A DNA stretch of 64,000 nucleotides, taken from contig NZ_AP025592.1 in the NCBI RefSeq assembly GCF_023169965.1, forward strand, positions 4,216,001 to 4,280,000. The letters run 5' to 3'. This DNA comes from Anaeromyxobacter paludicola (GTDB lineage: Bacteria > Myxococcota > Myxococcia > Myxococcales > Anaeromyxobacteraceae). This document shows, piece after piece, positions 1 through 64,000 of this stretch. Within the stretch, counting starts at the first letter, position 1, and every line of letters starts with the position of its first letter. The notes under the pieces are model-generated. The model was not told the origin of the DNA, did not search any database, and worked only from the letters and a program-made list of their open reading frames with translations. Position numbers and translations under genes: made by a program.

Positions 1-2
1 GC

Positions 3-437
3 CCCCGGGACGCGGGGCTCGTCACCCGCAAGCTCTCCGACGTGGGCTACCGGCTCTACGCGGCCCGGGGTTCCCCGGCGGGCCGGCGCGGGACGGTGGA
101 CTTCGCCCAGGACCCGTTCGTCGGCTTCGAGGACAGCCTCGCGAGCACGCCGCAGGAGCGGTGGCTCGGGCGCGTGGCGCCGGAGCGCCAGGTGGTGTTC
201 CGCTGCAACAGCACCGCCTCGCTGGTGGCGGCGGCGCGCATCGGGGTGGGGGTGGCGGTGCTGCCGCGGTTCGTGGCCGAGCTCGAGCCGGGGCTGGTGC
301 GGCTCGAGGGGCCGCAGCCGCCCGACCACGAGCTCTGGCTGCTCGTGCACGGAGACCTGCGCCGCACCCCGCGGGTGCGGGCGGTCATCGAGTGGGTGGA
401 CGAGCTCGTGGTCCGGGCGCGGGCCTCGCTCGCCTGA
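3..437 (+). CDS. LysR-family transcriptional regulator, C-terminal part only
   Basis: The open frame enters from the left edge, so the DNA-binding N-terminus is missing. The roughly 144 residues seen fit the end of a LysR effector-binding domain: a segment with FEDSL, a variable stretch, then ARIGVGVAVLPRFVAEL followed by a strand and a final amphipathic helix. This 'G-x-G-x-x-x-LP' element is typical of the second half of the LysR sensor domain. The frame stops 2 bases before the convergent kbl gene. The target genes and the effector cannot be told from this fragment. Confidence 0.8.
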   Translation, partial: PRDAGLVTRKLSDVGYRLYAARGSPAGRRGTVDFAQDPFVGFEDSLASTPQERWLGRVAPERQVVFRCNSTASLVAAARIGVGVAVLPRFVAELEPGLVRLEGPQPPDHELWLLVHGDLRRTPRVRAVIEWVDELVVRARASLA

Positions 438-439
438 GC

Positions 440-1630
440 TCAGGCCTTCAGCACCCCGTGGCGCCGGCCCACCGCGGCGAAGGCCGCCACCGCGCGGTCC
501 ACCTGCGCCTCGGTGTGCGCGGCCGAGAGCTGCACGCGGATGCGGGCCTGCCCCTGCGGCACCACCGGGTAGCTGAAGCCGATGACGTAGATCCCCTCGT
601 CGAGCAGGTCCTTCGCCATCGCCACCGCGAGCCGGGCCTCGCCCAGCATGATGGGCACGATGGGGTGGAAGCCGGGCGGCACCGCGAAGCCGGCGGCGGT
701 CATCCCGTCGCGGAAGCGGCGGGCGTTCTCCATCAGCCGGTCGCGCAGGGCGGTGCTCTCCTCGAGCAGCCCCAGCGCCGCGAGGCTGCCGCCCGCGATG
801 GCGGGGGCGAGGGTGTTCGAGAAGAGGTAGGGGCGGGCCCGCTGCCGCAGGAGCTCCACCACCTCGCGGCGCGCCGCCACGAACCCGCCCGCGGCGCCGC
901 CGAGCGCCTTGCCGAGCGTGGAGGTGAGGATGTCCACCCGGCCCTGCACCCCGAGGTGCTCGGCCGTGCCGCGGCCGGTGCGCCCCACGAAGCCCGACGC
1001 GTGGGAGTCGTCCACGAGCAGGAGGGCGCGGTGGCGCTGGCAGAGGTCGGCGAGCCGGTCGAGCGGCGCGAGGTGGCCGTCCATGGAGAAGACGCCGTCG
1101 GTCGCCACCACCCGGAGCCGCTTGCCCTGCGTCGCCCGGAGCAGCCGCTCCGCCTCGGCGAGGTCGCCCGACGGGTAGCGGTGGCGCTCCGCCTTGCAGA
1201 GCCGGATGCCGTCGATGAGCGAGGCGTGGTTGAGCGCGTCGGAGACGATGGCGTCCTCCTCGCCGAGGAGGGCCTCGAAGACGCCGCCGTTGGCGTCGAA
1301 GCAGGAGCCGAAGAGGATCGCCTCCTCGAAGCCGAAGAAGCGGGCCAGCCGCGCCTCGAGCTCCTTGTGCAGGTCCTGGGTGCCGCAGATGAAGCGGACG
1401 CTGGAGAGGCCGAACCCGCGCTCGTCGAGCGCCCGCCGCGCCCCGGCGAGCACCGCGGGGTGGGAGGAGAGCCCGAGGTAGTTGTTGGCGCAGAAGTTCA
1501 GCACCTCGCGCCCGCCCACCTGGATGGCCGCCCCCTGCGGCGAGGCGAGGATCCGCTCCTCCTTCCAGGTGCCGGCCGCCCGGATGGCGTCGAGCTGGGA
1601 CCGGAAGATCGCGCTGGCCTCTTCGTTCAT
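440..1630 (-). CDS. kbl: 2-amino-3-ketobutyrate CoA ligase (glycine C-acetyltransferase)
   Basis: This is a PLP-dependent enzyme of the alpha-oxoamine synthase family. It cleaves 2-amino-3-ketobutyrate with CoA to glycine and acetyl-CoA. The 396 residues match the usual length. Visible landmarks are NNYLGL near residue 49, the aromatic-stacking region [12 protein letters not shown] (130-141), [11 protein letters not shown] (206-215) and the PLP lysine in STLGKALGG (Lys241; Lys244 in E. coli). The gene lies 24 bases downstream of tdh on the same strand, so the two form the threonine-to-glycine pathway. The start is ATG. Confidence 0.95.
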
Positions 1631-1654
1631 GGCGTCGCTCGCTCTCGGGCCGGC

Positions 1655-2821
1655 TCAGAAGCGGAGGAGCACCTTCGGGTGCACCTTGATGGCCTCCTCG
1701 AACCGGCCCGGCTCGTATTCGGAGAACGGGAGCACCGTACCGCGCCCCTCGTCGAGGATCACCTTCCAGACCAGGTCCTGCAGGTTCGGCTCGCGCGACT
1801 CGAGCAGGTTCCGGGTGATGTGCCAGGTCTCGAAGATGCGCCGCCCCACCACCGAGTGGAGCGTGATGCCCTCGACGATGACCCGGTCGATCTGCTCGAT
1901 GACCGCGTCGCCGCTCTTGAGGCCGAACATGATGACGTGCCCGCCGCGCCGCACCGCCGAGAGGGCGGTGTTGAGCGCCGCGTTCGAGCCCGACATCTCC
2001 ATGGCCACGTCCACCCCGACGCCGCCGGTGAGCGCGAGCACCTGCTCGGTGATGGCGGCGTCGTGGACGTAGGAGCTCTCGGTCTGCTGCGAGGGCTCCA
2101 CCACCGCGTCGGCGCCGAGCGCGCGGGCCATGCGGATGTGCGTGGGCATCGGCTCGACCCCGATGACCTGCCGGGCCCCGAGCGCCCGCGCCACCGCCAC
2201 CGCGAAGAGGCCGATGGTGCCGCAGCCGATGATCGCGACCGACTTGCCGCGCAGGTTCACCTTGGTGCAGGCGTGCACGGCGTTGCCGAACGGCTCCTGC
2301 AGCGCCGCCACCTCCGGCCGGATCTTGCGCAGGTCGGTGGGCCAGAGGGTCTGGGCCGGGAGCTTCACGTACTCGGCGAAGCAGCCGTCGTGGCTGATGC
2401 CGATGATGCGCGCCGTCTCGCAGACGTGGTTGTCGCCGATCCGGCACTGGTAGCAGGTGTTGCAGATGATGTGGCTCTCGGTCGAGACCACGTCCCCCGG
2501 CTTGTAGCCGTAGTCGCGCTCGGCCTCGGGCCCGGCCTCGACCACCTCGCCGAGGAGCTCGTGCCCCACCACGCGGACGTCCTTCTGCTCCCGGTCGAGC
2601 GACTCCGCGATCATGTCCCCGAAGGCGCGGCGGAACCAGATGCCCCGGTCCGACCCGCAGAACCCGGCGAAGCGGGTCTTCACGATCACCTCGCCGGCGT
2701 CGCGGTAGTCCTTCGAGACGTCGAGGCGGGGGCGCGGCACCTGCTGCTTGCGCAGCCCGCGCGAGGTGGACCAGGCGTCCTTCGAACGATCGAAGACCAG
2801 CGCCCACATGGAGTCGCTCAT
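1655..2821 (-). CDS. tdh: zinc-dependent L-threonine 3-dehydrogenase-like medium-chain dehydrogenase
   Basis: This zinc alcohol dehydrogenase-family protein has 388 residues. It probably oxidises threonine to 2-amino-3-ketobutyrate with NAD and feeds Kbl, the next gene. The catalytic-zinc cysteine is in AGFCGSDRG, the structural zinc site is the ICNTCYQCRIGDNHVC cluster, and the Rossmann glycine motif is IIGCGTIGLFAV. It is about 45 residues longer than classical Tdh (341), with a longer N-terminus and extra loop sequence, so another alcohol substrate is possible. The ATG at 2821 is preferred over an in-frame TTG at 2830 because a TAGATT -10-like hexamer ends 7 bases upstream of the ATG. Confidence 0.8.
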   Translation of the reverse strand: MSDSMWALVFDRSKDAWSTSRGLRKQQVPRPRLDVSKDYRDAGEVIVKTRFAGFCGSDRGIWFRRAFGDMIAESLDREQKDVRVVGHELLGEVVEAGPEAERDYGYKPGDVVSTESHIICNTCYQCRIGDNHVCETARIIGISHDGCFAEYVKLPAQTLWPTDLRKIRPEVAALQEPFGNAVHACTKVNLRGKSVAIIGCGTIGLFAVAVARALGARQVIGVEPMPTHIRMARALGADAVVEPSQQTESSYVHDAAITEQVLALTGGVGVDVAMEMSGSNAALNTALSAVRRGGHVIMFGLKSGDAVIEQIDRVIVEGITLHSVVGRRIFETWHITRNLLESREPNLQDLVWKVILDEGRGTVLPFSEYEPGRFEEAIKVHPKVLLRF

Positions 2822-2828
2822 GGCCGGC

Positions 2829-2834
2829 AATCTA
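2829..2834 (-). promoter_or_regulatory. candidate -10 hexamer (TAGATT) of tdh-kbl
   Basis: TAGATT reads toward tdh and is separated from its ATG by 7 bases. There is no Shine-Dalgarno sequence and no clear -35. It fits the TAnnnT pattern seen before many genes here and would make the mRNA almost leaderless. Confidence 0.45.
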
Positions 2835-2855
2835 GCGGGGGCGCCCGCCCCGGGC

Positions 2856-2861
2856 TACTCT
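2856..2861 (+). promoter_or_regulatory. candidate -10 hexamer (TACTCT) of the ArfB-like gene
   Basis: TACTCT lies 8 bases before the ATG at 2870 in the short divergent gap shared with tdh. No Shine-Dalgarno sequence is present. It favours the ATG over an in-frame GTG at 2864. Confidence 0.4.
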
Positions 2862-2869
2862 CCGTGAGC

Positions 2870-3250
2870 ATGGAGCCCCAGGTCGATCCGGCGATCCGCG
2901 CCGCGGCGCGGCGCGCCCTGGCGCTGCCCGGGGAGGCGCTCCTCGCCGAGTGCGAGGAGACCTTCTTCGTCGCGAGCGGGCCGGGCGGCCAGCACCGGAA
3001 CAAGACCGAGAGCGGCGTGCGGCTGGTGCACCGGCCGACCGGGGTCACCGTGACCGCGACCGAGCGGCGCAGCCAGCCGCAGAACCGGGCGGCGGCGCTG
3101 GTCCGGCTGCGCGAGCGGCTCCAGGCCCTGTCGCACGTGCCGCGCCCCCGGCGGGCCACCCGGCCCACGCGCGGGTCGCGCGAGCGGCGGCTCGCCGGCA
3201 AGCGGATCGTCTCGGAGAAGAAGGCCGCCCGGCGCGAGCGCGGCGACTGA
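2870..3250 (+). CDS. arfB: ArfB/YaeJ-like peptidyl-tRNA hydrolase (class I release-factor domain, GGQ)
   Basis: The 126-residue protein is a stand-alone release-factor catalytic domain. The GGQ motif sits in SGPGGQHRNKTESGV (residues 36-50). It is followed by the conserved VRLVHRPTGV and QNRAAAL elements. It lacks codon-recognition domains and ends in a basic tail rich in Arg and Lys, the part that ArfB inserts into the empty mRNA channel of stalled ribosomes. It therefore most likely hydrolyses peptidyl-tRNA on non-stop ribosomes. A relative of RF-H is a less likely alternative. It is transcribed divergently from tdh. Confidence 0.85.
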   Translation: MEPQVDPAIRAAARRALALPGEALLAECEETFFVASGPGGQHRNKTESGVRLVHRPTGVTVTATERRSQPQNRAAALVRLRERLQALSHVPRPRRATRPTRGSRERRLAGKRIVSEKKAARRERGD

Positions 3251-3256
3251 GGCGGT

Positions 3257-3619
3257 CTACAGCGCCGGCTGCTGCGACGCGCTGGTGGCCGGCTCCGCCA
3301 GCCCCGCGTCGGTGAGCCGGTCCACGGCGCTCCGGACCTCGGCCAGCGCGACCCCGCAGTCCTCGAGCCCGCGCGCCAGCTCCTGCACTCCCTTGCGCCC
3401 CGGCCGCAGCTCCGCGAGCACCACGCCGTCCGCCGGCTGGAGCGCGAGCGGCTCGGCCCAGGCGCGCTGCGCCGCCTCGAGGGTGTCCCGCCCCTGCGCG
3501 CGGGCGTGGCGCACCGCGTCATCGTAGGCCTCCGCGGCCGCGCGGCCGGCGGGGGTGAGGCTGAACCGCTGGCCGCGGGGCCAGCGCTTGCCCCCGCGGG
3601 ACTTCCAACTCTCGAGCAT
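3257..3619 (-). CDS. hypothetical protein, possible winged-helix fold
   Basis: The 120-residue frame has a basic N-terminus followed by RFSLTPAGRAAAEAYDDAV, which resembles the wing and last helix of a winged-helix module. The C-terminal half is a second helical region with a similar pattern (LAEVRSAVDRLTDAGLAEPA), again reminiscent of a wHTH that ends in a wing. No family is recognised. Codon use resembles its neighbours. It converges on the ArfB-like gene with a 6-base gap. No Shine-Dalgarno sequence precedes the ATG, and a TTGACA element lies about 32 bases upstream (3651-3656, minus strand). Confidence 0.55.
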   Translation of the reverse strand: MLESWKSRGGKRWPRGQRFSLTPAGRAAAEAYDDAVRHARAQGRDTLEAAQRAWAEPLALQPADGVVLAELRPGRKGVQELARGLEDCGVALAEVRSAVDRLTDAGLAEPATSASQQPAL

Positions 3620-3713
3620 GGGGCACGTGATGCGCCTGCCGAGGGGGTGGTGTCAACAGCCGCGGGCGGGGCGCTCGGTTGCGCCGGGCCGCCGGGCCGT
3701 CCACGTTCCCAGG

Positions 3714-4403
3714 ATGGTGGCCGCCGGCCTCTTCGACGTGGACGGGACGCTCGTGGACAGCGTCGACCTCCACGCGGAGGCCTGGCGGGAGGCGTTCCTC
3801 CGCTTCGGTCACGACCTGCCCTACGAGTCGGTCCGCTCCCAGATCGGCAAGGGCGGCGACCAGCTCATGCCGGTCTTCCTCTCCTCGGAGGAGATCGAGG
3901 ACTACGGGGAGGAGCTCGAGGCGTGGCGGGCCGAGCGCTTCCGGCGCGAGTACCTGCCGCTCGTCCGCCCGCTCCCGCGGGTGCGCCAGCTCTTCCAGCG
4001 GCTGCGCCGGCTCGGGGCGCGGATCGCGCTCGCGAGCTCGAGCAACAAGGACGACCTCGCCGTCTACGTCGGGGTCCTCGGCGTGAGGGATCTCCTCGAC
4101 CTCGCGACGAGCGCCGACGACGTGGGCCACTCGAAGCCCTGCCCGGACGTGTTCCTCGCCTGCCTGCGCCGGCTCGGCGTCCCGGCCCGGCGCGCCATGG
4201 CGGTGGGGGACAGCCCCTACGACGCCCTGGCGGCCGGGCGCGCCGGCGTGCCCACCGTGGGGCTGCTCTGCGGGGGCTTCGACCCGGACGACCTGCGCGC
4301 CGCGGGGTGCGTGGCGCTGTACCGGGACCCGTCGGACCTCCTCGAGCGGCTCGACGGCTCCCCGCTCGCGCTCGACGAGGCGCCGGCGCAGCCGGGAGCC
4401 TGA
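3714..4403 (+). CDS. HAD-superfamily phosphatase (phosphoglycolate phosphatase/beta-phosphoglucomutase type)
   Basis: All four HAD motifs are present in the 229 residues: DVDGTLVDS near residue 8 (nucleophile Asp8, acid Asp10), LASSSNKDD (Ser/Thr motif II), HSKPCPDVF (motif III Lys) and AVGDSPYDA (motif IV acids). A helical cap lies between motifs I and II, as in subfamily IA enzymes. The substrate cannot be assigned. Candidates are 2-phosphoglycolate or a sugar phosphate. The ATG at 3714 is chosen because it directly precedes motif I at the usual distance and has AGG just upstream. Confidence 0.88.
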   Translation: MVAAGLFDVDGTLVDSVDLHAEAWREAFLRFGHDLPYESVRSQIGKGGDQLMPVFLSSEEIEDYGEELEAWRAERFRREYLPLVRPLPRVRQLFQRLRRLGARIALASSSNKDDLAVYVGVLGVRDLLDLATSADDVGHSKPCPDVFLACLRRLGVPARRAMAVGDSPYDALAAGRAGVPTVGLLCGGFDPDDLRAAGCVALYRDPSDLLERLDGSPLALDEAPAQPGA

Positions 4404-4422
4404 GCGGCCCCGGGTCCCGCGC

Positions 4423-5511
4423 TCACTCCGCCAGGAAGGCCGCCACGAACCGGGCGCGCGGGATGTGGCTGCAGGCGATCCGGAGGGTGGAGAGGAGCGG
4501 GACCGCCAGGAAGAGCCCGACCGGCCCCCAGATCCAGAACCAGAAGATGGACCCCAGGAACACCGCCAGCGAGTTGAGCCGGAGCTGCTTCCCGAGGAAG
4601 ATCGGGTCCACCACGTTCCCCTGCAGCCCGACCAGCGCCGTGTAGATGCCGGCCACGGCGAGCACGTGCCCGGCCGTCCCGTACTGCAGGAGCGCCATCG
4701 CGCTCGGCAGCACGATGCCGAGCGCCGGGCCGACGTAGGGGACGAAGTGGAGCAGGGCGGTGGTGAGCCCCCAGACCACCGCGTGCTCGAGCCCGTAGAG
4801 CGCGTACACGCCCGCCATCACCGCCCCCAGGATGGCGTTCAGCACGATCCGGTTCACGAGGTACGAGGAGAGGTCGCGCTGGATCTCGGCCAGCGCCGCC
4901 GCGAGCCGCTCGCGCCCCCCCGCCGTCTCGCCGGCCTGCTCGAGCAGCTTGCGCCGGTAGCGGGGCCCCTCGGCGAGGGCGAAGTAGAGGACGAAGACCG
5001 CGAGCGTCACCGCGGCCGCCGCGGCGAGCGCCCCCTGGGCGGTGCCGAGCAGCAGCTGCCCGAGCGGCACGCTCTCCTGCACCTTCACCGTGCCGGGCTG
5101 CGGCTTCGTCGCGGCGAGCTGGTCCGACTGGGCGCGCAGGTGCGTGTAGCGCCGGAAGAGCGCCTGGGTCGCGGCCCGGATCCGGTCCTCGTACCCGGGC
5201 AGCTCCTGCACGAAGGAGGAGATCCGGTCGTAGAGGAGCGCGGCGATCACCGCCACGACGAGGGTCGCGAGGAGCGTCCCCAGCAGCGCCGCGAGCGGCC
5301 GCGGGATCCGGTGCGCCTCCAGCCAGGCGACGAGGGGCTGCAGGGTGAAGGCGAGGAAGAGGGCCAGCACCGTCGGCAGGAGCAGCTCGCGCGCCAGCCA
5401 GCAGAAGCCGAGCACCGCGCCGATGGCCAGGATGGCGAGCGAGCGCTCGGTCACGAGCGAGTTGCGCGAGATCGTCTCGGGCACGGGCCCCCCCGGCAGA
5501 AGCTTGCCCAC
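4423..5511 (-). CDS. AI-2E family transporter (PF01594 type)
   Basis: This 362-residue polytopic inner-membrane protein has the family layout. Paired N-terminal membrane segments (LAILAIGAVLGFCWLA, LLLPTVLALFLAFTLQ) precede a soluble loop of about 100 residues (RISSFVQELPGYEDRI onward). The C-terminal half holds further segments with the conserved LHFVPYVGPALG and the terminal WIWGPVGLFLAVPLL. Members export autoinducer-2 or act in ion or organic-acid efflux, and the substrate here is unknown. The assigned start is GTG, and internal starts a few codons later are possible. Confidence 0.85.
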   Translation of the reverse strand: MGKLLPGGPVPETISRNSLVTERSLAILAIGAVLGFCWLARELLLPTVLALFLAFTLQPLVAWLEAHRIPRPLAALLGTLLATLVVAVIAALLYDRISSFVQELPGYEDRIRAATQALFRRYTHLRAQSDQLAATKPQPGTVKVQESVPLGQLLLGTAQGALAAAAAVTLAVFVLYFALAEGPRYRRKLLEQAGETAGGRERLAAALAEIQRDLSSYLVNRIVLNAILGAVMAGVYALYGLEHAVVWGLTTALLHFVPYVGPALGIVLPSAMALLQYGTAGHVLAVAGIYTALVGLQGNVVDPIFLGKQLRLNSLAVFLGSIFWFWIWGPVGLFLAVPLLSTLRIACSHIPRARFVAAFLAE

Positions 5512-5579
5512 GGGCTCGCCGGCCCGCCAGGGATGCCGGGCCGGTGGCGCGCCCGGGCGGCCCGCGGCAAGTACCGGGC

Positions 5580-6170
5580 ATGGCGCGGGCGCCCGCGGTG
5601 CAGGCCTCGACCGGCGCGCCGGCGGCCCGCCCGCGGGCGGCGCCCGGCTGGGGCAAGGCCCGCGTCCTCGCGGTCGGCCACTCCACCCGGCCGCTCGCCG
5701 AGCTCGTGGCGCTGCTCCGCGCCGCCGGCGTCCGGACCCTCGCCGACGTGCGCACCATCCCGCGGTCGCGGGCCAACCCGCAGTTCGAGGGGCCCGCGCT
5801 CGCGGCGGGGCTGGCCGAGGCCGGGATCGGCTACGTCCACCTCTCCAGGCTCGGCGGGCTGCGCCACGCCCGCAAGGACTCGCCCAACGGCGCCTGGCGC
5901 AACGCCAGCTTCCGGGGCTACGCCGACTACATGCTGACGCCCGGGTTCGAGGAGGGGCTCACCGAGCTGCGCGCGCTCGCCGCCGAGGGGCCGGTGGCGC
6001 TCCTCTGCGCGGAGGCGGTCCCCTGGCGCTGCCACCGCTCGCTCATCGCCGACGCGCTCTTCGCGCGCGGCGTGGTGGTGCAGCACATCGTCGGGCGGGG
6101 CCGCACCCGGCCGCACCGGCTCACGCCGTTCGCGCGCCTCGAGGGGCGGCGGGTGCTCTACCCCGGCTGA
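5580..6170 (+). CDS. DUF488 family protein
   Basis: The 196-residue protein shows the DUF488 signature: VGHSTRPLAELVALL near the start, ADVRTIPRSRANPQF, the mid-protein GGLRHARKDSPN, and the late CAEAVPWRCHRSLIAD with its invariant Cys/Glu and CHR. The biochemical role of the family is unsettled. The first ~25 residues are a low-complexity Ala/Pro leader. The ATG at 5580 is preferred over the in-frame upstream start at 5544 because the conserved region begins soon after it. Confidence 0.82.
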   Translation: MARAPAVQASTGAPAARPRAAPGWGKARVLAVGHSTRPLAELVALLRAAGVRTLADVRTIPRSRANPQFEGPALAAGLAEAGIGYVHLSRLGGLRHARKDSPNGAWRNASFRGYADYMLTPGFEEGLTELRALAAEGPVALLCAEAVPWRCHRSLIADALFARGVVVQHIVGRGRTRPHRLTPFARLEGRRVLYPG

Positions 6171-6264
6171 GCCGCCGGCCGGGCGCATCGCCGCGCGCCC
6201 TTGCGCCCCCCGCGGCCGGGGTGCGATCCTCCCCGGGCGCCGGCGGGTCCGGCGGGAGGAGCCC

Positions 6265-6999
6265 ATGTCGAAGCCGCAGGTCGCCGCCGCCGCCGCCCTC
6301 GCCCTCTGCCTGGCCGCGCCGGCGCGCGGCGCCGACGACCTCTCCCGCGTGCTGCGCCGGTGCGTGGACGCCTACGGCGGCGCGCAGGCCCTGAAGCGCG
6401 CCGTGGCGGTGCGCGAGACCGGGCACGTCACCTCGGTCATGCGCGGGAACGCCGCCGGCGCCCTCGTCCGCACCTTCGCGCCGCCGGGCCGGCTCCGCGT
6501 GGACATCACCTACCCCGGGGGGAAGGGCGAGGCGCGCGTCCTCGACGGCGCCGCCGGGTGGCGCGAGGGCGAGAAGGTGGAGGGGATGCAGCTCGCGGCC
6601 ATGGTGCTGCAGGCGGCCCGGCTCGAGCTGCCGCGCGTCTTCGCCGAGGCCCCCGACCGCGTGGCCGACGCCGGCCCGGTGGAGCGCGGCGGGAAGAAGC
6701 TGCGGGCCGTCGCCGTGGACCTCGGCAACGGGCTCTCGCTCACGGCCGAGATCGACCCCGAGAGCGGCCAGGTGCTGCACACCACCGGCGCCGGCGCGCT
6801 GCCGGGCGGGATGCGCATCTACTTCGACACCGACTACTCCGACTTCCGCAAGGTGAACGGGCTCCTCTTCGCGTTCAAGGAGGAGAACCTCGCCAACGGG
6901 GTGCGCACCGGGGAGACCCTGCTCGACCAGGTGGAGATCCTGCCGGCCGCCCCCGCCAACGCCTTCAAGCCGGGCGGGTCGGCGTCGAGCCGGATCTGA
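6265..6999 (+). CDS. secreted LolA/outer-membrane-lipoprotein-sorting-like protein
   Basis: The 244-residue protein has a cleavable signal peptide (hydrophobic core VAAAAALALCLAA, cleavage near ARG-ADD). The mature part begins with DLSRVLRRCVDAYGGAQAL, followed by alternating beta-strands. These resemble the half-barrel LolA/LolB superfamily proteins that carry lipid or lipoprotein through the periplasm. A good Shine-Dalgarno (GGGAGGA) precedes the ATG by 4-5 bases. It stands alone, convergent with the helicase gene. The specific cargo is unknown. Confidence 0.6.
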   Translation: MSKPQVAAAAALALCLAAPARGADDLSRVLRRCVDAYGGAQALKRAVAVRETGHVTSVMRGNAAGALVRTFAPPGRLRVDITYPGGKGEARVLDGAAGWREGEKVEGMQLAAMVLQAARLELPRVFAEAPDRVADAGPVERGGKKLRAVAVDLGNGLSLTAEIDPESGQVLHTTGAGALPGGMRIYFDTDYSDFRKVNGLLFAFKEENLANGVRTGETLLDQVEILPAAPANAFKPGGSASSRI

Positions 7000-7014
7000 G
7001 CCGTCCCGCCCCCG

Positions 7015-9576
7015 TCACTCCCCGATCCGCACGAGCGCGACGAGCGGCGCGTCGGCGGCCCGCTCCGCCGCGAGGTCCACCTCGCAGTGGAGCGCCCAGT
7101 CCACCTCGCCCGCCTCGTCCACGATCCGCTGCACCGCCGCGTAGCGCCCGTCGGCGCCCTTCTCGAGGAAGGTGTTGTGGGGCCGGCGCGCCGCCGGGGT
7201 GAGGTCCACCTTCGGGTGCGCGGCGAAGTAGGGCGCCATCGCCTCCTCGAGCCGCTTCGGCGTCCAGGCGCCCTCGGGGTCGAAGAGGGCCTGGGCCGCC
7301 TCCTCGAAGCTCTTGCGCCCCAGGGCGCCGAGGAGCCGGTGCAGCTCGGCCCGGACGCGGGCGGCGAAGGCGCGCGGGTCGGCGTCGAGCGCGCGCGGCC
7401 TCGGCGCGGGCAGGGACGGGGCCGGCCCGGCCTGGCGCTGGGCCGCCGCCTCGGGATCGCGCAGCCGCTCCCACTCGTCGAGGAGCGAGGAGTCCACCCC
7501 GCGCACGGTGGCGCGCAGGAAGGCGATGGCGTCGTCCATCGCCTCGTCGCGGTAGCGCTCCGGGACGGTCTGCACCAGCGTCTTGTAGGCGTCGGTGAGG
7601 TAGCGCAGGAGCACGCCCTCCGACCGCTGCAGGCCGTACTCGCGCACGTAGTCGTTGAAGGTGGCGCAGCGCTCGATCATCTCGCGCGCCACCGACTTGG
7701 GCCGGATGTTCTCCTGGCCGACCCAGGGGTGCTTGGCGGCGAACTCGTTGAAGGTGGCGTAGACGAAGTCGGCGTTGGGCTTCGGGTACTCGACCCGCTC
7801 GAGCTCCGCCATCCGCTCGTCGTACTCCATCCCCCTGGCCTTCATCTCCGCGACCGCGTCGCCGCGGGCCTTGTCGAGCTGCTTCCAGAGCACCACGTCG
7901 GGGTTCTCGAGGATCGACTCCACCTGCGAGAGCACGTCGAGGGCGAAGGTCTCGCGGGCCGGGTCGATGCGCGGGAGCGAGTCGAGGAGGTAGAGCGAGA
8001 GCGTGTGGTGGATGGAGAAGTCGCGCTGGAGGCTCGCCGCCGGCCGCACGAAGGCGCCCCGGTAGCCGCCGCCCACCCGGTGCAGCTCCACCAGCCCCGC
8101 GGCCCGGAGCGTGCGGAAGCGCTCGGCGGCGGTGCGCCGGAGCTTCGCCTTGCCGTACTCGGTCCCGTGAGAGCGGGCGATCATCTCCACGAGCCGCCCG
8201 TAGCCCCCGCCGCGCTGGGTGGTCTCGCTCTGGAGCAGCCCGAGCAGGAGGTGGAAGGTGACCTCGAAGCGCGACTCGAGCGGCTCGGGCTCCTTCGCCT
8301 GCAGCCGCGCGAAGGTGGCCTGGTCGAAGTGGACGTAGCCCTTCTGCGGCGGCTGCTTCTTCACGAACTTCTTGCCGGAGACGGCGTGCTTCTCGGCGAG
8401 CCGCTTGTTCTCGACCACGTGCTCCGGCGCCTGCGCCACCACCCAGCCCTGCTCGTCGAAGCCCTTGCGGCCGGCCCGGCCGGCGATCTGGTGGAAGTCG
8501 CGGGCCGAGAGGATGGCCACCTTCTCGCCGTCGAACTTGCAGAGCTGCGTGAAGAGCACGGTGCGGATGGGGATGTTCACGCCCATGCCGAGCGTGTCGG
8601 TGCCGGAGACCACCTTGAGGAGGCCGCCCTGCGCCAGCTTCTCGACGAGGAGCCGGTAGCGCGGGAGGAGGCCGGCGTGGTGGAGCCCCACCCCGTGGCG
8701 CAGGAAGCGCTGGAAGTCCTTGCCGTACGCGCTGTCGAAGCGGACGCCGTCCAGGGCCTGCTTGATCGCCTCCTTCTCCTCCTTGCTGGAGAAGTTGGCG
8801 CTCATGAGGTTCTGGGCCTGCTCCGCCGCGGCGCGCTGGGTGAAGTTGACGAGGTAGACCGGCGCGCGGCCGGCGGAGACCAGCTCCTCGATGGTCTCGT
8901 GGAGCGGGGTCTCCCGCCACTCGAAGGAGAGCGGCACCGGGCGCTCGGCGCTCTTCACCCGGGCCACCTCGCGGCCGGTGAGCCCGCGGATCCCCTCCTC
9001 GATGCTCGAGGTGTCGCCGAGGGTGGCGCTCATGAGCAGGAACACGCTCTGCTCGAGCAGGAGGAGCGGCACCTGCCAGGCCACGCCGCGCTCCCTGTCG
9101 GCGTAGTAGTGGAACTCGTCCATCACCACGTAGTCGGCCGAGGGCCGGGCCTCGCGGACGGCGAGGTTCATCAGGATCTCGGCGGTGCAGCAGACGATGG
9201 GCGCGTCGCGGTTGATGGCCGCGTCGCCGGTCATCATGCCCACGTTCTCCGGGCCGAAGATCTGGCAGAGCGCGAAGAACTTCTCGTTCACGAGCGCCTT
9301 GATGGGGCAGGTGTAGAACGAGCGCCGCCCCTGCGACATCGCGAGGAAGTGCAGGAAGGTGGCGACGAGCGACTTGCCCGAGCCGGTCGGGGTCGAGAGG
9401 ACGAGGTGGTTGCCCTCGAGGAGGGCCAGGAGCGCCTCCTCCTGCGCCGGGTAGAGCGCGAGCCCGGCCTCGGTCACCCAGGAGACGAAGGCGTCGAGGA
9501 CCTGGTCCTGGGCGAGCGGGGGCGAGCCCGGCGCGGGCAGCCGGGCGGCGAGGGGCGCGGTGGAGGGGGGCGGCAT
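7015..9576 (-). CDS. superfamily II DEAD/DEAH-box helicase with DUF3516-type C-terminus
   Basis: The N-terminal half of the 853 residues is a complete SF2 helicase core: Walker A STPTGSGKS (61-69), VMDEFHYYAD (motif II, DEFH), LMSATLGD (motif III) and HQIAGRAGRKGFD (motif VI). The HQIAGRAGR string and overall order place it near the Ski2/Mtr4-like branch. The C-terminal ~400 residues are helical and match the DUF3516 type of extension. It likely acts on RNA or structured nucleic acid. The ATG at 9576 is preferred to an in-frame start 36 bases upstream because the conserved region starts soon afterwards. Confidence 0.85.
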   Translation of the reverse strand: MPPPSTAPLAARLPAPGSPPLAQDQVLDAFVSWVTEAGLALYPAQEEALLALLEGNHLVLSTPTGSGKSLVATFLHFLAMSQGRRSFYTCPIKALVNEKFFALCQIFGPENVGMMTGDAAINRDAPIVCCTAEILMNLAVREARPSADYVVMDEFHYYADRERGVAWQVPLLLLEQSVFLLMSATLGDTSSIEEGIRGLTGREVARVKSAERPVPLSFEWRETPLHETIEELVSAGRAPVYLVNFTQRAAAEQAQNLMSANFSSKEEKEAIKQALDGVRFDSAYGKDFQRFLRHGVGLHHAGLLPRYRLLVEKLAQGGLLKVVSGTDTLGMGVNIPIRTVLFTQLCKFDGEKVAILSARDFHQIAGRAGRKGFDEQGWVVAQAPEHVVENKRLAEKHAVSGKKFVKKQPPQKGYVHFDQATFARLQAKEPEPLESRFEVTFHLLLGLLQSETTQRGGGYGRLVEMIARSHGTEYGKAKLRRTAAERFRTLRAAGLVELHRVGGGYRGAFVRPAASLQRDFSIHHTLSLYLLDSLPRIDPARETFALDVLSQVESILENPDVVLWKQLDKARGDAVAEMKARGMEYDERMAELERVEYPKPNADFVYATFNEFAAKHPWVGQENIRPKSVAREMIERCATFNDYVREYGLQRSEGVLLRYLTDAYKTLVQTVPERYRDEAMDDAIAFLRATVRGVDSSLLDEWERLRDPEAAAQRQAGPAPSLPAPRPRALDADPRAFAARVRAELHRLLGALGRKSFEEAAQALFDPEGAWTPKRLEEAMAPYFAAHPKVDLTPAARRPHNTFLEKGADGRYAAVQRIVDEAGEVDWALHCEVDLAAERAADAPLVALVRIGE

Positions 9577-9663
9577 CGGGCAGTACGTACCGCATCCGGG
9601 CCGGCCGGTCACGGGCCGGGACCGCGGGCACGAAGGCGGTCTCGTGACGTCCTGGCGGACCCC

Positions 9664-10437
9664 TCAGGCCGGCGTGGCGCCGGTGATGGTCACCCCGGCG
9701 TAGCCGGCGCTCGCCCGGGTGGCCCCGATGAGCCCCAGGTCCGAGAGCTCCTCGCGCGCGTCGGGCAGGAAGGTGAGCTCGGCGCGCGCCTCGCTCCACC
9801 CCGTCGACACGGCGCCGGTGACCGCCGGCCGCACGTACCGCAGCTCCGGCGGGCGCTCCGGGGCGGTCAGGTCGGCCCAGCCGACGGTGCCATAGGTCGG
9901 GCGCGCCAGGAAGCCGAGGGGCGCTCCCTCGCGACCGGTCAGCTCCAGCCGCGCCTCGACCAGCCGGCGGTCCTTCACTGCCAGCGACGCCCCCAGCCGC
10001 GTGCCGGCGCGCAGCGGCGCGGCGGCGGGGTGGTCGAGCGGCAACGAGCGGGTGAGCCAGGTGCTGCCGAACTTCTTGGGCCAGCCCTGGAGGAGCCCGC
10101 GCAGCATCGACACGTCCTGATCGACGTAGATGAGCGGGCAGAAGTTGGCGGCTGGACCGTCGGGGCGGGCGAGCTCGAGCAGGACGATCGTCTCGCGGTA
10201 CTGCGAGAGGATCGGGTCGATCAGCTCCGAGCCGTCGGTGGTGGCCTGCCAGTCGGCGAAGTGGACCGTGCCCCGGCCGGTCGCCGCCCCGAGCTCCCGC
10301 GGCACGAAGGCCGCCGCCCGGTCCCGGTCGCACTCGAACTCGACGTTGAGGAGCCACCCCGCGTAGTGCCAGGGAGGGGGGGCGACCAGGCTGGCCGCCC
10401 CGCGGGGCGTGAACGGCGGCGTGAGACCTCGAAGCAT
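9664..10437 (-). CDS. acetoacetate decarboxylase family protein
   Basis: The 257-residue protein matches the ADC fold family in length and key residues. GWPKKFG (118-124) carries the adjacent lysine pair corresponding to Lys115/Lys116 of the clostridial enzyme, which forms the Schiff base and tunes its pKa. Conserved flanks include NFCPLIYVDQD and the PRELG motif near residue 47. The substrate may be acetoacetate or a related keto acid, since family members without ADC activity are known. A strong Shine-Dalgarno (AGGAGG) precedes the ATG, and a TAGGAT hexamer lies about 24 bases upstream (10468-10473 region, minus strand). Confidence 0.8.
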   Translation of the reverse strand: MLRGLTPPFTPRGAASLVAPPPWHYAGWLLNVEFECDRDRAAAFVPRELGAATGRGTVHFADWQATTDGSELIDPILSQYRETIVLLELARPDGPAANFCPLIYVDQDVSMLRGLLQGWPKKFGSTWLTRSLPLDHPAAAPLRAGTRLGASLAVKDRRLVEARLELTGREGAPLGFLARPTYGTVGWADLTAPERPPELRYVRPAVTGAVSTGWSEARAELTFLPDAREELSDLGLIGATRASAGYAGVTITGATPA

Positions 10438-10671
10438 GGAGCCCTCCTGGGCGGAGGTGACATCCTACCGCCGCGGAGGGCCGCGCCCCGCTAGAACTCG
10501 CTCGCCGGGTCGCTCTCCAGTGCCCGGAGGCGTCACCGGCGCCGCGCCACGCGTCCGGGAATCACCGCCGGGCGGGGCACTCGCCCGGCGCCGAGCGGAG
10601 CGGGCCGCCCCGAGTCGGCCACCCGGCGCGCGGCCGGTCCCGCCACGGTCCTGGAAGGCGCGGGGGAGCCG
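10438..10671. other. intergenic region between divergent ADC-family and EamA genes
   Basis: The 234 bases hold the ADC leader (Shine-Dalgarno and a TAGGAT element) on the minus strand. The EamA gene has a GGGGGAG Shine-Dalgarno at about 10661-10667. No convincing structured RNA or operator was seen in the rest. Confidence 0.4.
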
Positions 10672-11568
10672 ATGAGCCTCACCGAGACGCGAGCGACGGC
10701 GCCGGCCCGCCCTGGCGGCCCCCGGGCGGCCTCACCGCCGCCCTGGCGCACCTTCGCGCTCACGGCGGCGACGCTGGTCTGCTTCGCCGGGAACTCGCTC
10801 CTCTGCCGGGCCGCGCTCCGGCCCCGCCTCCTGGACGCGGCCACCTTCACCACCGTCCGGCTCCTCTCCGGCGCCGCCGCCCTGACGCTCATCGCCGTGG
10901 CGCGGCGGCGCGAGCGCCCGCGCGGCGGGAGCCTCGCGGCCGCGGTGGCGCTCGTGGCCTACGCCGTCGCCTTCTCGCTGGCCTACGTCCGGATGGGCGC
11001 CGGGGTCGGCGCGCTCCTCCTCTTCGGCGCGGTGCAGGTCACCATGGTCGGGTGGAGCGTGGCCCGCGGCGCCCGGCCCGGCGCGGTCCAGTGGCTCGGG
11101 CTCGGGGTGGCGCTCGCGGGGCTGGCCTCGCTCGGGCTCCCGGGGGCCAGCGCGCCGCCGCTCGCCCCGGCGCTGCTCATGGTCGTGGCCGGCGCCGCCT
11201 GGGGCGCGTACTCGCTCCTGGGCCGGTCGGACGGCGATCCCGTGGCCAAGAACGCCGACAACTTCCTGCGCGCCTTGCCGTTCGCGGTCGCGGTGAGCGC
11301 CGCGCTGCACGGCGAGCTCACCCTGAGCTGGCCGGGCGTCCTGCTCGCCTCCGCCTCGGGCGCGCTCGCCTCGGGGGCCGGGTACAGCCTCTGGTACGCG
11401 GTGGTGCCCGCGCTCGGCGCCACCCGCGCCGCGGCCGTCCAGCTGGCGGTCCCGGTGCTGGCCGGCCTGGGTGCGACCGCCTTCCTGGGCGAGCGGCTGA
11501 CGCCGCGCGTCGCCGCGTCCGGCGCCGCCATCCTGGCCGGGATCGCGCTCACCCTGCGGCGGCGCTGA
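10672..11568 (+). CDS. EamA/DMT-family permease
   Basis: This 298-residue protein has about ten hydrophobic segments in two repeated halves, the hallmark of the drug/metabolite transporter superfamily. The first half contains FAGNSLLCRAAL and a TFTTVRLLSGAAAL element. The second ends with AAAVQLAVPVLAGLGATAFLGE, the conserved last-helix region of EamA proteins, and an Arg-rich C-terminus. It probably exports an amino acid or small metabolite across the inner membrane. The substrate is unknown. A 25-residue Pro/Ala-rich cytosolic leader precedes the first helix. Confidence 0.85.
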   Translation: MSLTETRATAPARPGGPRAASPPPWRTFALTAATLVCFAGNSLLCRAALRPRLLDAATFTTVRLLSGAAALTLIAVARRRERPRGGSLAAAVALVAYAVAFSLAYVRMGAGVGALLLFGAVQVTMVGWSVARGARPGAVQWLGLGVALAGLASLGLPGASAPPLAPALLMVVAGAAWGAYSLLGRSDGDPVAKNADNFLRALPFAVAVSAALHGELTLSWPGVLLASASGALASGAGYSLWYAVVPALGATRAAAVQLAVPVLAGLGATAFLGERLTPRVAASGAAILAGIALTLRRR

Positions 11569-11646
11569 AGGGGGTCGGCGCCGCCTCGGGGCCACGGGGG
11601 AGGGGCGCCCGCGGTCCCGGCCGTACTCGCCGCGCGCCTCCGGTGC

Positions 11647-11652
11647 TACGCT
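11647..11652 (+). promoter_or_regulatory. candidate -10 hexamer (TACGCT) of the PAS kinase gene
   Basis: TACGCT ends 7 bases before the ATG at 11660. There is no Shine-Dalgarno sequence between them. It is one of the TAnnnT elements found immediately upstream of starts in this window. Confidence 0.45.
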
Positions 11653-11659
11653 CCGGGCC

Positions 11660-12835
11660 ATGATCAGGATCCCGTGGGGTCGCGGTCGCGCCGAGACGCG
11701 GTACCTGCCCGCGGGACGGACCGCTCCCGGCGACCTGGCGTCGGAGGTGGCGCGCGCCGCCGCGAGCCCGGTGATCACGGCGGTGCTGCGCTCGATCGGG
11801 AGCGCCGCCGCCGTGATCGACGGGAACCGGCAGATCGTCACGCTGAACGGCGCCTACCTCGAGCTCCTGGGGTTCCAGGATCCGTCGGAGGCGCTGGGGC
11901 TCCGGCCGGGCGAGTCGCTCTCCTGCGCGCACGCCGACGAGGGGCCCGACGGGTGCGGGACGGGCGCCGCCTGCGCGAGCTGCGGCCTCGCCGCGGCCCT
12001 GCTCGTCTCCCACCGCGGCGGGAAGGTCGAGGAGCGGCTCTGCCACCTGGCGCGCCGATGGGACGGGCGCGCCGAGGAGCGCGCCTTCCGGGTCCGCGCC
12101 GCGCCCCTGGAGCTCGACGGCGCGCAGGGGTTCCAGCTCGTGAGCTTCACCGACGTCACCCGCGACGTCCAGCGGGCGTACGTGCAGCGGGTGCTCCTGC
12201 ACGACCTCGCCAACCTCGCCGTCGGGCTGGAGGGCGCGACCGGGGCCCTCGACCGCGGCGGCGCGCCGGGGCCGGCCGCGGCCGACGTCCAGCTGCTCAG
12301 CCACCAGCTCGTGGCCGAGGTGCGCCTCCACCGGGCGCTGCTCGACGGGGGCGCCGAGGGGTACGTCGCGAGCCGCGCCGCGGTCGGGGTCGCGGCCGCC
12401 CTGGAGCTGGCGCGGCGGGCCGCGGCCGGCCACCCCGCGGCGGCCGGCAAGACGGTGACGGTCGAGCCCGCGGCCGAGGGCGAGGAGGTGGTCACCGATC
12501 CGGTGCCGCTCCAGCACGTGCTCGCGAACATGCTCGTGAACGCCCTCGAGGCCACCCGGCCTGGCGGCCTGGTCCGGCTCGTCGCCCTCGCCGGGCCCGA
12601 GTCGATCGCGTTCCGGGTCTGGAACGCGGGCGCGGTCCCGGCCGCGGTGGCGCCGCGGATCTTCCAGCGCCACTTCACCACCAAGCCGGGCGAGGGGCGC
12701 GGGCAGGGGACCTGGTCGATGAAGCTCTTCGGCGAGCAGCTCCTCGGCGGGCGCGTCGGGTTCAGCAGCGCGGCCGGGGAGGGGACCTGGTTCGAGCTGG
12801 TGCTCCCTCGCCGCGCGCCGGCCCGCCCTGCCTAG
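11660..12835 (+). CDS. PAS-domain sensor histidine kinase with four-cysteine PAS insert
   Basis: The 391-residue cytosolic kinase has no membrane segment. An N-terminal PAS domain (about 40-165) contains Cys89, His91, Cys99, Cys105 and Cys108 in the pattern C-x-H-(7)-CGT-(4)-C-x2-CG. Such a cluster could bind a metal or an Fe-S centre, or sense redox state. The phosphoacceptor is His181 in LLHDLANL. The ATPase domain has an N-box (ANMLVNALEA) and an atypical glycine box, GQGTWSMKLFGEQLLGG, in place of GTGLGL, as in other HDxxN-type kinases. No response regulator is adjacent. The next gene is a radical SAM enzyme. Confidence 0.85.
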   Translation: MIRIPWGRGRAETRYLPAGRTAPGDLASEVARAAASPVITAVLRSIGSAAAVIDGNRQIVTLNGAYLELLGFQDPSEALGLRPGESLSCAHADEGPDGCGTGAACASCGLAAALLVSHRGGKVEERLCHLARRWDGRAEERAFRVRAAPLELDGAQGFQLVSFTDVTRDVQRAYVQRVLLHDLANLAVGLEGATGALDRGGAPGPAAADVQLLSHQLVAEVRLHRALLDGGAEGYVASRAAVGVAAALELARRAAAGHPAAAGKTVTVEPAAEGEEVVTDPVPLQHVLANMLVNALEATRPGGLVRLVALAGPESIAFRVWNAGAVPAAVAPRIFQRHFTTKPGEGRGQGTWSMKLFGEQLLGGRVGFSSAAGEGTWFELVLPRRAPARPA

Positions 12836-12914
12836 CGGGCCACCGGTCGTGGTATGACCCTAAAAGGGCTCGGCAGGCCAGCTGCCGGCCCCCGCCCGAG
12901 GGAGCAGCCACGGC

Positions 12915-14369
12915 ATGAGCAGGGTCCTCTTCGTCGTCCCGCCCTACGACTGCTGGGGTGTCCAGGTGATCGGCACCTGGCCCCCATTGCAGATCGCGTA
13001 CCTGGCGGCCGCGGCCGAGCGCGCCGGGTGCGAGGCGCGCATCTACGACGCCATGAGCAAGGGGACCACCTTCGACGAGGTGCGTGCCGAGCTCGCGTCG
13101 TACCGGCCGGACGTGGTGGTGACCTTCGACTTCCTCCCGGTCACCGGGGCCATCAGCACGGCGACGGTGCCGGCGGCCCTCGAGACCCTCCGGCTCGCCA
13201 AGGAGCTCGACCCCCGGGTCACGACCGTCCTGGGCGGCCCGCTCCCCACCTTCCTGTTCTCCGAGATCCTGAAGGACCCGGCCAACCGGGTGGACGTGGT
13301 GCTCCGGGGGGAGGTGGAGGAGACCTTCGCCGAGCTGGTGCCGCTGCTGCCGTCCGGCGGGCTCGACGGCGTGCAGGGCATCGCCTTCCGCCGGGGCGGC
13401 GAGGTGGTCGCCACGCCGCTCCGGCCGCACGTCGCCGAGCTCGACGCGCTGCGGCCGGCCTGGCACCTCGTGGACTGGCGGGACTACCACTACAAGGTGG
13501 AGCCCTACGGGCGCATGGCGGCCATGCTCACCTCGCGCGGCTGCATGATGGGCTGCTCGTTCTGCAGCCACCGCCAGTTCTGGCGGGGCGACTGGCGCGC
13601 GCGGCACCCGGAGGACGTGCTGCGCGAGGTGCGCGAGCTGGTCCACGTCCACGGCGTGGAGTTCATCACGCTCATCGACCCGTACCCGACCCACGACCGC
13701 GAGCGCTGGGAGCGGATCCTCGACCTGCTCATCGCCGCGCGGCTCCCGGTGAAGCTCCTCATGGAGACGCGCGTGGAGGACGTGCTGCGGGACGAGGCCC
13801 TCCTCCCCAAGTACCGGGACGCGGGCGTGATCCACATGTACCTCGGCGCGGAGGGCAGCTCGGACGAGATGCTCGTCAGCCTGAACAAGGGCACCACCGT
13901 GGACGTGAACAAGCGGGCCGTGGACCTGGCGCGCGCGCACGACATCGTCACCGAGGCGTCGTTCATGATCGGCGGCCCCACCGAGACCTGGGCCTCGGTG
14001 GAGCGGACCATCGCCGAGGCGATCCGGGTCGATCCGGACATCGCGGTCTTCCCGGTGCTGACCCCGATGCCCTTCACGCCCATCCACGCGCAGATGAAGG
14101 ACCGGATCCGGGTCACCGACTGGTCGAAGTACAACCTGGCGACGCCCATCGTCGAGCCGTTCGAGCTGTCGCTCGAGGACGTCTCGGTGGCGCTGGGCCG
14201 GTGCTACATGGAGTTCTACGCCCGGAAGATGCCCCAGATCGTCGCGCTGCCCGACGGCTTCAAGCGGCGCTACATGCTGAGCGCGTTCCGGGCCATGATG
14301 AAGGGCTACCGCCAGCACTTCTCCTTCCTCGGCCTGAAGATGCCGAGGATGCACCGCGGCGACGCCTAG
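12915..14369 (+). CDS. B12-binding-domain radical SAM protein (BchE-like family)
   Basis: The 484 residues contain an N-terminal cobalamin-binding-type Rossmann domain (VLFVVPPYDCWG, later VLGGPLPTFLF and VVLRGEVEETF) and then a radical SAM barrel. Cys210, Cys214 and Cys217 in SRGCMMGCSFCSH ligate the 4Fe-4S cluster. The classical base-off DxHxxG histidine of B12 proteins is absent, as is common in this class. Family members do methylation, ring closure or other C-C chemistry, but the substrate is unknown. A Shine-Dalgarno (GGGAGCAG) precedes the ATG. The gene follows the PAS kinase by 79 bases on the same strand. Confidence 0.88.
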   Translation: MSRVLFVVPPYDCWGVQVIGTWPPLQIAYLAAAAERAGCEARIYDAMSKGTTFDEVRAELASYRPDVVVTFDFLPVTGAISTATVPAALETLRLAKELDPRVTTVLGGPLPTFLFSEILKDPANRVDVVLRGEVEETFAELVPLLPSGGLDGVQGIAFRRGGEVVATPLRPHVAELDALRPAWHLVDWRDYHYKVEPYGRMAAMLTSRGCMMGCSFCSHRQFWRGDWRARHPEDVLREVRELVHVHGVEFITLIDPYPTHDRERWERILDLLIAARLPVKLLMETRVEDVLRDEALLPKYRDAGVIHMYLGAEGSSDEMLVSLNKGTTVDVNKRAVDLARAHDIVTEASFMIGGPTETWASVERTIAEAIRVDPDIAVFPVLTPMPFTPIHAQMKDRIRVTDWSKYNLATPIVEPFELSLEDVSVALGRCYMEFYARKMPQIVALPDGFKRRYMLSAFRAMMKGYRQHFSFLGLKMPRMHRGDA

Positions 14370-14386
14370 CGCCGGTCCGGCGGCGG

Positions 14387-15931
14387 CTACGCCCCGGCGA
14401 GCTCCAGCGGGAACCCGCCGCGGTCGAGCAGCGCCTTGAACTCGGACTTGGCGACCGCCTTCATCCAGGCCTCCTTGGGCTCGACCTTCTTCGCCTTCAC
14501 GAGCTCGAAGAGGGCGTCGTTGAGGGTGACCATCCCCTGGCCCCGGGCGGTCTGCATGACGCTCGGGATCTGGAAGGTCTTGCCCTCGCGGATGAGGTTC
14601 GAGACCGACGAGGGGCAGAGCAGCACCTCCTGCGCCGCGGCGCGGCCGCCGCCGATCTTCTTGCAGAGCGTCTGGGCGATGACGCCCTTCAGCGACTCCG
14701 ACAGCATCATCCGGATCTGGGCCTGCCGGTCGGTGGGGAACTGGTCGATGATCCGATCCACCGTGGACGGCGCGGTGTTGGTGTGCAGGGTGCCGAAGAC
14801 GAGGTGGCCGGTCTCGGCGGTCTCGATGGCGATGGCGATGGTCTCGAGGTCGCGCAGCTCGCCCACGAGGACGATGTCCGGATCCTCGCGGAGCGCGGCC
14901 CGGAGCGCGCTCTTGAAGCCGTCGGTGTGCACCCCGATCTCGCGCTGGTTCACGAGGCAGCGCTTGTTGGGGTGCACGAACTCGATCGGATCCTCGATGG
15001 TGATGATGTGGTCCTCGCGGTTGCGGTTGATGAAGTCGATCATCGCCGCGAGGGTGGTGGACTTGCCCGAGCCGGTCGGCCCGGTGACGAGCACGAGCCC
15101 CTTCGTCAGGTAGCAGAGGTCGAGGATGTGCTTCGAGAGCCCCATGTCCTCGGCAGACAGGATCTTGGCCGGGATCTGGCGCATCACCGCCCCGATGCCG
15201 GAGCGGTCGGCGAAGACGTTGACGCGGAAGCGCGCGTCCGGGTTCTCGTGGGCGAAGTCGGTGTCCTTGCGCCGCTCCCACTCCTCCCGGTTGCGCTCCG
15301 GCGCGATCGAGAACAGCAGCTCCTTGAGCCGCTCGTGCGGCAGCGGCGCGAGGTCCTGGAGGACGGTGATGTCGCCGTCCACGCGCAGCATCGGGCGGCA
15401 GCCGCTCGTGAGGTGGAGGTCGCTGGCGCGCCGCTCGAGCATAAGCTGGAGGAGCGCCTCCATGGCCTGGCGCGGCTCGCCGGCGTCCCCGGCCCGCGCC
15501 TCGGGGAAGGCCCGCGCCGGCGCGGCCGCGGGCGGCGCCGCGAGCTCGGGCGCGGGGGCGCCCGCGGCGCCGGCCAGGTCCGCGCCGTCGTCGGGGTCGT
15601 TGGCGGCGGCGAGCTCCTCCGCCGCGTCCGCGCCGGCCACCACGGTGACCCGGAGCGACACCCCCGAGTTCTCGACCGTCACCTGCACCGGCCCGGCCGG
15701 CGCGCGGTGCGTGAAGGTGGTGAGCCCCGGCTGCGGGAAGCCGGCTCGCAGCTCGGGCGGGACCAGCTCGGAGAAGGCGCCGGCGATCTGCGCGGTCGTG
15801 AGCGGCTGCTGGATGAGCCGCTGGGGCGCCGCGCCGGGGAGCTGGAGGAGCGCGCCGGCGCCGCTCTCGAAGAGCAGCTCGGCGGCGGGGGACTGCTGGA
15901 GACGATCGAAGAACGGGTCGAGCCTGGCCAT
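14387..15931 (-). CDS. pilT: PilT-family twitching-motility ATPase paralogue with duplicated N-terminal region
   Basis: The 514-residue protein has a full PilT ATPase at about residues 155-500: ASDLHLTSG, Walker A GPTGSGKST (284-292), Asp box TIEDPIEFVH, Walker B DIVLVGELRDLETI and the His box HLVFGTLHTNTA. PilT ATPases power type IV pilus retraction at the inner membrane. Unusually, residues 1-100 look like a second, degenerate copy of the PilT N-terminal domain, joined by a 50-residue Ala/Pro linker. The start at 15931 is chosen because conserved-looking sequence begins there and a CCAGGA Shine-Dalgarno lies upstream. A canonical PilT is at 37.3 kb, so this copy may be regulatory or belong to another pilus system. 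Confidence 0.88.
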   Translation of the reverse strand: MARLDPFFDRLQQSPAAELLFESGAGALLQLPGAAPQRLIQQPLTTAQIAGAFSELVPPELRAGFPQPGLTTFTHRAPAGPVQVTVENSGVSLRVTVVAGADAAEELAAANDPDDGADLAGAAGAPAPELAAPPAAAPARAFPEARAGDAGEPRQAMEALLQLMLERRASDLHLTSGCRPMLRVDGDITVLQDLAPLPHERLKELLFSIAPERNREEWERRKDTDFAHENPDARFRVNVFADRSGIGAVMRQIPAKILSAEDMGLSKHILDLCYLTKGLVLVTGPTGSGKSTTLAAMIDFINRNREDHIITIEDPIEFVHPNKRCLVNQREIGVHTDGFKSALRAALREDPDIVLVGELRDLETIAIAIETAETGHLVFGTLHTNTAPSTVDRIIDQFPTDRQAQIRMMLSESLKGVIAQTLCKKIGGGRAAAQEVLLCPSSVSNLIREGKTFQIPSVMQTARGQGMVTLNDALFELVKAKKVEPKEAWMKAVAKSEFKALLDRGGFPLELAGA

Positions 15932-15966
15932 GAGCGGGGGTGGTCCTGGAGCGGTGGGGCGGCGGG

Positions 15967-16443
15967 TCAGGGATCCCGGAGGGCGACGACCCGGGAGACG
16001 AGCCGGCGGTTCACGAGCACCACCGCGTCCGCCTCGAGCAGCGGGAAGAACGGCGGGCCGTCGTTGAGGTAGTCCACGAGGCGCGAGCGCTCCGGCGGCA
16101 GCACGTAGCTCACCAGCCCGCGCAGCGTCCGCCCGTCCACGAGCGCCACCTCGACGGTGTGCTCGGTGGGGATGGTGAGCTCGCCGTCGCCGCCGGCCTC
16201 GACGGCCCGCGAGACGCGCGCGAAGGCCACCCCGGCGCGGTTCACGAAGGTCATCGCCTTCGCCTCCTCGTCGAGCGCGGGGATGAACTCGCCCTCGCCG
16301 TTGAGGAGGTCCCCGAGCCGCTCCGCGCCGGTGTGGTGCGAGGCGTACTCCGCCAGGAACACCGCCACCCGCCGCGTCCCCCCGCCCGAGAGCCCGACCT
16401 CGACCGGCACCTTCCGCTTGGGCACCCTGAGCTCTTCCGTCAT
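15967..16443 (-). CDS. unknown protein with an internally duplicated ~62-residue module
   Basis: The 158 residues form two similar halves, roughly 11-77 and 95-155. Each begins with a V-x-V-E-V strand, continues through an R-x2-V-(x)2-F/Y element to ER-(x)-DLLN or RLVDYLN, then F-x-P, and ends with FVNR/LVNR-x-V-(x)3-V. The pattern suggests two copies of a small beta-rich domain. It lies 35 bases upstream of the PilT paralogue on the same strand and probably shares its transcript, so a role in pilus or surface motility control is plausible. No named family is recognised. Confidence 0.7.
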   Translation of the reverse strand: MTEELRVPKRKVPVEVGLSGGGTRRVAVFLAEYASHHTGAERLGDLLNGEGEFIPALDEEAKAMTFVNRAGVAFARVSRAVEAGGDGELTIPTEHTVEVALVDGRTLRGLVSYVLPPERSRLVDYLNDGPPFFPLLEADAVVLVNRRLVSRVVALRDP

Positions 16444-16587
16444 GCCCCGCCATCCTCGCACGCCCGGCCGCGCGGGGGCGAGCGGCGGAATGCGCCGGCC
16501 GCCGTTTCCGCGCGCGAGGTGGGTCCGGCTGGTCAAGGCGCGCCGCATGGGCGAGAATGTGCGCCTCCCCGCAGCGAGGTCAGCCGG

Positions 16588-17193
16588 ATGTCCGCGATTC
16601 CACCGGGGGCGGCGGGCGCCGCCCTGTCCCTCTTCGTCGCCATCGCGGCCGGCGCCGGAGGCTTCCTCCTCGGCCGGCGCGAGGCCGCGCTCCGCCGCGG
16701 GCGGGCCGAGCGGCTGCTCGCGACCGCCGACGCGCTGGGCGCGGCCGCGCACGCCATCCTCGCGAGCGTCGCCGCCTACGGCGAGCGCAGCGCCCACGCC
16801 GCCGGCTCGGTGAAGGAGGCGACCGAGACCATGGGGCTCCTCTCGCACACCGCCATGCGCGCCGCGCTGACGGCGGAGTCGGTGGTGGGGCTGGCGCTCC
16901 ACTCGCTCTCGGCGCTGCAGGGGGTGGAGGGCGGCCGGCGCGCCACCGACTCGCCCGAGGCCGCGGAGACCATCCGCCGGCTCACCCAGGCGCTGCGCGA
17001 CTCCTCCTCCGCGGCCCGCGAGATCGCCACCGTGGCGCAGCAGCAGGACCAGGGCATCGACCGCGTGCTGCGCTCGATGAACGGGATCTTCCTCACGGTG
17101 GAGGACGCGGCCCGGGTGACGCGCCAGGTGGCCGAGCAGGCCGAGGCGCTCAACGCCCTGGCGGTGGAGCTGCGGGCGCAGGTGGAGGCGTAG
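16588..17193 (+). CDS. membrane-anchored, truncated chemoreceptor-like coiled-coil protein
   Basis: The 201-residue protein has one N-terminal membrane segment (AGAALSLFVAIAAGAGGFLL) and then a long alpha-helical region. Its end, AAREIATVAQQQDQGIDRVLRSMNGI, resembles the descending arm of a methyl-accepting chemotaxis protein after the signalling tip. The tip itself, which contacts CheA and CheW, is not recognisable, so it may form mixed bundles or be a scaffold rather than a working receptor. It is divergent from the duplicated-module gene. Its 3' end overlaps the convergent lipoprotein gene by 44 bases. Confidence 0.65.
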   Translation: MSAIPPGAAGAALSLFVAIAAGAGGFLLGRREAALRRGRAERLLATADALGAAAHAILASVAAYGERSAHAAGSVKEATETMGLLSHTAMRAALTAESVVGLALHSLSALQGVEGGRRATDSPEAAETIRRLTQALRDSSSAAREIATVAQQQDQGIDRVLRSMNGIFLTVEDAARVTRQVAEQAEALNALAVELRAQVEA

Positions 17194-17842
17194 CGCCCGG
17201 GCCGGCGCGGTCGAACGCGAGCCGGATCCGCCCCAGCCGCTCGCCGGTGCCGTCCTCGACGAGCTCGGCCCGCAGCTCGATCCGCTCGAGCCGCGTCGCG
17301 GCGGCGCGGAAGAACACCGTCCCCTCGAGCGTGCCGCCTGGCGGGAGCTGCGCGTCGAGCGGCAGCGCGTCGGCCTCCGGGGTGGGGAGCGAGCTCGGGC
17401 GCGCCGCCGCGGCCGGGGGCGCCCCGACGAGGCCGGGCGGCGCGGACGGTGGGAACGCCGGGGAGGGCGCCTGCGCCTTCAGGCCGAGCAGGTAGCTCAC
17501 CGCCTCCGGCGGCAGGGCGATGGACGCCCCTCCGTCGCCGGTCTCGAGCCGGAGGTCCTCGTAGCCGACCCGCAGCACCCGCGGGCTCCGGTTCTCGAGC
17601 CGGATCCAGACCGGCGTGAGCCGCTCCTCGAGGTCGGCGGGCCAGCCGTGCCAGCCACCGGCGCGGGCGAGGAGGCGCGCCCCGGCCGCCTCGCCCGACG
17701 CCGCGTCGCCGGGCGCGCCCCCCGCGGCCGGCCGGAAGCGGGTGACGGGCGCGGCGTGGCCGCAGCCGGCTAGCGCGGCGGCGCAGGCGAGCGCGGCGGC
17801 GCAGGCGAGGGCGGCGGCGCGAGGCGGGCGCGGGCGGTCCAC
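17150..17842 (-). CDS. hypothetical lipoprotein
   Basis: The 230-residue protein has a lipoprotein signal peptide with lipobox LAGC (Cys27) preceded by an unusually repetitive ALACAAALACAAALA core encoded by near-identical repeats. The mature part has WIRLENRSPRVLRVGYEDLRLE and PGGTLEGTVFFRAAATRLERIEL, a beta-sandwich-like pattern seen in envelope proteins of unknown function. The start is GTG. It overlaps the convergent chemoreceptor-like gene at the 3' end. No specific role can be given. Confidence 0.65.
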   Translation of the reverse strand: MDRPRPPRAAALACAAALACAAALAGCGHAAPVTRFRPAAGGAPGDAASGEAAGARLLARAGGWHGWPADLEERLTPVWIRLENRSPRVLRVGYEDLRLETGDGGASIALPPEAVSYLLGLKAQAPSPAFPPSAPPGLVGAPPAAAARPSSLPTPEADALPLDAQLPPGGTLEGTVFFRAAATRLERIELRAELVEDGTGERLGRIRLAFDRAGPGATPPPAPAAPPPGR

Positions 17843-17875
17843 GGCGGGAGGATGGCGCGGCGGCAGGGTCCCGGG

Positions 17876-18514
17876 CTACCGGCCCGGGGGCAGCTCGCGG
17901 GCGATGAACCCCTTCACCGACGGGCGCTGCCAGATCCCGGCGGCGTAGCCGAGGAGCCGCTCCGGCAGCGGATCGCCGTTCGCGGCGAGCCGCTGGAGCA
18001 TCAGCGCGAGGTCGGCGTCGGCGATGCCGAAGTCGCCGAACAGGGCGGCGGCGCCGGGCGAGAGGAGCCGCTCCGCCGCGGCCACGAGCCTCCGCGCCGC
18101 CTCCTCGCCGGCGGGCGTGAGCGGCTCGACCGCCTCGCGGCCGAAGACGGTCGAGGTGGGGCGCTCCACCCGGAGCGGCAGGAGATCGCTGCGCAGGAAG
18201 GCCTGGAGCTGGCGCGCCCGGGCCCGCTGGCGCGGCTCCGCCGGGTAGAGCCCGGCGTGGCCGGGCGGCGGGAAGACGTCCTCCAGGTACTCGTCGATGG
18301 CGGACGACTCGGAGAGCCAGAACTCGCCGTGGCGCAGGGCCGGCACGCGCCCGGTGAGCGACTCGCGCTGGTAGTCGGGCGCCCGGTGCTCGCCGGCCTC
18401 GAGCGAGAGGGTGCGGTACTCGAACGGGAGCCCCTTCTCGCGCAGCGCGACGTAGCACGAGAACGCGTAGGGGCTGTGCCAGTTGGCGTCGCCGTACAGG
18501 ACCAGCTCGGACAT
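17876..18514 (-). CDS. yfcF: glutathione S-transferase, YfcF-like
   Basis: The 212 residues match the YfcF group in length (214 in E. coli) and layout. An N-terminal thioredoxin-like domain has the glutathione-site strand GRVPALRHGEFWLSESSAIDEYL, with the conserved cis-Pro and the Glu-Ser pair. An all-helical C-terminal domain includes GDFGIADADLALMLQRL. It conjugates or reduces with glutathione in the cytosol and is linked in enterics to oxidative-stress tolerance. A strong Shine-Dalgarno (AGGAGGAA) precedes the ATG. It follows the terminator that closes the acs-FKBP transcript. Confidence 0.85.
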   Translation of the reverse strand: MSELVLYGDANWHSPYAFSCYVALREKGLPFEYRTLSLEAGEHRAPDYQRESLTGRVPALRHGEFWLSESSAIDEYLEDVFPPPGHAGLYPAEPRQRARARQLQAFLRSDLLPLRVERPTSTVFGREAVEPLTPAGEEAARRLVAAAERLLSPGAAALFGDFGIADADLALMLQRLAANGDPLPERLLGYAAGIWQRPSVKGFIARELPPGR

Positions 18515-18540
18515 GACCTTCCTCCTGCGTTGCGGGGCGA

Positions 18541-18584
18541 AAAAAGGAGCGGGGGCGGACGGCTCTCGCCATGCGCCCCCGCTC
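18541..18584 (-). terminator. intrinsic terminator of the acs-FKBP transcript
   Basis: A 10-bp perfect stem (AGCGGGGGCG at 18549-18558 with CGCCCCCGCT at 18575-18584) is followed on the minus strand by CCTTTTTT. It lies 34 bases past the FKBP stop codon. Confidence 0.85.
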
Positions 18585-18618
18585 AGACGACGTCCGGCCG
18601 GGGGCCGGCGCTCCCGGC

Positions 18619-19059
18619 CTACTTCTTCACGCCGAGCAGCTCGACCTTGAAGATGAGCGTGGCGTACGGCGGGATGACCGGCGGGGCGCCGCGGGGGCCG
18701 TAGGCGATGGTGGACGGGCAGGTGAGCTTCGCCACCCCGCCGACCTTCATCTTCTGCACGCCCTCGGTCCAGCAGGGGATGACCTGGTTGAGCGGGAACT
18801 CGGCCGGCTCGCCGCGCTGGTAGGAGCTGTCGAAGACCTTCCCGTCGGGGAGCTTGCCCTCGTAGTGCACCTTGACGGTGTCCTTGGCGGTGGGGCTCGG
18901 GCCGGTGCCCTCCTTGACGGAGAGGTACACCAGGCCGGAGCCGGTCTTCACGGCGCCCTTCTCCTTGGCGGCGGCGTCGATGGCCGAGTCGGCGGCGGCG
19001 CGGGCGAGCGCGGGGAGGGTGACGAGGACGGCGGCGGCGAGGGCGATGAGTCGGCGCAT
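18619..19059 (-). CDS. secreted FKBP-type peptidyl-prolyl cis-trans isomerase
   Basis: The 146-residue protein has a signal peptide (hydrophobic [16 protein letters not shown], cleavage near ARA-AAD) and one FKBP domain. Landmarks are [18 protein letters not shown], the pocket region [20 protein letters not shown] and the C-terminal [13 protein letters not shown] strand. It catalyses proline isomerisation during folding of exported proteins in the periplasm. A cysteine in VIPCW replaces the usual Gly. It sits 20 bases downstream of acs on the same strand, and a terminator follows. Confidence 0.9.
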
Positions 19060-19079
19060 GGGGTTCCTTCCGGTGAGGC

Positions 19080-20975
19080 TCACTCTTCGAGCGTGGAGAC
19101 GTCGCCCTCGGGCAGGCCCTGGGCGCGCGCCTTGAGGACGCGCCGCATGATCTTTCCGGAGCGGGTCTTGGGCAAGCTTTCGACGAAGACCACCTTCTCC
19201 GGCCGCACGATGGGGCCCATGTGCTGCGCCACGTGGTTCTTCACCTCGTCGGCGAGGTCCTCCGACGGCTTGAAGCCCTGGCGCAGGAGGCAGTAGCAGT
19301 GGATCGACTGCCCCTTCACCTCGTGCGGCAGGCCGATCACGGCGGCCTCGGCGATGGCCGGGTGGGCCACCAGCGCGCTCTCGATCTCCGCGGTGCCGAG
19401 CCGGTACCCGGAGACCTTGATGACGTCGTCGGTGCGGCCGATGATCCAGAAGTAGCCGTCCTTGTCCCGCTTGGCGGCGTCGCCGGCCTGGTACTTCCCC
19501 GGGTACTTCGACCAGTACTGCTTCACCATCCGGTCCGGGTCCTTGAAGATGGTGGTCATCATCGCCGGCCAGGGGTTCCTGAGGACGAGGTAGCCCTCCT
19601 CGCCGTCCGGCACCGGGTTGCCCTGGTCGTCGAGGATCTCCGCCTTCTGGCCGAAGAACGGCCGCGTCCCCGAGCCGGGCTTGAGCGGCACGCTCGGCGT
19701 GGGCGTGATCATGAACATGCCGGTCTCGGTCTGCCACCAGGTGTCCATGATCGGGCAGCGCCCCTTGCCGATGACGCGGTGGTACCACCTCCACGCCTCC
19801 GGGTTGATGGGCTCGCCCACCGAGCCGAGGAGCCGCAGGGAGGAGAGGTCGTGGCGGTTGGGCCAGCTCTCGCCGAAGCGCATCAGCCCGCGGATGGCGG
19901 TGGGCGCGGTGTAGAGCACGGTGATGCCGTACTTCTCGACCAGCGACCACCAGCGGTTCGGGTACGGGTAGGTCGGCGCCCCCTCGTACATGAAGGTGGT
20001 CGCGCCCATGAGCAGCGGGCCGTAGACGATGTACGAGTGGCCGGTCACCCAGCCCGGATCGGCGGCGCACCACCAGCGGTCCTCGTCCTTGAGGTCGAAG
20101 ACGTACTTGAGCGTGGAGTAGACGCCCACCATGTAGCCGCCGTGGGCGTGGATGATCCCCTTCGGCTGCCCGGTGGTGCCCGAGGTGTAGAGGATGTAGA
20201 GCGGGTCGGAGGCGTCCATCACCTCCGTCGCGCAGTGGCCGCTCGCGAGCGGCAGCTTCATGAGCTCGTGGTACCAGTAGTCGCGGCCCGGCTCCATCCG
20301 GATCTCGTGGTGGGTCCGCTGCACGGTGATGACCGTCTCGACCGTGGGGCAGCGCCGGACCGCCTCGTCCACCGTCTTCTTGAGCTCCACCACCTTGCCG
20401 TTCATGAACCCGCCGTCGGCGGTGACGACCACCTTCGACTCGGAGTCCTCGATCCGGCCCTGCAGCGCGTCCACGCTGAACCCGCCGTAGACCACCGAGT
20501 GGACCGCGCCCACCTTGGCGGTGGCGAGCATGGCGATCACGATCTCGGGGATACGGGGCATGTAGATCGTGACCCGGTCGCCCTTCTTCACGCCCATCGC
20601 CTTGAGGACGTTGGCGAACTTGCAGACGTCGCGGTTGAGCGCGAAGTACGAGTAGGTCCGGACCTCGCCCTTCTCGCCCACCCAGACGAGCGAGAGCTTG
20701 TTCTTCCGGTAGGTCTTCTGGTGCCGGTCGAGGGCGTTGTGGACGATGTTGGTCTTGGCCCCGGCGAACCAGCGGAAGAAGGGCTTGTTCGAGTCGTCGA
20801 GCACCTTCTCCCAGCGCTGGTACCACTCGAGCTCGGCCGCCTCCTGGGCCCAGAAGCCCTCGAGGTCGGCCTCGGCGCGGCGCGCCACCGCCTCCCAGTC
20901 CTTGATGCGCGCCTGCTCGATCACCTCCGGGGACGGGTAGAAGACCTCTCCTTCGAGGCTCTGCTTGTCGCTCAT
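19080..20975 (-). CDS. acs: acetyl-CoA synthetase (AMP-forming acetate-CoA ligase)
   Basis: The 631-residue ANL-family enzyme activates acetate to acetyl-AMP and then acetyl-CoA. The signature loop [11 protein letters not shown], the DTWWQTETG substrate-pocket motif, the hinge region [20 protein letters not shown] and the C-terminal catalytic lysine loop TRSGKIMRR are all present. That lysine is the usual site of regulatory acetylation. It is about 20 residues shorter than E. coli Acs. The ATG at 20975 is chosen because the reading frame upstream holds only promoter-like AT-rich sequence. It could act with tdh/kbl products in acetyl-unit metabolism. Confidence 0.93.
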
Positions 20976-21020
20976 CGCGCGCTCCGCGGACGGGGGATTG
21001 GGAGAAAAGGGCGAAATTCG

Positions 21021-21049
21021 TTGGTAGGCGGGCGCTTCCTCCCAGTCAA
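21021..21049 (-). promoter_or_regulatory. candidate promoter of acs-FKBP
   Basis: On the minus strand TTGACT (21044-21049) is separated by 17 bases from TACCAA (21021-21026). The surrounding 60 bases are clearly richer in A and T than the genome. The -10 match is weak. Confidence 0.45.
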
Positions 21050-21129
21050 CGACCAATGAGGTCCCGGAGGGAGCGGCCGGGCGCCGGGCCGCGCCGGCCG
21101 CGAACCTCGACCCGCCGGGCCGGCGCGGT

Positions 21130-21135
21130 TATCTT
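21130..21135 (+). promoter_or_regulatory. candidate -10 hexamer (TATCTT) of ldcA
   Basis: TATCTT ends 7 bases before the GTG start at 21143, with no Shine-Dalgarno sequence. This supports the GTG over an in-frame ATG at 21056. Confidence 0.5.
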
Positions 21136-21142
21136 CGCGCCC

Positions 21143-22060
21143 GTGATCCGGCCCAGCGCCCTCGCCCCCGGCGACGTCGTCCGCCTCGTCGCCCCCTCGA
21201 GCCCCTTCGATCGCGGCGCCTTCGAGGCCGGCCTGGGCGTGCTCCGGGAGCTCGGGCTGCGCCCCCGCTTCCGCGACGACGTCTTCGCCCGCAGCGGCTT
21301 CCTGGCCGGGGACGACGCCCGCCGCGCCGCCGAGTGGCGGGAGGCCTGCGAGGACCCGGAGGCGAGGGCCGTCTGGTGCGTGCGGGGCGGCTACGGGGCG
21401 ATGCGGCTCCTGCCGGGGCTCGACCCAACCCCGCTGCTCGCCCGGCCGAAGTGGGTGATCGGCCTCTCCGACGTGACCGCGCTGCACGCCGCGCTGAACC
21501 AGGCGGGGCTGGTGACGCTGCACGGTCCCATGGTCGGCCAGCTCGCCCGGCTCCCGGTCGCGGCGCGCGAGCACCTGCGCGACCTGCTCTTCGGGGCGGG
21601 CCGGGCGGTGGTCGAGGCGAGCGCCACGGTGGTGCCCGGCACGGTCGAGGGGCCGCTCCGCGGGGGCTCGCTGACGCTCCTCTCGCACCTCTGCGGCACC
21701 CCGTGGCAGCCGCGCCTCGCCGGGGCGGTGCTCTTCCTCGAGGACGTGGGGGAGAAGCCCTACAAGCTCGACCGCTACCTCACCCACCTCGCCCTCGCGG
21801 GGGCGCTCGAGGGGGTGGCCGGGATCGCCGTCGGCCAGCTCCTCGACTGCGACCGGGCGAGCGAGCCTCCCGGCGCGAGCGCGGCCGAGGTCCTGCGGGC
21901 GCACGCCCGGGCGCTCGGGGTGCCCGCCGTCGAGGGGATCCCGGCGGGCCACGACGACCGGAACTTCGCGCTGACGCTCGGCGCGCCCGCCCGGCTCGTC
22001 GCGCCGGCCGCGGGCGAGGGCGGCGCGCCCCGGCTCGAGCTGCTCGGAGCGGCGGGGTGA
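21143..22060 (+). CDS. ldcA: LD-carboxypeptidase (muramoyltetrapeptide carboxypeptidase, family S66)
   Basis: The 305-residue serine peptidase removes the terminal D-Ala from murein tetrapeptides in the cytosol. The Ser-Glu-His triad of family S66 is visible: the nucleophile in VIGLSDVTAL, the Glu in LFLEDVGEKPYKLDRYL and the His in IPAGHDDRNFAL. The start is GTG. Its TGA overlaps the GTG of the next gene (GTGA), and mpl follows 19 bases beyond that gene, so all three probably form a murein-recycling operon. Confidence 0.92.
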   Translation: MIRPSALAPGDVVRLVAPSSPFDRGAFEAGLGVLRELGLRPRFRDDVFARSGFLAGDDARRAAEWREACEDPEARAVWCVRGGYGAMRLLPGLDPTPLLARPKWVIGLSDVTALHAALNQAGLVTLHGPMVGQLARLPVAAREHLRDLLFGAGRAVVEASATVVPGTVEGPLRGGSLTLLSHLCGTPWQPRLAGAVLFLEDVGEKPYKLDRYLTHLALAGALEGVAGIAVGQLLDCDRASEPPGASAAEVLRAHARALGVPAVEGIPAGHDDRNFALTLGAPARLVAPAAGEGGAPRLELLGAAG

Positions 22061-23151
22061 CGGCACCGCGGCTGCCCGAGGTCTCCGGGGCGCTCGCGGC
22101 GGGCCAGCGGGAGGGGCTCGCGCCGGGGATCGCCGCCGTCGTCGTCCGCCGCGGCGAGGTGCTCCACGCCGAGGCCCTCGGACAGGCGCGCCTCGTGCCC
22201 ACGCCGCGGCCGCTCGGCGACGGGGACCTCTTCGATCTCGCGTCGCTCACGAAGCTCTACACCGCCACCGTGGCGGCGCGGCTCGTCGCCGCCGGCCGGC
22301 TCGAGCTCGACGCGCCCGCCTCGCGCTGGCTGCCCGGGTTCGGCGGCGACAAGGCCGCCATCACGCCGCGCCACCTGCTGGCGCACGCGAGCGGGCTGCC
22401 GGCGTGGCGGCCGTACTGGGAGGCCTTGCAGGCCGGCGCGAACGTCGAGGCGCTCCTCGCCGCCGAGCCCCTCGAGGCCCCTCCCGGCGCCCGCGCCGTC
22501 TACAGCGACCTCGGCTTCCTCGCCCTCCAGCTCGTCCTGGAGCGCGCCGGCGGCGCGCCGCTCGACCGGCTCGTGGCCGACGAGGTCGCGGCGCCGCTCG
22601 GGCTCCGGGACACCTCCTTCCTGCCGGCGGCCGACCCCGCGGCCCAGGCCCGCCGCGCCACCCGAAGCTTCGCCGCGACGCGGCTCGCCCCCTCGCGCGG
22701 GCGCGTGCTCGAGGGCGAGGTGGACGACGACAACGCCTGGGCGCTCGGCGGGGTCGCCGGACACGCCGGGCTCTTCGCGGGCGCGGCCGAGGTGGCCGCC
22801 TTCGGCGAGGCCTGGCGCGCCGCGCTCGACGGCGACGGCCGCCTGCTCCCGCCCGAGCTCGCCCGCGTCTTCGCGCGCCGCGACGCCGCGCCCGGGAGCG
22901 CCCGGGCCCTGGGCTGGGACACGCCGAGCGGCCCCGAGACCACCCTCGGCCGGCGGCTCGGGCGCGGGCCGCGCGGCGCCGTCGGCCACCTCGGCTGGAC
23001 CGGCACCTCGCTCTGGCTCGACCTCGACGCCGGCCTCGCCTGCGCCCTCCTCACCAACCACTGCCACCCGGGCGGCGCCGAGCGGGCGCGCATCCACGCC
23101 CTCCGCCGCGCCTTCCACGACGCGGTGGGCGCGGCGCTCCAGCTCGGCTGA
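22057..23151 (+). CDS. beta-lactamase-family serine hydrolase
   Basis: The 364-residue protein belongs to the class C beta-lactamase/esterase/DD-peptidase fold. The S-x-x-K catalytic motif is in LASLTKLYTATVA, the Y-x-D/N element is AVYSDLGFLALQL and the third box is close to GHLGWTGTS (H-x-G in place of K-T-G). No signal peptide is seen, so it is probably cytosolic. Given its place between ldcA and mpl, it may act on muropeptides, but activity on esters cannot be excluded. It starts with GTG overlapping the ldcA stop (GTGA), so translation is coupled. Confidence 0.85.
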   Translation: MTAPRLPEVSGALAAGQREGLAPGIAAVVVRRGEVLHAEALGQARLVPTPRPLGDGDLFDLASLTKLYTATVAARLVAAGRLELDAPASRWLPGFGGDKAAITPRHLLAHASGLPAWRPYWEALQAGANVEALLAAEPLEAPPGARAVYSDLGFLALQLVLERAGGAPLDRLVADEVAAPLGLRDTSFLPAADPAAQARRATRSFAATRLAPSRGRVLEGEVDDDNAWALGGVAGHAGLFAGAAEVAAFGEAWRAALDGDGRLLPPELARVFARRDAAPGSARALGWDTPSGPETTLGRRLGRGPRGAVGHLGWTGTSLWLDLDAGLACALLTNHCHPGGAERARIHALRRAFHDAVGAALQLG

Positions 23152-23170
23152 GCCCGGGACGGGAAGGACC

Positions 23171-24583
23171 ATGGACTACTCGAACGTGAAGCGGATCCAC
23201 CTCATCGGCGTCGCCGGCACCGGCATGGGCTCGTTCGCGGGGATGCTCAAGTCCGCCGGCTACGAGGTCACCGGCTCCGACCAGAACGTCTACCCGCCGA
23301 TGTCCACCCAGCTCGAGAAGTGGGGCATCGACGTGCTCCAGGGCTACCGGCCCGAGAACCTCGACCGCGCCCGCCCGGACCTGGTGGTGGTGGGGAACGT
23401 GGTGCGCCGGGACAACCCCGAGGCCACGGCCATGCGCGACCGCGGGCTCCCGCACGTCTCCTTCCCGCAGGCGCTCGGGGATCTGTTCATCGGCCCGCGC
23501 CACGGGGTGGTGGTGGTGGGGACGCACGGGAAGACGACCACCAGCGCCATGATGGGCGCGCTCCTGCACCACGCCGGGCGCGACCCGTCGTTCCTGGTGG
23601 GCGGCGTCACCCGCGACTTCGACTCCAACTACCGGCTGGGCGGCGGCCCCCACTTCGTCGTGGAGGGGGACGAGTACGACACCGCCTACTTCGACAAGGG
23701 CCCCAAGTTCCTCCACTACCGCCCGCGCACCGCCATCTTCACGAGCTGCGAGCTCGACCACATCGACATCTACCGGGACGAGGCGCACTACGAGAGCGCC
23801 TTCGAGCGCTTCGTGGAGATCCTGCCGCCGGACGGGTTCCTCGCCGCCTGCGCCGGCTGGGAGAGCGTGCTGCGCCTGGCGCGCGGCGCGCGCTGCCCGG
23901 TCGAGACCTACGCGGTGGGGCGCCCCGCCGACTGGGAGGCGCGCGAGCTCGCGCTCTCGGCCGACGGCGCCCGCTTCGCGCTCGTGCGCAAGGGGCGGGA
24001 GCTGACCCGGGTGCACTTCCCGCTCGGCGGGGCGCACAACGTGGAGAACGCGCTCGGCGTCGCCGCCGCGGCCACGGCGCTCGGGCTCTCGCCGGAGGAG
24101 ATCGCCGCCGGGCTCGCCGCCTTCCGCGGGGTGAAGCGGCGCCAGGAGGTGCGCGGCCAGGCGGGCGGGGTGACGGTCCTCGACGACTTCGCGCATCACC
24201 CCACCGCGGTGGCCCGGACCCTCGAGGCGGTCGCCTCGCGCTACCCCGGCGCGCGGCTCCTCGCCTGCTTCGAGCCGCGCTCCAACACCAGCCGGCGCAA
24301 CCTGCACCAGCACGAGTACGTGTCGGCCTGGGGCAGCGCCGCCGAGGTCTTCATCCTCACCCCGGCGCCCACCGACAGGGTGCCCGAGTCGGAGCGGCTC
24401 GACGTGAAGCGGCTGGCGAGCGAGATCACCGCCGCCGGGCAGCCGGCCCGCGCCTGCGCGACCGTCGAGGAGATGGTCGCGGCGGTGGCGAAGGACGCCC
24501 GCCCCGGCGACGTGGTGGTCGCCATGAGCAACGGCGCCTTCGGGGGCATCTGGGACAAGCTGCTGAGCGCGCTCGGGAGTTAG
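23171..24583 (+). CDS. mpl: UDP-N-acetylmuramate:L-alanyl-gamma-D-glutamyl-meso-diaminopimelate ligase
   Basis: The 470-residue Mur-ligase-family enzyme attaches recycled tripeptide to UDP-MurNAc. It has the N-terminal UDP-binding Rossmann motif IGVAGTGMGSFAGMLK, the ATP loop GTHGKTTTSAMMG, the central VVEGDEYDTAYFDKGPKF typical of Mpl rather than MurC, and the C-terminal LDDFAHHPTAV. Together with ldcA upstream it supplies the cytosolic end of peptidoglycan recycling. A GGGAAGGA Shine-Dalgarno precedes the ATG. Downstream lies the hairpin array at 24.6-24.8 kb. Confidence 0.94.
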   Translation: MDYSNVKRIHLIGVAGTGMGSFAGMLKSAGYEVTGSDQNVYPPMSTQLEKWGIDVLQGYRPENLDRARPDLVVVGNVVRRDNPEATAMRDRGLPHVSFPQALGDLFIGPRHGVVVVGTHGKTTTSAMMGALLHHAGRDPSFLVGGVTRDFDSNYRLGGGPHFVVEGDEYDTAYFDKGPKFLHYRPRTAIFTSCELDHIDIYRDEAHYESAFERFVEILPPDGFLAACAGWESVLRLARGARCPVETYAVGRPADWEARELALSADGARFALVRKGRELTRVHFPLGGAHNVENALGVAAAATALGLSPEEIAAGLAAFRGVKRRQEVRGQAGGVTVLDDFAHHPTAVARTLEAVASRYPGARLLACFEPRSNTSRRNLHQHEYVSAWGSAAEVFILTPAPTDRVPESERLDVKRLASEITAAGQPARACATVEEMVAAVAKDARPGDVVVAMSNGAFGGIWDKLLSALGS

Positions 24584-24610
24584 GTCCGGGGGCCTCCGCG
24601 TACGGTGGCT

Positions 24611-24753
24611 GGGGAGGGGCCCCGGCGCAGCCGGGGAGGGGCGGAGCCCCTCCAGGCCGGGCGCGCTTCGCCAGAGGCGAAGCGCAAGGGAACCGGCGAG
24701 CGGAGGGTGGGGCCCCGACGGCTCTGCCGGCGGGGCGGGGCAGCATGCCCCGC
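24611..24753. repeat. intergenic array of five consecutive inverted repeats
   Basis: Between the convergent ends of mpl and the cytochrome operon lie CCCCGGC/GCCGGGG (24620-24636, loop 3), GGAGGGGC/GCCCCTCC (24635-24653, loop 3), GCGCTTCGCC/GGCGAAGCGC (24663-24685, loop 3), GCCCCGACGG/CCGGCGGGGC (24712-24736, one mismatch) and GCGGGGC/GCCCCGC (24735-24753, loop 5). A terminator hairpin follows at once. This resembles a REP/BIME cluster or a structured RNA. No open frame with coding character was seen in it. Confidence 0.7.
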
Positions 24754-24763
24754 GATAATGACA

Positions 24764-24795
24764 ACGCCCCCTGATCCGGGAGGATCAGGGGGCGT
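24764..24795 (-). terminator. intrinsic terminator of the porin-cytochrome operon
   Basis: A perfect 14-bp stem (ACGCCCCCTGATCC with GGATCAGGGGGCGT) and a 4-base loop lie 25 bases past the last cytochrome stop codon. On the minus strand a moderately T-rich stretch (TTGTCATTAT) follows. It may also stop transcripts arriving from mpl. Confidence 0.8.
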
Positions 24796-24820
24796 CTTGC
24801 TTCAGGCCCTTCGCCGGCTG

Positions 24821-25888
24821 CTACGTCCCGCTCGTGTGGCAGACGCGGCACATCGGCGTCTTCGCGATGTCGCTCGCCGGGTGCTGGCTCGAGTAGCCGG
24901 CCGGGTGCGGGTTCCCGCCGATGCCGCCCACGCGGTGGCAGGTGGCGCAGATCGACGCCGCGCCCTGGTCGTGGCAGGCGGCGCAGGCGACGATGTTGTT
25001 GCGCGCCGCGGTGCCGTGGAACTCACCCGAGCCGCGGGTCACCCAGCCCCGGGGGTGCGGGTTGCGCGTCCCCGCCTGGCCCAGGTTCTTCCCGCTCGAG
25101 AGCCGCTGCTCCTCGTGGCAGCTCTGGCAGAAGCCGCTGCCGTGGCAGCGGCGGCAGCTGGCCGGATCGGCGCTCGCCTCGATCTGGTGGCGCGAGACGT
25201 AGTCGCCGCGGTGGATGAAGTCGGCCTGCACCTTCTCCGGGAAGATGAGCGACGGCTTCATGGGCCGGGTCTCGGTCGAGTGGCACTGGGCGCAGTAGGT
25301 CTGGTCGTGGCAGACGGCGCAGGTGGCGGCGCTGTTGCGCGCGTACTGGGCGTGATCCTTCCGGAAGTTGCCCACGTGCGCGAAGGCGCTGACCGGCTTG
25401 AGCGGGTAGCTCTTGAGGTCCACGTGGCAGGGCTGGCAGCGCGCCTGCGCGAACTCCTCGGAGTGGTGGTGGCAGGCGGTGCAGGTGGCCATCGGCGGCG
25501 TGGCCGAGGACTTCTGCGCCGGATCCGAGAGCACCTGGTGGCAGCCCTCGCACTTGTTGTTCACCTTGGGCAGGTGGTCGGCGTGCGAGAAGGTGATCTT
25601 GCTGTCCTTGAAGTCGGCCGGCTTCCGCAGCCCGGCCGCCGCGGCGGCCACCGCCGGCTCCTTGGCGGTGTCGTGGCAGTCGCCGCACTTCGCCGCCGTC
25701 GGGAGCTGGTCCCAGGCCACCTTGGCCTGCTTCTGGATGGCGTCGTGGCAGTCGGTGCAGCCGAAGCCGAGGTGCTTCGAGTGCGGGAAGACCACCTTCG
25801 CCGACCGCTGCTCGGGGTTCTTGAGGGCGCTGCAGCCGGCGAGCGCCAGGGTGGCGGCGGCGGCGACGACGAGCTGGCGGGCGTTCAT
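24821..25888 (-). CDS. 12-haem c-type cytochrome lipoprotein
   Basis: The 355-residue protein has a lipoprotein signal (LALAGC) and twelve CxxCH haem-binding motifs, in order CTDCH, CGDCH, CEGCH, CTACH, CQPCH, CAVCH, CAQCH, CRRCH, CQSCH, CAACH, CATCH and CRVCH. Extra histidines between them can serve as distal ligands. It should be exported, loaded with haem c and anchored to a membrane. It is the third gene of the operon, and its ATG overlaps the beta-barrel stop (TGATG). By analogy with porin-cytochrome complexes it would carry electrons on one face of the outer membrane. Which face is not shown by sequence. Confidence 0.9.
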   Translation of the reverse strand: MNARQLVVAAAATLALAGCSALKNPEQRSAKVVFPHSKHLGFGCTDCHDAIQKQAKVAWDQLPTAAKCGDCHDTAKEPAVAAAAAGLRKPADFKDSKITFSHADHLPKVNNKCEGCHQVLSDPAQKSSATPPMATCTACHHHSEEFAQARCQPCHVDLKSYPLKPVSAFAHVGNFRKDHAQYARNSAATCAVCHDQTYCAQCHSTETRPMKPSLIFPEKVQADFIHRGDYVSRHQIEASADPASCRRCHGSGFCQSCHEEQRLSSGKNLGQAGTRNPHPRGWVTRGSGEFHGTAARNNIVACAACHDQGAASICATCHRVGGIGGNPHPAGYSSQHPASDIAKTPMCRVCHTSGT

Positions 25889-27201
25889 CACCGCACCTCC
25901 CGCACGTGGTAGGTCTGGTTGTAGACGAGCTTGGCCATGAATTCGAGCTGGTCGGAGACGAAGGGGGTGGCGCCGCCGGCCGCCGACACCTGGGCGCGGA
26001 ACCCGCCGCCGAGGTCGTAGCCGGCCGTGGCGGTGGCCAGCAGGCTGGTGCGCTCGCCGTTCACGCGCTGCTCGAAGTAGAAGCCCTGCAGGTCGAGCGT
26101 GAGCGCGAGCCGGCCCAGCTCCTGGCCGCCGAAGAGGCGCGCCTCGCTGTAGCCGTTGTCGGTGTTGTGCAGGTAGCGCAGCTCCCCGCCGACGGTGGTG
26201 TAGGGGCTGTACGGGTGGACGGTGCCCTTGAGGCGGGCGTCGTGGCCGGTCCCGCCCGGCTCGAAGAGCGCGTGGTAGATGCCGTCCACCCCCACGCCCA
26301 GGCAGGGCGCGAGGTGGATCGTGCCGCCCACGTTGTCCTGCTTGCCGTTCGAGAAGACCGCCAGGATCGAGTCGCGGGGCAGGAACAGGTCGGGCTCGAG
26401 GTGGCTGTAGTCGGCCGCCAGCGACAGCTTGCGGCTCATCTGCCAGGTGGCCATCGCGGTGCCCTCGGCGAGGCGGGCCTCGTACAGGCTGTAGTCCACG
26501 AAGCCGTTCAGCGTGAGCGCGCGGAGCGGCGTGATGCGCAGGTCGCCGCCGAGGTCCTGGCGCGACAGCTCGCCGTGGTCGACGGCCCAGGCGAAGGAGG
26601 CGCCGGCCTCGAACCAGCCCGGGAGCAGGTACGACACGCGGCCGCCGCCGGCGTAGTCGCCGCGGGTCGGGTTGGTGGTCCGGTCGGTGCCGACCGCGTC
26701 GAAGCGCGAGGCGACCGGCTTGCCGAAGTAGCCCGAGATGCCGAGGTTCGCGGGGAGGCGGACGGCGGCGTCCACGCCGTCGAGGTGGAGCATGCGGGCG
26801 TTGCCCTCGACCACGTGCTGGCGCCCGAGCCGCACCGTCAGCGCGCGCGAGAAGAGGTCGCCGCGGACGTACGCGAGGTCGAGGTCGCCCGAGAAGTCGC
26901 TCGACTGCCCCAGACCCGGCTGCCACCGGTGGTCGGCGAGCTCCAGCCCGCCCCAGGTGCTGAGCTCGAGCTGCAGGTTCTCGACCACCGGGTTCTGGAT
27001 GTCGCGCGCGGAGAGGCTGAGCAGCTCCAGCAGCGGCACCACCGTCCGCAGCTCCACGGTCTGCGACACCGAGGTGCTGGCCGGGAGCCGGAACTCCTGC
27101 CGGCCCATCAACATCGTGGTGGAGCTCACCTCGACCGTGTCGGCCCGGGCGCCGGTCGAAGCGAGGACGAGGGCGGCGGCTGCCGCAAGTCGGATTCGCA
27201 T
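25888..27201 (-). CDS. outer-membrane beta-barrel protein of a porin-cytochrome complex
   Basis: The 437-residue protein has a signal peptide (LAAAAALVLASTGARA) and then alternating hydrophobic/polar strands throughout: many Tyr/Trp/Phe girdle residues, GYDLGGGFRAQVSAAGG and a final strand LEFMAKLVYNQTYHVREVR. This is the composition of an outer-membrane barrel. It has no CxxC motifs. It sits between two multihaem cytochrome genes, 12 bases after the first and overlapping the second, the arrangement of the porin in metal-reducing conduits of Geobacter type. Direct similarity to a named porin was not established. Confidence 0.75.
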   Translation of the reverse strand: MRIRLAAAAALVLASTGARADTVEVSSTTMLMGRQEFRLPASTSVSQTVELRTVVPLLELLSLSARDIQNPVVENLQLELSTWGGLELADHRWQPGLGQSSDFSGDLDLAYVRGDLFSRALTVRLGRQHVVEGNARMLHLDGVDAAVRLPANLGISGYFGKPVASRFDAVGTDRTTNPTRGDYAGGGRVSYLLPGWFEAGASFAWAVDHGELSRQDLGGDLRITPLRALTLNGFVDYSLYEARLAEGTAMATWQMSRKLSLAADYSHLEPDLFLPRDSILAVFSNGKQDNVGGTIHLAPCLGVGVDGIYHALFEPGGTGHDARLKGTVHPYSPYTTVGGELRYLHNTDNGYSEARLFGGQELGRLALTLDLQGFYFEQRVNGERTSLLATATAGYDLGGGFRAQVSAAGGATPFVSDQLEFMAKLVYNQTYHVREVR

Positions 27202-27213
27202 GGACGACGCTCC

Positions 27214-28254
27214 TTAGAAGTCGAGGATCCCGTTGACGTGGGCGGACTTGTCCTTGATGACCTTGTTCGTGCCGCCGGTGCGGGTGTGGCAGTCGCCGCA
27301 GCTGGTCTGGGACGGGTCGTGGTTGGTGGGCGGGTAGCCGTGGCAGGTGTTGCACTGGGCCGACGAGCCGTCCGCGACCCAGACCGGCGTCTTGGTGGTG
27401 CCGCCGGTCGAGGCGAGGCCGGTGCGCGGCGACGCGCTCGGCGTGGTGGTGCCGTTGCCGTGGCAGTAGGTGCTCGAGCACTTCCCGGTGTTCGGGTCGT
27501 ACGCCGGCGTGAGCCCGGTGGTGGCGGCGAGCTTGCCGGTGAAGTCGATGGAGACGTTGGAGGGCGGCGAGACGTGGCACTCGGTGCAGGCGAGCCCCTG
27601 CGAGATCGGGGAGCTCACGTGCGCCGCGTGGATGCCGGTCACGCCCGTGCCGAGGGTCACCTGGCCGTCGAGGTGGGTGGCCGGATCGAGCGCGCCGAAC
27701 GGCGTGATCGAGGGCGCGTGGCAGTTGGCGCAGGCGGTCTGCGCGATGCGCGGGTCGTGGTCGGTGGGCGGGATGCCGTGGCAGGTGCCGCAGGCGGCGG
27801 AGCTGGGCGGGTCCTCCCACCTGGGCGCGGTGAGGATGCCGCCGGCGCTGACGCCCGTGCCGCCGTGGCAGTAGACGTTGCTGCAGGTCCGGGTGGCCGG
27901 GTCGAACACGGCCGCCGGCTGCTTCGCCCCGAAGGGCCCGAGGTCGAACCGGACCTGGGCCGGCTTCGGGACCGCCTGGCCGTTGGCCTGGACGATGTGC
28001 CCCGGGTCGTTCACGGCGTGCGGCTTGAAGTGGCAGCTGTCGCAGTCGAGCGGCTTCTGCAGCACCGCGCCCGAGGGCGAGCCCGAGCCGAGCGGATCCA
28101 CGTGCGCGAGGTGGGCCCCGGTGGCCGGCGGCATCCCGTGGCACGTCGTGCAGGTGGTCTGGTCGTTCGCCACCACCGTCTCCCGGCTCGACCCGCAGCC
28201 GGCTCCGACGAGTCCGGCCGCGAGGACCAGGACCGCTCGCAGAGGTCTACCCAT
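27214..28254 (-). CDS. multihaem cytochrome c lipoprotein with CxxCH and CxxxxCH motifs
   Basis: The 346-residue protein has a lipobox (VGAGC) and nine haem-binding motifs. Seven are CxxCH (CTTCH, CDSCH, CGTCH, CANCH, CTECH, CNTCH, CGDCH) and two are CSNVYCH and CSSTYCH, i.e. CxxxxCH. Repeated units of CxxxxCH followed by CxxCH are the mark of the Geobacter/Anaeromyxobacter cytochrome family. It is first in the operon and begins at an ATG with GGGAGAG upstream. A likely role is extracellular or periplasmic electron transfer to a terminal acceptor together with the barrel and the 12-haem protein. Confidence 0.9.
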   Translation of the reverse strand: MGRPLRAVLVLAAGLVGAGCGSSRETVVANDQTTCTTCHGMPPATGAHLAHVDPLGSGSPSGAVLQKPLDCDSCHFKPHAVNDPGHIVQANGQAVPKPAQVRFDLGPFGAKQPAAVFDPATRTCSNVYCHGGTGVSAGGILTAPRWEDPPSSAACGTCHGIPPTDHDPRIAQTACANCHAPSITPFGALDPATHLDGQVTLGTGVTGIHAAHVSSPISQGLACTECHVSPPSNVSIDFTGKLAATTGLTPAYDPNTGKCSSTYCHGNGTTTPSASPRTGLASTGGTTKTPVWVADGSSAQCNTCHGYPPTNHDPSQTSCGDCHTRTGGTNKVIKDKSAHVNGILDF

Positions 28255-28376
28255 GGTTCTCTCTCCCTCAGGCTCGAAGCGACCGCGTTGGACGCCCGCC
28301 AAAGGCGCTCCGGGACCGGGCGCGTGAACGCCCTTTTTCGGAGGCGGACGATGGCACGACGCCGGAAGATTACGCC

Positions 28377-28390
28377 TTGAGCAAGGTCAA
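28377..28390. promoter_or_regulatory. possible FNR/CRP-family site TTGA-N6-TCAA
   Basis: TTGAGCAAGGTCAA has the outer half-site bases and spacing of an FNR box (TTGAT-N4-ATCAA) but lacks the inner T and A. It lies in the AT-enriched divergent region, 123 bases upstream of the cytochrome operon start and 103 upstream of the TlpA-like gene. Confidence 0.35.
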
Positions 28391-28476
28391 GGGATCCGGA
28401 TTTTCTCCAAAGCTACAAAGGGGTGCACGAGCGCTTCGCCTCTCGGTGAAGGGTGACCGGAAGGGGCCCGTGCGGT

Positions 28477-28482
28477 TACATT
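28477..28482 (+). promoter_or_regulatory. candidate -10 hexamer (TACATT) of the TlpA-like gene
   Basis: TACATT ends 10 bases before the ATG at 28493, with no Shine-Dalgarno sequence between. It is another member of the TAnnnT set. Confidence 0.45.
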
Positions 28483-28492
28483 CGGCGGACCC

Positions 28493-29014
28493 ATGCGAGT
28501 GTCCCCGTCGTCCGCCGCCGTCCTCCTCGCCGCCCTCCTCTCCGCCGCCTGCGCCGGCCCGCACGCGAACGTCCGCGCCGCCGCCAAGATCGGCCAGCCG
28601 CTCGCCGTCGACGGCACCGACCTCAACGGCCGCCGCCTCGACCTCGCCGAGGGGCAGGGGAAGGTGCGGATCGTCGACTTCTGGGCGACCTGGTGCGAGC
28701 CGTGCAAGGAATACTTCCCCGCCCTCGACCGGCTCTACCTCGAGCTCGGCGAGCGCGGCTTCGCCGTTTACGCGGTGGCCTTCGACGAGGACCAGGCGCA
28801 GCTCCCGCCCTTCCTCGCCGCGGTCCCGGTCCACTTCGGCATCTACTGGGACAAGGGCGGCGCGGCGAACGCGTCCCGCTACGAGGTGGCGCGGCTGCCC
28901 ACCACCCTCGTCGTGGACCGGCGCGGGGTGATCCGCTTCGTCCACGAGGGCTACGACGCGACCACCTTCGCGGACGAGCGGCGCGAGGTGGAGCAGCTCC
29001 TCGCCGAGCCCTAG
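28493..29014 (+). CDS. TlpA/ResA-type thioredoxin-fold lipoprotein
   Basis: The 173-residue protein has a lipoprotein signal (LLSAAC) and a periplasmic thioredoxin domain. The redox motif WATWCEPCKEYFP and cis-Pro region RLPTTLVVDRRG match TlpA/ResA proteins that reduce apocytochrome cysteines before haem attachment. Its position beside the multihaem cytochrome operon (divergent, shared 238-base control region) makes a role in cytochrome maturation or cysteine reduction attractive. It overlaps the convergent HDAC-family gene by 4 bases. Confidence 0.88.
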   Translation: MRVSPSSAAVLLAALLSAACAGPHANVRAAAKIGQPLAVDGTDLNGRRLDLAEGQGKVRIVDFWATWCEPCKEYFPALDRLYLELGERGFAVYAVAFDEDQAQLPPFLAAVPVHFGIYWDKGGAANASRYEVARLPTTLVVDRRGVIRFVHEGYDATTFADERREVEQLLAEP

Positions 29015-30774
29015 GCCCCGCGCCCTTCGGCCGGCGCCCGGTTCCAGTCGAAGTGGACGCGGTCGCGCTCCGCCTGGACGGCGGCGAGGTCGCGCGGCGC
29101 GGGCTCGAGCCAGAAGGCCATCTCGTCGGCCTCCCAGGCGTAGGGCTGGCCGTTCATGAGGATGCGCCCCTCCGACACCGCGAGGGTGGACTCGCGCAGG
29201 GGCAGGCCGGCGAGGTCGCGCACCATCGCCTCGAACCGGCCCTGCCGGCCCGGATCGACGAAGGCGAAGTTGTGCCGGGCGCCGAAGGCGGTGTGGTACC
29301 AGGCCGGGCGGAACGCCACGCCGGCGAGGCCGAGCCGCTTCGCCATGAGGGCCGTCATCTCGCCCGCCTCGCGCGCGAGCCCCAGGCCCGGCACCTCCTG
29401 CCCGGGGAGGCGCGGCCGCTTCTCGCTGAAGCGGGCCCGGGGGTTCCGCAGGCTCGCCCAGTGCACGTAGAGCACGTCGCGCCCGGCCACCCGCCGCCGC
29501 TCGTAGACGAACTCGAGGAGCAGCTCCTCCCGCCCGCGCGAGGTGGCGAAGAGCCGGAGCCGGTCGCCCGGGTTGGCCCGGTCGAACTCCACCCGGAAGC
29601 GCTCGAACCCGAGCCGCGTCAGGTGGTCGAGGATGCCGTAGCGGTAGAGGGCGTGCTCGAGGCCGGACCGGGTGTAGTAGCCGAGGAGCAGCCGGTCCCG
29701 CTGCGGGCGCAGCCCGAGCGCCTCCTCGAGGTCCGCGGCGGAGAAGTCGCCCGACTCGCCCAGCGACTCCTGCGGGATGGTGGCCGAGATGTCGGCGAAG
29801 CGGGCCTGCAGCGGGTCGTAGTCGGCGGGGATGGGGTCGAGCGCGCCGGTCGCCACCACCGTCCCGGTGCCGGCGAAGACGCGCCAGGCGTTCGGGCTGT
29901 AGCCGCCCGCCGGGAGCCAGACCGAGGGGACGCCCTCCAGCTCGACCGCGACCCGCAGGTCGCGGCGGCGCGCCCCGTCGAGCGTGAGCCCGAGCTTCCC
30001 GAAGCGATCCCCCGCGAGGACGTCGCCGCCGGCGAGCACGAAGGCGAGGTCGGGGCGCGGCATCCGCCCGAGCAGCCCTTCCAGCGTCTCGAGGTACAGG
30101 TCGTCCCCGGCGCCCTCCGGCAGCACCGTCTCGTCCACGCGCGTGAGCGGCCCCCAGTCCGAGCCGGAGATGGAGCCGATCCAGGAGGGCGCGTCCGAGG
30201 CGAGGCAGCCCGCGATCCCGTCGGGCGGGTGGGCGTCGAGGTCGAGCACCACCGCGGTCCCCTCGAACCCCTCGGCCCGCAGCGCCGCCAGCGCGGCCGC
30301 CACGTCGTTCATCGGGCAGAAGCCGCCGGCGCTCCCGGGCCCGGCGTGGTGGAAGCCGCCGAGGAGGTTGAGCGCCGGCGCGCGGGTGCGCAGGGTCTCG
30401 CGCGCGGCCTCGAGCGTGCCGCCGCAGGCGAGGCGGGCGGTGTTCACGAGCTCGTCGGTCGGCACGTCCGAGGGGTCCACCGCGAAGATGCGCGCCAGCG
30501 TCTCCGGCCGCCCGAGCGAGTCGAGGAGCTCGAGGGTGTGCACGCGGTCGAGGTCGGCGAACGGGATCCGGTGCGGCGCGCGCAGGCTCGACGCCGGCAC
30601 CGCCCCCGACTCGAGCAGCCACCAGGCGACGAAGTCGGCCCGGCGCGGCTCGACGCCGGCCGACTGCTCCAGGCCGGAGAGCGGGATCCGGTAGGCGGGC
30701 GAGTACCAGACGGTCACGTCGCGCCGGCGCAGCCAGCTCTTCAGGCGGTAGGCGAGCGATCGGAGCCCGGGCAC
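29011..30774 (-). CDS. histone deacetylase-family hydrolase fused to an unknown C-terminal domain
   Basis: The N-terminal ~335 of 587 residues form an HDAC/acetoin-utilisation-type amidohydrolase. GGFHHAGPG holds the paired catalytic His, VVLDLDAHPPDG the zinc Asp/His (the usual HHGDG reads HPPDG), VLAGGDVLAGDRFG the second zinc Asp and PAGGYSPN the catalytic Tyr. Such enzymes deacetylate small molecules or proteins. The remaining ~250 residues are a separate domain with LRNPRARFSEKRPRLPGQE and PAWYHTAFGARHNF, not recognised. The GTG start follows a TACACT hexamer by 6 bases. Confidence 0.75.
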   Translation of the reverse strand: MPGLRSLAYRLKSWLRRRDVTVWYSPAYRIPLSGLEQSAGVEPRRADFVAWWLLESGAVPASSLRAPHRIPFADLDRVHTLELLDSLGRPETLARIFAVDPSDVPTDELVNTARLACGGTLEAARETLRTRAPALNLLGGFHHAGPGSAGGFCPMNDVAAALAALRAEGFEGTAVVLDLDAHPPDGIAGCLASDAPSWIGSISGSDWGPLTRVDETVLPEGAGDDLYLETLEGLLGRMPRPDLAFVLAGGDVLAGDRFGKLGLTLDGARRRDLRVAVELEGVPSVWLPAGGYSPNAWRVFAGTGTVVATGALDPIPADYDPLQARFADISATIPQESLGESGDFSAADLEEALGLRPQRDRLLLGYYTRSGLEHALYRYGILDHLTRLGFERFRVEFDRANPGDRLRLFATSRGREELLLEFVYERRRVAGRDVLYVHWASLRNPRARFSEKRPRLPGQEVPGLGLAREAGEMTALMAKRLGLAGVAFRPAWYHTAFGARHNFAFVDPGRQGRFEAMVRDLAGLPLRESTLAVSEGRILMNGQPYAWEADEMAFWLEPAPRDLAAVQAERDRVHFDWNRAPAEGRGA

Positions 30775-30780
30775 CCGGCG

Positions 30781-30786
30781 AGTGTA
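30781..30786 (-). promoter_or_regulatory. candidate -10 hexamer (TACACT) of the HDAC-family gene
   Basis: TACACT on the minus strand ends 6 bases before the GTG start at 30774. No Shine-Dalgarno sequence is present. Confidence 0.45.
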
Positions 30787-30875
30787 GACGAACGGCGCGG
30801 CGGGGGCGGAGCGCAGGAGGGGAGCGCCGGGCGGACGGGGGCGCGGAACCTGGGGCGCCGGGGGCCGGACCGCGC

Positions 30876-30881
30876 TATCCT
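30876..30881 (+). promoter_or_regulatory. candidate -10 hexamer (TATCCT) of suhB
   Basis: TATCCT lies 30 bases before the TTG start, leaving room for the visible AGGAGAG Shine-Dalgarno. This gene would have a short leader rather than none. Confidence 0.4.
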
Positions 30882-30911
30882 CCGCCGACCCTGGGGGGCC
30901 AGGAGAGCGTC

Positions 30912-31718
30912 TTGTCCGAGCGACACGAGCTGCGGGAGGCCTGCGCGGAGGCGGCGCGGCGAGGCGGTGCGGTGCTGCGCGAGCGCTTCGGGCAGCGGCG
31001 GACCATCGAGTACAAGGGCGGCATCGACCTCGTCACCGACGCCGACAAGGCGAGCGAGGAGGCCCTGCTCTCGTTCCTGCGGGCGCGCTTCCCCGACGCC
31101 GACGTGCTCGCCGAGGAGTCGGGCGCGAGCGGCGGCGGGCACGGGCGGCTCCGCTTCATCGTGGACCCGCTCGACGGCACCACCAACTACGCCCACGGCC
31201 TGCCGGTCTTCGCCTGCAACGTCGGCGTGGTGGACGAGCACGGGATCGCGGCCGGCGCCACCTACGACCCGCTGCGCGACGAGCTCTTCACCGCCGCGCG
31301 CGGCGAGGGGGCCACGCTGAACGGCGAGCCCCTGCGCGTCTCCGGCGCCGCCGAGCTGCGGCGGGCGCTGCTCTGCACCGGCTTCCCCTACGACATCCAC
31401 GAGCACTACGACCTGCCGCTCAGGCTCTTCGGCGCCTTCATGGTGAAGGCTCGCGCGGTGCGGCGGCTCGGCTCGGCCGCGCTCGACCTCGCCTACGTGG
31501 CCGCGGGCCGGCTCGACGGCTTCTGGGAGATGAAGCTCAAGCCCTGGGACATCGCGCCCGGGATCCTGATGGTGCGCGAGGCGGGCGGGCTCGTGAACGA
31601 CCTCGACGGCGGGGAGGGGATGCTCCGCACGGGCGACGTGGTCGCCGCCACCCCCGCGCTGCAGGAGCTGCTGCTCGAGACCATCGCCGAGGTGACGGCG
31701 CGGGGCGAGCCCGGGTAG
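30912..31718 (+). CDS. suhB: inositol-1-monophosphatase family protein
   Basis: The 268-residue Mg-dependent phosphatase has the family's metal site. DLVTDADKASEEAL comes first, then AEESG, then the signature FIVDPLDGTTNYAHG, and finally the C-terminal KPWDIAPGILMVREAGG. It hydrolyses inositol phosphates or related sugar phosphates, and SuhB proteins can also bind the transcription machinery. The start is TTG, supported by AGGAGAG 5 bases upstream. A hypothetical membrane protein follows after 6 bases and may be co-transcribed. Confidence 0.92.
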   Translation: MSERHELREACAEAARRGGAVLRERFGQRRTIEYKGGIDLVTDADKASEEALLSFLRARFPDADVLAEESGASGGGHGRLRFIVDPLDGTTNYAHGLPVFACNVGVVDEHGIAAGATYDPLRDELFTAARGEGATLNGEPLRVSGAAELRRALLCTGFPYDIHEHYDLPLRLFGAFMVKARAVRRLGSAALDLAYVAAGRLDGFWEMKLKPWDIAPGILMVREAGGLVNDLDGGEGMLRTGDVVAATPALQELLLETIAEVTARGEPG

Positions 31719-31724
31719 TCCGGC

Positions 31725-32480
31725 GTGAGCCGCATGCGCGTGGGCGAGGGGCAGGGGGCCGGGCCGCCCGGCGGGGGCGAGCGGACGCTGCTCGGCGCCC
31801 TCCTGCCGCGGGCGGCGCAGGCGGTGGCGGCGCGGCCCTCCCTTCGCTCCCTCTCCGGCCAGCTCGAGCTCGGGGCCGCCGGCCGCGCTCCGGCGGGCCG
31901 GGTGCTCGCGGCGCTCTTCCCGCCGCTCGACCGGGTGGCGCGCGCGGCGGGCGAGGGGCGCCCGGGCGTGATCTCCCCGGAGGAGCTGGAGCTCCTCGAC
32001 GGCTGGCTCGAGGGCGAGGTGGCGCGCTGGGCGGGGCGCTGGGAGGTGCTGGTCGCGGGGGCGCGCGGCGACCTGGGAGGCGCCGCCCGGACGCTGCTCG
32101 CCGAGCTCGCGGCGCGGACGCTGCCCGCGCGGATCGCCGGGCTGGCGCGCCGGCTCGGGGGAGGGGAGGCCGCGCCCGGGCCCGAGTCCGGCGAGCGGTC
32201 CCCGGGAGCGCCCGCCCAGATCCCGCCCGAGCGGGCGGGGCGGCTCGAGGACCTGCTCCTGGCGATGGCCTCGCGGCGCCCCGTCGATCTCGCCCCGCCG
32301 AGGCAAGCGCCCCGGCCTGCGAGCTCCGCCGCGGTCCACGGGGGGCCGGAGGATCCTCCGCCGGCGCTCCCGGTCCCGGCCGCGCCGGGTCCTGCTTCCG
32401 CCGCGCGGCGCCACGGAGCGGCGCTCGCCATCGCGGCGGTCCTCGCCCTCCTGCTCGCGGCGGCCTTGCGGGGCTGCTGA
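31725..32480 (+). CDS. hypothetical C-terminally membrane-anchored protein
   Basis: The 251 residues contain a helical N-terminal domain (about 25-150) rich in Leu, Ala, Arg and Glu, then a Pro/Ala linker, and end in a single hydrophobic segment AALAIAAVLALLLAAAL followed by RGC. That tail-anchor layout places the bulk in the cytosol. No family is recognised. The GTG at 31725 lies just past the suhB stop. An ATG nine bases later is an alternative. Confidence 0.55.
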   Translation: MSRMRVGEGQGAGPPGGGERTLLGALLPRAAQAVAARPSLRSLSGQLELGAAGRAPAGRVLAALFPPLDRVARAAGEGRPGVISPEELELLDGWLEGEVARWAGRWEVLVAGARGDLGGAARTLLAELAARTLPARIAGLARRLGGGEAAPGPESGERSPGAPAQIPPERAGRLEDLLLAMASRRPVDLAPPRQAPRPASSAAVHGGPEDPPPALPVPAAPGPASAARRHGAALAIAAVLALLLAAALRGC

Positions 32481-32511
32481 GTCGTGCATCGCCGGGCGAC
32501 GGCCTTCGCGT

Positions 32512-33687
32512 CTAGCGCGCCTCCCGCGGGACGAACGGCAGCCGCATCACCGACTCCGGGTCCACGAAGAGGTCGCCCACGCGCACCGAGTAGTGGAGGT
32601 GCGGGCCGGTGGCGCGGCCGCTCGCGCCCACCGCGCCGAGGAGCGCCCCGCGCTCGACCCGCTCGCCCTCCTGCACGAGCGCCTTCGAGAGGTGGAAGTA
32701 GCTCGTGAAGAGGCCGGCGCCGTGCGAGAGGATGACGGTGAGGCCGCTCGCGTAGCAGTCGCGCCGGAGCACCACCCGGCCGGCGTTCCCGGCGCGGACC
32801 GGGTCGCCCGGGGCGCCGCGGAAGTCGAGGCCGTAGTGCTGGCTCGCGAGCTTGCCGTTGTAGACGCGCTGATCCCCGTAGCGCCCGGTGAACGACGGCG
32901 GCCGCGGCCACGCGAAGGGCGCGTCGAAGAGCGGGGGCGAGAAGGGGACGGCGGTGGCGCGCGCGATGGCCGCCTTGTCCTCCTCCATGCGGGCGCGCAC
33001 CTCCGGCGCGGGCTCGACGAAGCGCGGCTCGACGGAGAGGGTCCGGGCCGGGAACCGGGGCTCCACCACCTCGAGCGGCGCGGCGAGCCGCGCCTGGGGA
33101 TCCGTCGCCGACGGCGCGCGGACCTCGACGGCGAGGGTTCCGGGCGGCGTCTCGAGCGGCAGCGCCGCGATCGCCTCGTAGCCGCCGGATACCGGGTAGA
33201 ACTCGAGCGGCCGGCCCGCGACCGCCCCGAGGGGCGGCGCCGCCACCCCGCGCGCCTCGACGAGGAAGGCGTCCCCGGGGCGCACCGAGGCCGGGCGGAC
33301 GGCGAGGGCGGGCACCGCGAGTGCCCCCTCCCCATCCCTCCCCCGCTGCGCGGGAGAGGGGGAGGGCAGCGCAGGAGCGATGCCGAGGCGCTCCGGTGGG
33401 CCTCGTGTCTCGCCCCCTCCCTGGCCCTCCCCCGCTCCGCGGGAGAGGGGAAGGGCAGCGGCTGCTCCGCCGGAGGGAAGGGCAGCGGCTGCTCCACCGG
33501 AGGGAAGGGCAGCGGCTATTGCGCCGCCGGGGGGAATGGCAGCGGCTATTGCGCCGCCGGGGGGAATGGGGGCCACTCCCTCCCCGCCGGGCGGGGAGGG
33601 CAGGGGAGGGGCGGCCAGGGCGCCCGCGCCGAGGCCCAGGCCCAGGCCCACGCCGAGGACCGCGGCCGTGACCCGGAGGGCTCTCAG
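32512..33687 (-). CDS. M23-family peptidase (LytM) with repeat-derived linker
   Basis: The C-terminal ~130 residues form a zinc endopeptidase of the lysostaphin/LytM type: HYGLDFRG (zinc His/Asp), the glycine-rich barrel and GPHLHYSVRV (catalytic HxH). Upstream is a beta-rich region. A signal peptide (ALRVTAAVLGVGLGLGLGAGALA) directs export, so it should cut peptidoglycan cross-links in the periplasm or serve as an activator. Between the signal and the folded part lies a ~110-residue Gly/Pro/Ala linker encoded by palindromic repeats and a minisatellite. No ATG/GTG/TTG suits the signal peptide. The CTG at 33687 overlapping the upstream TGA is my best guess. Confidence 0.75.
   Translation of the reverse strand: MRALRVTAAVLGVGLGLGLGAGALAAPPLPSPPGGEGVAPIPPGGAIAAAIPPGGAIAAALPSGGAAAALPSGGAAAALPLSRGAGEGQGGGETRGPPERLGIAPALPSPSPAQRGRDGEGALAVPALAVRPASVRPGDAFLVEARGVAAPPLGAVAGRPLEFYPVSGGYEAIAALPLETPPGTLAVEVRAPSATDPQARLAAPLEVVEPRFPARTLSVEPRFVEPAPEVRARMEEDKAAIARATAVPFSPPLFDAPFAWPRPPSFTGRYGDQRVYNGKLASQHYGLDFRGAPGDPVRAGNAGRVVLRRDCYASGLTVILSHGAGLFTSYFHLSKALVQEGERVERGALLGAVGASGRATGPHLHYSVRVGDLFVDPESVMRLPFVPREAR
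33325..33367. repeat. palindromic GC-rich repeat inside the M23 gene, copy 1
   Basis: The core CCCCCGCTGCGCGGGAGAGGG, seen here without its last base as CCCCCGCTGCGCGGGAGAGG, forms a hairpin and is flanked by CCCTCC and GGAGGGCA. A close copy lies 88 bases downstream. Confidence 0.65.
33413..33457. repeat. palindromic GC-rich repeat inside the M23 gene, copy 2
   Basis: CCCCCGCTCCGCGGGAGAGG with flanking CCCTCCCTGG and GGAAGGGCA matches copy 1 closely, and it stays in frame in the coding sequence. Confidence 0.65.
33451..33564. repeat. four-unit in-frame minisatellite
   Basis: Units of 27, 27, 30 and 30 bases start with AAGGGCAGCGGCT or AATGGCAGCGGCT (33451, 33478, 33505, 33535). On the minus strand they encode IPPGGAIAAA twice and LPSGGAAAA twice within the M23 peptidase linker. 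Confidence 0.85.
33573..33624. repeat. dispersed palindromic repeat, copy A
   Basis: The stretch starting CCACTCCCTCCCCGCCGGGC, followed by a run ending in GGGGAGGGG, is shared almost base for base with 45910-45959, which is intergenic. Here it lies inside the M23 coding sequence close to the signal peptide. Confidence 0.75.
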
Positions 33688-33920
33688 GGCTTCACCACCT
33701 GGTCCGGCGGGAGGTTGCTCGGGAGCCGTCCGTCCTCCTTCGCCGGCGCGGCGTCCACCTTGCGGCACTGGCAGACCCGGCAGCCGCGGGTCCGGTCGAG
33801 CGAGCACTCGGGCGCGGTGAGGCAGCGCAGGTCCCGGTACTCCGGGCAGACCGTCTCGTCGCTGCGGAGGGTGGCGCAGCCGGCGAGGGCGAGGAGGCAG
33901 AGGGCGAGGAGGGTCTTCAC
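33684..33920 (-). CDS. small cysteine-rich lipoprotein
   Basis: The 78-residue product has a lipoprotein signal (TLLALCLLALAGC) followed by eight or so cysteines in about 45 residues (CPEY..CLTAPEC..CRVCQC), suggesting disulphides or a metal site in the periplasm. The GTG at 33920 is chosen because it places one Lys before the hydrophobic core. A GTG at 33938 is also in frame. Its TGA overlaps the probable CTG start of the M23 peptidase, so the two are likely co-translated. No named family is recognised. Confidence 0.65.
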   Translation of the reverse strand: MKTLLALCLLALAGCATLRSDETVCPEYRDLRCLTAPECSLDRTRGCRVCQCRKVDAAPAKEDGRLPSNLPPDQVVKP

Positions 33921-34096
33921 GGGCGCGAATCCGACCACGACCCGCCCCGGTGCGCAACGTCCGCGACGCCCGTCGGCGCGGCCCGCGCGCGGACGTCCGC
34001 GACCCCCGCCGGCGGAGCCCGCCGCGGGGCGACTGTCAACCCCTTGCCGGGCACCGCCGTCCCGTGAGAAGCAGCCACTCCTTCGCGGGCCGCCCC

Positions 34097-36112
34097 ATGC
34101 TCGATCTCTCCACGCTCAACCCGCCGCAGCGCGAGGCGGTGACCACCACCGAGGGCCCGCTGCTCGTCCTCGCCGGCGCCGGCTCCGGCAAGACCCGCGT
34201 CATCGCCCACCGGGTGGCCCACCTCGTCGAGAAGGGGGTCGATCCGGAGCGGATCCTGGCCGTCACCTTCACCAACAAGGCCGCCGGCGAGATGCGCGAG
34301 CGCGTGACCCAGCTCGCGGGGCCGCCCGGGGCCGACGTCTTCGTCTCCACCTTCCACAGCTTCGGCCTCTGGCTCCTCAAGGAGGAGCACAAGGCGGCCG
34401 GCCTGCCGAAGCGCTTCGCCATCCTCGACGCGTCGGATCAGCTCGCGGCCCTCAAGCGCTGCATGCGCGAGGTGAAGGTGGACGACCGGAGCTTCGACCC
34501 GCAGCGGGTGCTGGCGCTCATCTCCAAGGCCAAGAACGCGCTCCGCAAGCGGCTCGACCCGAAGGCGGCCGGCCAAGGAGACGACTACGACCTGGTCGCC
34601 GCCGAGGTCTTCCCGCGCTACGAGCTCGCGCTCAAGGCGCAGCGCTCGGTGGACTTCGACGACCTCATCGCCAAGCCGGTGCAGCTCCTGCGCGGGAGCG
34701 AGGAGGTCCTCGCGAAGTACCAGGCCCGCTTCCGCTACCTGCTGGTGGACGAGTACCAGGACACGAACCGCTGCCAGCTCGAGCTCCTGAAGCTGCTCGC
34801 CGGGGAGCGGATGAACGTGTGCGCCGTGGGCGACGACGACCAGGCCATCTACGGCTGGCGCGGCGCCGAGGTGCGGAACATCCTGCGCTTCGACCGGCAC
34901 TTCCCGGGCGCGAAGGAGGTCCGGCTCGAGCAGAACTACCGCTCCACCGGCCGGATCCTGGCCTGCGCCAACGGCGTCATCGGCAAGAACGCGAGCCGCA
35001 AGGAGAAGAGGCTCTGGACCGCCGCCGGCGACGGCGTCCCGGTGCGGCTCGCCGCCCTCCAGACCGACGAGGAGGAGGCGCAGTTCGTGGCCCAGGAGAT
35101 CGGCCGCGCCCGCGCCGAGGGGCGGGCCTGGCGCCACTGCGCGGTGCTCTACCGGCTCAACGCCCAGTCCCGCCCGATCGAGGAGGCGCTGCGCGAGCAG
35201 GGCATCCCGTACAAGGTCCACGGCGGGCCGGCCTTCTTCGACCGGGCCGAGGTGCGCGACCTGCTCGCCTACCTCAAGGTCTGCGTGAACCCCGACGACG
35301 AGGTCTCGCTGGCGCGGATCGTCAACGTGCCGGCCCGCGGCATCGGCGACGCCTCGCTCGAGAAGGTGCACGACTGGGCGCTGCAGCACCGGGTCCACCT
35401 CTTCGACGCCCTCGCGCGCGCCGGCGAGATCGAGGGGCTGCCGCGCGGCGCCGCGGAGCGGATGACGGGCTTCGTGGACCTGGTGCGCCGCTACCAGGCC
35501 GCCTTCGCGACCGGCGCCATCACCGACCCCGCGAAGCGGCTCGTCGCCGAGGTGGACCTCTACAGCCACGCCCGCGGCCAGGTGCAGTCGGCCGAGGCGG
35601 GCGCCCGCAAGGTGGACGCCCTCGACGGCGTGCTCCGCTCGCTCGAGTCCTTCGAGAACCGCTCCCGGCGCCCGCGGCTCATGACCTGGCTCAACCGGAT
35701 GGCGCTCGACTCCCGCGAGGACGACCCCGACGGCGGCGACGGGGTGACCCTCATGACCCTCCACGCGGCCAAGGGGCTCGAGTTCCCGGTGGTGTTCCTG
35801 ATCGGGATGGAAGAGGACCTGCTCCCCTCCGCCGGCATCCAGGGGGAGGCCCGCGATCTCGACGAGGAGCGGCGCCTGGCCTACGTCGGGATCACCCGGG
35901 CGCGCGAGGAGCTCACCCTCACCCGGGCCTCCGCGCGGCTCAAGCGGGGCAAGCTTCTCCCGCGAACTCCCAGCCGTTTTCTCGAGGACCTTCCCTCCGG
36001 GGCCTTTGCCCTGTATGATCCGTCGTCCGGTTCGAGGAGCCCCGAGACGGCGGCCCGCTCGAGCGAGGTCCTCGCGAGCCTCCGGGCTCGCCTGGCCGCG
36101 GCCCGGGGCTGA
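34097..36112 (+). CDS. rep: UvrD/Rep-family ATP-dependent DNA helicase
   Basis: The 671-residue SF1A helicase has motif I LAGAGSGKTRVI, motif Ia TFTNKAAGEM, motif II VDEYQDTN, motif III GDDDQAIYGWRGA, motif IV QNYRSTGRIL and motifs V-VI TLHAAKGLEFPVVF and RLAYVGITRAREEL. The length is closer to E. coli Rep (673) than UvrD (720), and the C-terminal tail is short, so a 3'-5' replication-associated role is favoured. PcrA/UvrD activity in repair remains possible. No Shine-Dalgarno sequence is clear. The ATG just before LDLSTLNPPQREAV is taken. Confidence 0.9.
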   Translation: MLDLSTLNPPQREAVTTTEGPLLVLAGAGSGKTRVIAHRVAHLVEKGVDPERILAVTFTNKAAGEMRERVTQLAGPPGADVFVSTFHSFGLWLLKEEHKAAGLPKRFAILDASDQLAALKRCMREVKVDDRSFDPQRVLALISKAKNALRKRLDPKAAGQGDDYDLVAAEVFPRYELALKAQRSVDFDDLIAKPVQLLRGSEEVLAKYQARFRYLLVDEYQDTNRCQLELLKLLAGERMNVCAVGDDDQAIYGWRGAEVRNILRFDRHFPGAKEVRLEQNYRSTGRILACANGVIGKNASRKEKRLWTAAGDGVPVRLAALQTDEEEAQFVAQEIGRARAEGRAWRHCAVLYRLNAQSRPIEEALREQGIPYKVHGGPAFFDRAEVRDLLAYLKVCVNPDDEVSLARIVNVPARGIGDASLEKVHDWALQHRVHLFDALARAGEIEGLPRGAAERMTGFVDLVRRYQAAFATGAITDPAKRLVAEVDLYSHARGQVQSAEAGARKVDALDGVLRSLESFENRSRRPRLMTWLNRMALDSREDDPDGGDGVTLMTLHAAKGLEFPVVFLIGMEEDLLPSAGIQGEARDLDEERRLAYVGITRAREELTLTRASARLKRGKLLPRTPSRFLEDLPSGAFALYDPSSGSRSPETAARSSEVLASLRARLAAARG

Positions 36113-36136
36113 CACCACTCGTCCAGGCGATCTCCC

Positions 36137-36165
36137 TTGACAGGGAGCCTGCTTTACTCTAGAAG
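36137..36165 (+). promoter_or_regulatory. promoter of rplM-rpsI
   Basis: A perfect TTGACA (36137-36142), a 17-base spacer and TAGAAG (36160-36165) form one of the best sigma-70-type promoters in the window. A start site near 36172 would leave a ~30-base leader with AGAAGG before the rplM ATG. Confidence 0.75.
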
Positions 36166-36202
36166 CCGCACTTCATTTTCAGGCCCAAGTAGAAGGTTTT
36201 CC

Positions 36203-36649
36203 ATGAACAACCGGACTCACAGCGCGACCCGTGACGAGGCCCTCGAGGGCCGCAAGTGGTGGCTCGTCGACGCCACCGACCTGACCGTCGGCCGCGCCGC
36301 CAGCCAGATCGCCAAGATCCTCAAGGGCAAGCACAAGCCGAACTACACGCCCTCCATGGACGTCGGCGACTTCGTGGTGATCGTGAACGCGGAGAAGGCC
36401 CGCTTCACCGGCAACAAGGAAGACGACAAGGTCTTCTTCACGCACACCATGCACCCGGGCGGCGAGAAGCTCACGCCGATGAAGAAGCTGCGCGAGCGGC
36501 ACCCGGAAGACATCATGCTGAACGCGGTCCGCCGGATGCTGCCCCGGTCGGCGCTCGGCCGCGACATGATGCGCAAGCTCAAGGTCTACGCGGGTGAGAA
36601 GCACCCGCACGCCGCCCAGAAGCCCGAGGCGCTGAAGCTCTCGCTGTAA
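36203..36649 (+). CDS. rplM: 50S ribosomal protein L13
   Basis: The 148-residue protein carries the L13 signature from [20 protein letters not shown] through [20 protein letters not shown] to the C-terminal [16 protein letters not shown]. It is an early-assembly protein bound to 23S rRNA. The ATG at 36203 has an AGAAGG Shine-Dalgarno. rpsI follows after 10 bases, the usual L13-S9 operon, which ends in a strong terminator. Confidence 0.97.
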
Positions 36650-36659
36650 GGATCCGAAC

Positions 36660-37052
36660 ATGGCCACCCAGCTCAAGCTCTCCACCGGCCGCCGCAAGGA
36701 GTCGATCGCGCGCGTCCGGCTCTCCCCCGGCACCGGCAACATCACCATCAACGGCCGGACCATGGACGAGTACTTCGGCCGTGAGACGTCCAAGATGATC
36801 CTGGTCGAGCCGCTCAAGCTCGTCGACCAGATGGGCAAGCTCGACGTGTTCGTGAACGCCTGCGGCGGCGGTCTCTCCGGCCAGGCCGGCGCGATCCGGC
36901 ACGGCATCACCCGGGCGCTCATGGAGCTCAACCCGGAGTACCGCCCGGTCCTCAAGAAGGCCGGCTTCGTCACCCGCGACGCCCGCGCCGTCGAGCGCAA
37001 GAAGTACGGCCGTCCGGGCGCCCGCAAGCGCTTCCAGTTCAGCAAGCGCTAA
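36660..37052 (+). CDS. rpsI: 30S ribosomal protein S9
   Basis: The 130-residue protein shows [20 protein letters not shown] at the start, [14 protein letters not shown] in the middle and the conserved basic C-terminal tail [14 protein letters not shown], whose last residues contact the P-site tRNA anticodon. It is co-transcribed with rplM. Confidence 0.97.
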
Positions 37053-37077
37053 GCGCACCTCGGCACCCGCCGATCCG

Positions 37078-37113
37078 CAACGGCCGACCGCGATCACTCG
37101 CGGCCGGCCGTTG
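37078..37113 (+). terminator. intrinsic terminator of rplM-rpsI
   Basis: A long hairpin pairs CAACGGCCG with CGGCCGTTG (9 bp), one mismatch, then CCGCG with CGCGG, and a 6-base loop. It is followed by GCATTTG, with only a short T-run. It begins 25 bases past the rpsI stop. Confidence 0.75.
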
Positions 37114-37242
37114 GCATTTGAACGGGACCTGCTGTCCCGCCGCTCCCCCGCTGCGCGGGGCGCCCTCCCCATGTGCGCGCGGGTCCCACCGAGGCGGCCC
37201 AGGGAGCGAGCGCCCTCATGGATTTCCGCTCGACCCGGGTGG

Positions 37243-37248
37243 TACCCT
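37243..37248 (+). promoter_or_regulatory. candidate -10 hexamer (TACCCT) of pilT
   Basis: TACCCT ends 14 bases before the ATG at 37263 and lies downstream of an in-frame ATG at 37218, so it supports the later start. Confidence 0.4.
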
Positions 37249-37262
37249 CCCAGGCACCCCCT

Positions 37263-38555
37263 ATGGAACTCAACGAGATCCTCCAGGTCGCCCTCCGAGG
37301 GAACGCCAGCGACATCCACCTCAAGGCCGGCCTCCCGCCCATGTTCCGCGTGGACGGCCAGCTGGTCCCGCTGAAGGACGCCCGCCGCCTCCCCCCGGAG
37401 GAGATCGCCAAGATGGCGGCCGGGATCATGAACGAGTTCCAGCGGGAGCGGTTCAAGCAGACCAACGAGGTGGACCTCGCCTACGGCGTGCCGGGCCTGG
37501 GCCGGTTCCGCGTCAACGTCTTCCAGCAGCGCGGCACCGTCGGCGTGGTGCTCCGCGTCATCCCGTTCAAGATCCAGTCGATCGAGCAGCTCCTGCTCCC
37601 CAAGATCCTGGAGAAGATCGCGGGCGAGCAGCGCGGCCTCGTGCTCGTCACCGGCACCACCGGCTCCGGCAAGTCCACCAGCCTCGCGTCGATGATCGAC
37701 CACATCAACGCCACCGAGACCTGCCACATCATGACCATCGAGGATCCGATCGAGTTCCTCATCCGCGACAAGCGGTCGATCGTGAACCAGCGCGAGGTCG
37801 GGGTGGACACGATGAGCTTCGGGCAGGCGCTGAAGAGCGCCCTGCGCCAGGACCCCGACGTGATCCTGGTGGGCGAGATGCGCGACCTCGAGACCATCGA
37901 GACCGCGCTCACCGCCGCCGAGACCGGCCACCTCGTGATGTCCACGCTGCACACCCTCGACGCCACCGAGACCATCAACCGCATCATCTCGGCCTTCCCG
38001 CCGTACCAGCAGAAGCAGGTGCGGCTGCAGCTCGGCTCGGTGCTCAAGGCGGTCATCAGCCAGCGGCTCGTGCCGCGCGCCGACGGGCGCGGCCGCGTCC
38101 CCGCCATCGAGGTGCTGCTCAACACCTCGCGCGTCCGCGAGCTCATCGAGGACAAGGACCGCACGAAGGAGGTCCACGACGCCATCGCGCAGGGGCACGT
38201 CTCCTACGGGATGCAGACCTTCGACCAGTCGCTGATGTTCCTCCTCAAGTCGAACCTCATCACCTACGAGGAGGCGCTCCGGCAGGCGACCAACCCGGAC
38301 GACTTCGCCCTGCGGGTGTCGGGCGTCTCGGGCACGAGCGACTCGAAGTGGGACAGCTTCGAGGCCGGCGGCACCCCGAGCCCGGTCCCGGCCCCCGCCG
38401 CGGCCGCCCCGGCGGCGCCGCGGGCCGGCCCCCCGGTGGCGCCCCGCCCCGCGGCCGCCGCCGGCGCCCCGGTGGCGCGCATCCAGCCGGCCCAGGTGCC
38501 GGCCCGCGCGCCCGCGCCCGCCGCCGACGACGACTTCCAGATCGAGCGGTTCTAG
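37263..38555 (+). CDS. pilT: PilT twitching-motility ATPase
   Basis: The 430-residue hexameric retraction ATPase of type IV pili begins with the typical MELNEILQVALRGNASDIHL. It has Walker A GTTGSGKST, TIEDPIEF, VILVGEMRDLETI and the AETGHLVMSTLHTLDA His box. The first ~345 residues cover a normal PilT. Residues ~365-430 are an added Pro/Ala-rich tail ending in DDDFQIERF. It is the standard copy beside the duplicated variant at 14.4-15.9 kb. recX follows 6 bases later. Confidence 0.95.
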   Translation: MELNEILQVALRGNASDIHLKAGLPPMFRVDGQLVPLKDARRLPPEEIAKMAAGIMNEFQRERFKQTNEVDLAYGVPGLGRFRVNVFQQRGTVGVVLRVIPFKIQSIEQLLLPKILEKIAGEQRGLVLVTGTTGSGKSTSLASMIDHINATETCHIMTIEDPIEFLIRDKRSIVNQREVGVDTMSFGQALKSALRQDPDVILVGEMRDLETIETALTAAETGHLVMSTLHTLDATETINRIISAFPPYQQKQVRLQLGSVLKAVISQRLVPRADGRGRVPAIEVLLNTSRVRELIEDKDRTKEVHDAIAQGHVSYGMQTFDQSLMFLLKSNLITYEEALRQATNPDDFALRVSGVSGTSDSKWDSFEAGGTPSPVPAPAAAAPAAPRAGPPVAPRPAAAAGAPVARIQPAQVPARAPAPAADDDFQIERF

Positions 38556-38561
38556 CCGAGG

Positions 38562-39209
38562 GTGCCCCCCAGGACGCCGAGAGAGCGGCGCCGGCCGCGC
38601 CGCGGTCCGCCCGCCGCCGACGAGGCGGAGACGAGCTCGCCCGAGGCCGTCCCCGAGCGCGCCCCGCCGCCGCGCGCCGCCCGGCGCGCCCGGAGCGCCG
38701 CGCGCCCCGAGGAGGAGGCGAGCCCGCTCGAGCGGGGGCGCGCCGTGGCGCTCCGGGTGCTCGCCTACCACGCCCGCACCGAGCGCCAGCTCCGGACGCG
38801 GCTCGCGCAGGACGGGCTCTCCGAGGTCGCGGACGAGGTGATCGCCTGGGTGACCCGGCTCGGCTACCTTGACGACCGGGCCTACGCCCGCGCCCGCGCG
38901 CGGTCGCTCCTCGCGGGCGGCCGGGCCGGGCCGCGGCTCGCCGAGCGGCGGCTCCAGGCGGCCGGGATCCCCGGCGCCGAGGCCCGCGCCACCGTCTCCG
39001 CCGCCCTCGGCGAGGACGGCGCCCGCCCCGCCGATCGCGAGCTCGCCCTCTGCCGCGCCGCGCTCGAGCGGCGGCTCCGGGGCGCTGCGCCGGCCGGCCT
39101 CGACGAGAAGGCCCGCGCCCGCCACGCCCGCTTCCTCGCCGGCCGCGGCTTCTCCGCCCAGGTGGTGGCCCGCGCGCTCGGCCTCGGGTGGGCGCCCGAG
39201 GAGGACTGA
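38562..39209 (+). CDS. recX: regulatory protein RecX
   Basis: The 215-residue protein has a disordered basic/Pro leader of ~55 residues. It then has the three-helix repeats of RecX: ALRVLAYHARTERQLRTRL, EVADEVIAWVTRLGYLDDRAYARARA and the later ARHARFLAGRGFSAQVVARAL. RecX binds and inhibits or tunes RecA filaments. recA is not in this window. The GTG start at 38562 lies just after the pilT stop, with GAGG upstream, so the two may be co-transcribed. Confidence 0.87.
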   Translation: MPPRTPRERRRPRRGPPAADEAETSSPEAVPERAPPPRAARRARSAARPEEEASPLERGRAVALRVLAYHARTERQLRTRLAQDGLSEVADEVIAWVTRLGYLDDRAYARARARSLLAGGRAGPRLAERRLQAAGIPGAEARATVSAALGEDGARPADRELALCRAALERRLRGAAPAGLDEKARARHARFLAGRGFSAQVVARALGLGWAPEED

Positions 39210-39228
39210 GGCCTGGCGATTGCCGCGC

Positions 39229-40692
39229 TCACCGCCGCCGCAGCCCGCGCGGCACCACCGCCCGCTCCAGCCCCTCGAACCCGGCCTCGACGAGGAGCGC
39301 CAGCAGCGCCGCCGGCACCGCCCCCTCCAGGATGAGCGGCACCGACGCGAGCCGCAGCCCGGAGAGGATGGGCTGCCCGTAGCCGCCCGCGCCGATGAGG
39401 GCGCCGAGCGTGGCCGTGCCCACCGCGATGACCGCCGCGGTCCGCACGCCGGCCAGGATCGAGGGGAGCGCGAGCGGCAGCTCCACGAGCCGCAGCCGCG
39501 CCCGCGGGGGCAGCCCCAGCGCCTCGGCCGACTCGCGCAGCTCCGGGGCGATCCCGGCGAGCCCGGCGTGGGTCCCCCGGACGATCGGGAGCAGCCCGTA
39601 GAGGAAGAGCGCCGCCACCGCCGGCCGGGCCCCGATGCCGAGCAGCGGCAGGAGGAAGACGAGGAGCGCCAGCGAGGGCACCGTCTGGACGAGCCCCGCG
39701 GCGCCGAGCACCGCCCGGCCCACCGCCGCGCGGCGCGCCGAGACGACCCCGAGCGGCACCCCGGCCGCCACCGCCGCGGCGAGCGCGGTGAGCACGAGGA
39801 GGAGGTGCTCCCCCGTGCGCCGCGCCACCCGCCCGAGGAGCCCCTCGGCCCGGACCGGCGCCGCCGCGCCGAAGGCCTGCCGGAGCCACGCCGCCGCGAC
39901 CGCCTCGGAGGGCTCGCCGGCGAGCTGCACCCTGCCGTTCAGCCGGATCATCTCGGCCGCGCCGAGCCGCCCGTCGAGCCGCCGCACCGCCGCGAGCGCC
40001 GCCGGGGCGCGCCGCGCGAGATCGAGCCGGTAGACGAGGACGGCCTGGTACTCCGGGAAGGCGCGCCGGTCGTCCTCGAGGACGCGCAGGCCGTAGGCGG
40101 CGATCTCCGGGTCGGTCGAGTAGAGGTCGATGGCGTCGAGCTCGCCCTGCGCCACGGCCCGGTAGGCGACGTCGTGGTCGAGCCCGCGCGGCCGGGCCCG
40201 GATCCCGTACCGGTCGCGCAGCGCCGGCCAGCCGTCGGCCCGGTCGAGGAACTCGCTCGTGAAGCCGAGCCGGAGCTCCGGGTGGCGCGCCAGGTCGGAG
40301 AGGGTGCGGATCCCGAGCGCCTCGGCGCGGTCGGCGCGCATCCCCACGGCGTAGGTGTCCTCGAAGCCGAGCGGCCCGGTGAGCCCGGCCCCGAGCGGCG
40401 CCAGCCGGTCGCGCAGCGCGTCGAGGTCGAGCGGCCGGTCCGCCCCCAGGATCTCGCGCGCCAGCGTCCCCGTGTACTCCGGGTAGAGGTCGAGCTCGCC
40501 CCGCCGCAGCGCCTCCCAGAGCACCCGCGTGCCGCCGAGCTCGCGGACGGTCTCGGCCCGCGCTCCGGCCCCGGCGACGAGCCCGGCGGCGAGGTCGCCG
40601 AGCAGCACCGACTCGGTGAACTTCTTCGACCCGACCCGGACCGCCGGGATGGCGGCGAGGAGCAGCGAGAGCGCGGCCGCGAGCGCGCTCAC
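39229..40692 (-). CDS. osmoprotectant (choline/betaine/carnitine-type) ABC transporter substrate-binding/permease fusion
   Basis: The 487-residue protein joins a substrate-binding domain to a permease. Residues ~1-280 look like OpuCC/OsmX: signal, VGSKKFTESVLLGDLAAGL, LDLYPEYTGTLAREIL, and the late LYSTDPEIAAYGLRVLEDD. Residues ~295-487 form the permease with about five or six helices and the EAA-type loop ELRESAEALGLPPRARLRLVE. Fusions of this sort are known in the OpuC family. The GTG start overlaps the ATPase stop (GTGA). It imports compatible solutes such as choline or betaine for osmotic balance. Confidence 0.88.
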   Translation of the reverse strand: MSALAAALSLLLAAIPAVRVGSKKFTESVLLGDLAAGLVAGAGARAETVRELGGTRVLWEALRRGELDLYPEYTGTLAREILGADRPLDLDALRDRLAPLGAGLTGPLGFEDTYAVGMRADRAEALGIRTLSDLARHPELRLGFTSEFLDRADGWPALRDRYGIRARPRGLDHDVAYRAVAQGELDAIDLYSTDPEIAAYGLRVLEDDRRAFPEYQAVLVYRLDLARRAPAALAAVRRLDGRLGAAEMIRLNGRVQLAGEPSEAVAAAWLRQAFGAAAPVRAEGLLGRVARRTGEHLLLVLTALAAAVAAGVPLGVVSARRAAVGRAVLGAAGLVQTVPSLALLVFLLPLLGIGARPAVAALFLYGLLPIVRGTHAGLAGIAPELRESAEALGLPPRARLRLVELPLALPSILAGVRTAAVIAVGTATLGALIGAGGYGQPILSGLRLASVPLILEGAVPAALLALLVEAGFEGLERAVVPRGLRRR

Positions 40693-41480
40693 CGCCCCTC
40701 CGGGAACGAGAGCCCGCGCTGGGCGTGCAGGAAGCGGGTCACGAACGGATCGGCGGGGGACCGGAGCAGCTCCTCGAACGTCCCCTCCTGCAGCACGCGG
40801 CCGCCGGCGAGCACCGCGAGCCGCTCGGCGAAGAACACCGCCTCGGCGAGGTCGTGGGTCACGAGCAGCACGGTCTTGCCGAGCGCCGCGAAGGCCGCGC
40901 GGAGGTCGTCCTGCAGCGCGGCGCGGGTGAGGGGATCGAGCGCGCCGAGCGGCTCGTCGAGCAGCAGCACCGCCGGGTCGAGCAGGAGCGCGCGCATGAG
41001 CCCCACCCGCTGCGCCTGCCCGCCCGAGAGCTCGCCGGGGAAGCGATCGAGCGCCTCCGGCTCCAGCCGGACCAGCGCCGCGAGCTCGGCGATCCGCGCG
41101 TCGATCCGCGCCGCCGGCCAGCCGAGCCAGCGCGCCAGGAGCCCGGCGTTGCCGCGGGCGGTGAGGTGCGGGAAGAGCCCGCCCCCCTGCACCACGTAGC
41201 CCATGCGGCGCCGTAGGGCGTCGTCGCGCGGGCCGATGGGCGCGCCCTCGAAGCCGACCGTTCCCTCGTCGGGGCGGATGAGCCCCAGCACCAGCCGGAG
41301 CAGGGTGGACTTGCCCGCGCCGCTCGGCCCCACCAGCGCGAGGGTGCGCCCGGGCGGGAGCGCGAGCGAGATGGGGCCGACCACCGCCCCCGTCCCGTGG
41401 CGCTTCACGACCGCGTCGAGCGCGATGGCGGGCGGAGGGGGCAGGCGGGGGATCTCTAGCTCCCCGGGCGGCTCGCGCAA
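40689..41480 (-). CDS. ABC transporter ATP-binding protein of the osmoprotectant importer
   Basis: The 263-residue ATPase shows Walker A GPSGAGKSTLL, Q-loop YVVQGGGLFPH, signature LSGGQAQRVGLMRAL, Walker B LLLDEPLGALD and the switch His in VTHDLAEAVFF. These match OpuCA-like proteins but lack their C-terminal CBS domains. It is translationally coupled to the fused permease. The assigned start is TTG and is uncertain, since the conserved domain begins about 20 residues later (AIALDAVVKRHG). Confidence 0.88.
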   Translation of the reverse strand: MREPPGELEIPRLPPPPAIALDAVVKRHGTGAVVGPISLALPPGRTLALVGPSGAGKSTLLRLVLGLIRPDEGTVGFEGAPIGPRDDALRRRMGYVVQGGGLFPHLTARGNAGLLARWLGWPAARIDARIAELAALVRLEPEALDRFPGELSGGQAQRVGLMRALLLDPAVLLLDEPLGALDPLTRAALQDDLRAAFAALGKTVLLVTHDLAEAVFFAERLAVLAGGRVLQEGTFEELLRSPADPFVTRFLHAQRGLSFPEGR

Positions 41481-41538
41481 GCCGCGGCGTGCGCATCTTG
41501 GGGCTCTGGCCGCCCGCGCCGGGCGGGGGAGGTGCCGC

Positions 41539-41778
41539 GTGCAGGAACAGAGCTGCGAGGTCTGCGGGAACAGCTACGACAAGTCGTTCCAGGTGGTGGC
41601 GGGCGGCGCCACCCACGTGTTCGACAGCTTCGAGTGCGCCATCCAGCGGATGGCGCCCCGGTGCGAGCACTGCGACTGCCGGGTCATCGGGCACGGCGTC
41701 GAGGCCGGCGGCAAGTTCTACTGCTGCGCCCACTGCGCGCACCAGGCGGGCGCCCCCGAGCTGCGCGACCGCGCCTGA
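41539..41778 (+). CDS. small metallothionein-like/zinc-ribbon protein
   Basis: The 79-residue protein has nine cysteines and several histidines: CEVC at 6-9, Cys33, then CEHCDCRV at 42-49 and GGKFYCCAHCAHQAG at 58-71. The second half resembles bacterial SmtA-type metallothioneins (C-x-C before a central stretch, then G-x-x-YC-x2-CA-x-H), preceded by an extra CxxC. It probably binds zinc or another soft metal in the cytosol. The GTG start has a strong GGGGGAGG Shine-Dalgarno. An MFS exporter follows 4 bases later. Confidence 0.6.
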   Translation: MQEQSCEVCGNSYDKSFQVVAGGATHVFDSFECAIQRMAPRCEHCDCRVIGHGVEAGGKFYCCAHCAHQAGAPELRDRA

Positions 41779-41782
41779 CGCC

Positions 41783-43267
41783 GTGGCGTCCCCGCGCGCC
41801 CCGCCGCCGCCGGGCGGCCCCGTGCCGCTGCGGTCCGCGCGGGGCCGCGGCGTGCTCGCCGCCACGGTGCTCGCGTCGGGGATGGCGTTCCTCGACACCA
41901 CGGTGGTGAACGTCGCGCTCCCGTCGATCGCGCGCGAGCTCCACGCCGGGCTCGCCGGGCTGCAGGGGGTGGTGGACGCCTACCTGCTGACGCTCTCGTC
42001 GCTGCTCCTGCTCGGCGGCGCGCTCGGCGACCTCCTCGGGCGCCGGGCGGTCTTCGCCGCCGGGGTGGCGCTGTTCGCGGTGACCTCGGCCCTGTGCGGG
42101 CTCGCGCCCACCCTGCCGGTGCTCTGGCTCGCGCGGGCCCTGCAGGGCTGCGCGGCGGCGCTGCTCGTGCCCGGCAGCCTCGCCATCGTGCGGGGCTCCT
42201 TCGCCGCGGAGGAGCAGGGAGCCGCGGTCGGCGCCTGGTCGGCGCTCTCGGGCGTCACCACCGCCGCCGGCCCGCTCCTCGGCGGCTGGCTGGTGCAGGC
42301 CGCGAGCTGGCGGTTCATCTTCCTCCTCAACCTGCCGGTCGCGGCCGCGGCGCTCTGGCTCACCGCCCGGTGCGTGACGCCGTCGCCGCGCCGCGCGGCC
42401 CGCCTCGACTGGCCGGGCGCGCTCCTTGCCGCCGCCGGGCTCGCCGGGCTCGTGCTCGCGCTCATCGCCGGCCCGGGCGCCGGGTGGAGCCCCCCGGTGC
42501 TCTGGGGCGGCGCGGCCGGCCTGGGCGCGCTCGCGGCCTTCCTGCTCCGGGAGCGGCGCACGCCGCACCCCATGCTCCCGCTCGACCTCTTCCGCAGCCG
42601 CCAGCTCTCGGGCGCCAACCTCACCACCTTCGCCGTCTACTTCGCGCTCTCGGCGGCCCTCTTCCTGGTCGTGCTCCGGCTCCAGGCGCGGCAGGGCTGG
42701 TCCCCCCTCGCCTCCGGGCTCGCCCTCGCCCCGGTGACGCTGCTCATGCTGCTGCTCTCGCCCGCCAGCGGGCGGCTCGCCGGGCGGATCGGCTTCCGGC
42801 TCCCCATGACCGCGGGGCCGCTCGTGGCCGCCGCCGGGCTGGCGGTCCTCGCCGAGGTGGAGCGCACGGCGCCGCTGCTCGGGGCCGTGTCGCTCCTCGG
42901 CCTCGGGCTCGCCACCACCGTCGCGCCCCTCACCACCGCGGCGATCACCGGCGCGGGCGAGGATCGCGCCGGGATCGCCTCCGGCCTCAACAACGCGGTG
43001 GCGCGCGTGGCCGGGCTGCTCGGGGTGGCGGTCATCCCCGGCCTCGCCGGCGTGGACCCGGCGGCGGCCGACACCCCGGCCTTCGCCGCGGCTTGCCGGG
43101 TGGCGCTGCGGGCGGCGGCCCTCGCCTGCGCCGCCGGCGGCCTCGCCGCCTTCGCGACGCTCCCGCCGCCCCCGCGGCGCCCCGGGCCCCCGGCCCCGCC
43201 CGGCCCCGGTCCGCGACGGGCGGCCGCCGGCGCGGCCTCTCCGGGGATGCAGGCGGCGGACGGGTAG
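41783..43267 (+). CDS. MFS transporter, DHA2 (EmrB/QacA-like, 14-helix) family
   Basis: The 494-residue polytopic protein has the DHA2 signatures: motif D1 region FLDTTVVNVALPSIARELH, motif A ALGDLLGRRAVFAAG, motif B WLARALQGCAAALLVPGSLAIV and motif C AWSALSGVTTAAGPLLGGWLV. About fourteen hydrophobic segments can be counted. It probably exports drugs or toxic metabolites by proton antiport. The closeness to the metallothionein-like gene may mean co-regulation. The start is GTG, and the ~25-residue Pro/Arg leader before helix 1 is cytosolic. Confidence 0.88.
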   Translation: MASPRAPPPPGGPVPLRSARGRGVLAATVLASGMAFLDTTVVNVALPSIARELHAGLAGLQGVVDAYLLTLSSLLLLGGALGDLLGRRAVFAAGVALFAVTSALCGLAPTLPVLWLARALQGCAAALLVPGSLAIVRGSFAAEEQGAAVGAWSALSGVTTAAGPLLGGWLVQAASWRFIFLLNLPVAAAALWLTARCVTPSPRRAARLDWPGALLAAAGLAGLVLALIAGPGAGWSPPVLWGGAAGLGALAAFLLRERRTPHPMLPLDLFRSRQLSGANLTTFAVYFALSAALFLVVLRLQARQGWSPLASGLALAPVTLLMLLLSPASGRLAGRIGFRLPMTAGPLVAAAGLAVLAEVERTAPLLGAVSLLGLGLATTVAPLTTAAITGAGEDRAGIASGLNNAVARVAGLLGVAVIPGLAGVDPAAADTPAFAAACRVALRAAALACAAGGLAAFATLPPPPRRPGPPAPPGPGPRRAAAGAASPGMQAADG

Positions 43268-43269
43268 GC

Positions 43270-43275
43270 TATCTT
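43270..43275 (+). promoter_or_regulatory. candidate -10 hexamer (TATCTT) of bamD
   Basis: TATCTT ends 9 bases before the bamD ATG, just after the MFS stop codon. No Shine-Dalgarno sequence is present. Confidence 0.5.
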
Positions 43276-43284
43276 GCGCGTTCC

Positions 43285-44061
43285 ATGCGCCGCCTGCTCG
43301 CCCTCGCCCTGCTCCTCGCCGCCGCCTGCGGCAGCTCCCGCGTCTCGCTCACCGGCGAGGTGCTCTACGGCAAGACCGCCGAGGAGGACTACGCCGCCGG
43401 GCAGGCCGAGATGAAGGACCACAACTGGCTCGAGGCGGTGAAGTTCTTCGAGCACGCGCGCACCAAGTACCCCTTCTCCAAGTACGCCGCCCTCTCGGAG
43501 CTGGCCGTCGCCGACGTGAAGTTCGAGCAGGACGCCTTCGCCGAGGCGGCCGACGCCTACGACGCCTTCGTGAAGCTGCACCCCACCCACGAGAAGGCCG
43601 ACTACGCCGCCTTCCGCGCCGCCGAGGCGCTCTACCGCGACGCCCCCTCCGGCTTCATCCTCTTCCCGCCCACCTACGAGAAGGACCAGGCGCAGCTCCA
43701 GAAGGCCCGCCAGCGCTTCCAGGAGTTCCTCAAGGCGTGGCCCGGCTCGAAGCACCGCGCCGAGGCCGAGAAGCTCGCCGGCGACGCGCAGAACCGGCTC
43801 GCCGAGCACGAGTGGTACGTGGCCCAGTTCTACGCCAAGCGCGAGAAGTGGGCCGGGGCCGCCGGCCGCCTCGAGGGGCTGGTCCGCGACTTCCCCGGCT
43901 CGGGGCACGAGGTGGACGCCTACCTGCAGCTCGCCGACCTCTACGCGGTCCGGCTCGACGATCGGTTCCGCGCCCGCCAGGCGCTGCAGCAGCTCATCAC
44001 CCGCCACCCGGACGCGGCGCGCGCCGCGGGGGCGGAGAAGCGCCTTGAGGCGCTTCGATAG
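43285..44061 (+). CDS. bamD: outer membrane protein assembly factor BamD (YfiO-like lipoprotein)
   Basis: The 258-residue protein has a lipobox (LLAAAC) and five TPR-like repeats. They begin YAAGQAEMKDHNWLEAVKFFEHARTKYP and SKYAALSELAVADVKFEQDAFAEAADAYDAFVKLHP and continue to QALQQLITRHPDA. BamD is the essential lipoprotein that, with BamA, inserts beta-barrels into the outer membrane. The length is close to E. coli (245). The next gene overlaps its end by 17 bases. Confidence 0.9.
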   Translation: MRRLLALALLLAAACGSSRVSLTGEVLYGKTAEEDYAAGQAEMKDHNWLEAVKFFEHARTKYPFSKYAALSELAVADVKFEQDAFAEAADAYDAFVKLHPTHEKADYAAFRAAEALYRDAPSGFILFPPTYEKDQAQLQKARQRFQEFLKAWPGSKHRAEAEKLAGDAQNRLAEHEWYVAQFYAKREKWAGAAGRLEGLVRDFPGSGHEVDAYLQLADLYAVRLDDRFRARQALQQLITRHPDAARAAGAEKRLEALR

Positions 44062-44797
44062 GCGCGAGCGGCGGCCGTTCCGGAGCGGCGCGCCGTACCT
44101 CGTCCCCATCCTCGCCGCCGCGGGCGCCGCGGCGCTGCTCTGGACCTACCGGGCCGAGCTCGCCGCGATCGGGTCCGGCGCCGTCGAGAGCCCGGAGACC
44201 CAGGTCCGCCACGCCGTCGCCAACCTCGGCCGCGCCCACCTCGACGACGTGTACGGCTACCGGGCCGGCGGCACCGCCGAGCTCGCGCCGGTGCGCTACC
44301 GCGACGTGGTGGTGGCCTTCGAGGGCCCGAAGGCGCTCGTGACCGCGCAGCTGGAGGCGGAGGGGCACGTGGACTGGCGCGGCCAGTCGGCCACCCTCAC
44401 CTACCTCGGGCGCGAGCGCTTCCACATGCACCCGTGCAGCATCGCCCTCTACTGCGCCGAGGGCGACGGCTTCGACCGGCTGCGGGGCGTGCTGCTCGCC
44501 CTCTTCCGGCGCGAGGACGCCTTCAACGCGCGCGACCCGGCGGCGCTCGGGCGGCTCGCGAGCCCGGGCCACGACGGCCCGCGGGCCGAGGCGCTCCGGC
44601 GCGCCGCGGGCGACTACGCCGCCGAGCCCGGCGCGCGGGTGCGCATCCTCGCCTGGCAGATCCGCGCCGACCGCGATTCGGCCGAGGTGGGGGAGGACTA
44701 CGAGCTCGCCGTCCCCGGCCACGAGGCGCGGCGGCTGCGGGCCCACTACCGGCTCGCCCGCGACGGCGCGCGCTGGCTCTTCACCTCCGGTCTCTGA
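44045..44797 (+). CDS. hypothetical single-pass membrane protein
   Basis: The 250-residue protein has an Arg-rich N-terminus, one membrane segment ([16 protein letters not shown]) and a ~210-residue domain, presumably periplasmic. The first part includes [22 protein letters not shown]. The end, [33 protein letters not shown], resembles a Cystatin/SnoaL-like (NTF2-type) sheet. A role in the envelope is suggested only by overlap with bamD (17 bases). The TTG start at 44045 is tentative. Confidence 0.55.
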
Positions 44798-44842
44798 CGC
44801 CGCCGGCTTGCCCCCCGGGGCCCGCGGCGCTATTGGGAACGC

Positions 44843-45889
44843 ATGGACACGGCGGAGAAGATCCGGCTCACCAGCCTGAGCCACGGGGCCGGTTGAGCCT
44901 GCAAGATCCGCCCCGCGGATCTGGCGCAGGTCCTGCGCCACGTCGAGAGGAACCACGACCCCCGCGTGCTCGTCGGTCACGAGACGCACGACGACGCCGC
45001 CGTGTACCAGCTCACGCCCTCGCGCGCGATCGTGGAGACGGTGGACTTCTTCACGCCGGTGGTGGACGACCCCTACTGGTTCGGCCGCATCGCCGCCGCC
45101 AACGCCTTCTCCGACGTGTGGGCCATGGGGGCGCGGCCGCTCTTCGCGCTCAACCTGGTCGCCTTCCCGGTGAAGACCCTGCCGATGTCCACGCTCTCCG
45201 AGATCCTGCGGGGCGGCGCCGACACCGCCCGCGAGGCGGGCGCGCCCATCCTCGGCGGCCACAGCATCGACGACCCGGAGCCGAAGTACGGCCTCGCGGT
45301 GACGGGCGAGGTCCACCCGCGCCACGTGCTCCGCAACGTCGGGGCGAGGCCGGGCGACCGGCTCCTCCTCACGAAGCCGCTCGGCGCCGGCATCGTCACC
45401 ACCGCCATCAAGCGCGACGTCGCCCCGCGCGACGTCGCCGCGGTGGCGGTCGAGGTGATGGCCGAGCTCAACCGGATCGCCGGGGAGGTGCTGGCCGCGA
45501 GCGGCGCGGTCCACGCGCTCACCGACATCACCGGCTTCGGCCTGCTCGGCCACGCCTGGGAGATGGCGGAGGGCTCCGGCGTGCGGCTCCGCCTGGAGGC
45601 CTCGCGCGTGCCGGTGCAGGACGGGGTGCGCGAGCTGGCGGCGCAGGACGTCGTGCCCGGCGGCACCAAGGCCAACCTCGCCTGGGTGGAGCCGAACACC
45701 GACTTCGGCCCCGGCGTCGATCCGGCCCTGCGGCTCGTGCTCGCCGACGCCCAGACCAACGGCGGCCTCTTCGCCGCCGTCCCCGAGAAGCGGGCGGGCA
45801 AGCTGCTCGCCGCGCTCGAGCGGGCCGGCGTCCGGGCCGCCGACGTGGGAGAGGTGCTCGAGGGGCCGGCGCGGCTCGAGGTGATCTGA
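44843..45889 (+). CDS. selD: selenide, water dikinase (selenophosphate synthetase), selenoprotein with in-frame UGA
   Basis: Read from the ATG at 44843, the frame is open for 348 residues except for a single TGA at 44894-44896. That codon is residue 18, exactly where the catalytic Cys/Sec of SelD stands (GAG-U-ACKI, with Lys21 as the catalytic lysine). It is therefore read as selenocysteine. SelD makes selenophosphate from selenide and ATP. Further landmarks are [23 protein letters not shown] and [19 protein letters not shown] naive caller would start at a GTG at 44966 and lose the active site. selA, selB and selC are not in this window. Confidence 0.93.
44898..44930 (+). promoter_or_regulatory. 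candidate bacterial SECIS hairpin of selD
   Basis: Directly after the UGA, CCTGC pairs with GCAGG and, inside, AGATCCGC with GCGGATCT. If the top two pairs open, the apical loop is GCCCCGC, with G first as bacterial SECIS loops prefer. The loop centre is about 17 bases from the UGA. Confidence 0.7.
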
Positions 45890-45909
45890 AGCCCGGGCGA
45901 GCCCCGGGT

Positions 45910-45959
45910 CACTCCCTCCCCGCCGGACGGGGAGGGCAGGGGAGGGGCCGCCAGGCGCC
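45910..45959. repeat. dispersed palindromic repeat, copy B
   Basis: It begins CACTCCCTCCCCGCCGGACG and continues to GGAGGGCAGGGGAGGGGC. It is nearly identical to 33573-33624. This copy is intergenic between selD and the amidase gene. Its CTCCCCG/CGGGGAG arms form a hairpin. Confidence 0.75.
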
Positions 45960-45988
45960 CCCCCGAGGCGCGCGCCCCGCCCGGATGC

Positions 45989-45994
45989 TACGAT
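45989..45994 (+). promoter_or_regulatory. candidate -10 hexamer (TACGAT) of the amidase gene
   Basis: TACGAT ends 9 bases before the GTG start at 46004. No Shine-Dalgarno sequence is present. Confidence 0.45.
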
Positions 45995-46003
45995 GCTCCC
46001 GCC

Positions 46004-46777
46004 GTGCGCCGCCTCGCCCTCTCCTTCGCCCTGCTCCTCTCGCTCGCCCCCGCCCTGGCCGCGGCGGCCGCGCCCCCGCTCGTGGTGGTGGTGGACCCCG
46101 GCCACGGCGGCGACAAGGACGGGGCGCTCTCGCCCGCCGGGCTCCGGGAGAAGGACCTCACGCTCGCGATCGCCCGGAGGCTCGCCGCGCGCCTCCGCGC
46201 CGACGGGGCCGAGGTGCTCCTCACCCGCGACGCCGACCAGCCGGTGGACCTCGCCCGCCGCGCCGCGCTCGCCAACGCGAAGCAGGCCGACCTCTTCGTC
46301 TCGATCCACCTCAACGCCATGCCCGGCCGCGCCCGGGCCGCGACGCGCGGGATCGAGACCTACTTCCTCTCCGCCGACGCCACCGACGCCCGGGCCAACG
46401 CGGTGGCGGCCCGCGAGAACGCCGACCGGCTCGCCGGCGGCGCGCCCTTCGACGCCGCCGATCCGGTGGGCGGGATCCTGCAGGACCTCCAGGACGCCGA
46501 GACGCTCGCCGAGAGCTCACGGCTCGCCTACGCCATCCACCGCACGGTGGTGGCGCGGAGCGGCGCGCCCGACCGCGGCGTGAAGCAGGCCCCGTTCTAC
46601 GTGCTCGCCGGCGCGCGCATGCCGGCGGTGCTGGTGGAGCTCGGGTTCGTGAGCCAGCCCGCCGAGGCCCGCCGCCTCGCCGAGGCGGCGTACCAGGAGC
46701 GGCTGGCGCAGGCGGTGGCCGACGGGATCGCGGCGTGGCGCAGGCCGGCCTCTGCCGCTATCCTACGCGGCCCATGA
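46004..46777 (+). CDS. N-acetylmuramoyl-L-alanine amidase (Amidase_3 family)
   Basis: The 257-residue protein has a signal peptide ([19 protein letters not shown]) and a zinc amidase domain: [13 protein letters not shown] (zinc His), the Glu in [24 protein letters not shown] (second zinc His) and [17 protein letters not shown] (catalytic Glu). It cleaves the bond between MurNAc and the stem peptide in the periplasm and can split septal murein. It lacks an AMIN localisation domain. The start is GTG. rph overlaps its stop (ATGA). Confidence 0.9.
46759..46764 (+). promoter_or_regulatory. candidate internal -10 hexamer (TATCCT) before rph
   Basis: TATCCT lies within the last codons of the amidase gene and 9 bases before the rph ATG. 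It may give rph-rdgB an independent leaderless transcript. Confidence 0.4.
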
Positions 46778-47493
46778 ACCGCTCCTTCGGCCGCGCCGCT
46801 CTCGACCTCCGCCCCGTCTCCCTCGAGCCCCGCGTCAGCAAGCACGCCGAGGGCTCGTGCCTGGCCCGCTTCGGCGACACCCACGTGCTCTGCACCGCCT
46901 CGGTGGACGAGAAGGTGCCCCCGCACGTCTTCGGCACCGGCGCCGGCTGGGTCACCGCCGAGTACGGGATGCTGCCCCGCAGCACGCACGAGCGCATGGC
47001 GCGCGAGGCCGCCCGCGGCAAGCAGGGCGGGCGCACGCTCGAGATCCAGCGGCTCATCGGCCGCGCCCTGCGCGCCGCCATGGACCTGCGCGCCCTCGGG
47101 CCCCGGACCATCACCGTGGACTGCGACGTGATCCAGGCCGACGGTGGCACCCGCACCGCCGCCATCACCGGCGGCTTCGTGGCCCTGGCCCTCGCGGTGC
47201 GCGCCCTGCAGGGCAAGAAGCTCTCCCAGACCGCGAGGCCGGTGCTCCGGCACGTGGCCGCGGTGAGCGTCGGCATCGTGGACGGCGCGGTGCGGCTCGA
47301 CCTCGACTACGACGAGGACTCCACCGCCGAGGTGGACATGAACGTGGTCGCCACCGGCGAGGGGGCGCTCGTCGAGGTGCAGGGCACCGCCGAGGGGAAG
47401 GCCTTCCGGCGCGAGGACCTCGACCGGATGCTCGACGCCGCGCTCGGCGGCATCGCCACCCTCAAGGCGGCGCAGGAGGCGGCGCTCCGGTGA
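46774..47493 (+). CDS. rph: ribonuclease PH
   Basis: The 239-residue phosphorolytic exoribonuclease trims tRNA 3' ends. It shows [11 protein letters not shown], the phosphate-binding region [22 protein letters not shown], the hallmark [20 protein letters not shown] and the late [16 protein letters not shown] catalytic acids. It starts at an ATG overlapping the amidase TGA and its own TGA overlaps the rdgB ATG (TGATG), so amidase, rph and rdgB are likely one operon. The tRNA cluster lies 0.8 kb downstream. Confidence 0.95.
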
Positions 47494-48206
47494 TGGACCT
47501 CTTCTTCGGCAGCACCAACCCCGGGAAGCTCCGGGAGCTGCGCCGGCTCGTGGCCGGGCTGCCGGTCCGGGTGATCTCGCCCGAGGACCTCGGCCGGCCG
47601 CTGCCGGAGGTGGTGGAGGACGGGGCCACCTTCCGGGCCAACGCTGAGAAGAAGGCCGCCGCCTTCGCCCGCTTCGCCGGGACCTGGGCGGTGGCCGACG
47701 ACTCGGGCCTCTGCGTGGACGCGCTCGGCGGCCGGCCCGGCGTCCACAGCGCCCGCTGGTCCGAGCTCGAGCCGCTCCGCGCGAGCGCCAGCCCGGCCTG
47801 CGCGCTCGGCGAGGCCGGGCTGGGCGAGCTCGGCCCCGAGGCCTCGCGCGGAGTCCGCGACGAGCTCAACAACGACAAGCTGCTCGAGGAGCTCGCGGGG
47901 CTGCCCGACGACCGCCGCGGCGCGGCCTACGTGGCGGTGCTCGCGCTGGCGCGGTCCGACGGGACCATCCACGCCGCGGTGGAGGGCGCCTGCCGGGGCC
48001 GGATCGGCCTGGCGCGCCGGGGCCAGGGTGGGTTCGGCTACGACCCGCTCTTCGTCCCCGAGCGCGGGAGCGGGCCCGGGGAGCTCACCATGGCCGAGCT
48101 CGCCCCGGAGGAGAAGGACGCGCTCTCGCACCGCGGGCGGGCCTTTCGCATGCTTCGACCGCTGCTCGGCCAGCTAGCGTTTGACAAGAGCGAGAGGCAA
48201 GGCTAG
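47493..48206 (+). CDS. rdgB: non-canonical purine NTP pyrophosphatase (RdgB/HAM1)
   Basis: The enzyme hydrolyses dITP, XTP and similar to keep them out of nucleic acids. FGSTNPGKLREL, AVADDSGLCVDALGG, RPGVHSARW and the late GFGYDPLFVPE and KDALSHRGRAF match the family. At 237 residues it is ~40 longer than E. coli RdgB. The extra part, about residues 90-122 (ELEPLRASASPACALGEAGL onward), lies between SARW and the conserved NNDKLL helix. A tRNA promoter -35 element lies within its last codons. Confidence 0.92.
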   Translation: MDLFFGSTNPGKLRELRRLVAGLPVRVISPEDLGRPLPEVVEDGATFRANAEKKAAAFARFAGTWAVADDSGLCVDALGGRPGVHSARWSELEPLRASASPACALGEAGLGELGPEASRGVRDELNNDKLLEELAGLPDDRRGAAYVAVLALARSDGTIHAAVEGACRGRIGLARRGQGGFGYDPLFVPERGSGPGELTMAELAPEEKDALSHRGRAFRMLRPLLGQLAFDKSERQG

Positions 48207-48210
48207 TAAC
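48182..48210 (+). promoter_or_regulatory. promoter of the tRNA cluster
   Basis: TTGACA (48182-48187), a 17-base spacer and TAGTAA (48205-48210) overlap the rdgB 3' end. Transcription would start near 48217, about 35 bases before tRNA-Pro. Confidence 0.6.
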
Positions 48211-48250
48211 AGCCGTCTTTCCGTGGGCGCTCGCCGCTCCCGGTACGCTC

Positions 48251-48324
48251 CGGGGCGTAGCGCAGCCTGGTAGCGCGCCTGCCTTGGGCGCAGGAGGTCG
48301 CGGGTCCGAATCCCGCCGCCCCGA
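48251..48324 (+). tRNA. tRNA-Pro(TGG)
   Basis: The acceptor stem CGGGGCG/CGCCCCG, T-arm GGGTCCGAATCCC and anticodon loop CTTGGGC (anticodon TGG at 48285-48287) form a standard cloverleaf with discriminator A. CCA is not encoded. Confidence 0.95.
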
Positions 48325-48364
48325 TCTTTGAAATGATGGTGTGGATGCTGCCGGGCAGGACTTC

Positions 48365-48441
48365 GCGCCCGTAGCTCAGTTGGATAGAGCGTCGGCCTTC
48401 GAAGCCGCAGGTCGGGGGTTCGATTCCCTCCGGGCGCGCCA
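48365..48441 (+). tRNA. tRNA-Arg(TCG)
   Basis: The acceptor stem GCGCCCG/CGGGCGC, discriminator G and encoded CCA are present. The anticodon loop CTTCGAA gives TCG (48399-48401), reading CGA-type codons. Base pair 27-43 is a T/C mismatch. Confidence 0.95.
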
Positions 48442-48464
48442 GCTTCGAGGTTTTCTTGGTTTAC

Positions 48465-48541
48465 GGTGAGTATAGCTCAATCGGTAGAGCACTGGACTGT
48501 GGATCCGGGGGTTAAGGGTTCGAGCCCCTTTACTCACCCCA
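48465..48541 (+). tRNA. tRNA-His(GTG)
   Basis: The gene encodes the extra G-1 opposite C73, the identity mark of tRNA-His, before the acceptor stem GTGAGTA/TACTCAC. The anticodon loop CTGTGGA gives GTG (48499-48501). CCA is encoded. Confidence 0.95.
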
Positions 48542-48575
48542 TCTTCTTTCGACGAGGGCCGCGCGACAGGGCTTC

Positions 48576-48652
48576 GCGCCCGTAGCTCAGCTGGACAGAG
48601 CAGCGGCCTTCTAAGCCGCGGGTCGGGGGTTCGACTCCCTCCGGGCGCGCCA
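48576..48652 (+). tRNA. tRNA-Arg(TCT)
   Basis: The body is almost identical to tRNA-Arg(TCG) 211 bases upstream (same acceptor and T arm). The anticodon loop CTTCTAA gives TCT (48610-48612), reading AGA/AGG. CCA is encoded. It looks like a duplicate with a changed anticodon stem-loop. Confidence 0.95.
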
Positions 48653-48673
48653 GCAACGCAGGGCGATTCGGCG

Positions 48674-48702
48674 TTGACAGCACGGCGGGGGCGATGTAGA
48701 TC
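48674..48702 (+). promoter_or_regulatory. second promoter within the tRNA cluster, before tRNA-Lys
   Basis: TTGACA (48674-48679), a 17-base spacer and TAGATC (48697-48702) lie in the 109-base gap between tRNA-Arg(TCT) and tRNA-Lys. Confidence 0.55.
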
Positions 48703-48761
48703 GGCGGCCCCTTCGGCGACGAAGGCATCCACACCGCGGTACGCAGCACGTAGAGCAGCGA

Positions 48762-48834
48762 GGGCGCATAGCTCAACTGGCAGAGCAATGGACTCTTAAT
48801 CCATAGGTTGAAGGTTCGATTCCTTCTGCGCTCA
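48762..48834 (+). tRNA. tRNA-Lys(CTT)
   Basis: The acceptor stem GGGCGCA/TGCGCTC has a G2-T71 wobble. The anticodon loop CTCTTAA gives CTT (48795-48797). The discriminator is A, and CCA is not encoded. Confidence 0.93.
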
Positions 48835-48840
48835 AACGAG

Positions 48841-48879
48841 AACGGGGACCCTGGTAACGGGGTCCCCGTTTGGTTTTTG
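48841..48879 (+). terminator. intrinsic terminator of the tRNA cluster
   Basis: An 11-bp perfect stem AACGGGGACCC/GGGTCCCCGTT with an 8-base loop is followed by TGGTTTTTG, six bases after tRNA-Lys. Confidence 0.9.
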
Positions 48880-48896
48880 TGGCCGTCCTGCCTCGC

Positions 48897-49307
48897 TCAG
48901 TCCTTCTTGCCGCCCTCGATCACCGCGAAGCGCGGCCGGCGGCGCTCCGGCGGCCGCAGCATGCCGGCCATCACCGACGGCCAGGGCAGGGCGCAGTCGA
49001 ACCGCCGCCGCTGGAAGGTGAGGCTGCAGCGGAGCCCCCACTCGTCGATGAGGACCTCACGGGTGTCGCGGCCGAGCACGAGGTTGAGCCGGACCGCCTC
49101 CTCCTCGGCGAGGTACTCCGGCAGCACCACCCCCGGCGTCGCCGGGTTCACGATGACGCACTCGATGTCCTTGGCCGTCCGGCAGGCCTCCATCATCTCC
49201 GCGTACCGGTGCTGCAGGTGGAAGAGGTGGAGTGCGCCTTCCGCCCACCCCGGGCAGCCGGGTGCGCAGGGCGCCTCCGGCGGGTGCTCGTGGGCGGCGT
49301 CCATCAT
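48897..49307 (-). CDS. sspB: SspB-like ClpXP adaptor protein
   Basis: The 136-residue protein contains, at residues 50-115, the stepwise pattern of SspB. A strand leads to TPGVVLPEYL (57-66). It continues with AVRLNLVLG, REVLIDEWGLRCSLTFQRRRFDCALPWPSVMAGML, closely parallel to the SspB core (PGV-x-VP, LN, L-x-ID-x-G, F-x-x-x-P, V-AVLAI). The C-terminus RRPRFAVIE (123-131) resembles the XB tail with which SspB docks on ClpX. SspB delivers ssrA-tagged proteins to ClpXP. tig, clpP and clpX begin 0.3 kb away on the other strand. It converges on the tRNA terminator. The N-terminal ~45 residues are divergent. Confidence 0.7.
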   Translation of the reverse strand: MMDAAHEHPPEAPCAPGCPGWAEGALHLFHLQHRYAEMMEACRTAKDIECVIVNPATPGVVLPEYLAEEEAVRLNLVLGRDTREVLIDEWGLRCSLTFQRRRFDCALPWPSVMAGMLRPPERRRPRFAVIEGGKKD

Positions 49308-49421
49308 GGAAGTTTTCTACTACACTGCGATCGGCCATGTCGCTCCCCGACCTGCGGTCCCTCAAGCGGGGGCTTCGAGGTGGGTGGCGACCGGCCGGCG
49401 GCTCGCTCCGCCGGCCCCCGA
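49308..49421. promoter_or_regulatory. AT-rich divergent control region between the SspB-like gene and tRNA-Leu
   Basis: The first 30 bases stand out from the GC-rich background. On the minus strand TAGTAGAAAAC lies just before the SspB-like ATG. On the plus strand TACACT (49321-49326) could serve as the -10 for tRNA-Leu. No clear -35 for either was found. Confidence 0.4.
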
Positions 49422-49503
49422 GGGCGGGTGGCGGAACTGGCAGACGCGCGAGACTTAGGATCTCGTGCCGCAAGGCGTGAGGGTTCGAGCCCCTCCCCGC
49501 CCA
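49422..49503 (+). tRNA. tRNA-Leu(TAG)
   Basis: The 82-base class II tRNA has acceptor stem GGGCGGG/CCCGCCC, a long variable arm (TGCCGCAAGGCGT) and anticodon loop CTTAGGA giving TAG (49456-49458). Discriminator A; no encoded CCA. It stands 64 bases before tig. Confidence 0.95.
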
Positions 49504-49567
49504 ATCTTCTTGACCCCGCCGCGTGCGGGCCGTACCTGTAGCCGCTTTCAAAGACAAAGGAATCGCG

Positions 49568-50857
49568 ATGAAGATCGAGGTCGAAGCCATCTCCCCCGTC
49601 GAGAAGAAGGTCACCGTCGAGGTGGATCCGGAGCGGGTCGCCCGCGAGCTCGACAAGGCCTACGCCGGGCTGGGGCGCCGCGTGAAGCTCCGGGGCTTCC
49701 GCGCCGGGCACGTGCCCCGCAACGTCCTCGAGCGCCACTTCCGCGACGAGGTCGAGCGGCAGGTGGTGGACACCGTCGTGAACGCCAGCTTCGGCGAGGC
49801 GGTCTCGCAGCACGACCTGCAGCCGGTGGCCTCCCCCCGCGTCGACGTCGCCGAGCCGGGCCTCGCCGCCGGCCAGCCCTTCCGCTACAGCGCGCGCGTC
49901 GAGGTGAAGCCCCGCCTCGAGCCGAAGGACTACAAGCAGCTCGAGGTGACGCGGAAGCCGGCCGAGGTGACCGACCAGATGGTCTCGGACGAGCTCACGC
50001 GCATCCAGGACTCGCTCTCCCGGCTCGTGCCGGTCGAGGGGCGCTTCGAGGCGCAGACCGGCGACTACGCCGTCATCGACCACGAGGGCACCGTGGACGG
50101 CCAGCCGTTCGAGGGGAGCAAGGCCGAGGGCGTCACCATCAAGGTGGAGCCGGGCGACCTCACCGCCGGCTTCATCCCGCAGCTCGCCGGCGCCAAGGTG
50201 GGCGACGCGGTCGAGCTCGACCAGACCTTCCCCGCCGACGCCGGCTACGAGCCGCTCCGCGGCAAGACCGCCCACTTCCGCGTGAAGCTCCAGTCGCTCA
50301 AGAGCCGCGAGGTCCCGTCGATCGACGACGAGCTCGCGAAGAACGTCGGGCTGGAGGGGATCGAGACCCTCGACGCCCTCAAGGCCCGCATCCGCGCCGA
50401 CCTCGAGAAGCGCGAGACCCAGCGGGCCGAGGCGGAGCTCAAGGACGCCGTCATCAAGGCCGCCCTCGCGAAGAACGAGTTCGAGGTGCCCCCGGCGATG
50501 GTCGAGCACGCCATCGACGTGATGCTGCAGGGCGCCTTCTCCCGGTTCGCCAGGCAGGGGCTCGACCCCCGCCAGCTCGACCTCGACATCCCGCGGCTCC
50601 GCGCCGACCTGCGCGAGCAGGCGCTCCTCCAGGTGAAGGGCGCGCTCCTCCTCGAGTCGATCGCCGACGCCGAGAAGATCGAGGTGACCGACGACGACGT
50701 CCAGGCCGAGCTCGCGCGCATGTCCGGCGAGATGGGTATACCCCTCGCGAAGCTCCAGCAGCAGATGAAGGGCGGGAACGCCCGCAGCGCGCTAAGGAAC
50801 CGGCTCAGGGAGGATAGGGCGCTTGCCTTCCTCACCTCGGAAGCTACACTCAAGTAA
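49568..50857 (+). CDS. tig: trigger factor
   Basis: The 429-residue ribosome-bound chaperone has the three domains. The N-terminal ribosome-binding domain carries the loop [20 protein letters not shown] (the G-F-R-x-G-x-x-P signature). An FKBP-like isomerase domain starts near [21 protein letters not shown] helical C-terminal domain follows. It folds new polypeptides at the exit tunnel. The ATG at 49568 has AAAGGA upstream. It heads the classical tig-clpP-clpX-lon order. Confidence 0.95.
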
Positions 50858-50902
50858 CCGGGTCCGGCGCGGCCCAACGTCGAAAATTCACGGGGAAGAA
50901 CG

Positions 50903-51514
50903 ATGCCTTACATCCCGATGCCCTACGTCGTGGAGCAGACCCACCGGGGCGAGCGCAGCTACGACATCTACTCGCGCCTGCTCAAGGACCGGATCGTGTT
51001 CCTGGGCACGCCCGTGGACGACGACGTCGCCAACGTGGTGATCGCGCAGCTCCTGTTCCTCGAGTCCGAGGACCCGGACAAGGACATCATGCTGTACATC
51101 AACAGCCCGGGCGGCTCGGTGACCGCCGGGCTCGCGATCTACGACACCATGCAGTACGTGAAGCCCGCCGTCTCGACCATCTGCCTCGGGCAGGCGGCCA
51201 GCATGGGCGCCTTCCTGCTCTCGGGCGGGGCCAAGGGCAAGCGCTTCTCGGTGCCGAACTCCCGGATCATGATCCACCAGCCGCTCGGCGGCTTCCAGGG
51301 CCAGGCGACCGACATCGAGATCCAGGCCAAGGAGATCCTGCGGCTCAAGGCCCGGCTCAACGAGATGCTCGCCAAGCACACCGGGCAGCCGATCGAGCGC
51401 ATCGAGAAGGACACCGACCGCGACTACTTCATGGGCGCCGGAGAAGCCAAGGAATACGGGCTCATCGACGACGTCATCACCCAGAGCCGGGCGGTCGAGA
51501 AGAAGCCGCAGTAG
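50903..51514 (+). CDS. clpP: ATP-dependent Clp protease proteolytic subunit
   Basis: The 203-residue serine protease forms the double-heptamer chamber. The nucleophile Ser is in [12 protein letters not shown], the His in [10 protein letters not shown] and the Asp in the [20 protein letters not shown] region. [14 protein letters not shown] and [16 protein letters not shown] are standard. A GGGGAAG Shine-Dalgarno precedes the ATG. clpX begins 48 bases downstream, so they are probably co-transcribed. Confidence 0.97.
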
Positions 51515-51562
51515 GTTCCTGTTGTACGGAGCAGCCGGCGTCAGGCGCCGAGGAGGTCGAAA

Positions 51563-52801
<1,239 letters not shown>

Positions 52802-52817
52802 CGCCCCGCCTCCGCGG

Positions 52818-52823
52818 TACAAT
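52818..52823 (+). promoter_or_regulatory. candidate -10 hexamer (TACAAT) deciding the start of the YejM-like gene
   Basis: TACAAT overlaps the first in-frame ATG (52822), so the second ATG at 52834, 10 bases downstream, is the better start. Confidence 0.5.
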
Positions 52824-52833
52824 GACCGGCGCC

Positions 52834-54687
52834 ATGCGCGCCCCACTCCCAGCCGACGAACGCCGCCGGGCCTGCCGGCACGGCCTCTTCGCGCTGGTGG
52901 TCGGGAACGCGATCCTCTGCCTCCCCCACGTGGTGCTCTTCGCCCGCGCCGGGGGAGGGGAGCTCTCCAGCCTCGCCCTCGCCTTCCTCCACCTGGCCCT
53001 CCTCGGCCAGATGTGGGGGGCGGTTCTGGCGCTCGGGCTGGTCCTCGCGCTCCTGGCGCTGGCGGGGCCGCTCTGGCGGGCGGTGCCGGTCGCGGCCCCC
53101 GCCGCCTACACGCTCCTCCACGCCTTCCTCTACATCGACCGGAAGGTCTGGGCGATCCTCCACTTCCACGTGAACCGGTTCGTGCTCGGCGTGGTCTTCA
53201 CCTCGAGCGGCGTGAAGTCGCTCGAGATCCCCTGGGCCGAGATCGCGCAGTTCGGCGGGGCGCTCACGCTGCTCTTCGCCCTCGAGCTCGCCGTGTACGC
53301 GCGGGGCGCGCGGGCGGGCGGGGAGGAGCAGGCCGGCGCCGAGCTGCGGCGCTGGGCGCGGCTCGCGGCGGTGGCCGCGGCGGTGCTCGCCGCCGACCGG
53401 GCCGCCTACGCCACCGCCAACCGCGTCTCGCGCTCCGACGTCACCGAGGCGGCGGAGGCGGTGCCCTACTACCGCGCCGAGGAGCTGCGGCCCCTCGTGA
53501 AGGCGCTGCGCGGCGGCGACCCGGCCGACGGCGGGCTCGCCTGGCCGGCGCGGCCGCTCCGGTTCGAGCCCCCGAAGCAGAAGCTCAACGTCCTCGTCAT
53601 CCTCCTCGAGAGCTTCCGGGCCGACGCCTTCGACCGCGAGGTCACCCCGAACATGTGGCGCTTCGCCCAGGAGGCGCAGTGGTACCCGCGCCACCGCTCG
53701 GGCGGGAACGGCACCTGGTTCGGCGCCTTCAGCCTCTTCTACGGCCTGCACGGCGCCTACGCCGAGCGGTTCCTCGCCGCCCACCGCGGTCCGCTCCTGT
53801 TCGACCGGGCCCGCGAGCTCGGCTACGACACGCGCGTGATGGCGGCCCAGACGCTCGCCTCGCCGCCCCTGCGCGACACCGTCTTCGCCAACGTGCCGCC
53901 GTCCGCCATCGACGACGCGCTGCCCGGCGCCGGCCCGGCCGAGCGCGACGAGGAGCTCGCGCGGCGGGCGCGCCGCTTCCTCTCCGAGCGCGACCGCTCG
54001 CGCCCGTTCCTCCTCACCCTCTTCTTCGACTCGACGCACATGCCCTACAGCTTCCCCGCCGGGGCCGATCCCTACCGGCCCTACCCGGAGAAGCTGGTCT
54101 TCCGCGACCTCGACGAGCCGCAGCCGCGGGCGCCCATCTGGAACCGGTACCGCAACGCGGCGCGCTGGGTGGACGGGCGCGTCGGCGAGGTGCTCGACGA
54201 GCTCGCGCGGCAGGGGCTCGGGCAGGACACGGTGGTGCTGCTGGTGGCCGACCACGGCGAGGCGTTCTGGGAGCACGGCCGCTTCGGCCACAACTCGGCC
54301 TTCGACCGGGAGCAGACGGCCGTCCCGCTGGCGCTGCGCGTCCCCGGGCTCGCGCCCGCCCTCCACCCCGAGACGTCGCGCCACGTGGACGTCGCCCCCA
54401 CCCTGATGTCGCTGCTGGGCTGCGAGAGCCCTCCGCGGGACTGGTCGCACGGCCGCTCGCTACTCGCCCTGCCGCCCGACCTGCCGCAGGTCGCCTGCGG
54501 GTTCCGCGGCTGCGCCATCGTGGAGCCCGACGGCTACACCACCTTCGTGCCCGCGGAGGGTGGGGCCGCGGCGGCCCAGGTCTACGCGCCGGATTACCGC
54601 CGGATCGGGGACCGGCGGGGCCGCCTGGCGCACCTCTCTCCACACGTGTCCGAGACCATCGCCGAGCTCGGCGCCTTCCTGCGCTGA
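52834..54687 (+). CDS. YejM/PbgA-like inner-membrane protein (DUF3413-like membrane domain plus sulfatase-fold domain)
   Basis: The 617-residue protein has about five N-terminal membrane segments ([40 protein letters not shown] and others) and a periplasmic alkaline-phosphatase/sulfatase-fold domain. That domain begins at [16 protein letters not shown], followed by [19 protein letters not shown], which parallels E. coli YejM (SGN-ST...FGLFYG) and carries the Thr of LtaS-type nucleophiles. [20 protein letters not shown] retains metal-site residues. YejM/PbgA controls LPS synthesis through LapB-FtsH-LpxC. Position between clpX and lon is unusual. An LPS- or glycerophosphate-transfer activity is an alternative. 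Confidence 0.75.
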
Positions 54688-54740
54688 TTCACGAAAGAGG
54701 GGAAGCCCGAAGGGTCCCCGATCATTACAAGTCGGGGTGT

Positions 54741-54746
54741 TAGGTT
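54741..54746 (+). promoter_or_regulatory. candidate -10 hexamer (TAGGTT) of lon
   Basis: TAGGTT lies 51 bases before the lon GTG in the 110-base gap after the YejM-like gene. The gap also holds a G/C-rich inverted repeat around GGGGAAGCCC/GGGTCCCC (54700-54720). No -35 or heat-shock consensus was recognised. Confidence 0.3.
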
Positions 54747-54797
54747 GGAGGCCCTCCTCCCCGCGTCCCCCCTCGACGCCCACCACAGGAGCCCGCC

Positions 54798-57290
<2,493 letters not shown>

Positions 57291-57320
57291 CGCCGGGCGG
57301 GGGAGCCGCCAGGGAGGGGA

Positions 57321-58106
57321 TCACCCCGGTTCCCGGAGCGGCTCCACCCGCGCGTAGTACCGCTTCGCGCCCCTCGCGCTCGGCAGGGGCGCGAGCCCCA
57401 GCCGCGCGAGGTCCCAGCCCGGCGCGCCGTCCTTCACGAGCACCGCCCTTCGCGCCACCCGCCGGGCCTCCCGGAGCGTCTCGGGCGCGAGCGGGCGCGG
57501 ATCGGCGAGCCGCCGGACCAGGTCGAAGCCGGGCGGCTCGGCGCGGCCGTAGCGGAACATCGGGTCGAAGCAGACGAGGTCGAAGCTCCCGGCCGGCAGC
57601 CCGGCGAGGAGCGCCGCCGCGTCGCCCGCGCGCGCCTCCACCCGCCGCGCCGCCGGGTGCGGGTGACGCGCGAGCCCCTCCGCCACCAGCGCCGCCAGCG
57701 CCGGCGAGGCCTCCAGCCCCACGACGCGCCCCTCCGGTCCCGCGGCGGCCGCGGCGACGAGCGCGTCGGCCCCGAGCCCGAGGGTGCAGTCGAGGATCCG
57801 CTCGCCCGGGCGGATCGCCGCCGCCGCGAGGAACGGGTCGGCGGTCGGGTCGCCGGCCTTGTCGAGCCGCTTCAGCCGGAGCGCGCCCATGCCCGGATCC
57901 CAGCGCCGCTCGGCGCCGTCGAGCCAGAGCGCCGCCGCGCGCGGGGAGAGGACCAGCAGCGCCTCGGCGCCCGCCTCCCGGGCCACCTCCGGCAGCGAAC
58001 GCCGGCCGCGCTCGGCGAACGGCAGGCCGTGCCGATCGGCGGCGGCGCGGGCGGCGGCCCGCTCGTCCGACCGGGGATGGAGCGGGGTGGTGACGGTGAC
58101 TCTCAC
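57321..58106 (-). CDS. class I SAM-dependent methyltransferase, RsmJ-like
   Basis: The 261-residue protein has an N-terminal ~80-residue domain and a Rossmann methyltransferase: motif I ILDCTLGLGADALVAAAAAG, motif II VVGLEASPAL and the catalytic LVCFDPMFRYGRAEPPGF, close to the DPM(Y/F)P of RsmJ. RsmJ methylates G1516 of 16S rRNA at N2. RNA specificity here is inferred, not shown. The start is GTG, and a TAGGAT hexamer ends 10 bases upstream of it. It is convergent with lon. Confidence 0.75.
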   Translation of the reverse strand: MRVTVTTPLHPRSDERAAARAAADRHGLPFAERGRRSLPEVAREAGAEALLVLSPRAAALWLDGAERRWDPGMGALRLKRLDKAGDPTADPFLAAAAIRPGERILDCTLGLGADALVAAAAAGPEGRVVGLEASPALAALVAEGLARHPHPAARRVEARAGDAAALLAGLPAGSFDLVCFDPMFRYGRAEPPGFDLVRRLADPRPLAPETLREARRVARRAVLVKDGAPGWDLARLGLAPLPSARGAKRYYARVEPLREPG

Positions 58107-58116
58107 TCGGAGCGGA

Positions 58117-58122
58117 ATCCTA
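58117..58122 (-). promoter_or_regulatory. candidate -10 hexamer (TAGGAT) of the RsmJ-like gene
   Basis: TAGGAT on the minus strand lies 10 bases before the GTG start at 58106. No Shine-Dalgarno sequence is present. It shares the short divergent gap with the nadA transcript. Confidence 0.45.
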
Positions 58123-58125
58123 GCC

Positions 58126-58155
58126 TTGACGGCTCATCGATAAAAGTTATTGAAT
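58126..58155 (+). promoter_or_regulatory. candidate promoter of the RHH-nadA operon
   Basis: TTGACG (58126-58131) is followed by an AT-rich stretch containing TATTGAAT (58148-58155) that ends 6 bases before the ATG at 58162. Start-site spacing implies a leaderless mRNA. The AT-rich patch could also be an operator for the encoded protein. Confidence 0.5.
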
Positions 58156-58161
58156 TGTTGC

Positions 58162-58380
58162 ATGCCACCCCGCAACAGGAAGCCCGCTGGCCGCGCGGCC
58201 AGGGTCCGCAGCTTCTCGGCGACCGACGAGGACCTGGCGATGCTCGAGGCCGTGGCCGGGTACCACGGCTTCACCCGCTCGGCCACCCTGGTCGGGCTGG
58301 TCCGGCGCGAGTTCTGGCGCCTGTTCCCCGCCGGCACCGCCGGCATCCGCCCCGCCCAGGGCGCCCGGGTGAAATCATGA
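58162..58380 (+). CDS. ribbon-helix-helix-type DNA-binding protein upstream of nadA
   Basis: The 72-residue basic protein has a beta-strand (RVRSFSAT, 14-21), helix A (DEDLAMLEAVAGYHG) and helix B (SATLVGLVRREFWRLF), the RHH layout of CopG/Arc/MetJ dimers. Its stop codon overlaps the nadA start (ATGA), so expression is coupled. This suggests autoregulation or control of NAD synthesis, though no ligand-binding domain is present. An in-frame TTG at 58150 is a less likely start. The gene has no Shine-Dalgarno sequence. Confidence 0.7.
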   Translation: MPPRNRKPAGRAARVRSFSATDEDLAMLEAVAGYHGFTRSATLVGLVRREFWRLFPAGTAGIRPAQGARVKS

Positions 58381-59381
58381 GCCTGCCCGCCTTCCCCATC
58401 CACGATCCGGTGGCCAGCCCGCGCGCCGGCAGCGACCTCTCCGCCGCCCAGATCGGCGAGCTCGAGGCCGAGATCCGGGCCCTGGCGCGCGAGAAGGACG
58501 CCGTCATCCTGGCGCACAACTACCAGGTGCCGGAGGTGCAGCGGATCGCCGACTTCACCGGCGACTCCCTCCAGCTCGCCATCCAGGCGCAGCGCGCCCC
58601 GCAGTCCACCATCGTCTTCTGCGGCGTGCACTTCATGGCCGAGTCGGCCAAGGTGCTGAACCCCTCGAAGCGGGTCCTGCTCCCGAACCTCTCCGCCGGC
58701 TGCTCGCTCGCCGACTCGATCACCGCCGAGTCGCTGGAGGACTGGAAGGCCCGCTACCCCGGCCACGCCGTCGTCACCTACGTGAACTCCACCGCCGAGG
58801 TGAAGGCGCTCTCCGACGTCTGCTGCACCAGCGCCAACGCCGCGAGCGTGGTGCGCTCCCTGCCGGAGCAGAAGATCCTCTTCACCCCCGACCGGAACCT
58901 CGGCAACTGGGTGAAGAAGAAGGTGCCCGAGAAGGAGATCGTGGTCTACGACGGCTGCTGCCCGGTCCACGACGTGCTGCGCGGCGCGAGCGTCTGCGGC
59001 GTGAAGAAGGCGCGGCCCGACGCGGTGGTGATCGCCCACCCCGAGTGCCGCGAGGACGTGATCGCGCTCGCCGACGAGGTCTGCTCCACCACCGCCATGC
59101 TCGGCGCGGTCGAGCGGCACCCCGGCGCCCACACCTTCATCGTCGCCACCGAGCACGGCATCCTCCACCAGCTCAAGCAGCGCCACCCCGACAAGGAGTT
59201 CGTGGTGGCCGACGGCTGCATCGGCTGCCGGATGCACTGCCCCTACATGAAGATGGTGGACCTCGAGATGGTGCGCGACGCGCTCCGGCGCGGGAAGCAC
59301 GAGATCGACGTCCCCGCCGACGTGGCCGAGGGGGCGCGGCGGGCGCTGGAGAGGATGATCGCGGTCCCGCGCGATTCGTAG
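58377..59381 (+). CDS. nadA: quinolinate synthase
   Basis: The 334-residue Fe-S enzyme condenses iminoaspartate and dihydroxyacetone phosphate into quinolinate for NAD synthesis. The three cluster cysteines lie in LSAGCSLADSI, the conserved ALSDVCCTSANA region or its neighbour, and GCIGCRMHCPYMKM. The ILAHNYQVPEVQ and CHP-like AHPECREDV motifs are present. It starts with ATG overlapping the RHH stop codon. nadB and nadC are not in the window. Confidence 0.95.
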   Translation: MSLPAFPIHDPVASPRAGSDLSAAQIGELEAEIRALAREKDAVILAHNYQVPEVQRIADFTGDSLQLAIQAQRAPQSTIVFCGVHFMAESAKVLNPSKRVLLPNLSAGCSLADSITAESLEDWKARYPGHAVVTYVNSTAEVKALSDVCCTSANAASVVRSLPEQKILFTPDRNLGNWVKKKVPEKEIVVYDGCCPVHDVLRGASVCGVKKARPDAVVIAHPECREDVIALADEVCSTTAMLGAVERHPGAHTFIVATEHGILHQLKQRHPDKEFVVADGCIGCRMHCPYMKMVDLEMVRDALRRGKHEIDVPADVAEGARRALERMIAVPRDS

Positions 59382-59533
59382 CTCGGCGCACGATCCCGGC
59401 CGATCTCGGGCGGGCTCGTCGACTGCGCTGCTCGCCGTACCTTAGTACGGCTGCGCTGCTCGCTCCTCACGCGCCCGACCTCGGCTCGGGCTTGTGCGCC
59501 TTGTGAGGAGTGCCATTCAGTTCGCATAACAGA
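59382..59533. repeat. intergenic element with direct repeats flanking a palindrome
   Basis: A 13-base direct repeat, CTGCGCTGCTCGC at 59423-59435 and 59451-59463, flanks the hairpin GCCGTAC-CTTA-GTACGGC (59434-59451). Further weak inverted similarity (GCCGAG/CTCGGC) surrounds it. No gene was found here. Confidence 0.6.
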
Positions 59534-59567
59534 ACGGCCGCGCTCCCGGGGGGGGGAGCGCGGCCGT
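59534..59567 (-). terminator. intrinsic terminator of the BMP transporter operon
   Basis: A perfect 14-bp stem ACGGCCGCGCTCCC/GGGAGCGCGGCCGT with a six-G loop lies 27 bases past the substrate-binding gene stop. The sequence after it on the minus strand (TTCTGTTATG) is only moderately T-rich. Confidence 0.75.
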
Positions 59568-59593
59568 CGCGTTTCAGCGTGATCTTGCGGCGG

Positions 59594-60739
59594 CTACTTG
59601 CCCGCCGGGACCTTCCCCTCGACGCCCTTCACGTAGAAGTTGACCGCGCCCTTCCAGGCCTCGTCGGCCACGACGCCCTTCGCGAGGACCTCCTTGCCGG
59701 TGTTGTCCACGATGGGGCCGGTGAAGACCGCGAGCGTGCCGGCCTTGAGCCCCTGGCGCGCCTCCTCGACCTTCGCCTTCGCCTCGGCGGGCGCGAACTC
59801 GGCCACCTTGACGAGATCCACCGTGCCCTCCTTCACGCCCCACTTCGTGACCTCGGGCTTCCAGGTCTTGTTGAGGACGTCGTTGAAGGTCTTCACGTAG
59901 TAGCCGCTCCAGTCGAGCGCGCAGGAGCCGAGGTGGGCCTTGGGGGCCACCGCGCTCATGTCGCTGTCCCAGCCGAAGGCGTACTTGCCGTTGCGCTCGG
60001 CGGCCTGCAGCACGGCGGAGGAGTCGGTGTTCTGGAGGAGCACGTCGGCGCCGCCGTTGAAGAGCGACTGGGCCGCCTCGGTCTCCTTCGGCGGGTCGAA
60101 CCAGGCGCTGACCCAGACCACCTTGGTCTTGATCTTGGGGTTCACGCTCTGGGCGCCGAGGGTGAAGGCGTTGATGTTGCGGAGCACCTCGGGGATCGGG
60201 AACGAGCCGACGAAGCCGAGGACGTTGGTCTTGGTCATCTTGCCGGCGACGATGCCGGCGAGGTAGGCGCCCTCGTAGAACTTGGCCTCGTAGACGCGGA
60301 GGTTGTCGCTCGTCTTGTAGCCGGTGGCGTGCTCGAAGTAGACGTCCGGGTTGTCCTTCGCCACCTTGACGATGGCGTCCATGAAGCCGAAGGACGTGGC
60401 GAAGATCACCTTGTTGCCCTGGGCGACGAGGTCGCGGAGGACGCGCTCGGCGTCCGGCCCCTCGGGGACCTTCTCGACGAAGGTGGTGGTGACCTTGTCG
60501 GCGCCGACCTTCTCGACCGCCTCGCGGCGGCCCTTGTCGTGGGCGAAGGTCCAGCCGGCGTCGCCGACCGGCCCGACGTAGATGAAGCCGGCCTTGAGCG
60601 GCGCGGGCTTGGCGGGAGCCGGCGCGGCGGCCTCCGGCTGCGCGGCGGGCGCCGGCGGCGCCTCCTTCTTGCTGCAGCCGGCGAGCGCGGCGGCGAGCGC
60701 CGCGGCGAGCGCGGCGTGCTTCGTCAGGGAAAGGTTCAT
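59594..60739 (-). CDS. BMP-family ABC transporter substrate-binding lipoprotein
   Basis: The 381-residue protein has a lipoprotein signal (AALAGC), a Pro/Ala linker and a Med/PnrA-type periplasmic binding fold. FIYVGPVGDAGWTFAHDKGR holds the ligand-binding region, and GKMTKTNVLGFVGSFPIPEVLRNINAF is the signature stretch. Family members bind purine nucleosides. It is the last gene of its operon, whereas bmp genes usually come first, so it may be made in different amounts from the ATPase and permeases. A GAGGAGA Shine-Dalgarno precedes the ATG. Confidence 0.9.
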   Translation of the reverse strand: MNLSLTKHAALAAALAAALAGCSKKEAPPAPAAQPEAAAPAPAKPAPLKAGFIYVGPVGDAGWTFAHDKGRREAVEKVGADKVTTTFVEKVPEGPDAERVLRDLVAQGNKVIFATSFGFMDAIVKVAKDNPDVYFEHATGYKTSDNLRVYEAKFYEGAYLAGIVAGKMTKTNVLGFVGSFPIPEVLRNINAFTLGAQSVNPKIKTKVVWVSAWFDPPKETEAAQSLFNGGADVLLQNTDSSAVLQAAERNGKYAFGWDSDMSAVAPKAHLGSCALDWSGYYVKTFNDVLNKTWKPEVTKWGVKEGTVDLVKVAEFAPAEAKAKVEEARQGLKAGTLAVFTGPIVDNTGKEVLAKGVVADEAWKGAVNFYVKGVEGKVPAGK

Positions 60740-60794
60740 CTTCGGGGTTCTCCTCTTCGGGGTGTGGGTTCGCTGCTCGGGTGCGAGGCTTCCA

Positions 60795-61715
60795 TCAAGC
60801 GCCCGGGACGAACGGCTTGCCCAGCGACGCGGGCATGTTCAGCCGGATCCAGAGCGGGTTCCGCGAGATGAGGACCAGCACCACCACCGTGGAGAGGTAG
60901 GGGAGCATGGCCATGAACTGCGCCGGGAGCTGCACGCCCCCGGCCTGGAGGTGCAGCTGCAGCATGGTGACGCCGCCGAACAGGTAGGCGCCGAGGAGCA
61001 CGCGGGCCGGTCGCCAGGTGGCGAAGACGGTGAGCGCGAGGGCGATCCAGCCGCGCCCCGCCACCATCCCCTCCACCCAGAGCGGCGTGTAGACCACCGA
61101 GAGGTAGGCGCCGGCCACGCCGCAGAGGGCGCCGCCCAGCACCACCGCCGCGAGCCGGATGCGCCGCACCGGATACCCGAGCGCGTGCGCCGAGACCGGC
61201 GACTCCCCGACGGCGCGGACCACGAGCCCGAGCCGCGTCCGGTAGTAGACGAGGGCCATCGCCCCCGCGAGCGCGATGGCCAGGTAGACCATGGGGTGCT
61301 GCCGGAAGAGCGCCGGGCCGACGAAGGGGAGGTCGGCGAGGAGCGGCACCCCGTGCCGCGAGCCGGTCTGGAGCTGACGGCCCACGAGCGGGATCCCGGC
61401 GAAGGCGGAGAGGCCCGAGCCGAAGAGGCTCACCGCGAGCCCGGTGGCGTACTGGTTGGTGTTGAGCCAGATGACGAGCCAGCCGAGCACGAGCGACAGC
61501 GCGGCGCCGGCGAGGGCGCCGGCCCCGAAGCCGAGCCACTCGCTCCCGGTGTGGAGGGCGACGGCGAACCCGCTCACCGCCGAGACCAGCATGAGCCCCT
61601 CGGCGCCCAGGTTGATCACGCCCACCCGCTCGTTGACGAGCAGGCCGAGACCGGCGATGGCGAGCGGGGTGCCGGCGCTGAGCGTCGCGGCGACGAGCAG
61701 GTCGAGGCCGTTCAC
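60795..61715 (-). CDS. ABC transporter permease, nucleoside/simple-sugar type (second permease)
   Basis: The 306-residue polytopic protein resembles YufQ/NupC-type permeases: ERVGVINLGAEGLMLVSAVSGF near the start, AALSLVLGWLVIWLNTNQYATGLAVSLFG and the EAA-like region GLVVRAVGESPVSAHALGY. It pairs with the upstream permease to form the import channel for the BMP protein. It starts with GTG overlapping the upstream stop (GTGA). Confidence 0.9.
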   Translation of the reverse strand: MNGLDLLVAATLSAGTPLAIAGLGLLVNERVGVINLGAEGLMLVSAVSGFAVALHTGSEWLGFGAGALAGAALSLVLGWLVIWLNTNQYATGLAVSLFGSGLSAFAGIPLVGRQLQTGSRHGVPLLADLPFVGPALFRQHPMVYLAIALAGAMALVYYRTRLGLVVRAVGESPVSAHALGYPVRRIRLAAVVLGGALCGVAGAYLSVVYTPLWVEGMVAGRGWIALALTVFATWRPARVLLGAYLFGGVTMLQLHLQAGGVQLPAQFMAMLPYLSTVVVLVLISRNPLWIRLNMPASLGKPFVPGA

Positions 61716-62785
61716 GGGGACCTCCGGAGGCGGGGGCGCCAGTGGACGAGGGCGTCGCAGGCGAGGAGCGAGAGCAGCAGCACGCCCTGGAACACGCCCG
61801 CCAGCGCCGAGGGGAGCCCCACCCGCGACTGGGCCAGCTCGCCGCCGATGAGGAAGGTGGAGAGGAGCAGGCTCGAGAGGATGCAGCCGAGCGGGTGGAG
61901 CCGCCCGACGAAGGCCACGATGATGGCGGTGAACCCGTAGCCCATCGAGACGTGGGGGGTGAGCTGGCCCATGGGGCCGGTCACCTCGAGCGCCCCCGCC
62001 ACGCCGGCGAGCCCGCCGGAGACGAGGAGGGTGGTCCAGATGGCCGCGCGGGAGGAGAAGCCGGCGTAGCGCGCCGCGAGCGGCGCCGGCCCGCCCACCT
62101 GCAGCTGCATGCCGCGGTAGGTGCGGAACATGAACAGCCACATCGCCACCGCCGCCACGAGCGACAGCGGGAAGCCGGCGTTGACGCGCATGCCGCGGAA
62201 CAGCCGCGGGATCTCGGTCGCGGCGGCGAACTGCACGGTCTGCGGGAAGTTGAAGCCGTGCGGGTCCTTCCACGGGCCGAACACCAGCCAGGAGAGGAAG
62301 AGGTTCGCCACGTAGACCAGCATGAGGCTGACCAGGATCTCGTTGGCGTGGAAGCGGTCGCGCAGGAGCGCCACGATGGCCGCCCACGCGGCGCCGCCGA
62401 GCGCGCCCGCGAGGAGGGCGACGGGCAGGAAGGCCCACGGGCTCACGGTGGTCCCGGCGTTGGTGGCGAGGAGCGCGACGCCGCCGGCGGTGATGCCGCC
62501 GAGCAGGAACTGCCCCTCGGCGCCGATGTTCCAGATGTTGGAGCGGAAGCAGAGCGCGAGCCCGAGCGAGCAGAGCACGAGCGGCGTCGCCTTGAGGGCC
62601 AGCTCGGCGAGGGCGCGGGGGCCGTCGAAGGGATCGACGAGGAAGACCGCCAGCGCGCGGCCCGGGTCCTTCCCGAGGGCGTAGAAGATGCCGCCGCCGA
62701 TCGCCACCGTGAGCGCGAGCGCGATCACCGGCGAGAGCAGGCCCATGAGCGCGGACGGGGAGGGGCGGGACTCGAAGCGGATCAC
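61712..62785 (-). CDS. ABC transporter permease, nucleoside/simple-sugar type (first permease)
   Basis: The 357-residue protein has about ten membrane segments and resembles YufP: LKATPLVLCSLGLALCFRSNIWNIGAEGQFLLGG, NEILVSLMLVYVANLFLSWLV and PLGCILSSLLLSTFLIGGEL. It forms the other half of the nucleoside import channel. The GTG start at 62785 is taken because it overlaps the ATPase stop (GTGA) and precedes IRFESRPSPSALMG. An upstream in-frame start would overlap the ATPase more deeply. Confidence 0.88.
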   Translation of the reverse strand: MIRFESRPSPSALMGLLSPVIALALTVAIGGGIFYALGKDPGRALAVFLVDPFDGPRALAELALKATPLVLCSLGLALCFRSNIWNIGAEGQFLLGGITAGGVALLATNAGTTVSPWAFLPVALLAGALGGAAWAAIVALLRDRFHANEILVSLMLVYVANLFLSWLVFGPWKDPHGFNFPQTVQFAAATEIPRLFRGMRVNAGFPLSLVAAVAMWLFMFRTYRGMQLQVGGPAPLAARYAGFSSRAAIWTTLLVSGGLAGVAGALEVTGPMGQLTPHVSMGYGFTAIIVAFVGRLHPLGCILSSLLLSTFLIGGELAQSRVGLPSALAGVFQGVLLLSLLACDALVHWRPRLRRSP

Positions 62786-64000
62786 CGGTGGGCCCCCGTG
62801 GTGCCCTGCGCCGGCTGGCCGGGCTCGGGCCAGAGGCCGCTCATCCACTCTCCCACGAGCTCCACGGTGGCGTCCTCGGTGGGGATGGAGGGCGAGAGGC
62901 GGCCGCGCGCGATCACGTGCAGCCGGTCGGTCATGGCGAAGAGCTCGTCGAGCTCCTCCGAGACCACCAGCAGCGCGCAGCCCTTGTCGCGCAGCGCGAT
63001 GAGCTCGCCCCGGATCTGGGCGGCGGCGCCCACGTCCACGCCCCAGGTCGGCTGGGCCACGATGAGCACCTTGGGCAGCGCGTCGAGCTCGCGGCCGACG
63101 ATGTACTTCTGGAGGTTCCCGCCGGAGAGGCTGCGCGCCACCGCGCCCGGCCCGGCCGCCTTCACCCGGTAGCGGTCGAGGATGGCCGCCGCCTGGTTGC
63201 GCAGGAAGCCGCGGTCGATCCAGCCGAGCTTGCCGAGCGCCTCGTGGCGGGTCAGGAGCAGGTTGGCGGCGAGCGAGAGCCCCGGCACCGCGCCGCGCCC
63301 GAGCCGCTCCTCGGGGACGAAGTGGAGCCCGAGCCGCCGCCGGTGCCCGGCGCCCATGTGGCCGATGCCGTTCCCGAAGAGCTGCACGGCGCCGGTGTCG
63401 GCGCGCGGGTCCTCGCCGGAGAGCGCCGCGAGGAGCTCCTGCTGCCCGTTCCCGGACACGCCGGCGATGCCGACGATCTCGCCGCCGCGCACGTCGAGCG
63501 ACACGTGCCTCAGGTCCACGCCGAAGCGGTCCACCTTGGGGAGCGAGAGGTCCCGGACCCGGAGCGCCAGCTCGCCGATGACCGGCGCCTTGCGCTGCAG
63601 CTTGGGCGGCTCGGCGCCGATCATGAGCCGCGACAGGCTGGCGGTGGTCTCCCGCGCCGGGTCGCAGGTCCCGGCCACCTTGCCGCCGCGCAGCACCGTG
63701 CAGGCGTGGCAGAGGGCGCGGATCTCGTCGAGCTTGTGGCTGATGTAGAGGATCGAGCAGCCGGTCGCGGCGAGCTTGCGCAGGGTGACGAAGAGCTTCT
63801 CGACCGCCTGCGGCGTGAGCACCGAGGTCGGCTCGTCGAGGATGAGCAGCCTCGGCTCCGTCAGCAGCGCCCGCACGATCTCCACCCGCTGCCGCTCGCC
63901 GACCGAGAGGGTGTGGACCGGCCGCTCCGGCTCGATCTCGATCCCGTACTCGGCGGCCTTGCGCCGGATGCCGGCCTCCACGTCCTTGAGCCGGGTGCGC
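62782..64000 (-). CDS. ABC transporter ATPase with two nucleotide-binding domains (sugar/nucleoside type), N-terminus beyond the window
   Basis: At least 405 residues are visible. The gene continues past the right edge, so the first Walker A is missing. The first domain shows its signature LSVGERQRVEIVRAL and Walker B LLILDEPTSVL. The second shows a Walker A-like GVSGNGQQELLAAL (degenerate, GNGQQ) and LSGGNLQKYIVGREL followed by VLIVAQPTWGVD. The Q-P in place of D-E-P is typical of the second domain in the RbsA/YufO group. It powers the BMP nucleoside importer. It overlaps the downstream permease (GTGA). Confidence 0.9.
   Translation of the reverse strand, partial: RTRLKDVEAGIRRKAAEYGIEIEPERPVHTLSVGERQRVEIVRALLTEPRLLILDEPTSVLTPQAVEKLFVTLRKLAATGCSILYISHKLDEIRALCHACTVLRGGKVAGTCDPARETTASLSRLMIGAEPPKLQRKAPVIGELALRVRDLSLPKVDRFGVDLRHVSLDVRGGEIVGIAGVSGNGQQELLAALSGEDPRADTGAVQLFGNGIGHMGAGHRRRLGLHFVPEERLGRGAVPGLSLAANLLLTRHEALGKLGWIDRGFLRNQAAAILDRYRVKAAGPGAVARSLSGGNLQKYIVGRELDALPKVLIVAQPTWGVDVGAAAQIRGELIALRDKGCALLVVSEELDELFAMTDRLHVIARGRLSPSIPTEDATVELVGEWMSGLWPEPGQPAQGTTGAHR

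Follow-up and report, generated by a model that had tools for sequence, protein, structure and literature searches.

A diverged SspB descendant beside tig-clpP-clpX and a shortened ssrA tag in the family of Anaeromyxobacter paludicola

SspB is the helper that delivers ssrA-tagged products of failed translation to the ClpXP protease, and SspB and the ssrA tag form a textbook pair of adaptor and degron. In the 64,000-nucleotide stretch of Anaeromyxobacter paludicola DNA analysed here (the window), a short gene close to clpP and clpX was called a divergent SspB-like ClpXP adaptor in the initial annotation. The question raised by this locus is whether its product descends from SspB and, if so, whether it would still serve the ssrA tag. 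The open reading frame is genuine: an ATG frame of 136 aa lies exactly at 48897..49307 (-), and its translation, MMDAAHEHPPEAPCAPGCPGWAEGAL...RRPRFAVIEGGKKD, is the protein called P0001 below, identified by open reading frame, conservation and profile match. The start codon may instead be the second Met (49304), the start point used by relatives. Within the family of the window genome (f1), the gene is present in 22 of 24 genomes, as a single copy in each and at 58-100% identity (70% to P0001 for the Anaeromyxobacter terrae and A. soli proteins), and the two genomes that lack it are incomplete. Both in the N-terminus and in the remainder of the protein dN is lower than dS, and the f1 gene is under purifying selection.

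Direct searches did not place the protein. P0001 alone had no match beyond chance in Pfam, NCBIfam or PDB sequence searches, the f1 profile alone had none in the PDB, and neither P0001 nor its siblings reached the cut-off of the family model PF04386 (best sibling 4.9e-4). The homology to SspB therefore rests on intermediates, the SspB proteins of relatives in the same order (Myxococcales), where a search of relatives returned weak homologues in other families. These order relatives are ordinary SspB proteins, with PF04386 matches up to 4.1e-13 and a PDB SspB match at 7.6e-11, and hhalign joins the f1 alignment to bona fide members at 99.4% probability (E 2.7e-21) over residues 48-115, the SspB core (48963..49166 (-)), which is also supported by the fold matches. 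The core pattern described in the initial annotation is indeed there (TPGVVLPEYL, LIDEWG and TFQRRRFDCALPWPSV); the call itself stands as a statement of descent. Comparison with known structures gave a divided answer: the top 18 PDB folds from Foldseek are all SspB (best E 2e-3; VIA Z up to 6.3), but the AlphaFold model of P0001 that was compared is of low confidence (pLDDT 52, five sequences supplied).

The missing Pfam and NCBIfam match of P0001 itself and the weak model would suit the view that P0001 is not an SspB and that the likeness is due to chance. We regard this as very improbable given the hhalign result, the uniformly SspB fold matches, PF04386 matches below the cut-off in 8 of 14 f1 members, and a one-per-genome replacement pattern across the order. 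An SspB match is found in 138 of 145 genomes of the order, single in nearly all, and the f1 form and ordinary SspB are complementary in distribution; a second SspB was looked for in the window genome and not found. In f1 the match is confined to the core (about profile positions 29-86), and elsewhere it usually extends to the tail. The tree groups f1 in one clade (100/100), which is nested within the order relatives and sits on a very long stem (3.78 changes per site). Copy number, complementary distribution and nesting all accord with orthology to bona fide SspB, and the conclusion that this gene is the family's only SspB, an ortholog of ordinary Myxococcales SspB rebuilt on the f1 stem, is well supported by these comparisons. 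We write "SspB-descended" rather than "an SspB" because the protein falls short of the family-model cut-off and lacks the terminal XB tail.

The claimed proximity to clpP and clpX holds: the tig-clpP-clpX cluster begins 260 bp away on the opposite strand, with a tRNA-Leu gene in between. The SspB-descended gene lies in the gap between tRNA-Lys(ctt) (48762..48834 (+)) and tRNA-Leu(tag) (49422..49503 (+)), both from tRNA calls, and is divergent from tig, encoding trigger factor (49568..50857 (+)), clpP (50903..51514 (+)) and clpX (51563..52801 (+)), assigned by the NCBIfam equivalogs TIGR00115, TIGR00493 and NF003745, respectively. The same cluster adjoins the gene in every f1 locus read far enough. 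In f1 the gene occupies this gap in inverted orientation; at L081 and L093 the tRNA-Leu is present and tRNA-Lys was not found beside the gene, and at L094 tRNA-Lys lies about 4 kb from it. In the relatives' loci L239-L243 and L245, tRNA-Lys and tRNA-Leu are 50-146 bp apart and followed by tig-clpP-clpX, and none of these loci has sspB between the two tRNAs. The simplest reading of this gene order would be that sspB was relocated into the tRNA gap on the f1 stem. The N-terminal zinc domain of ClpX in f1 is practically unchanged relative to the order relatives.

Several further observations were made in and around these loci. The window genome encodes a second full-length ClpX (G000:C1:1010950-1012194 (-)), 68% identical to the window ClpX, and both copies occur in most Myxococcales genomes searched. 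Also in the window, selD (selenide, water dikinase; 44843-45889 (+)) probably encodes a selenoprotein, because it has an in-frame TGA within HGAGUACK; its open reading frame as listed begins too late, at 44966. Three distant families of the phylum instead have sspB close to ssrA, at a distance of about 90-290 bp (L063/L037 on G030:C142, L200/L219 on G157:C122 and L206/L218 on G171:C2), the arrangement to be expected of an ssrA adaptor.

The C-terminus is where the initial annotation needed correction. It had read RRPRFAVIE as the protein's end and as a terminal XB tail, but the last residues are RRPRFAVIEGGKKD, which puts the motif short of the extreme C-terminus, and the terminal assignment was rejected since relatives carry that motif inside their linker. 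Comparison with these relatives makes RRPRFAVIEGGKKD (48900..48941 (-)) an XB-like tail that is the counterpart of their internal motif and not of their terminal XB tail. All 22 f1 proteins end in RPRFAVIEGGKKD or close to it, and the order relatives end in HLRLVK or close variants. RPRFAVIEGGKKD fits the relatives' internal motif best, via RRHRFAVVEGGG (L023) and ARPRFSVVSGNG (L039). An XB-like motif of this kind (RPxFLREV, RRPALVAV, RPRFSVV, RHRFAVV) lies within the linker of 37 of 40 distinct relatives' sequences, where 1000 shuffles gave a mean of 1.3 and at most 7; as many of the sequences are close kin, the 40 do not count as independent cases. P0001 thus lacks an LRVVK-type terminal ClpX-binding XB tail and keeps the XB-like internal motif; the linker and the stretch that follows the core are both lost in the f1 protein. 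Among the relatives, most Myxococcales SspB proteins (L023-L041, L125-L154) carry the linker motif in addition to the terminal HLRLVK, and the linker of L030 holds it in several copies. Within f1, the member L022 (G017:C554) has a duplicated tail, RPRFGVVEGG ... RPRPVFGVIPGGRADKKD, with a Pro/Ala repeat between the copies.

In E. coli SspB the XB tail, RPALRVVK, stands at the very C-terminus, whereas in P0001 the motif comes before the end; the two proteins share the core, through profiles, and the internal E. coli segment VMSVIDGDK aligns with RFAVIEGGKKD of f1. The ClpX zinc domain reportedly binds the XB peptide irrespective of the peptide's position in a polypeptide (PMC12373786). Truncation of E. 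coli SspB at residue 127 removes the internal and terminal motifs together (PMC7804408), so the E. coli result does not separate the two as docking sites.

The other end of the protein was gained by f1. The N-terminal Cys and His residues pointed out in the initial annotation form a pattern, HxHx5Cx3CPxW within HEHPPEAPCAPGCPGW (49245..49292 (-)), that is invariant in 22 of 22 f1 members and not found in the order relatives; Cys42 is likewise invariant in f1. This putative metal site may bind zinc, or the segment may select other cargo. In addition, about a dozen core positions, mostly 53-55, 72-85 and 97, are fixed for one residue in the relatives and for a different one in f1. The new invariant HxHx5Cx3C motif and Cys42, together with the loss of the canonical terminal XB tail, are what would be expected had P0001 left the ClpX pathway and become a metal- or redox-responsive binding protein that acts through its Cys/His N-terminus and carries a relic tail. 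We think this unlikely, as the tail is conserved in all 22 members, the ClpX zinc domain is unchanged, and the gene has kept its place at the clpXP locus since moving there. An adaptor function with ClpX is plausible.

Whether such an adaptor would still read ssrA depends on the tag. The tmRNA of the window genome encodes ANEPMALAA, as do 18 of the 19 f1 tmRNAs read (five draft f1 genomes yielded no tmRNA tag). The nineteenth, G009, encodes ANEPMINMATAAA; its tmRNA (L091, G009:C153:22807-23170) was missed by ARAGORN, has no encoded CCA and is possibly damaged or a mobile copy. The tags read in 13 order relatives all have AND followed by NVEL, NVDF or NVEH and then A[LV]AA (the ANDNVELALAA type). 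According to the tmRNA alignment, the f1 tag arose by a 6-nt deletion plus substitutions and not by a frame error. We found no report of the ANEPMALAA tag in f1 in the open-access literature, and it is new here. Elsewhere, ARAGORN gives a 28-residue tag for L227 (G191), ANNDTASYVDLTTVRVANGDMGMVACAA, which may reflect a miscall or an insertion.

Beyond the order, tags of 9 residues are confined to families without an SspB match (f11 and f19), where absence means that two SspB profiles found nothing. Counted by genome across the phylum, f1 itself excluded here and in the count by family, 0 of 22 with a recognisable SspB and 7 of 9 without one carry such a tag (p = 1.4e-5, uncorrected for kinship); counted by family, short tags occur in 0 of 16 with SspB and 2 of 4 without (p = 0.03). 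The remaining SspB-less families, represented by G154 and G165, have long tags, so tag length is no strict readout of SspB loss. The short tags of SspB-less families are varied (ANDNLALAA, ANNQLALAA and ADSQMPLAA among them; L215, L217, L220, L222, L224, L228), and the six genomes of f11 have six different ones. Differences in tag variability from one family to another were given no weight, as the SspB-less family is the more diverged (mean tmRNA identity 0.70, versus 0.88). One genome in which no SspB was found, G146 (L185/L229), has a tag identical to ANEPMALAA. Its tmRNA is 57% identical to that of f1 and up to 75% identical to those of its own family, by which horizontal transfer of the tag was rejected; for the same reason the tag probably arose twice.

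These tags bear on two accounts of what the rebuilt adaptor does. SspB of E. coli needs AANDENY for binding and does not bind degrons that lack it, and ALAA is bound by ClpX (PMC8512704). The f1 tag and the adaptor could form a co-evolved pair, in which P0001 remains an ssrA adaptor with a groove rebuilt for AANEPM while ClpX takes ALAA. Both were altered on the same stem, ANEPM is invariant across six f1 genera and kept even in the odd G009 tag, the fixed-residue switches in the core lie mostly at 53-55, 72-85 and 97, the lost linker suits a shorter tag, and alpha-type SspB genomes have similar tags (ANDEPMALAA in G162). Set against this are the identical tag of G146, the equally short tags of other SspB-less members of its family, and the loss from the f1 tag of the counterpart of E. 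coli ENY, which would leave less room between the adaptor and ClpX contacts. On balance we consider a co-evolved pair, the main rival of the reading preferred below, possible but doubtful.

We prefer, at a probability of roughly 0.48, the reading that P0001 descends from SspB and acts as a ClpX adaptor but has lost its ssrA role, or had it largely replaced or rewritten. The f1 tag is of the SspB-less kind, for which reason the protein most likely still docks on ClpX and serves other cargo; that it serves different cargo is further suggested by the loss of the DNVEL segment from the tag. In such a mechanism the tail RPRFAVIEGG would dock on the unchanged ClpX zinc domain, the Sm-like core would hold the degron, and the new Cys/His N-terminus and the changed core would choose other cargo, the ssrA role having been lost or largely replaced as the tag shrank to the form of SspB-less relatives. 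The location beside tig-clpP-clpX may couple adaptor expression to the protease. The ANEPM invariance counts against a lost or replaced ssrA role, as if the segment were still read by something. The fuller proposal, which we put forward tentatively, is that the whole family uncoupled SspB from trans-translation: its tag would have converged on an SspB-independent form, and the old adaptor, now encoded at the clpXP locus and bearing a metal-binding N-terminus, would have been remade for other ClpXP substrates.

Other SspB systems place the f1 form in context. Reviews put SspB in certain Proteobacteria (PMC8138137; PMC7804408), and SspB and trigger factor share a site on the ClpX zinc domain (PMC7804408). 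SspB of the Myxococcales and Myxococcota (PF04386) shares with f1 the core, the EWG-x-R-x-LTF-x-G-PW pattern, one copy per genome and the unchanged ClpX zinc domain, but differs in its HLRLVK end, longer Pro/Glu-rich linker, long ssrA tags, lack of the Cys/His N-terminus and position away from tig. E. coli SspB, for which the bound tag segment is AANDENY, differs from f1 in having no Cys/His N-terminus. The alpha type (Caulobacter type; L212-L214) is, like f1, a form of SspB specific to its lineage, with a tail and a tag of its own, but its tail is of the VVSLDQFRRK or DAFRRR type and the Cys/His N-terminus is absent. In Mesoplasma the ssrA tag switched to Lon instead of ClpXP, changing with the degradation route (PMC8138137); there ClpXP is absent, whereas f1 has ClpXP and kept its SspB descendant. 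The open-access literature yielded no report of SspB in these bacteria, of the f1 form or of the internal motif. Myxococcota SspB is, judging by profile matches, detectable by Pfam, so that SspB in this phylum is no novelty as such; Pfam does miss the f1 form of the window.

In f1, adaptor and tag were both altered on one branch, the unchanged ClpX docking domain provides an internal control, and sister lineages that lack SspB offer a natural comparison. The case thus makes the separation or co-evolution of a degron and its adaptor directly testable. Because the internal XB-like motif is present, the SspB proteins of the phylum possibly hold two ClpX contacts per chain.
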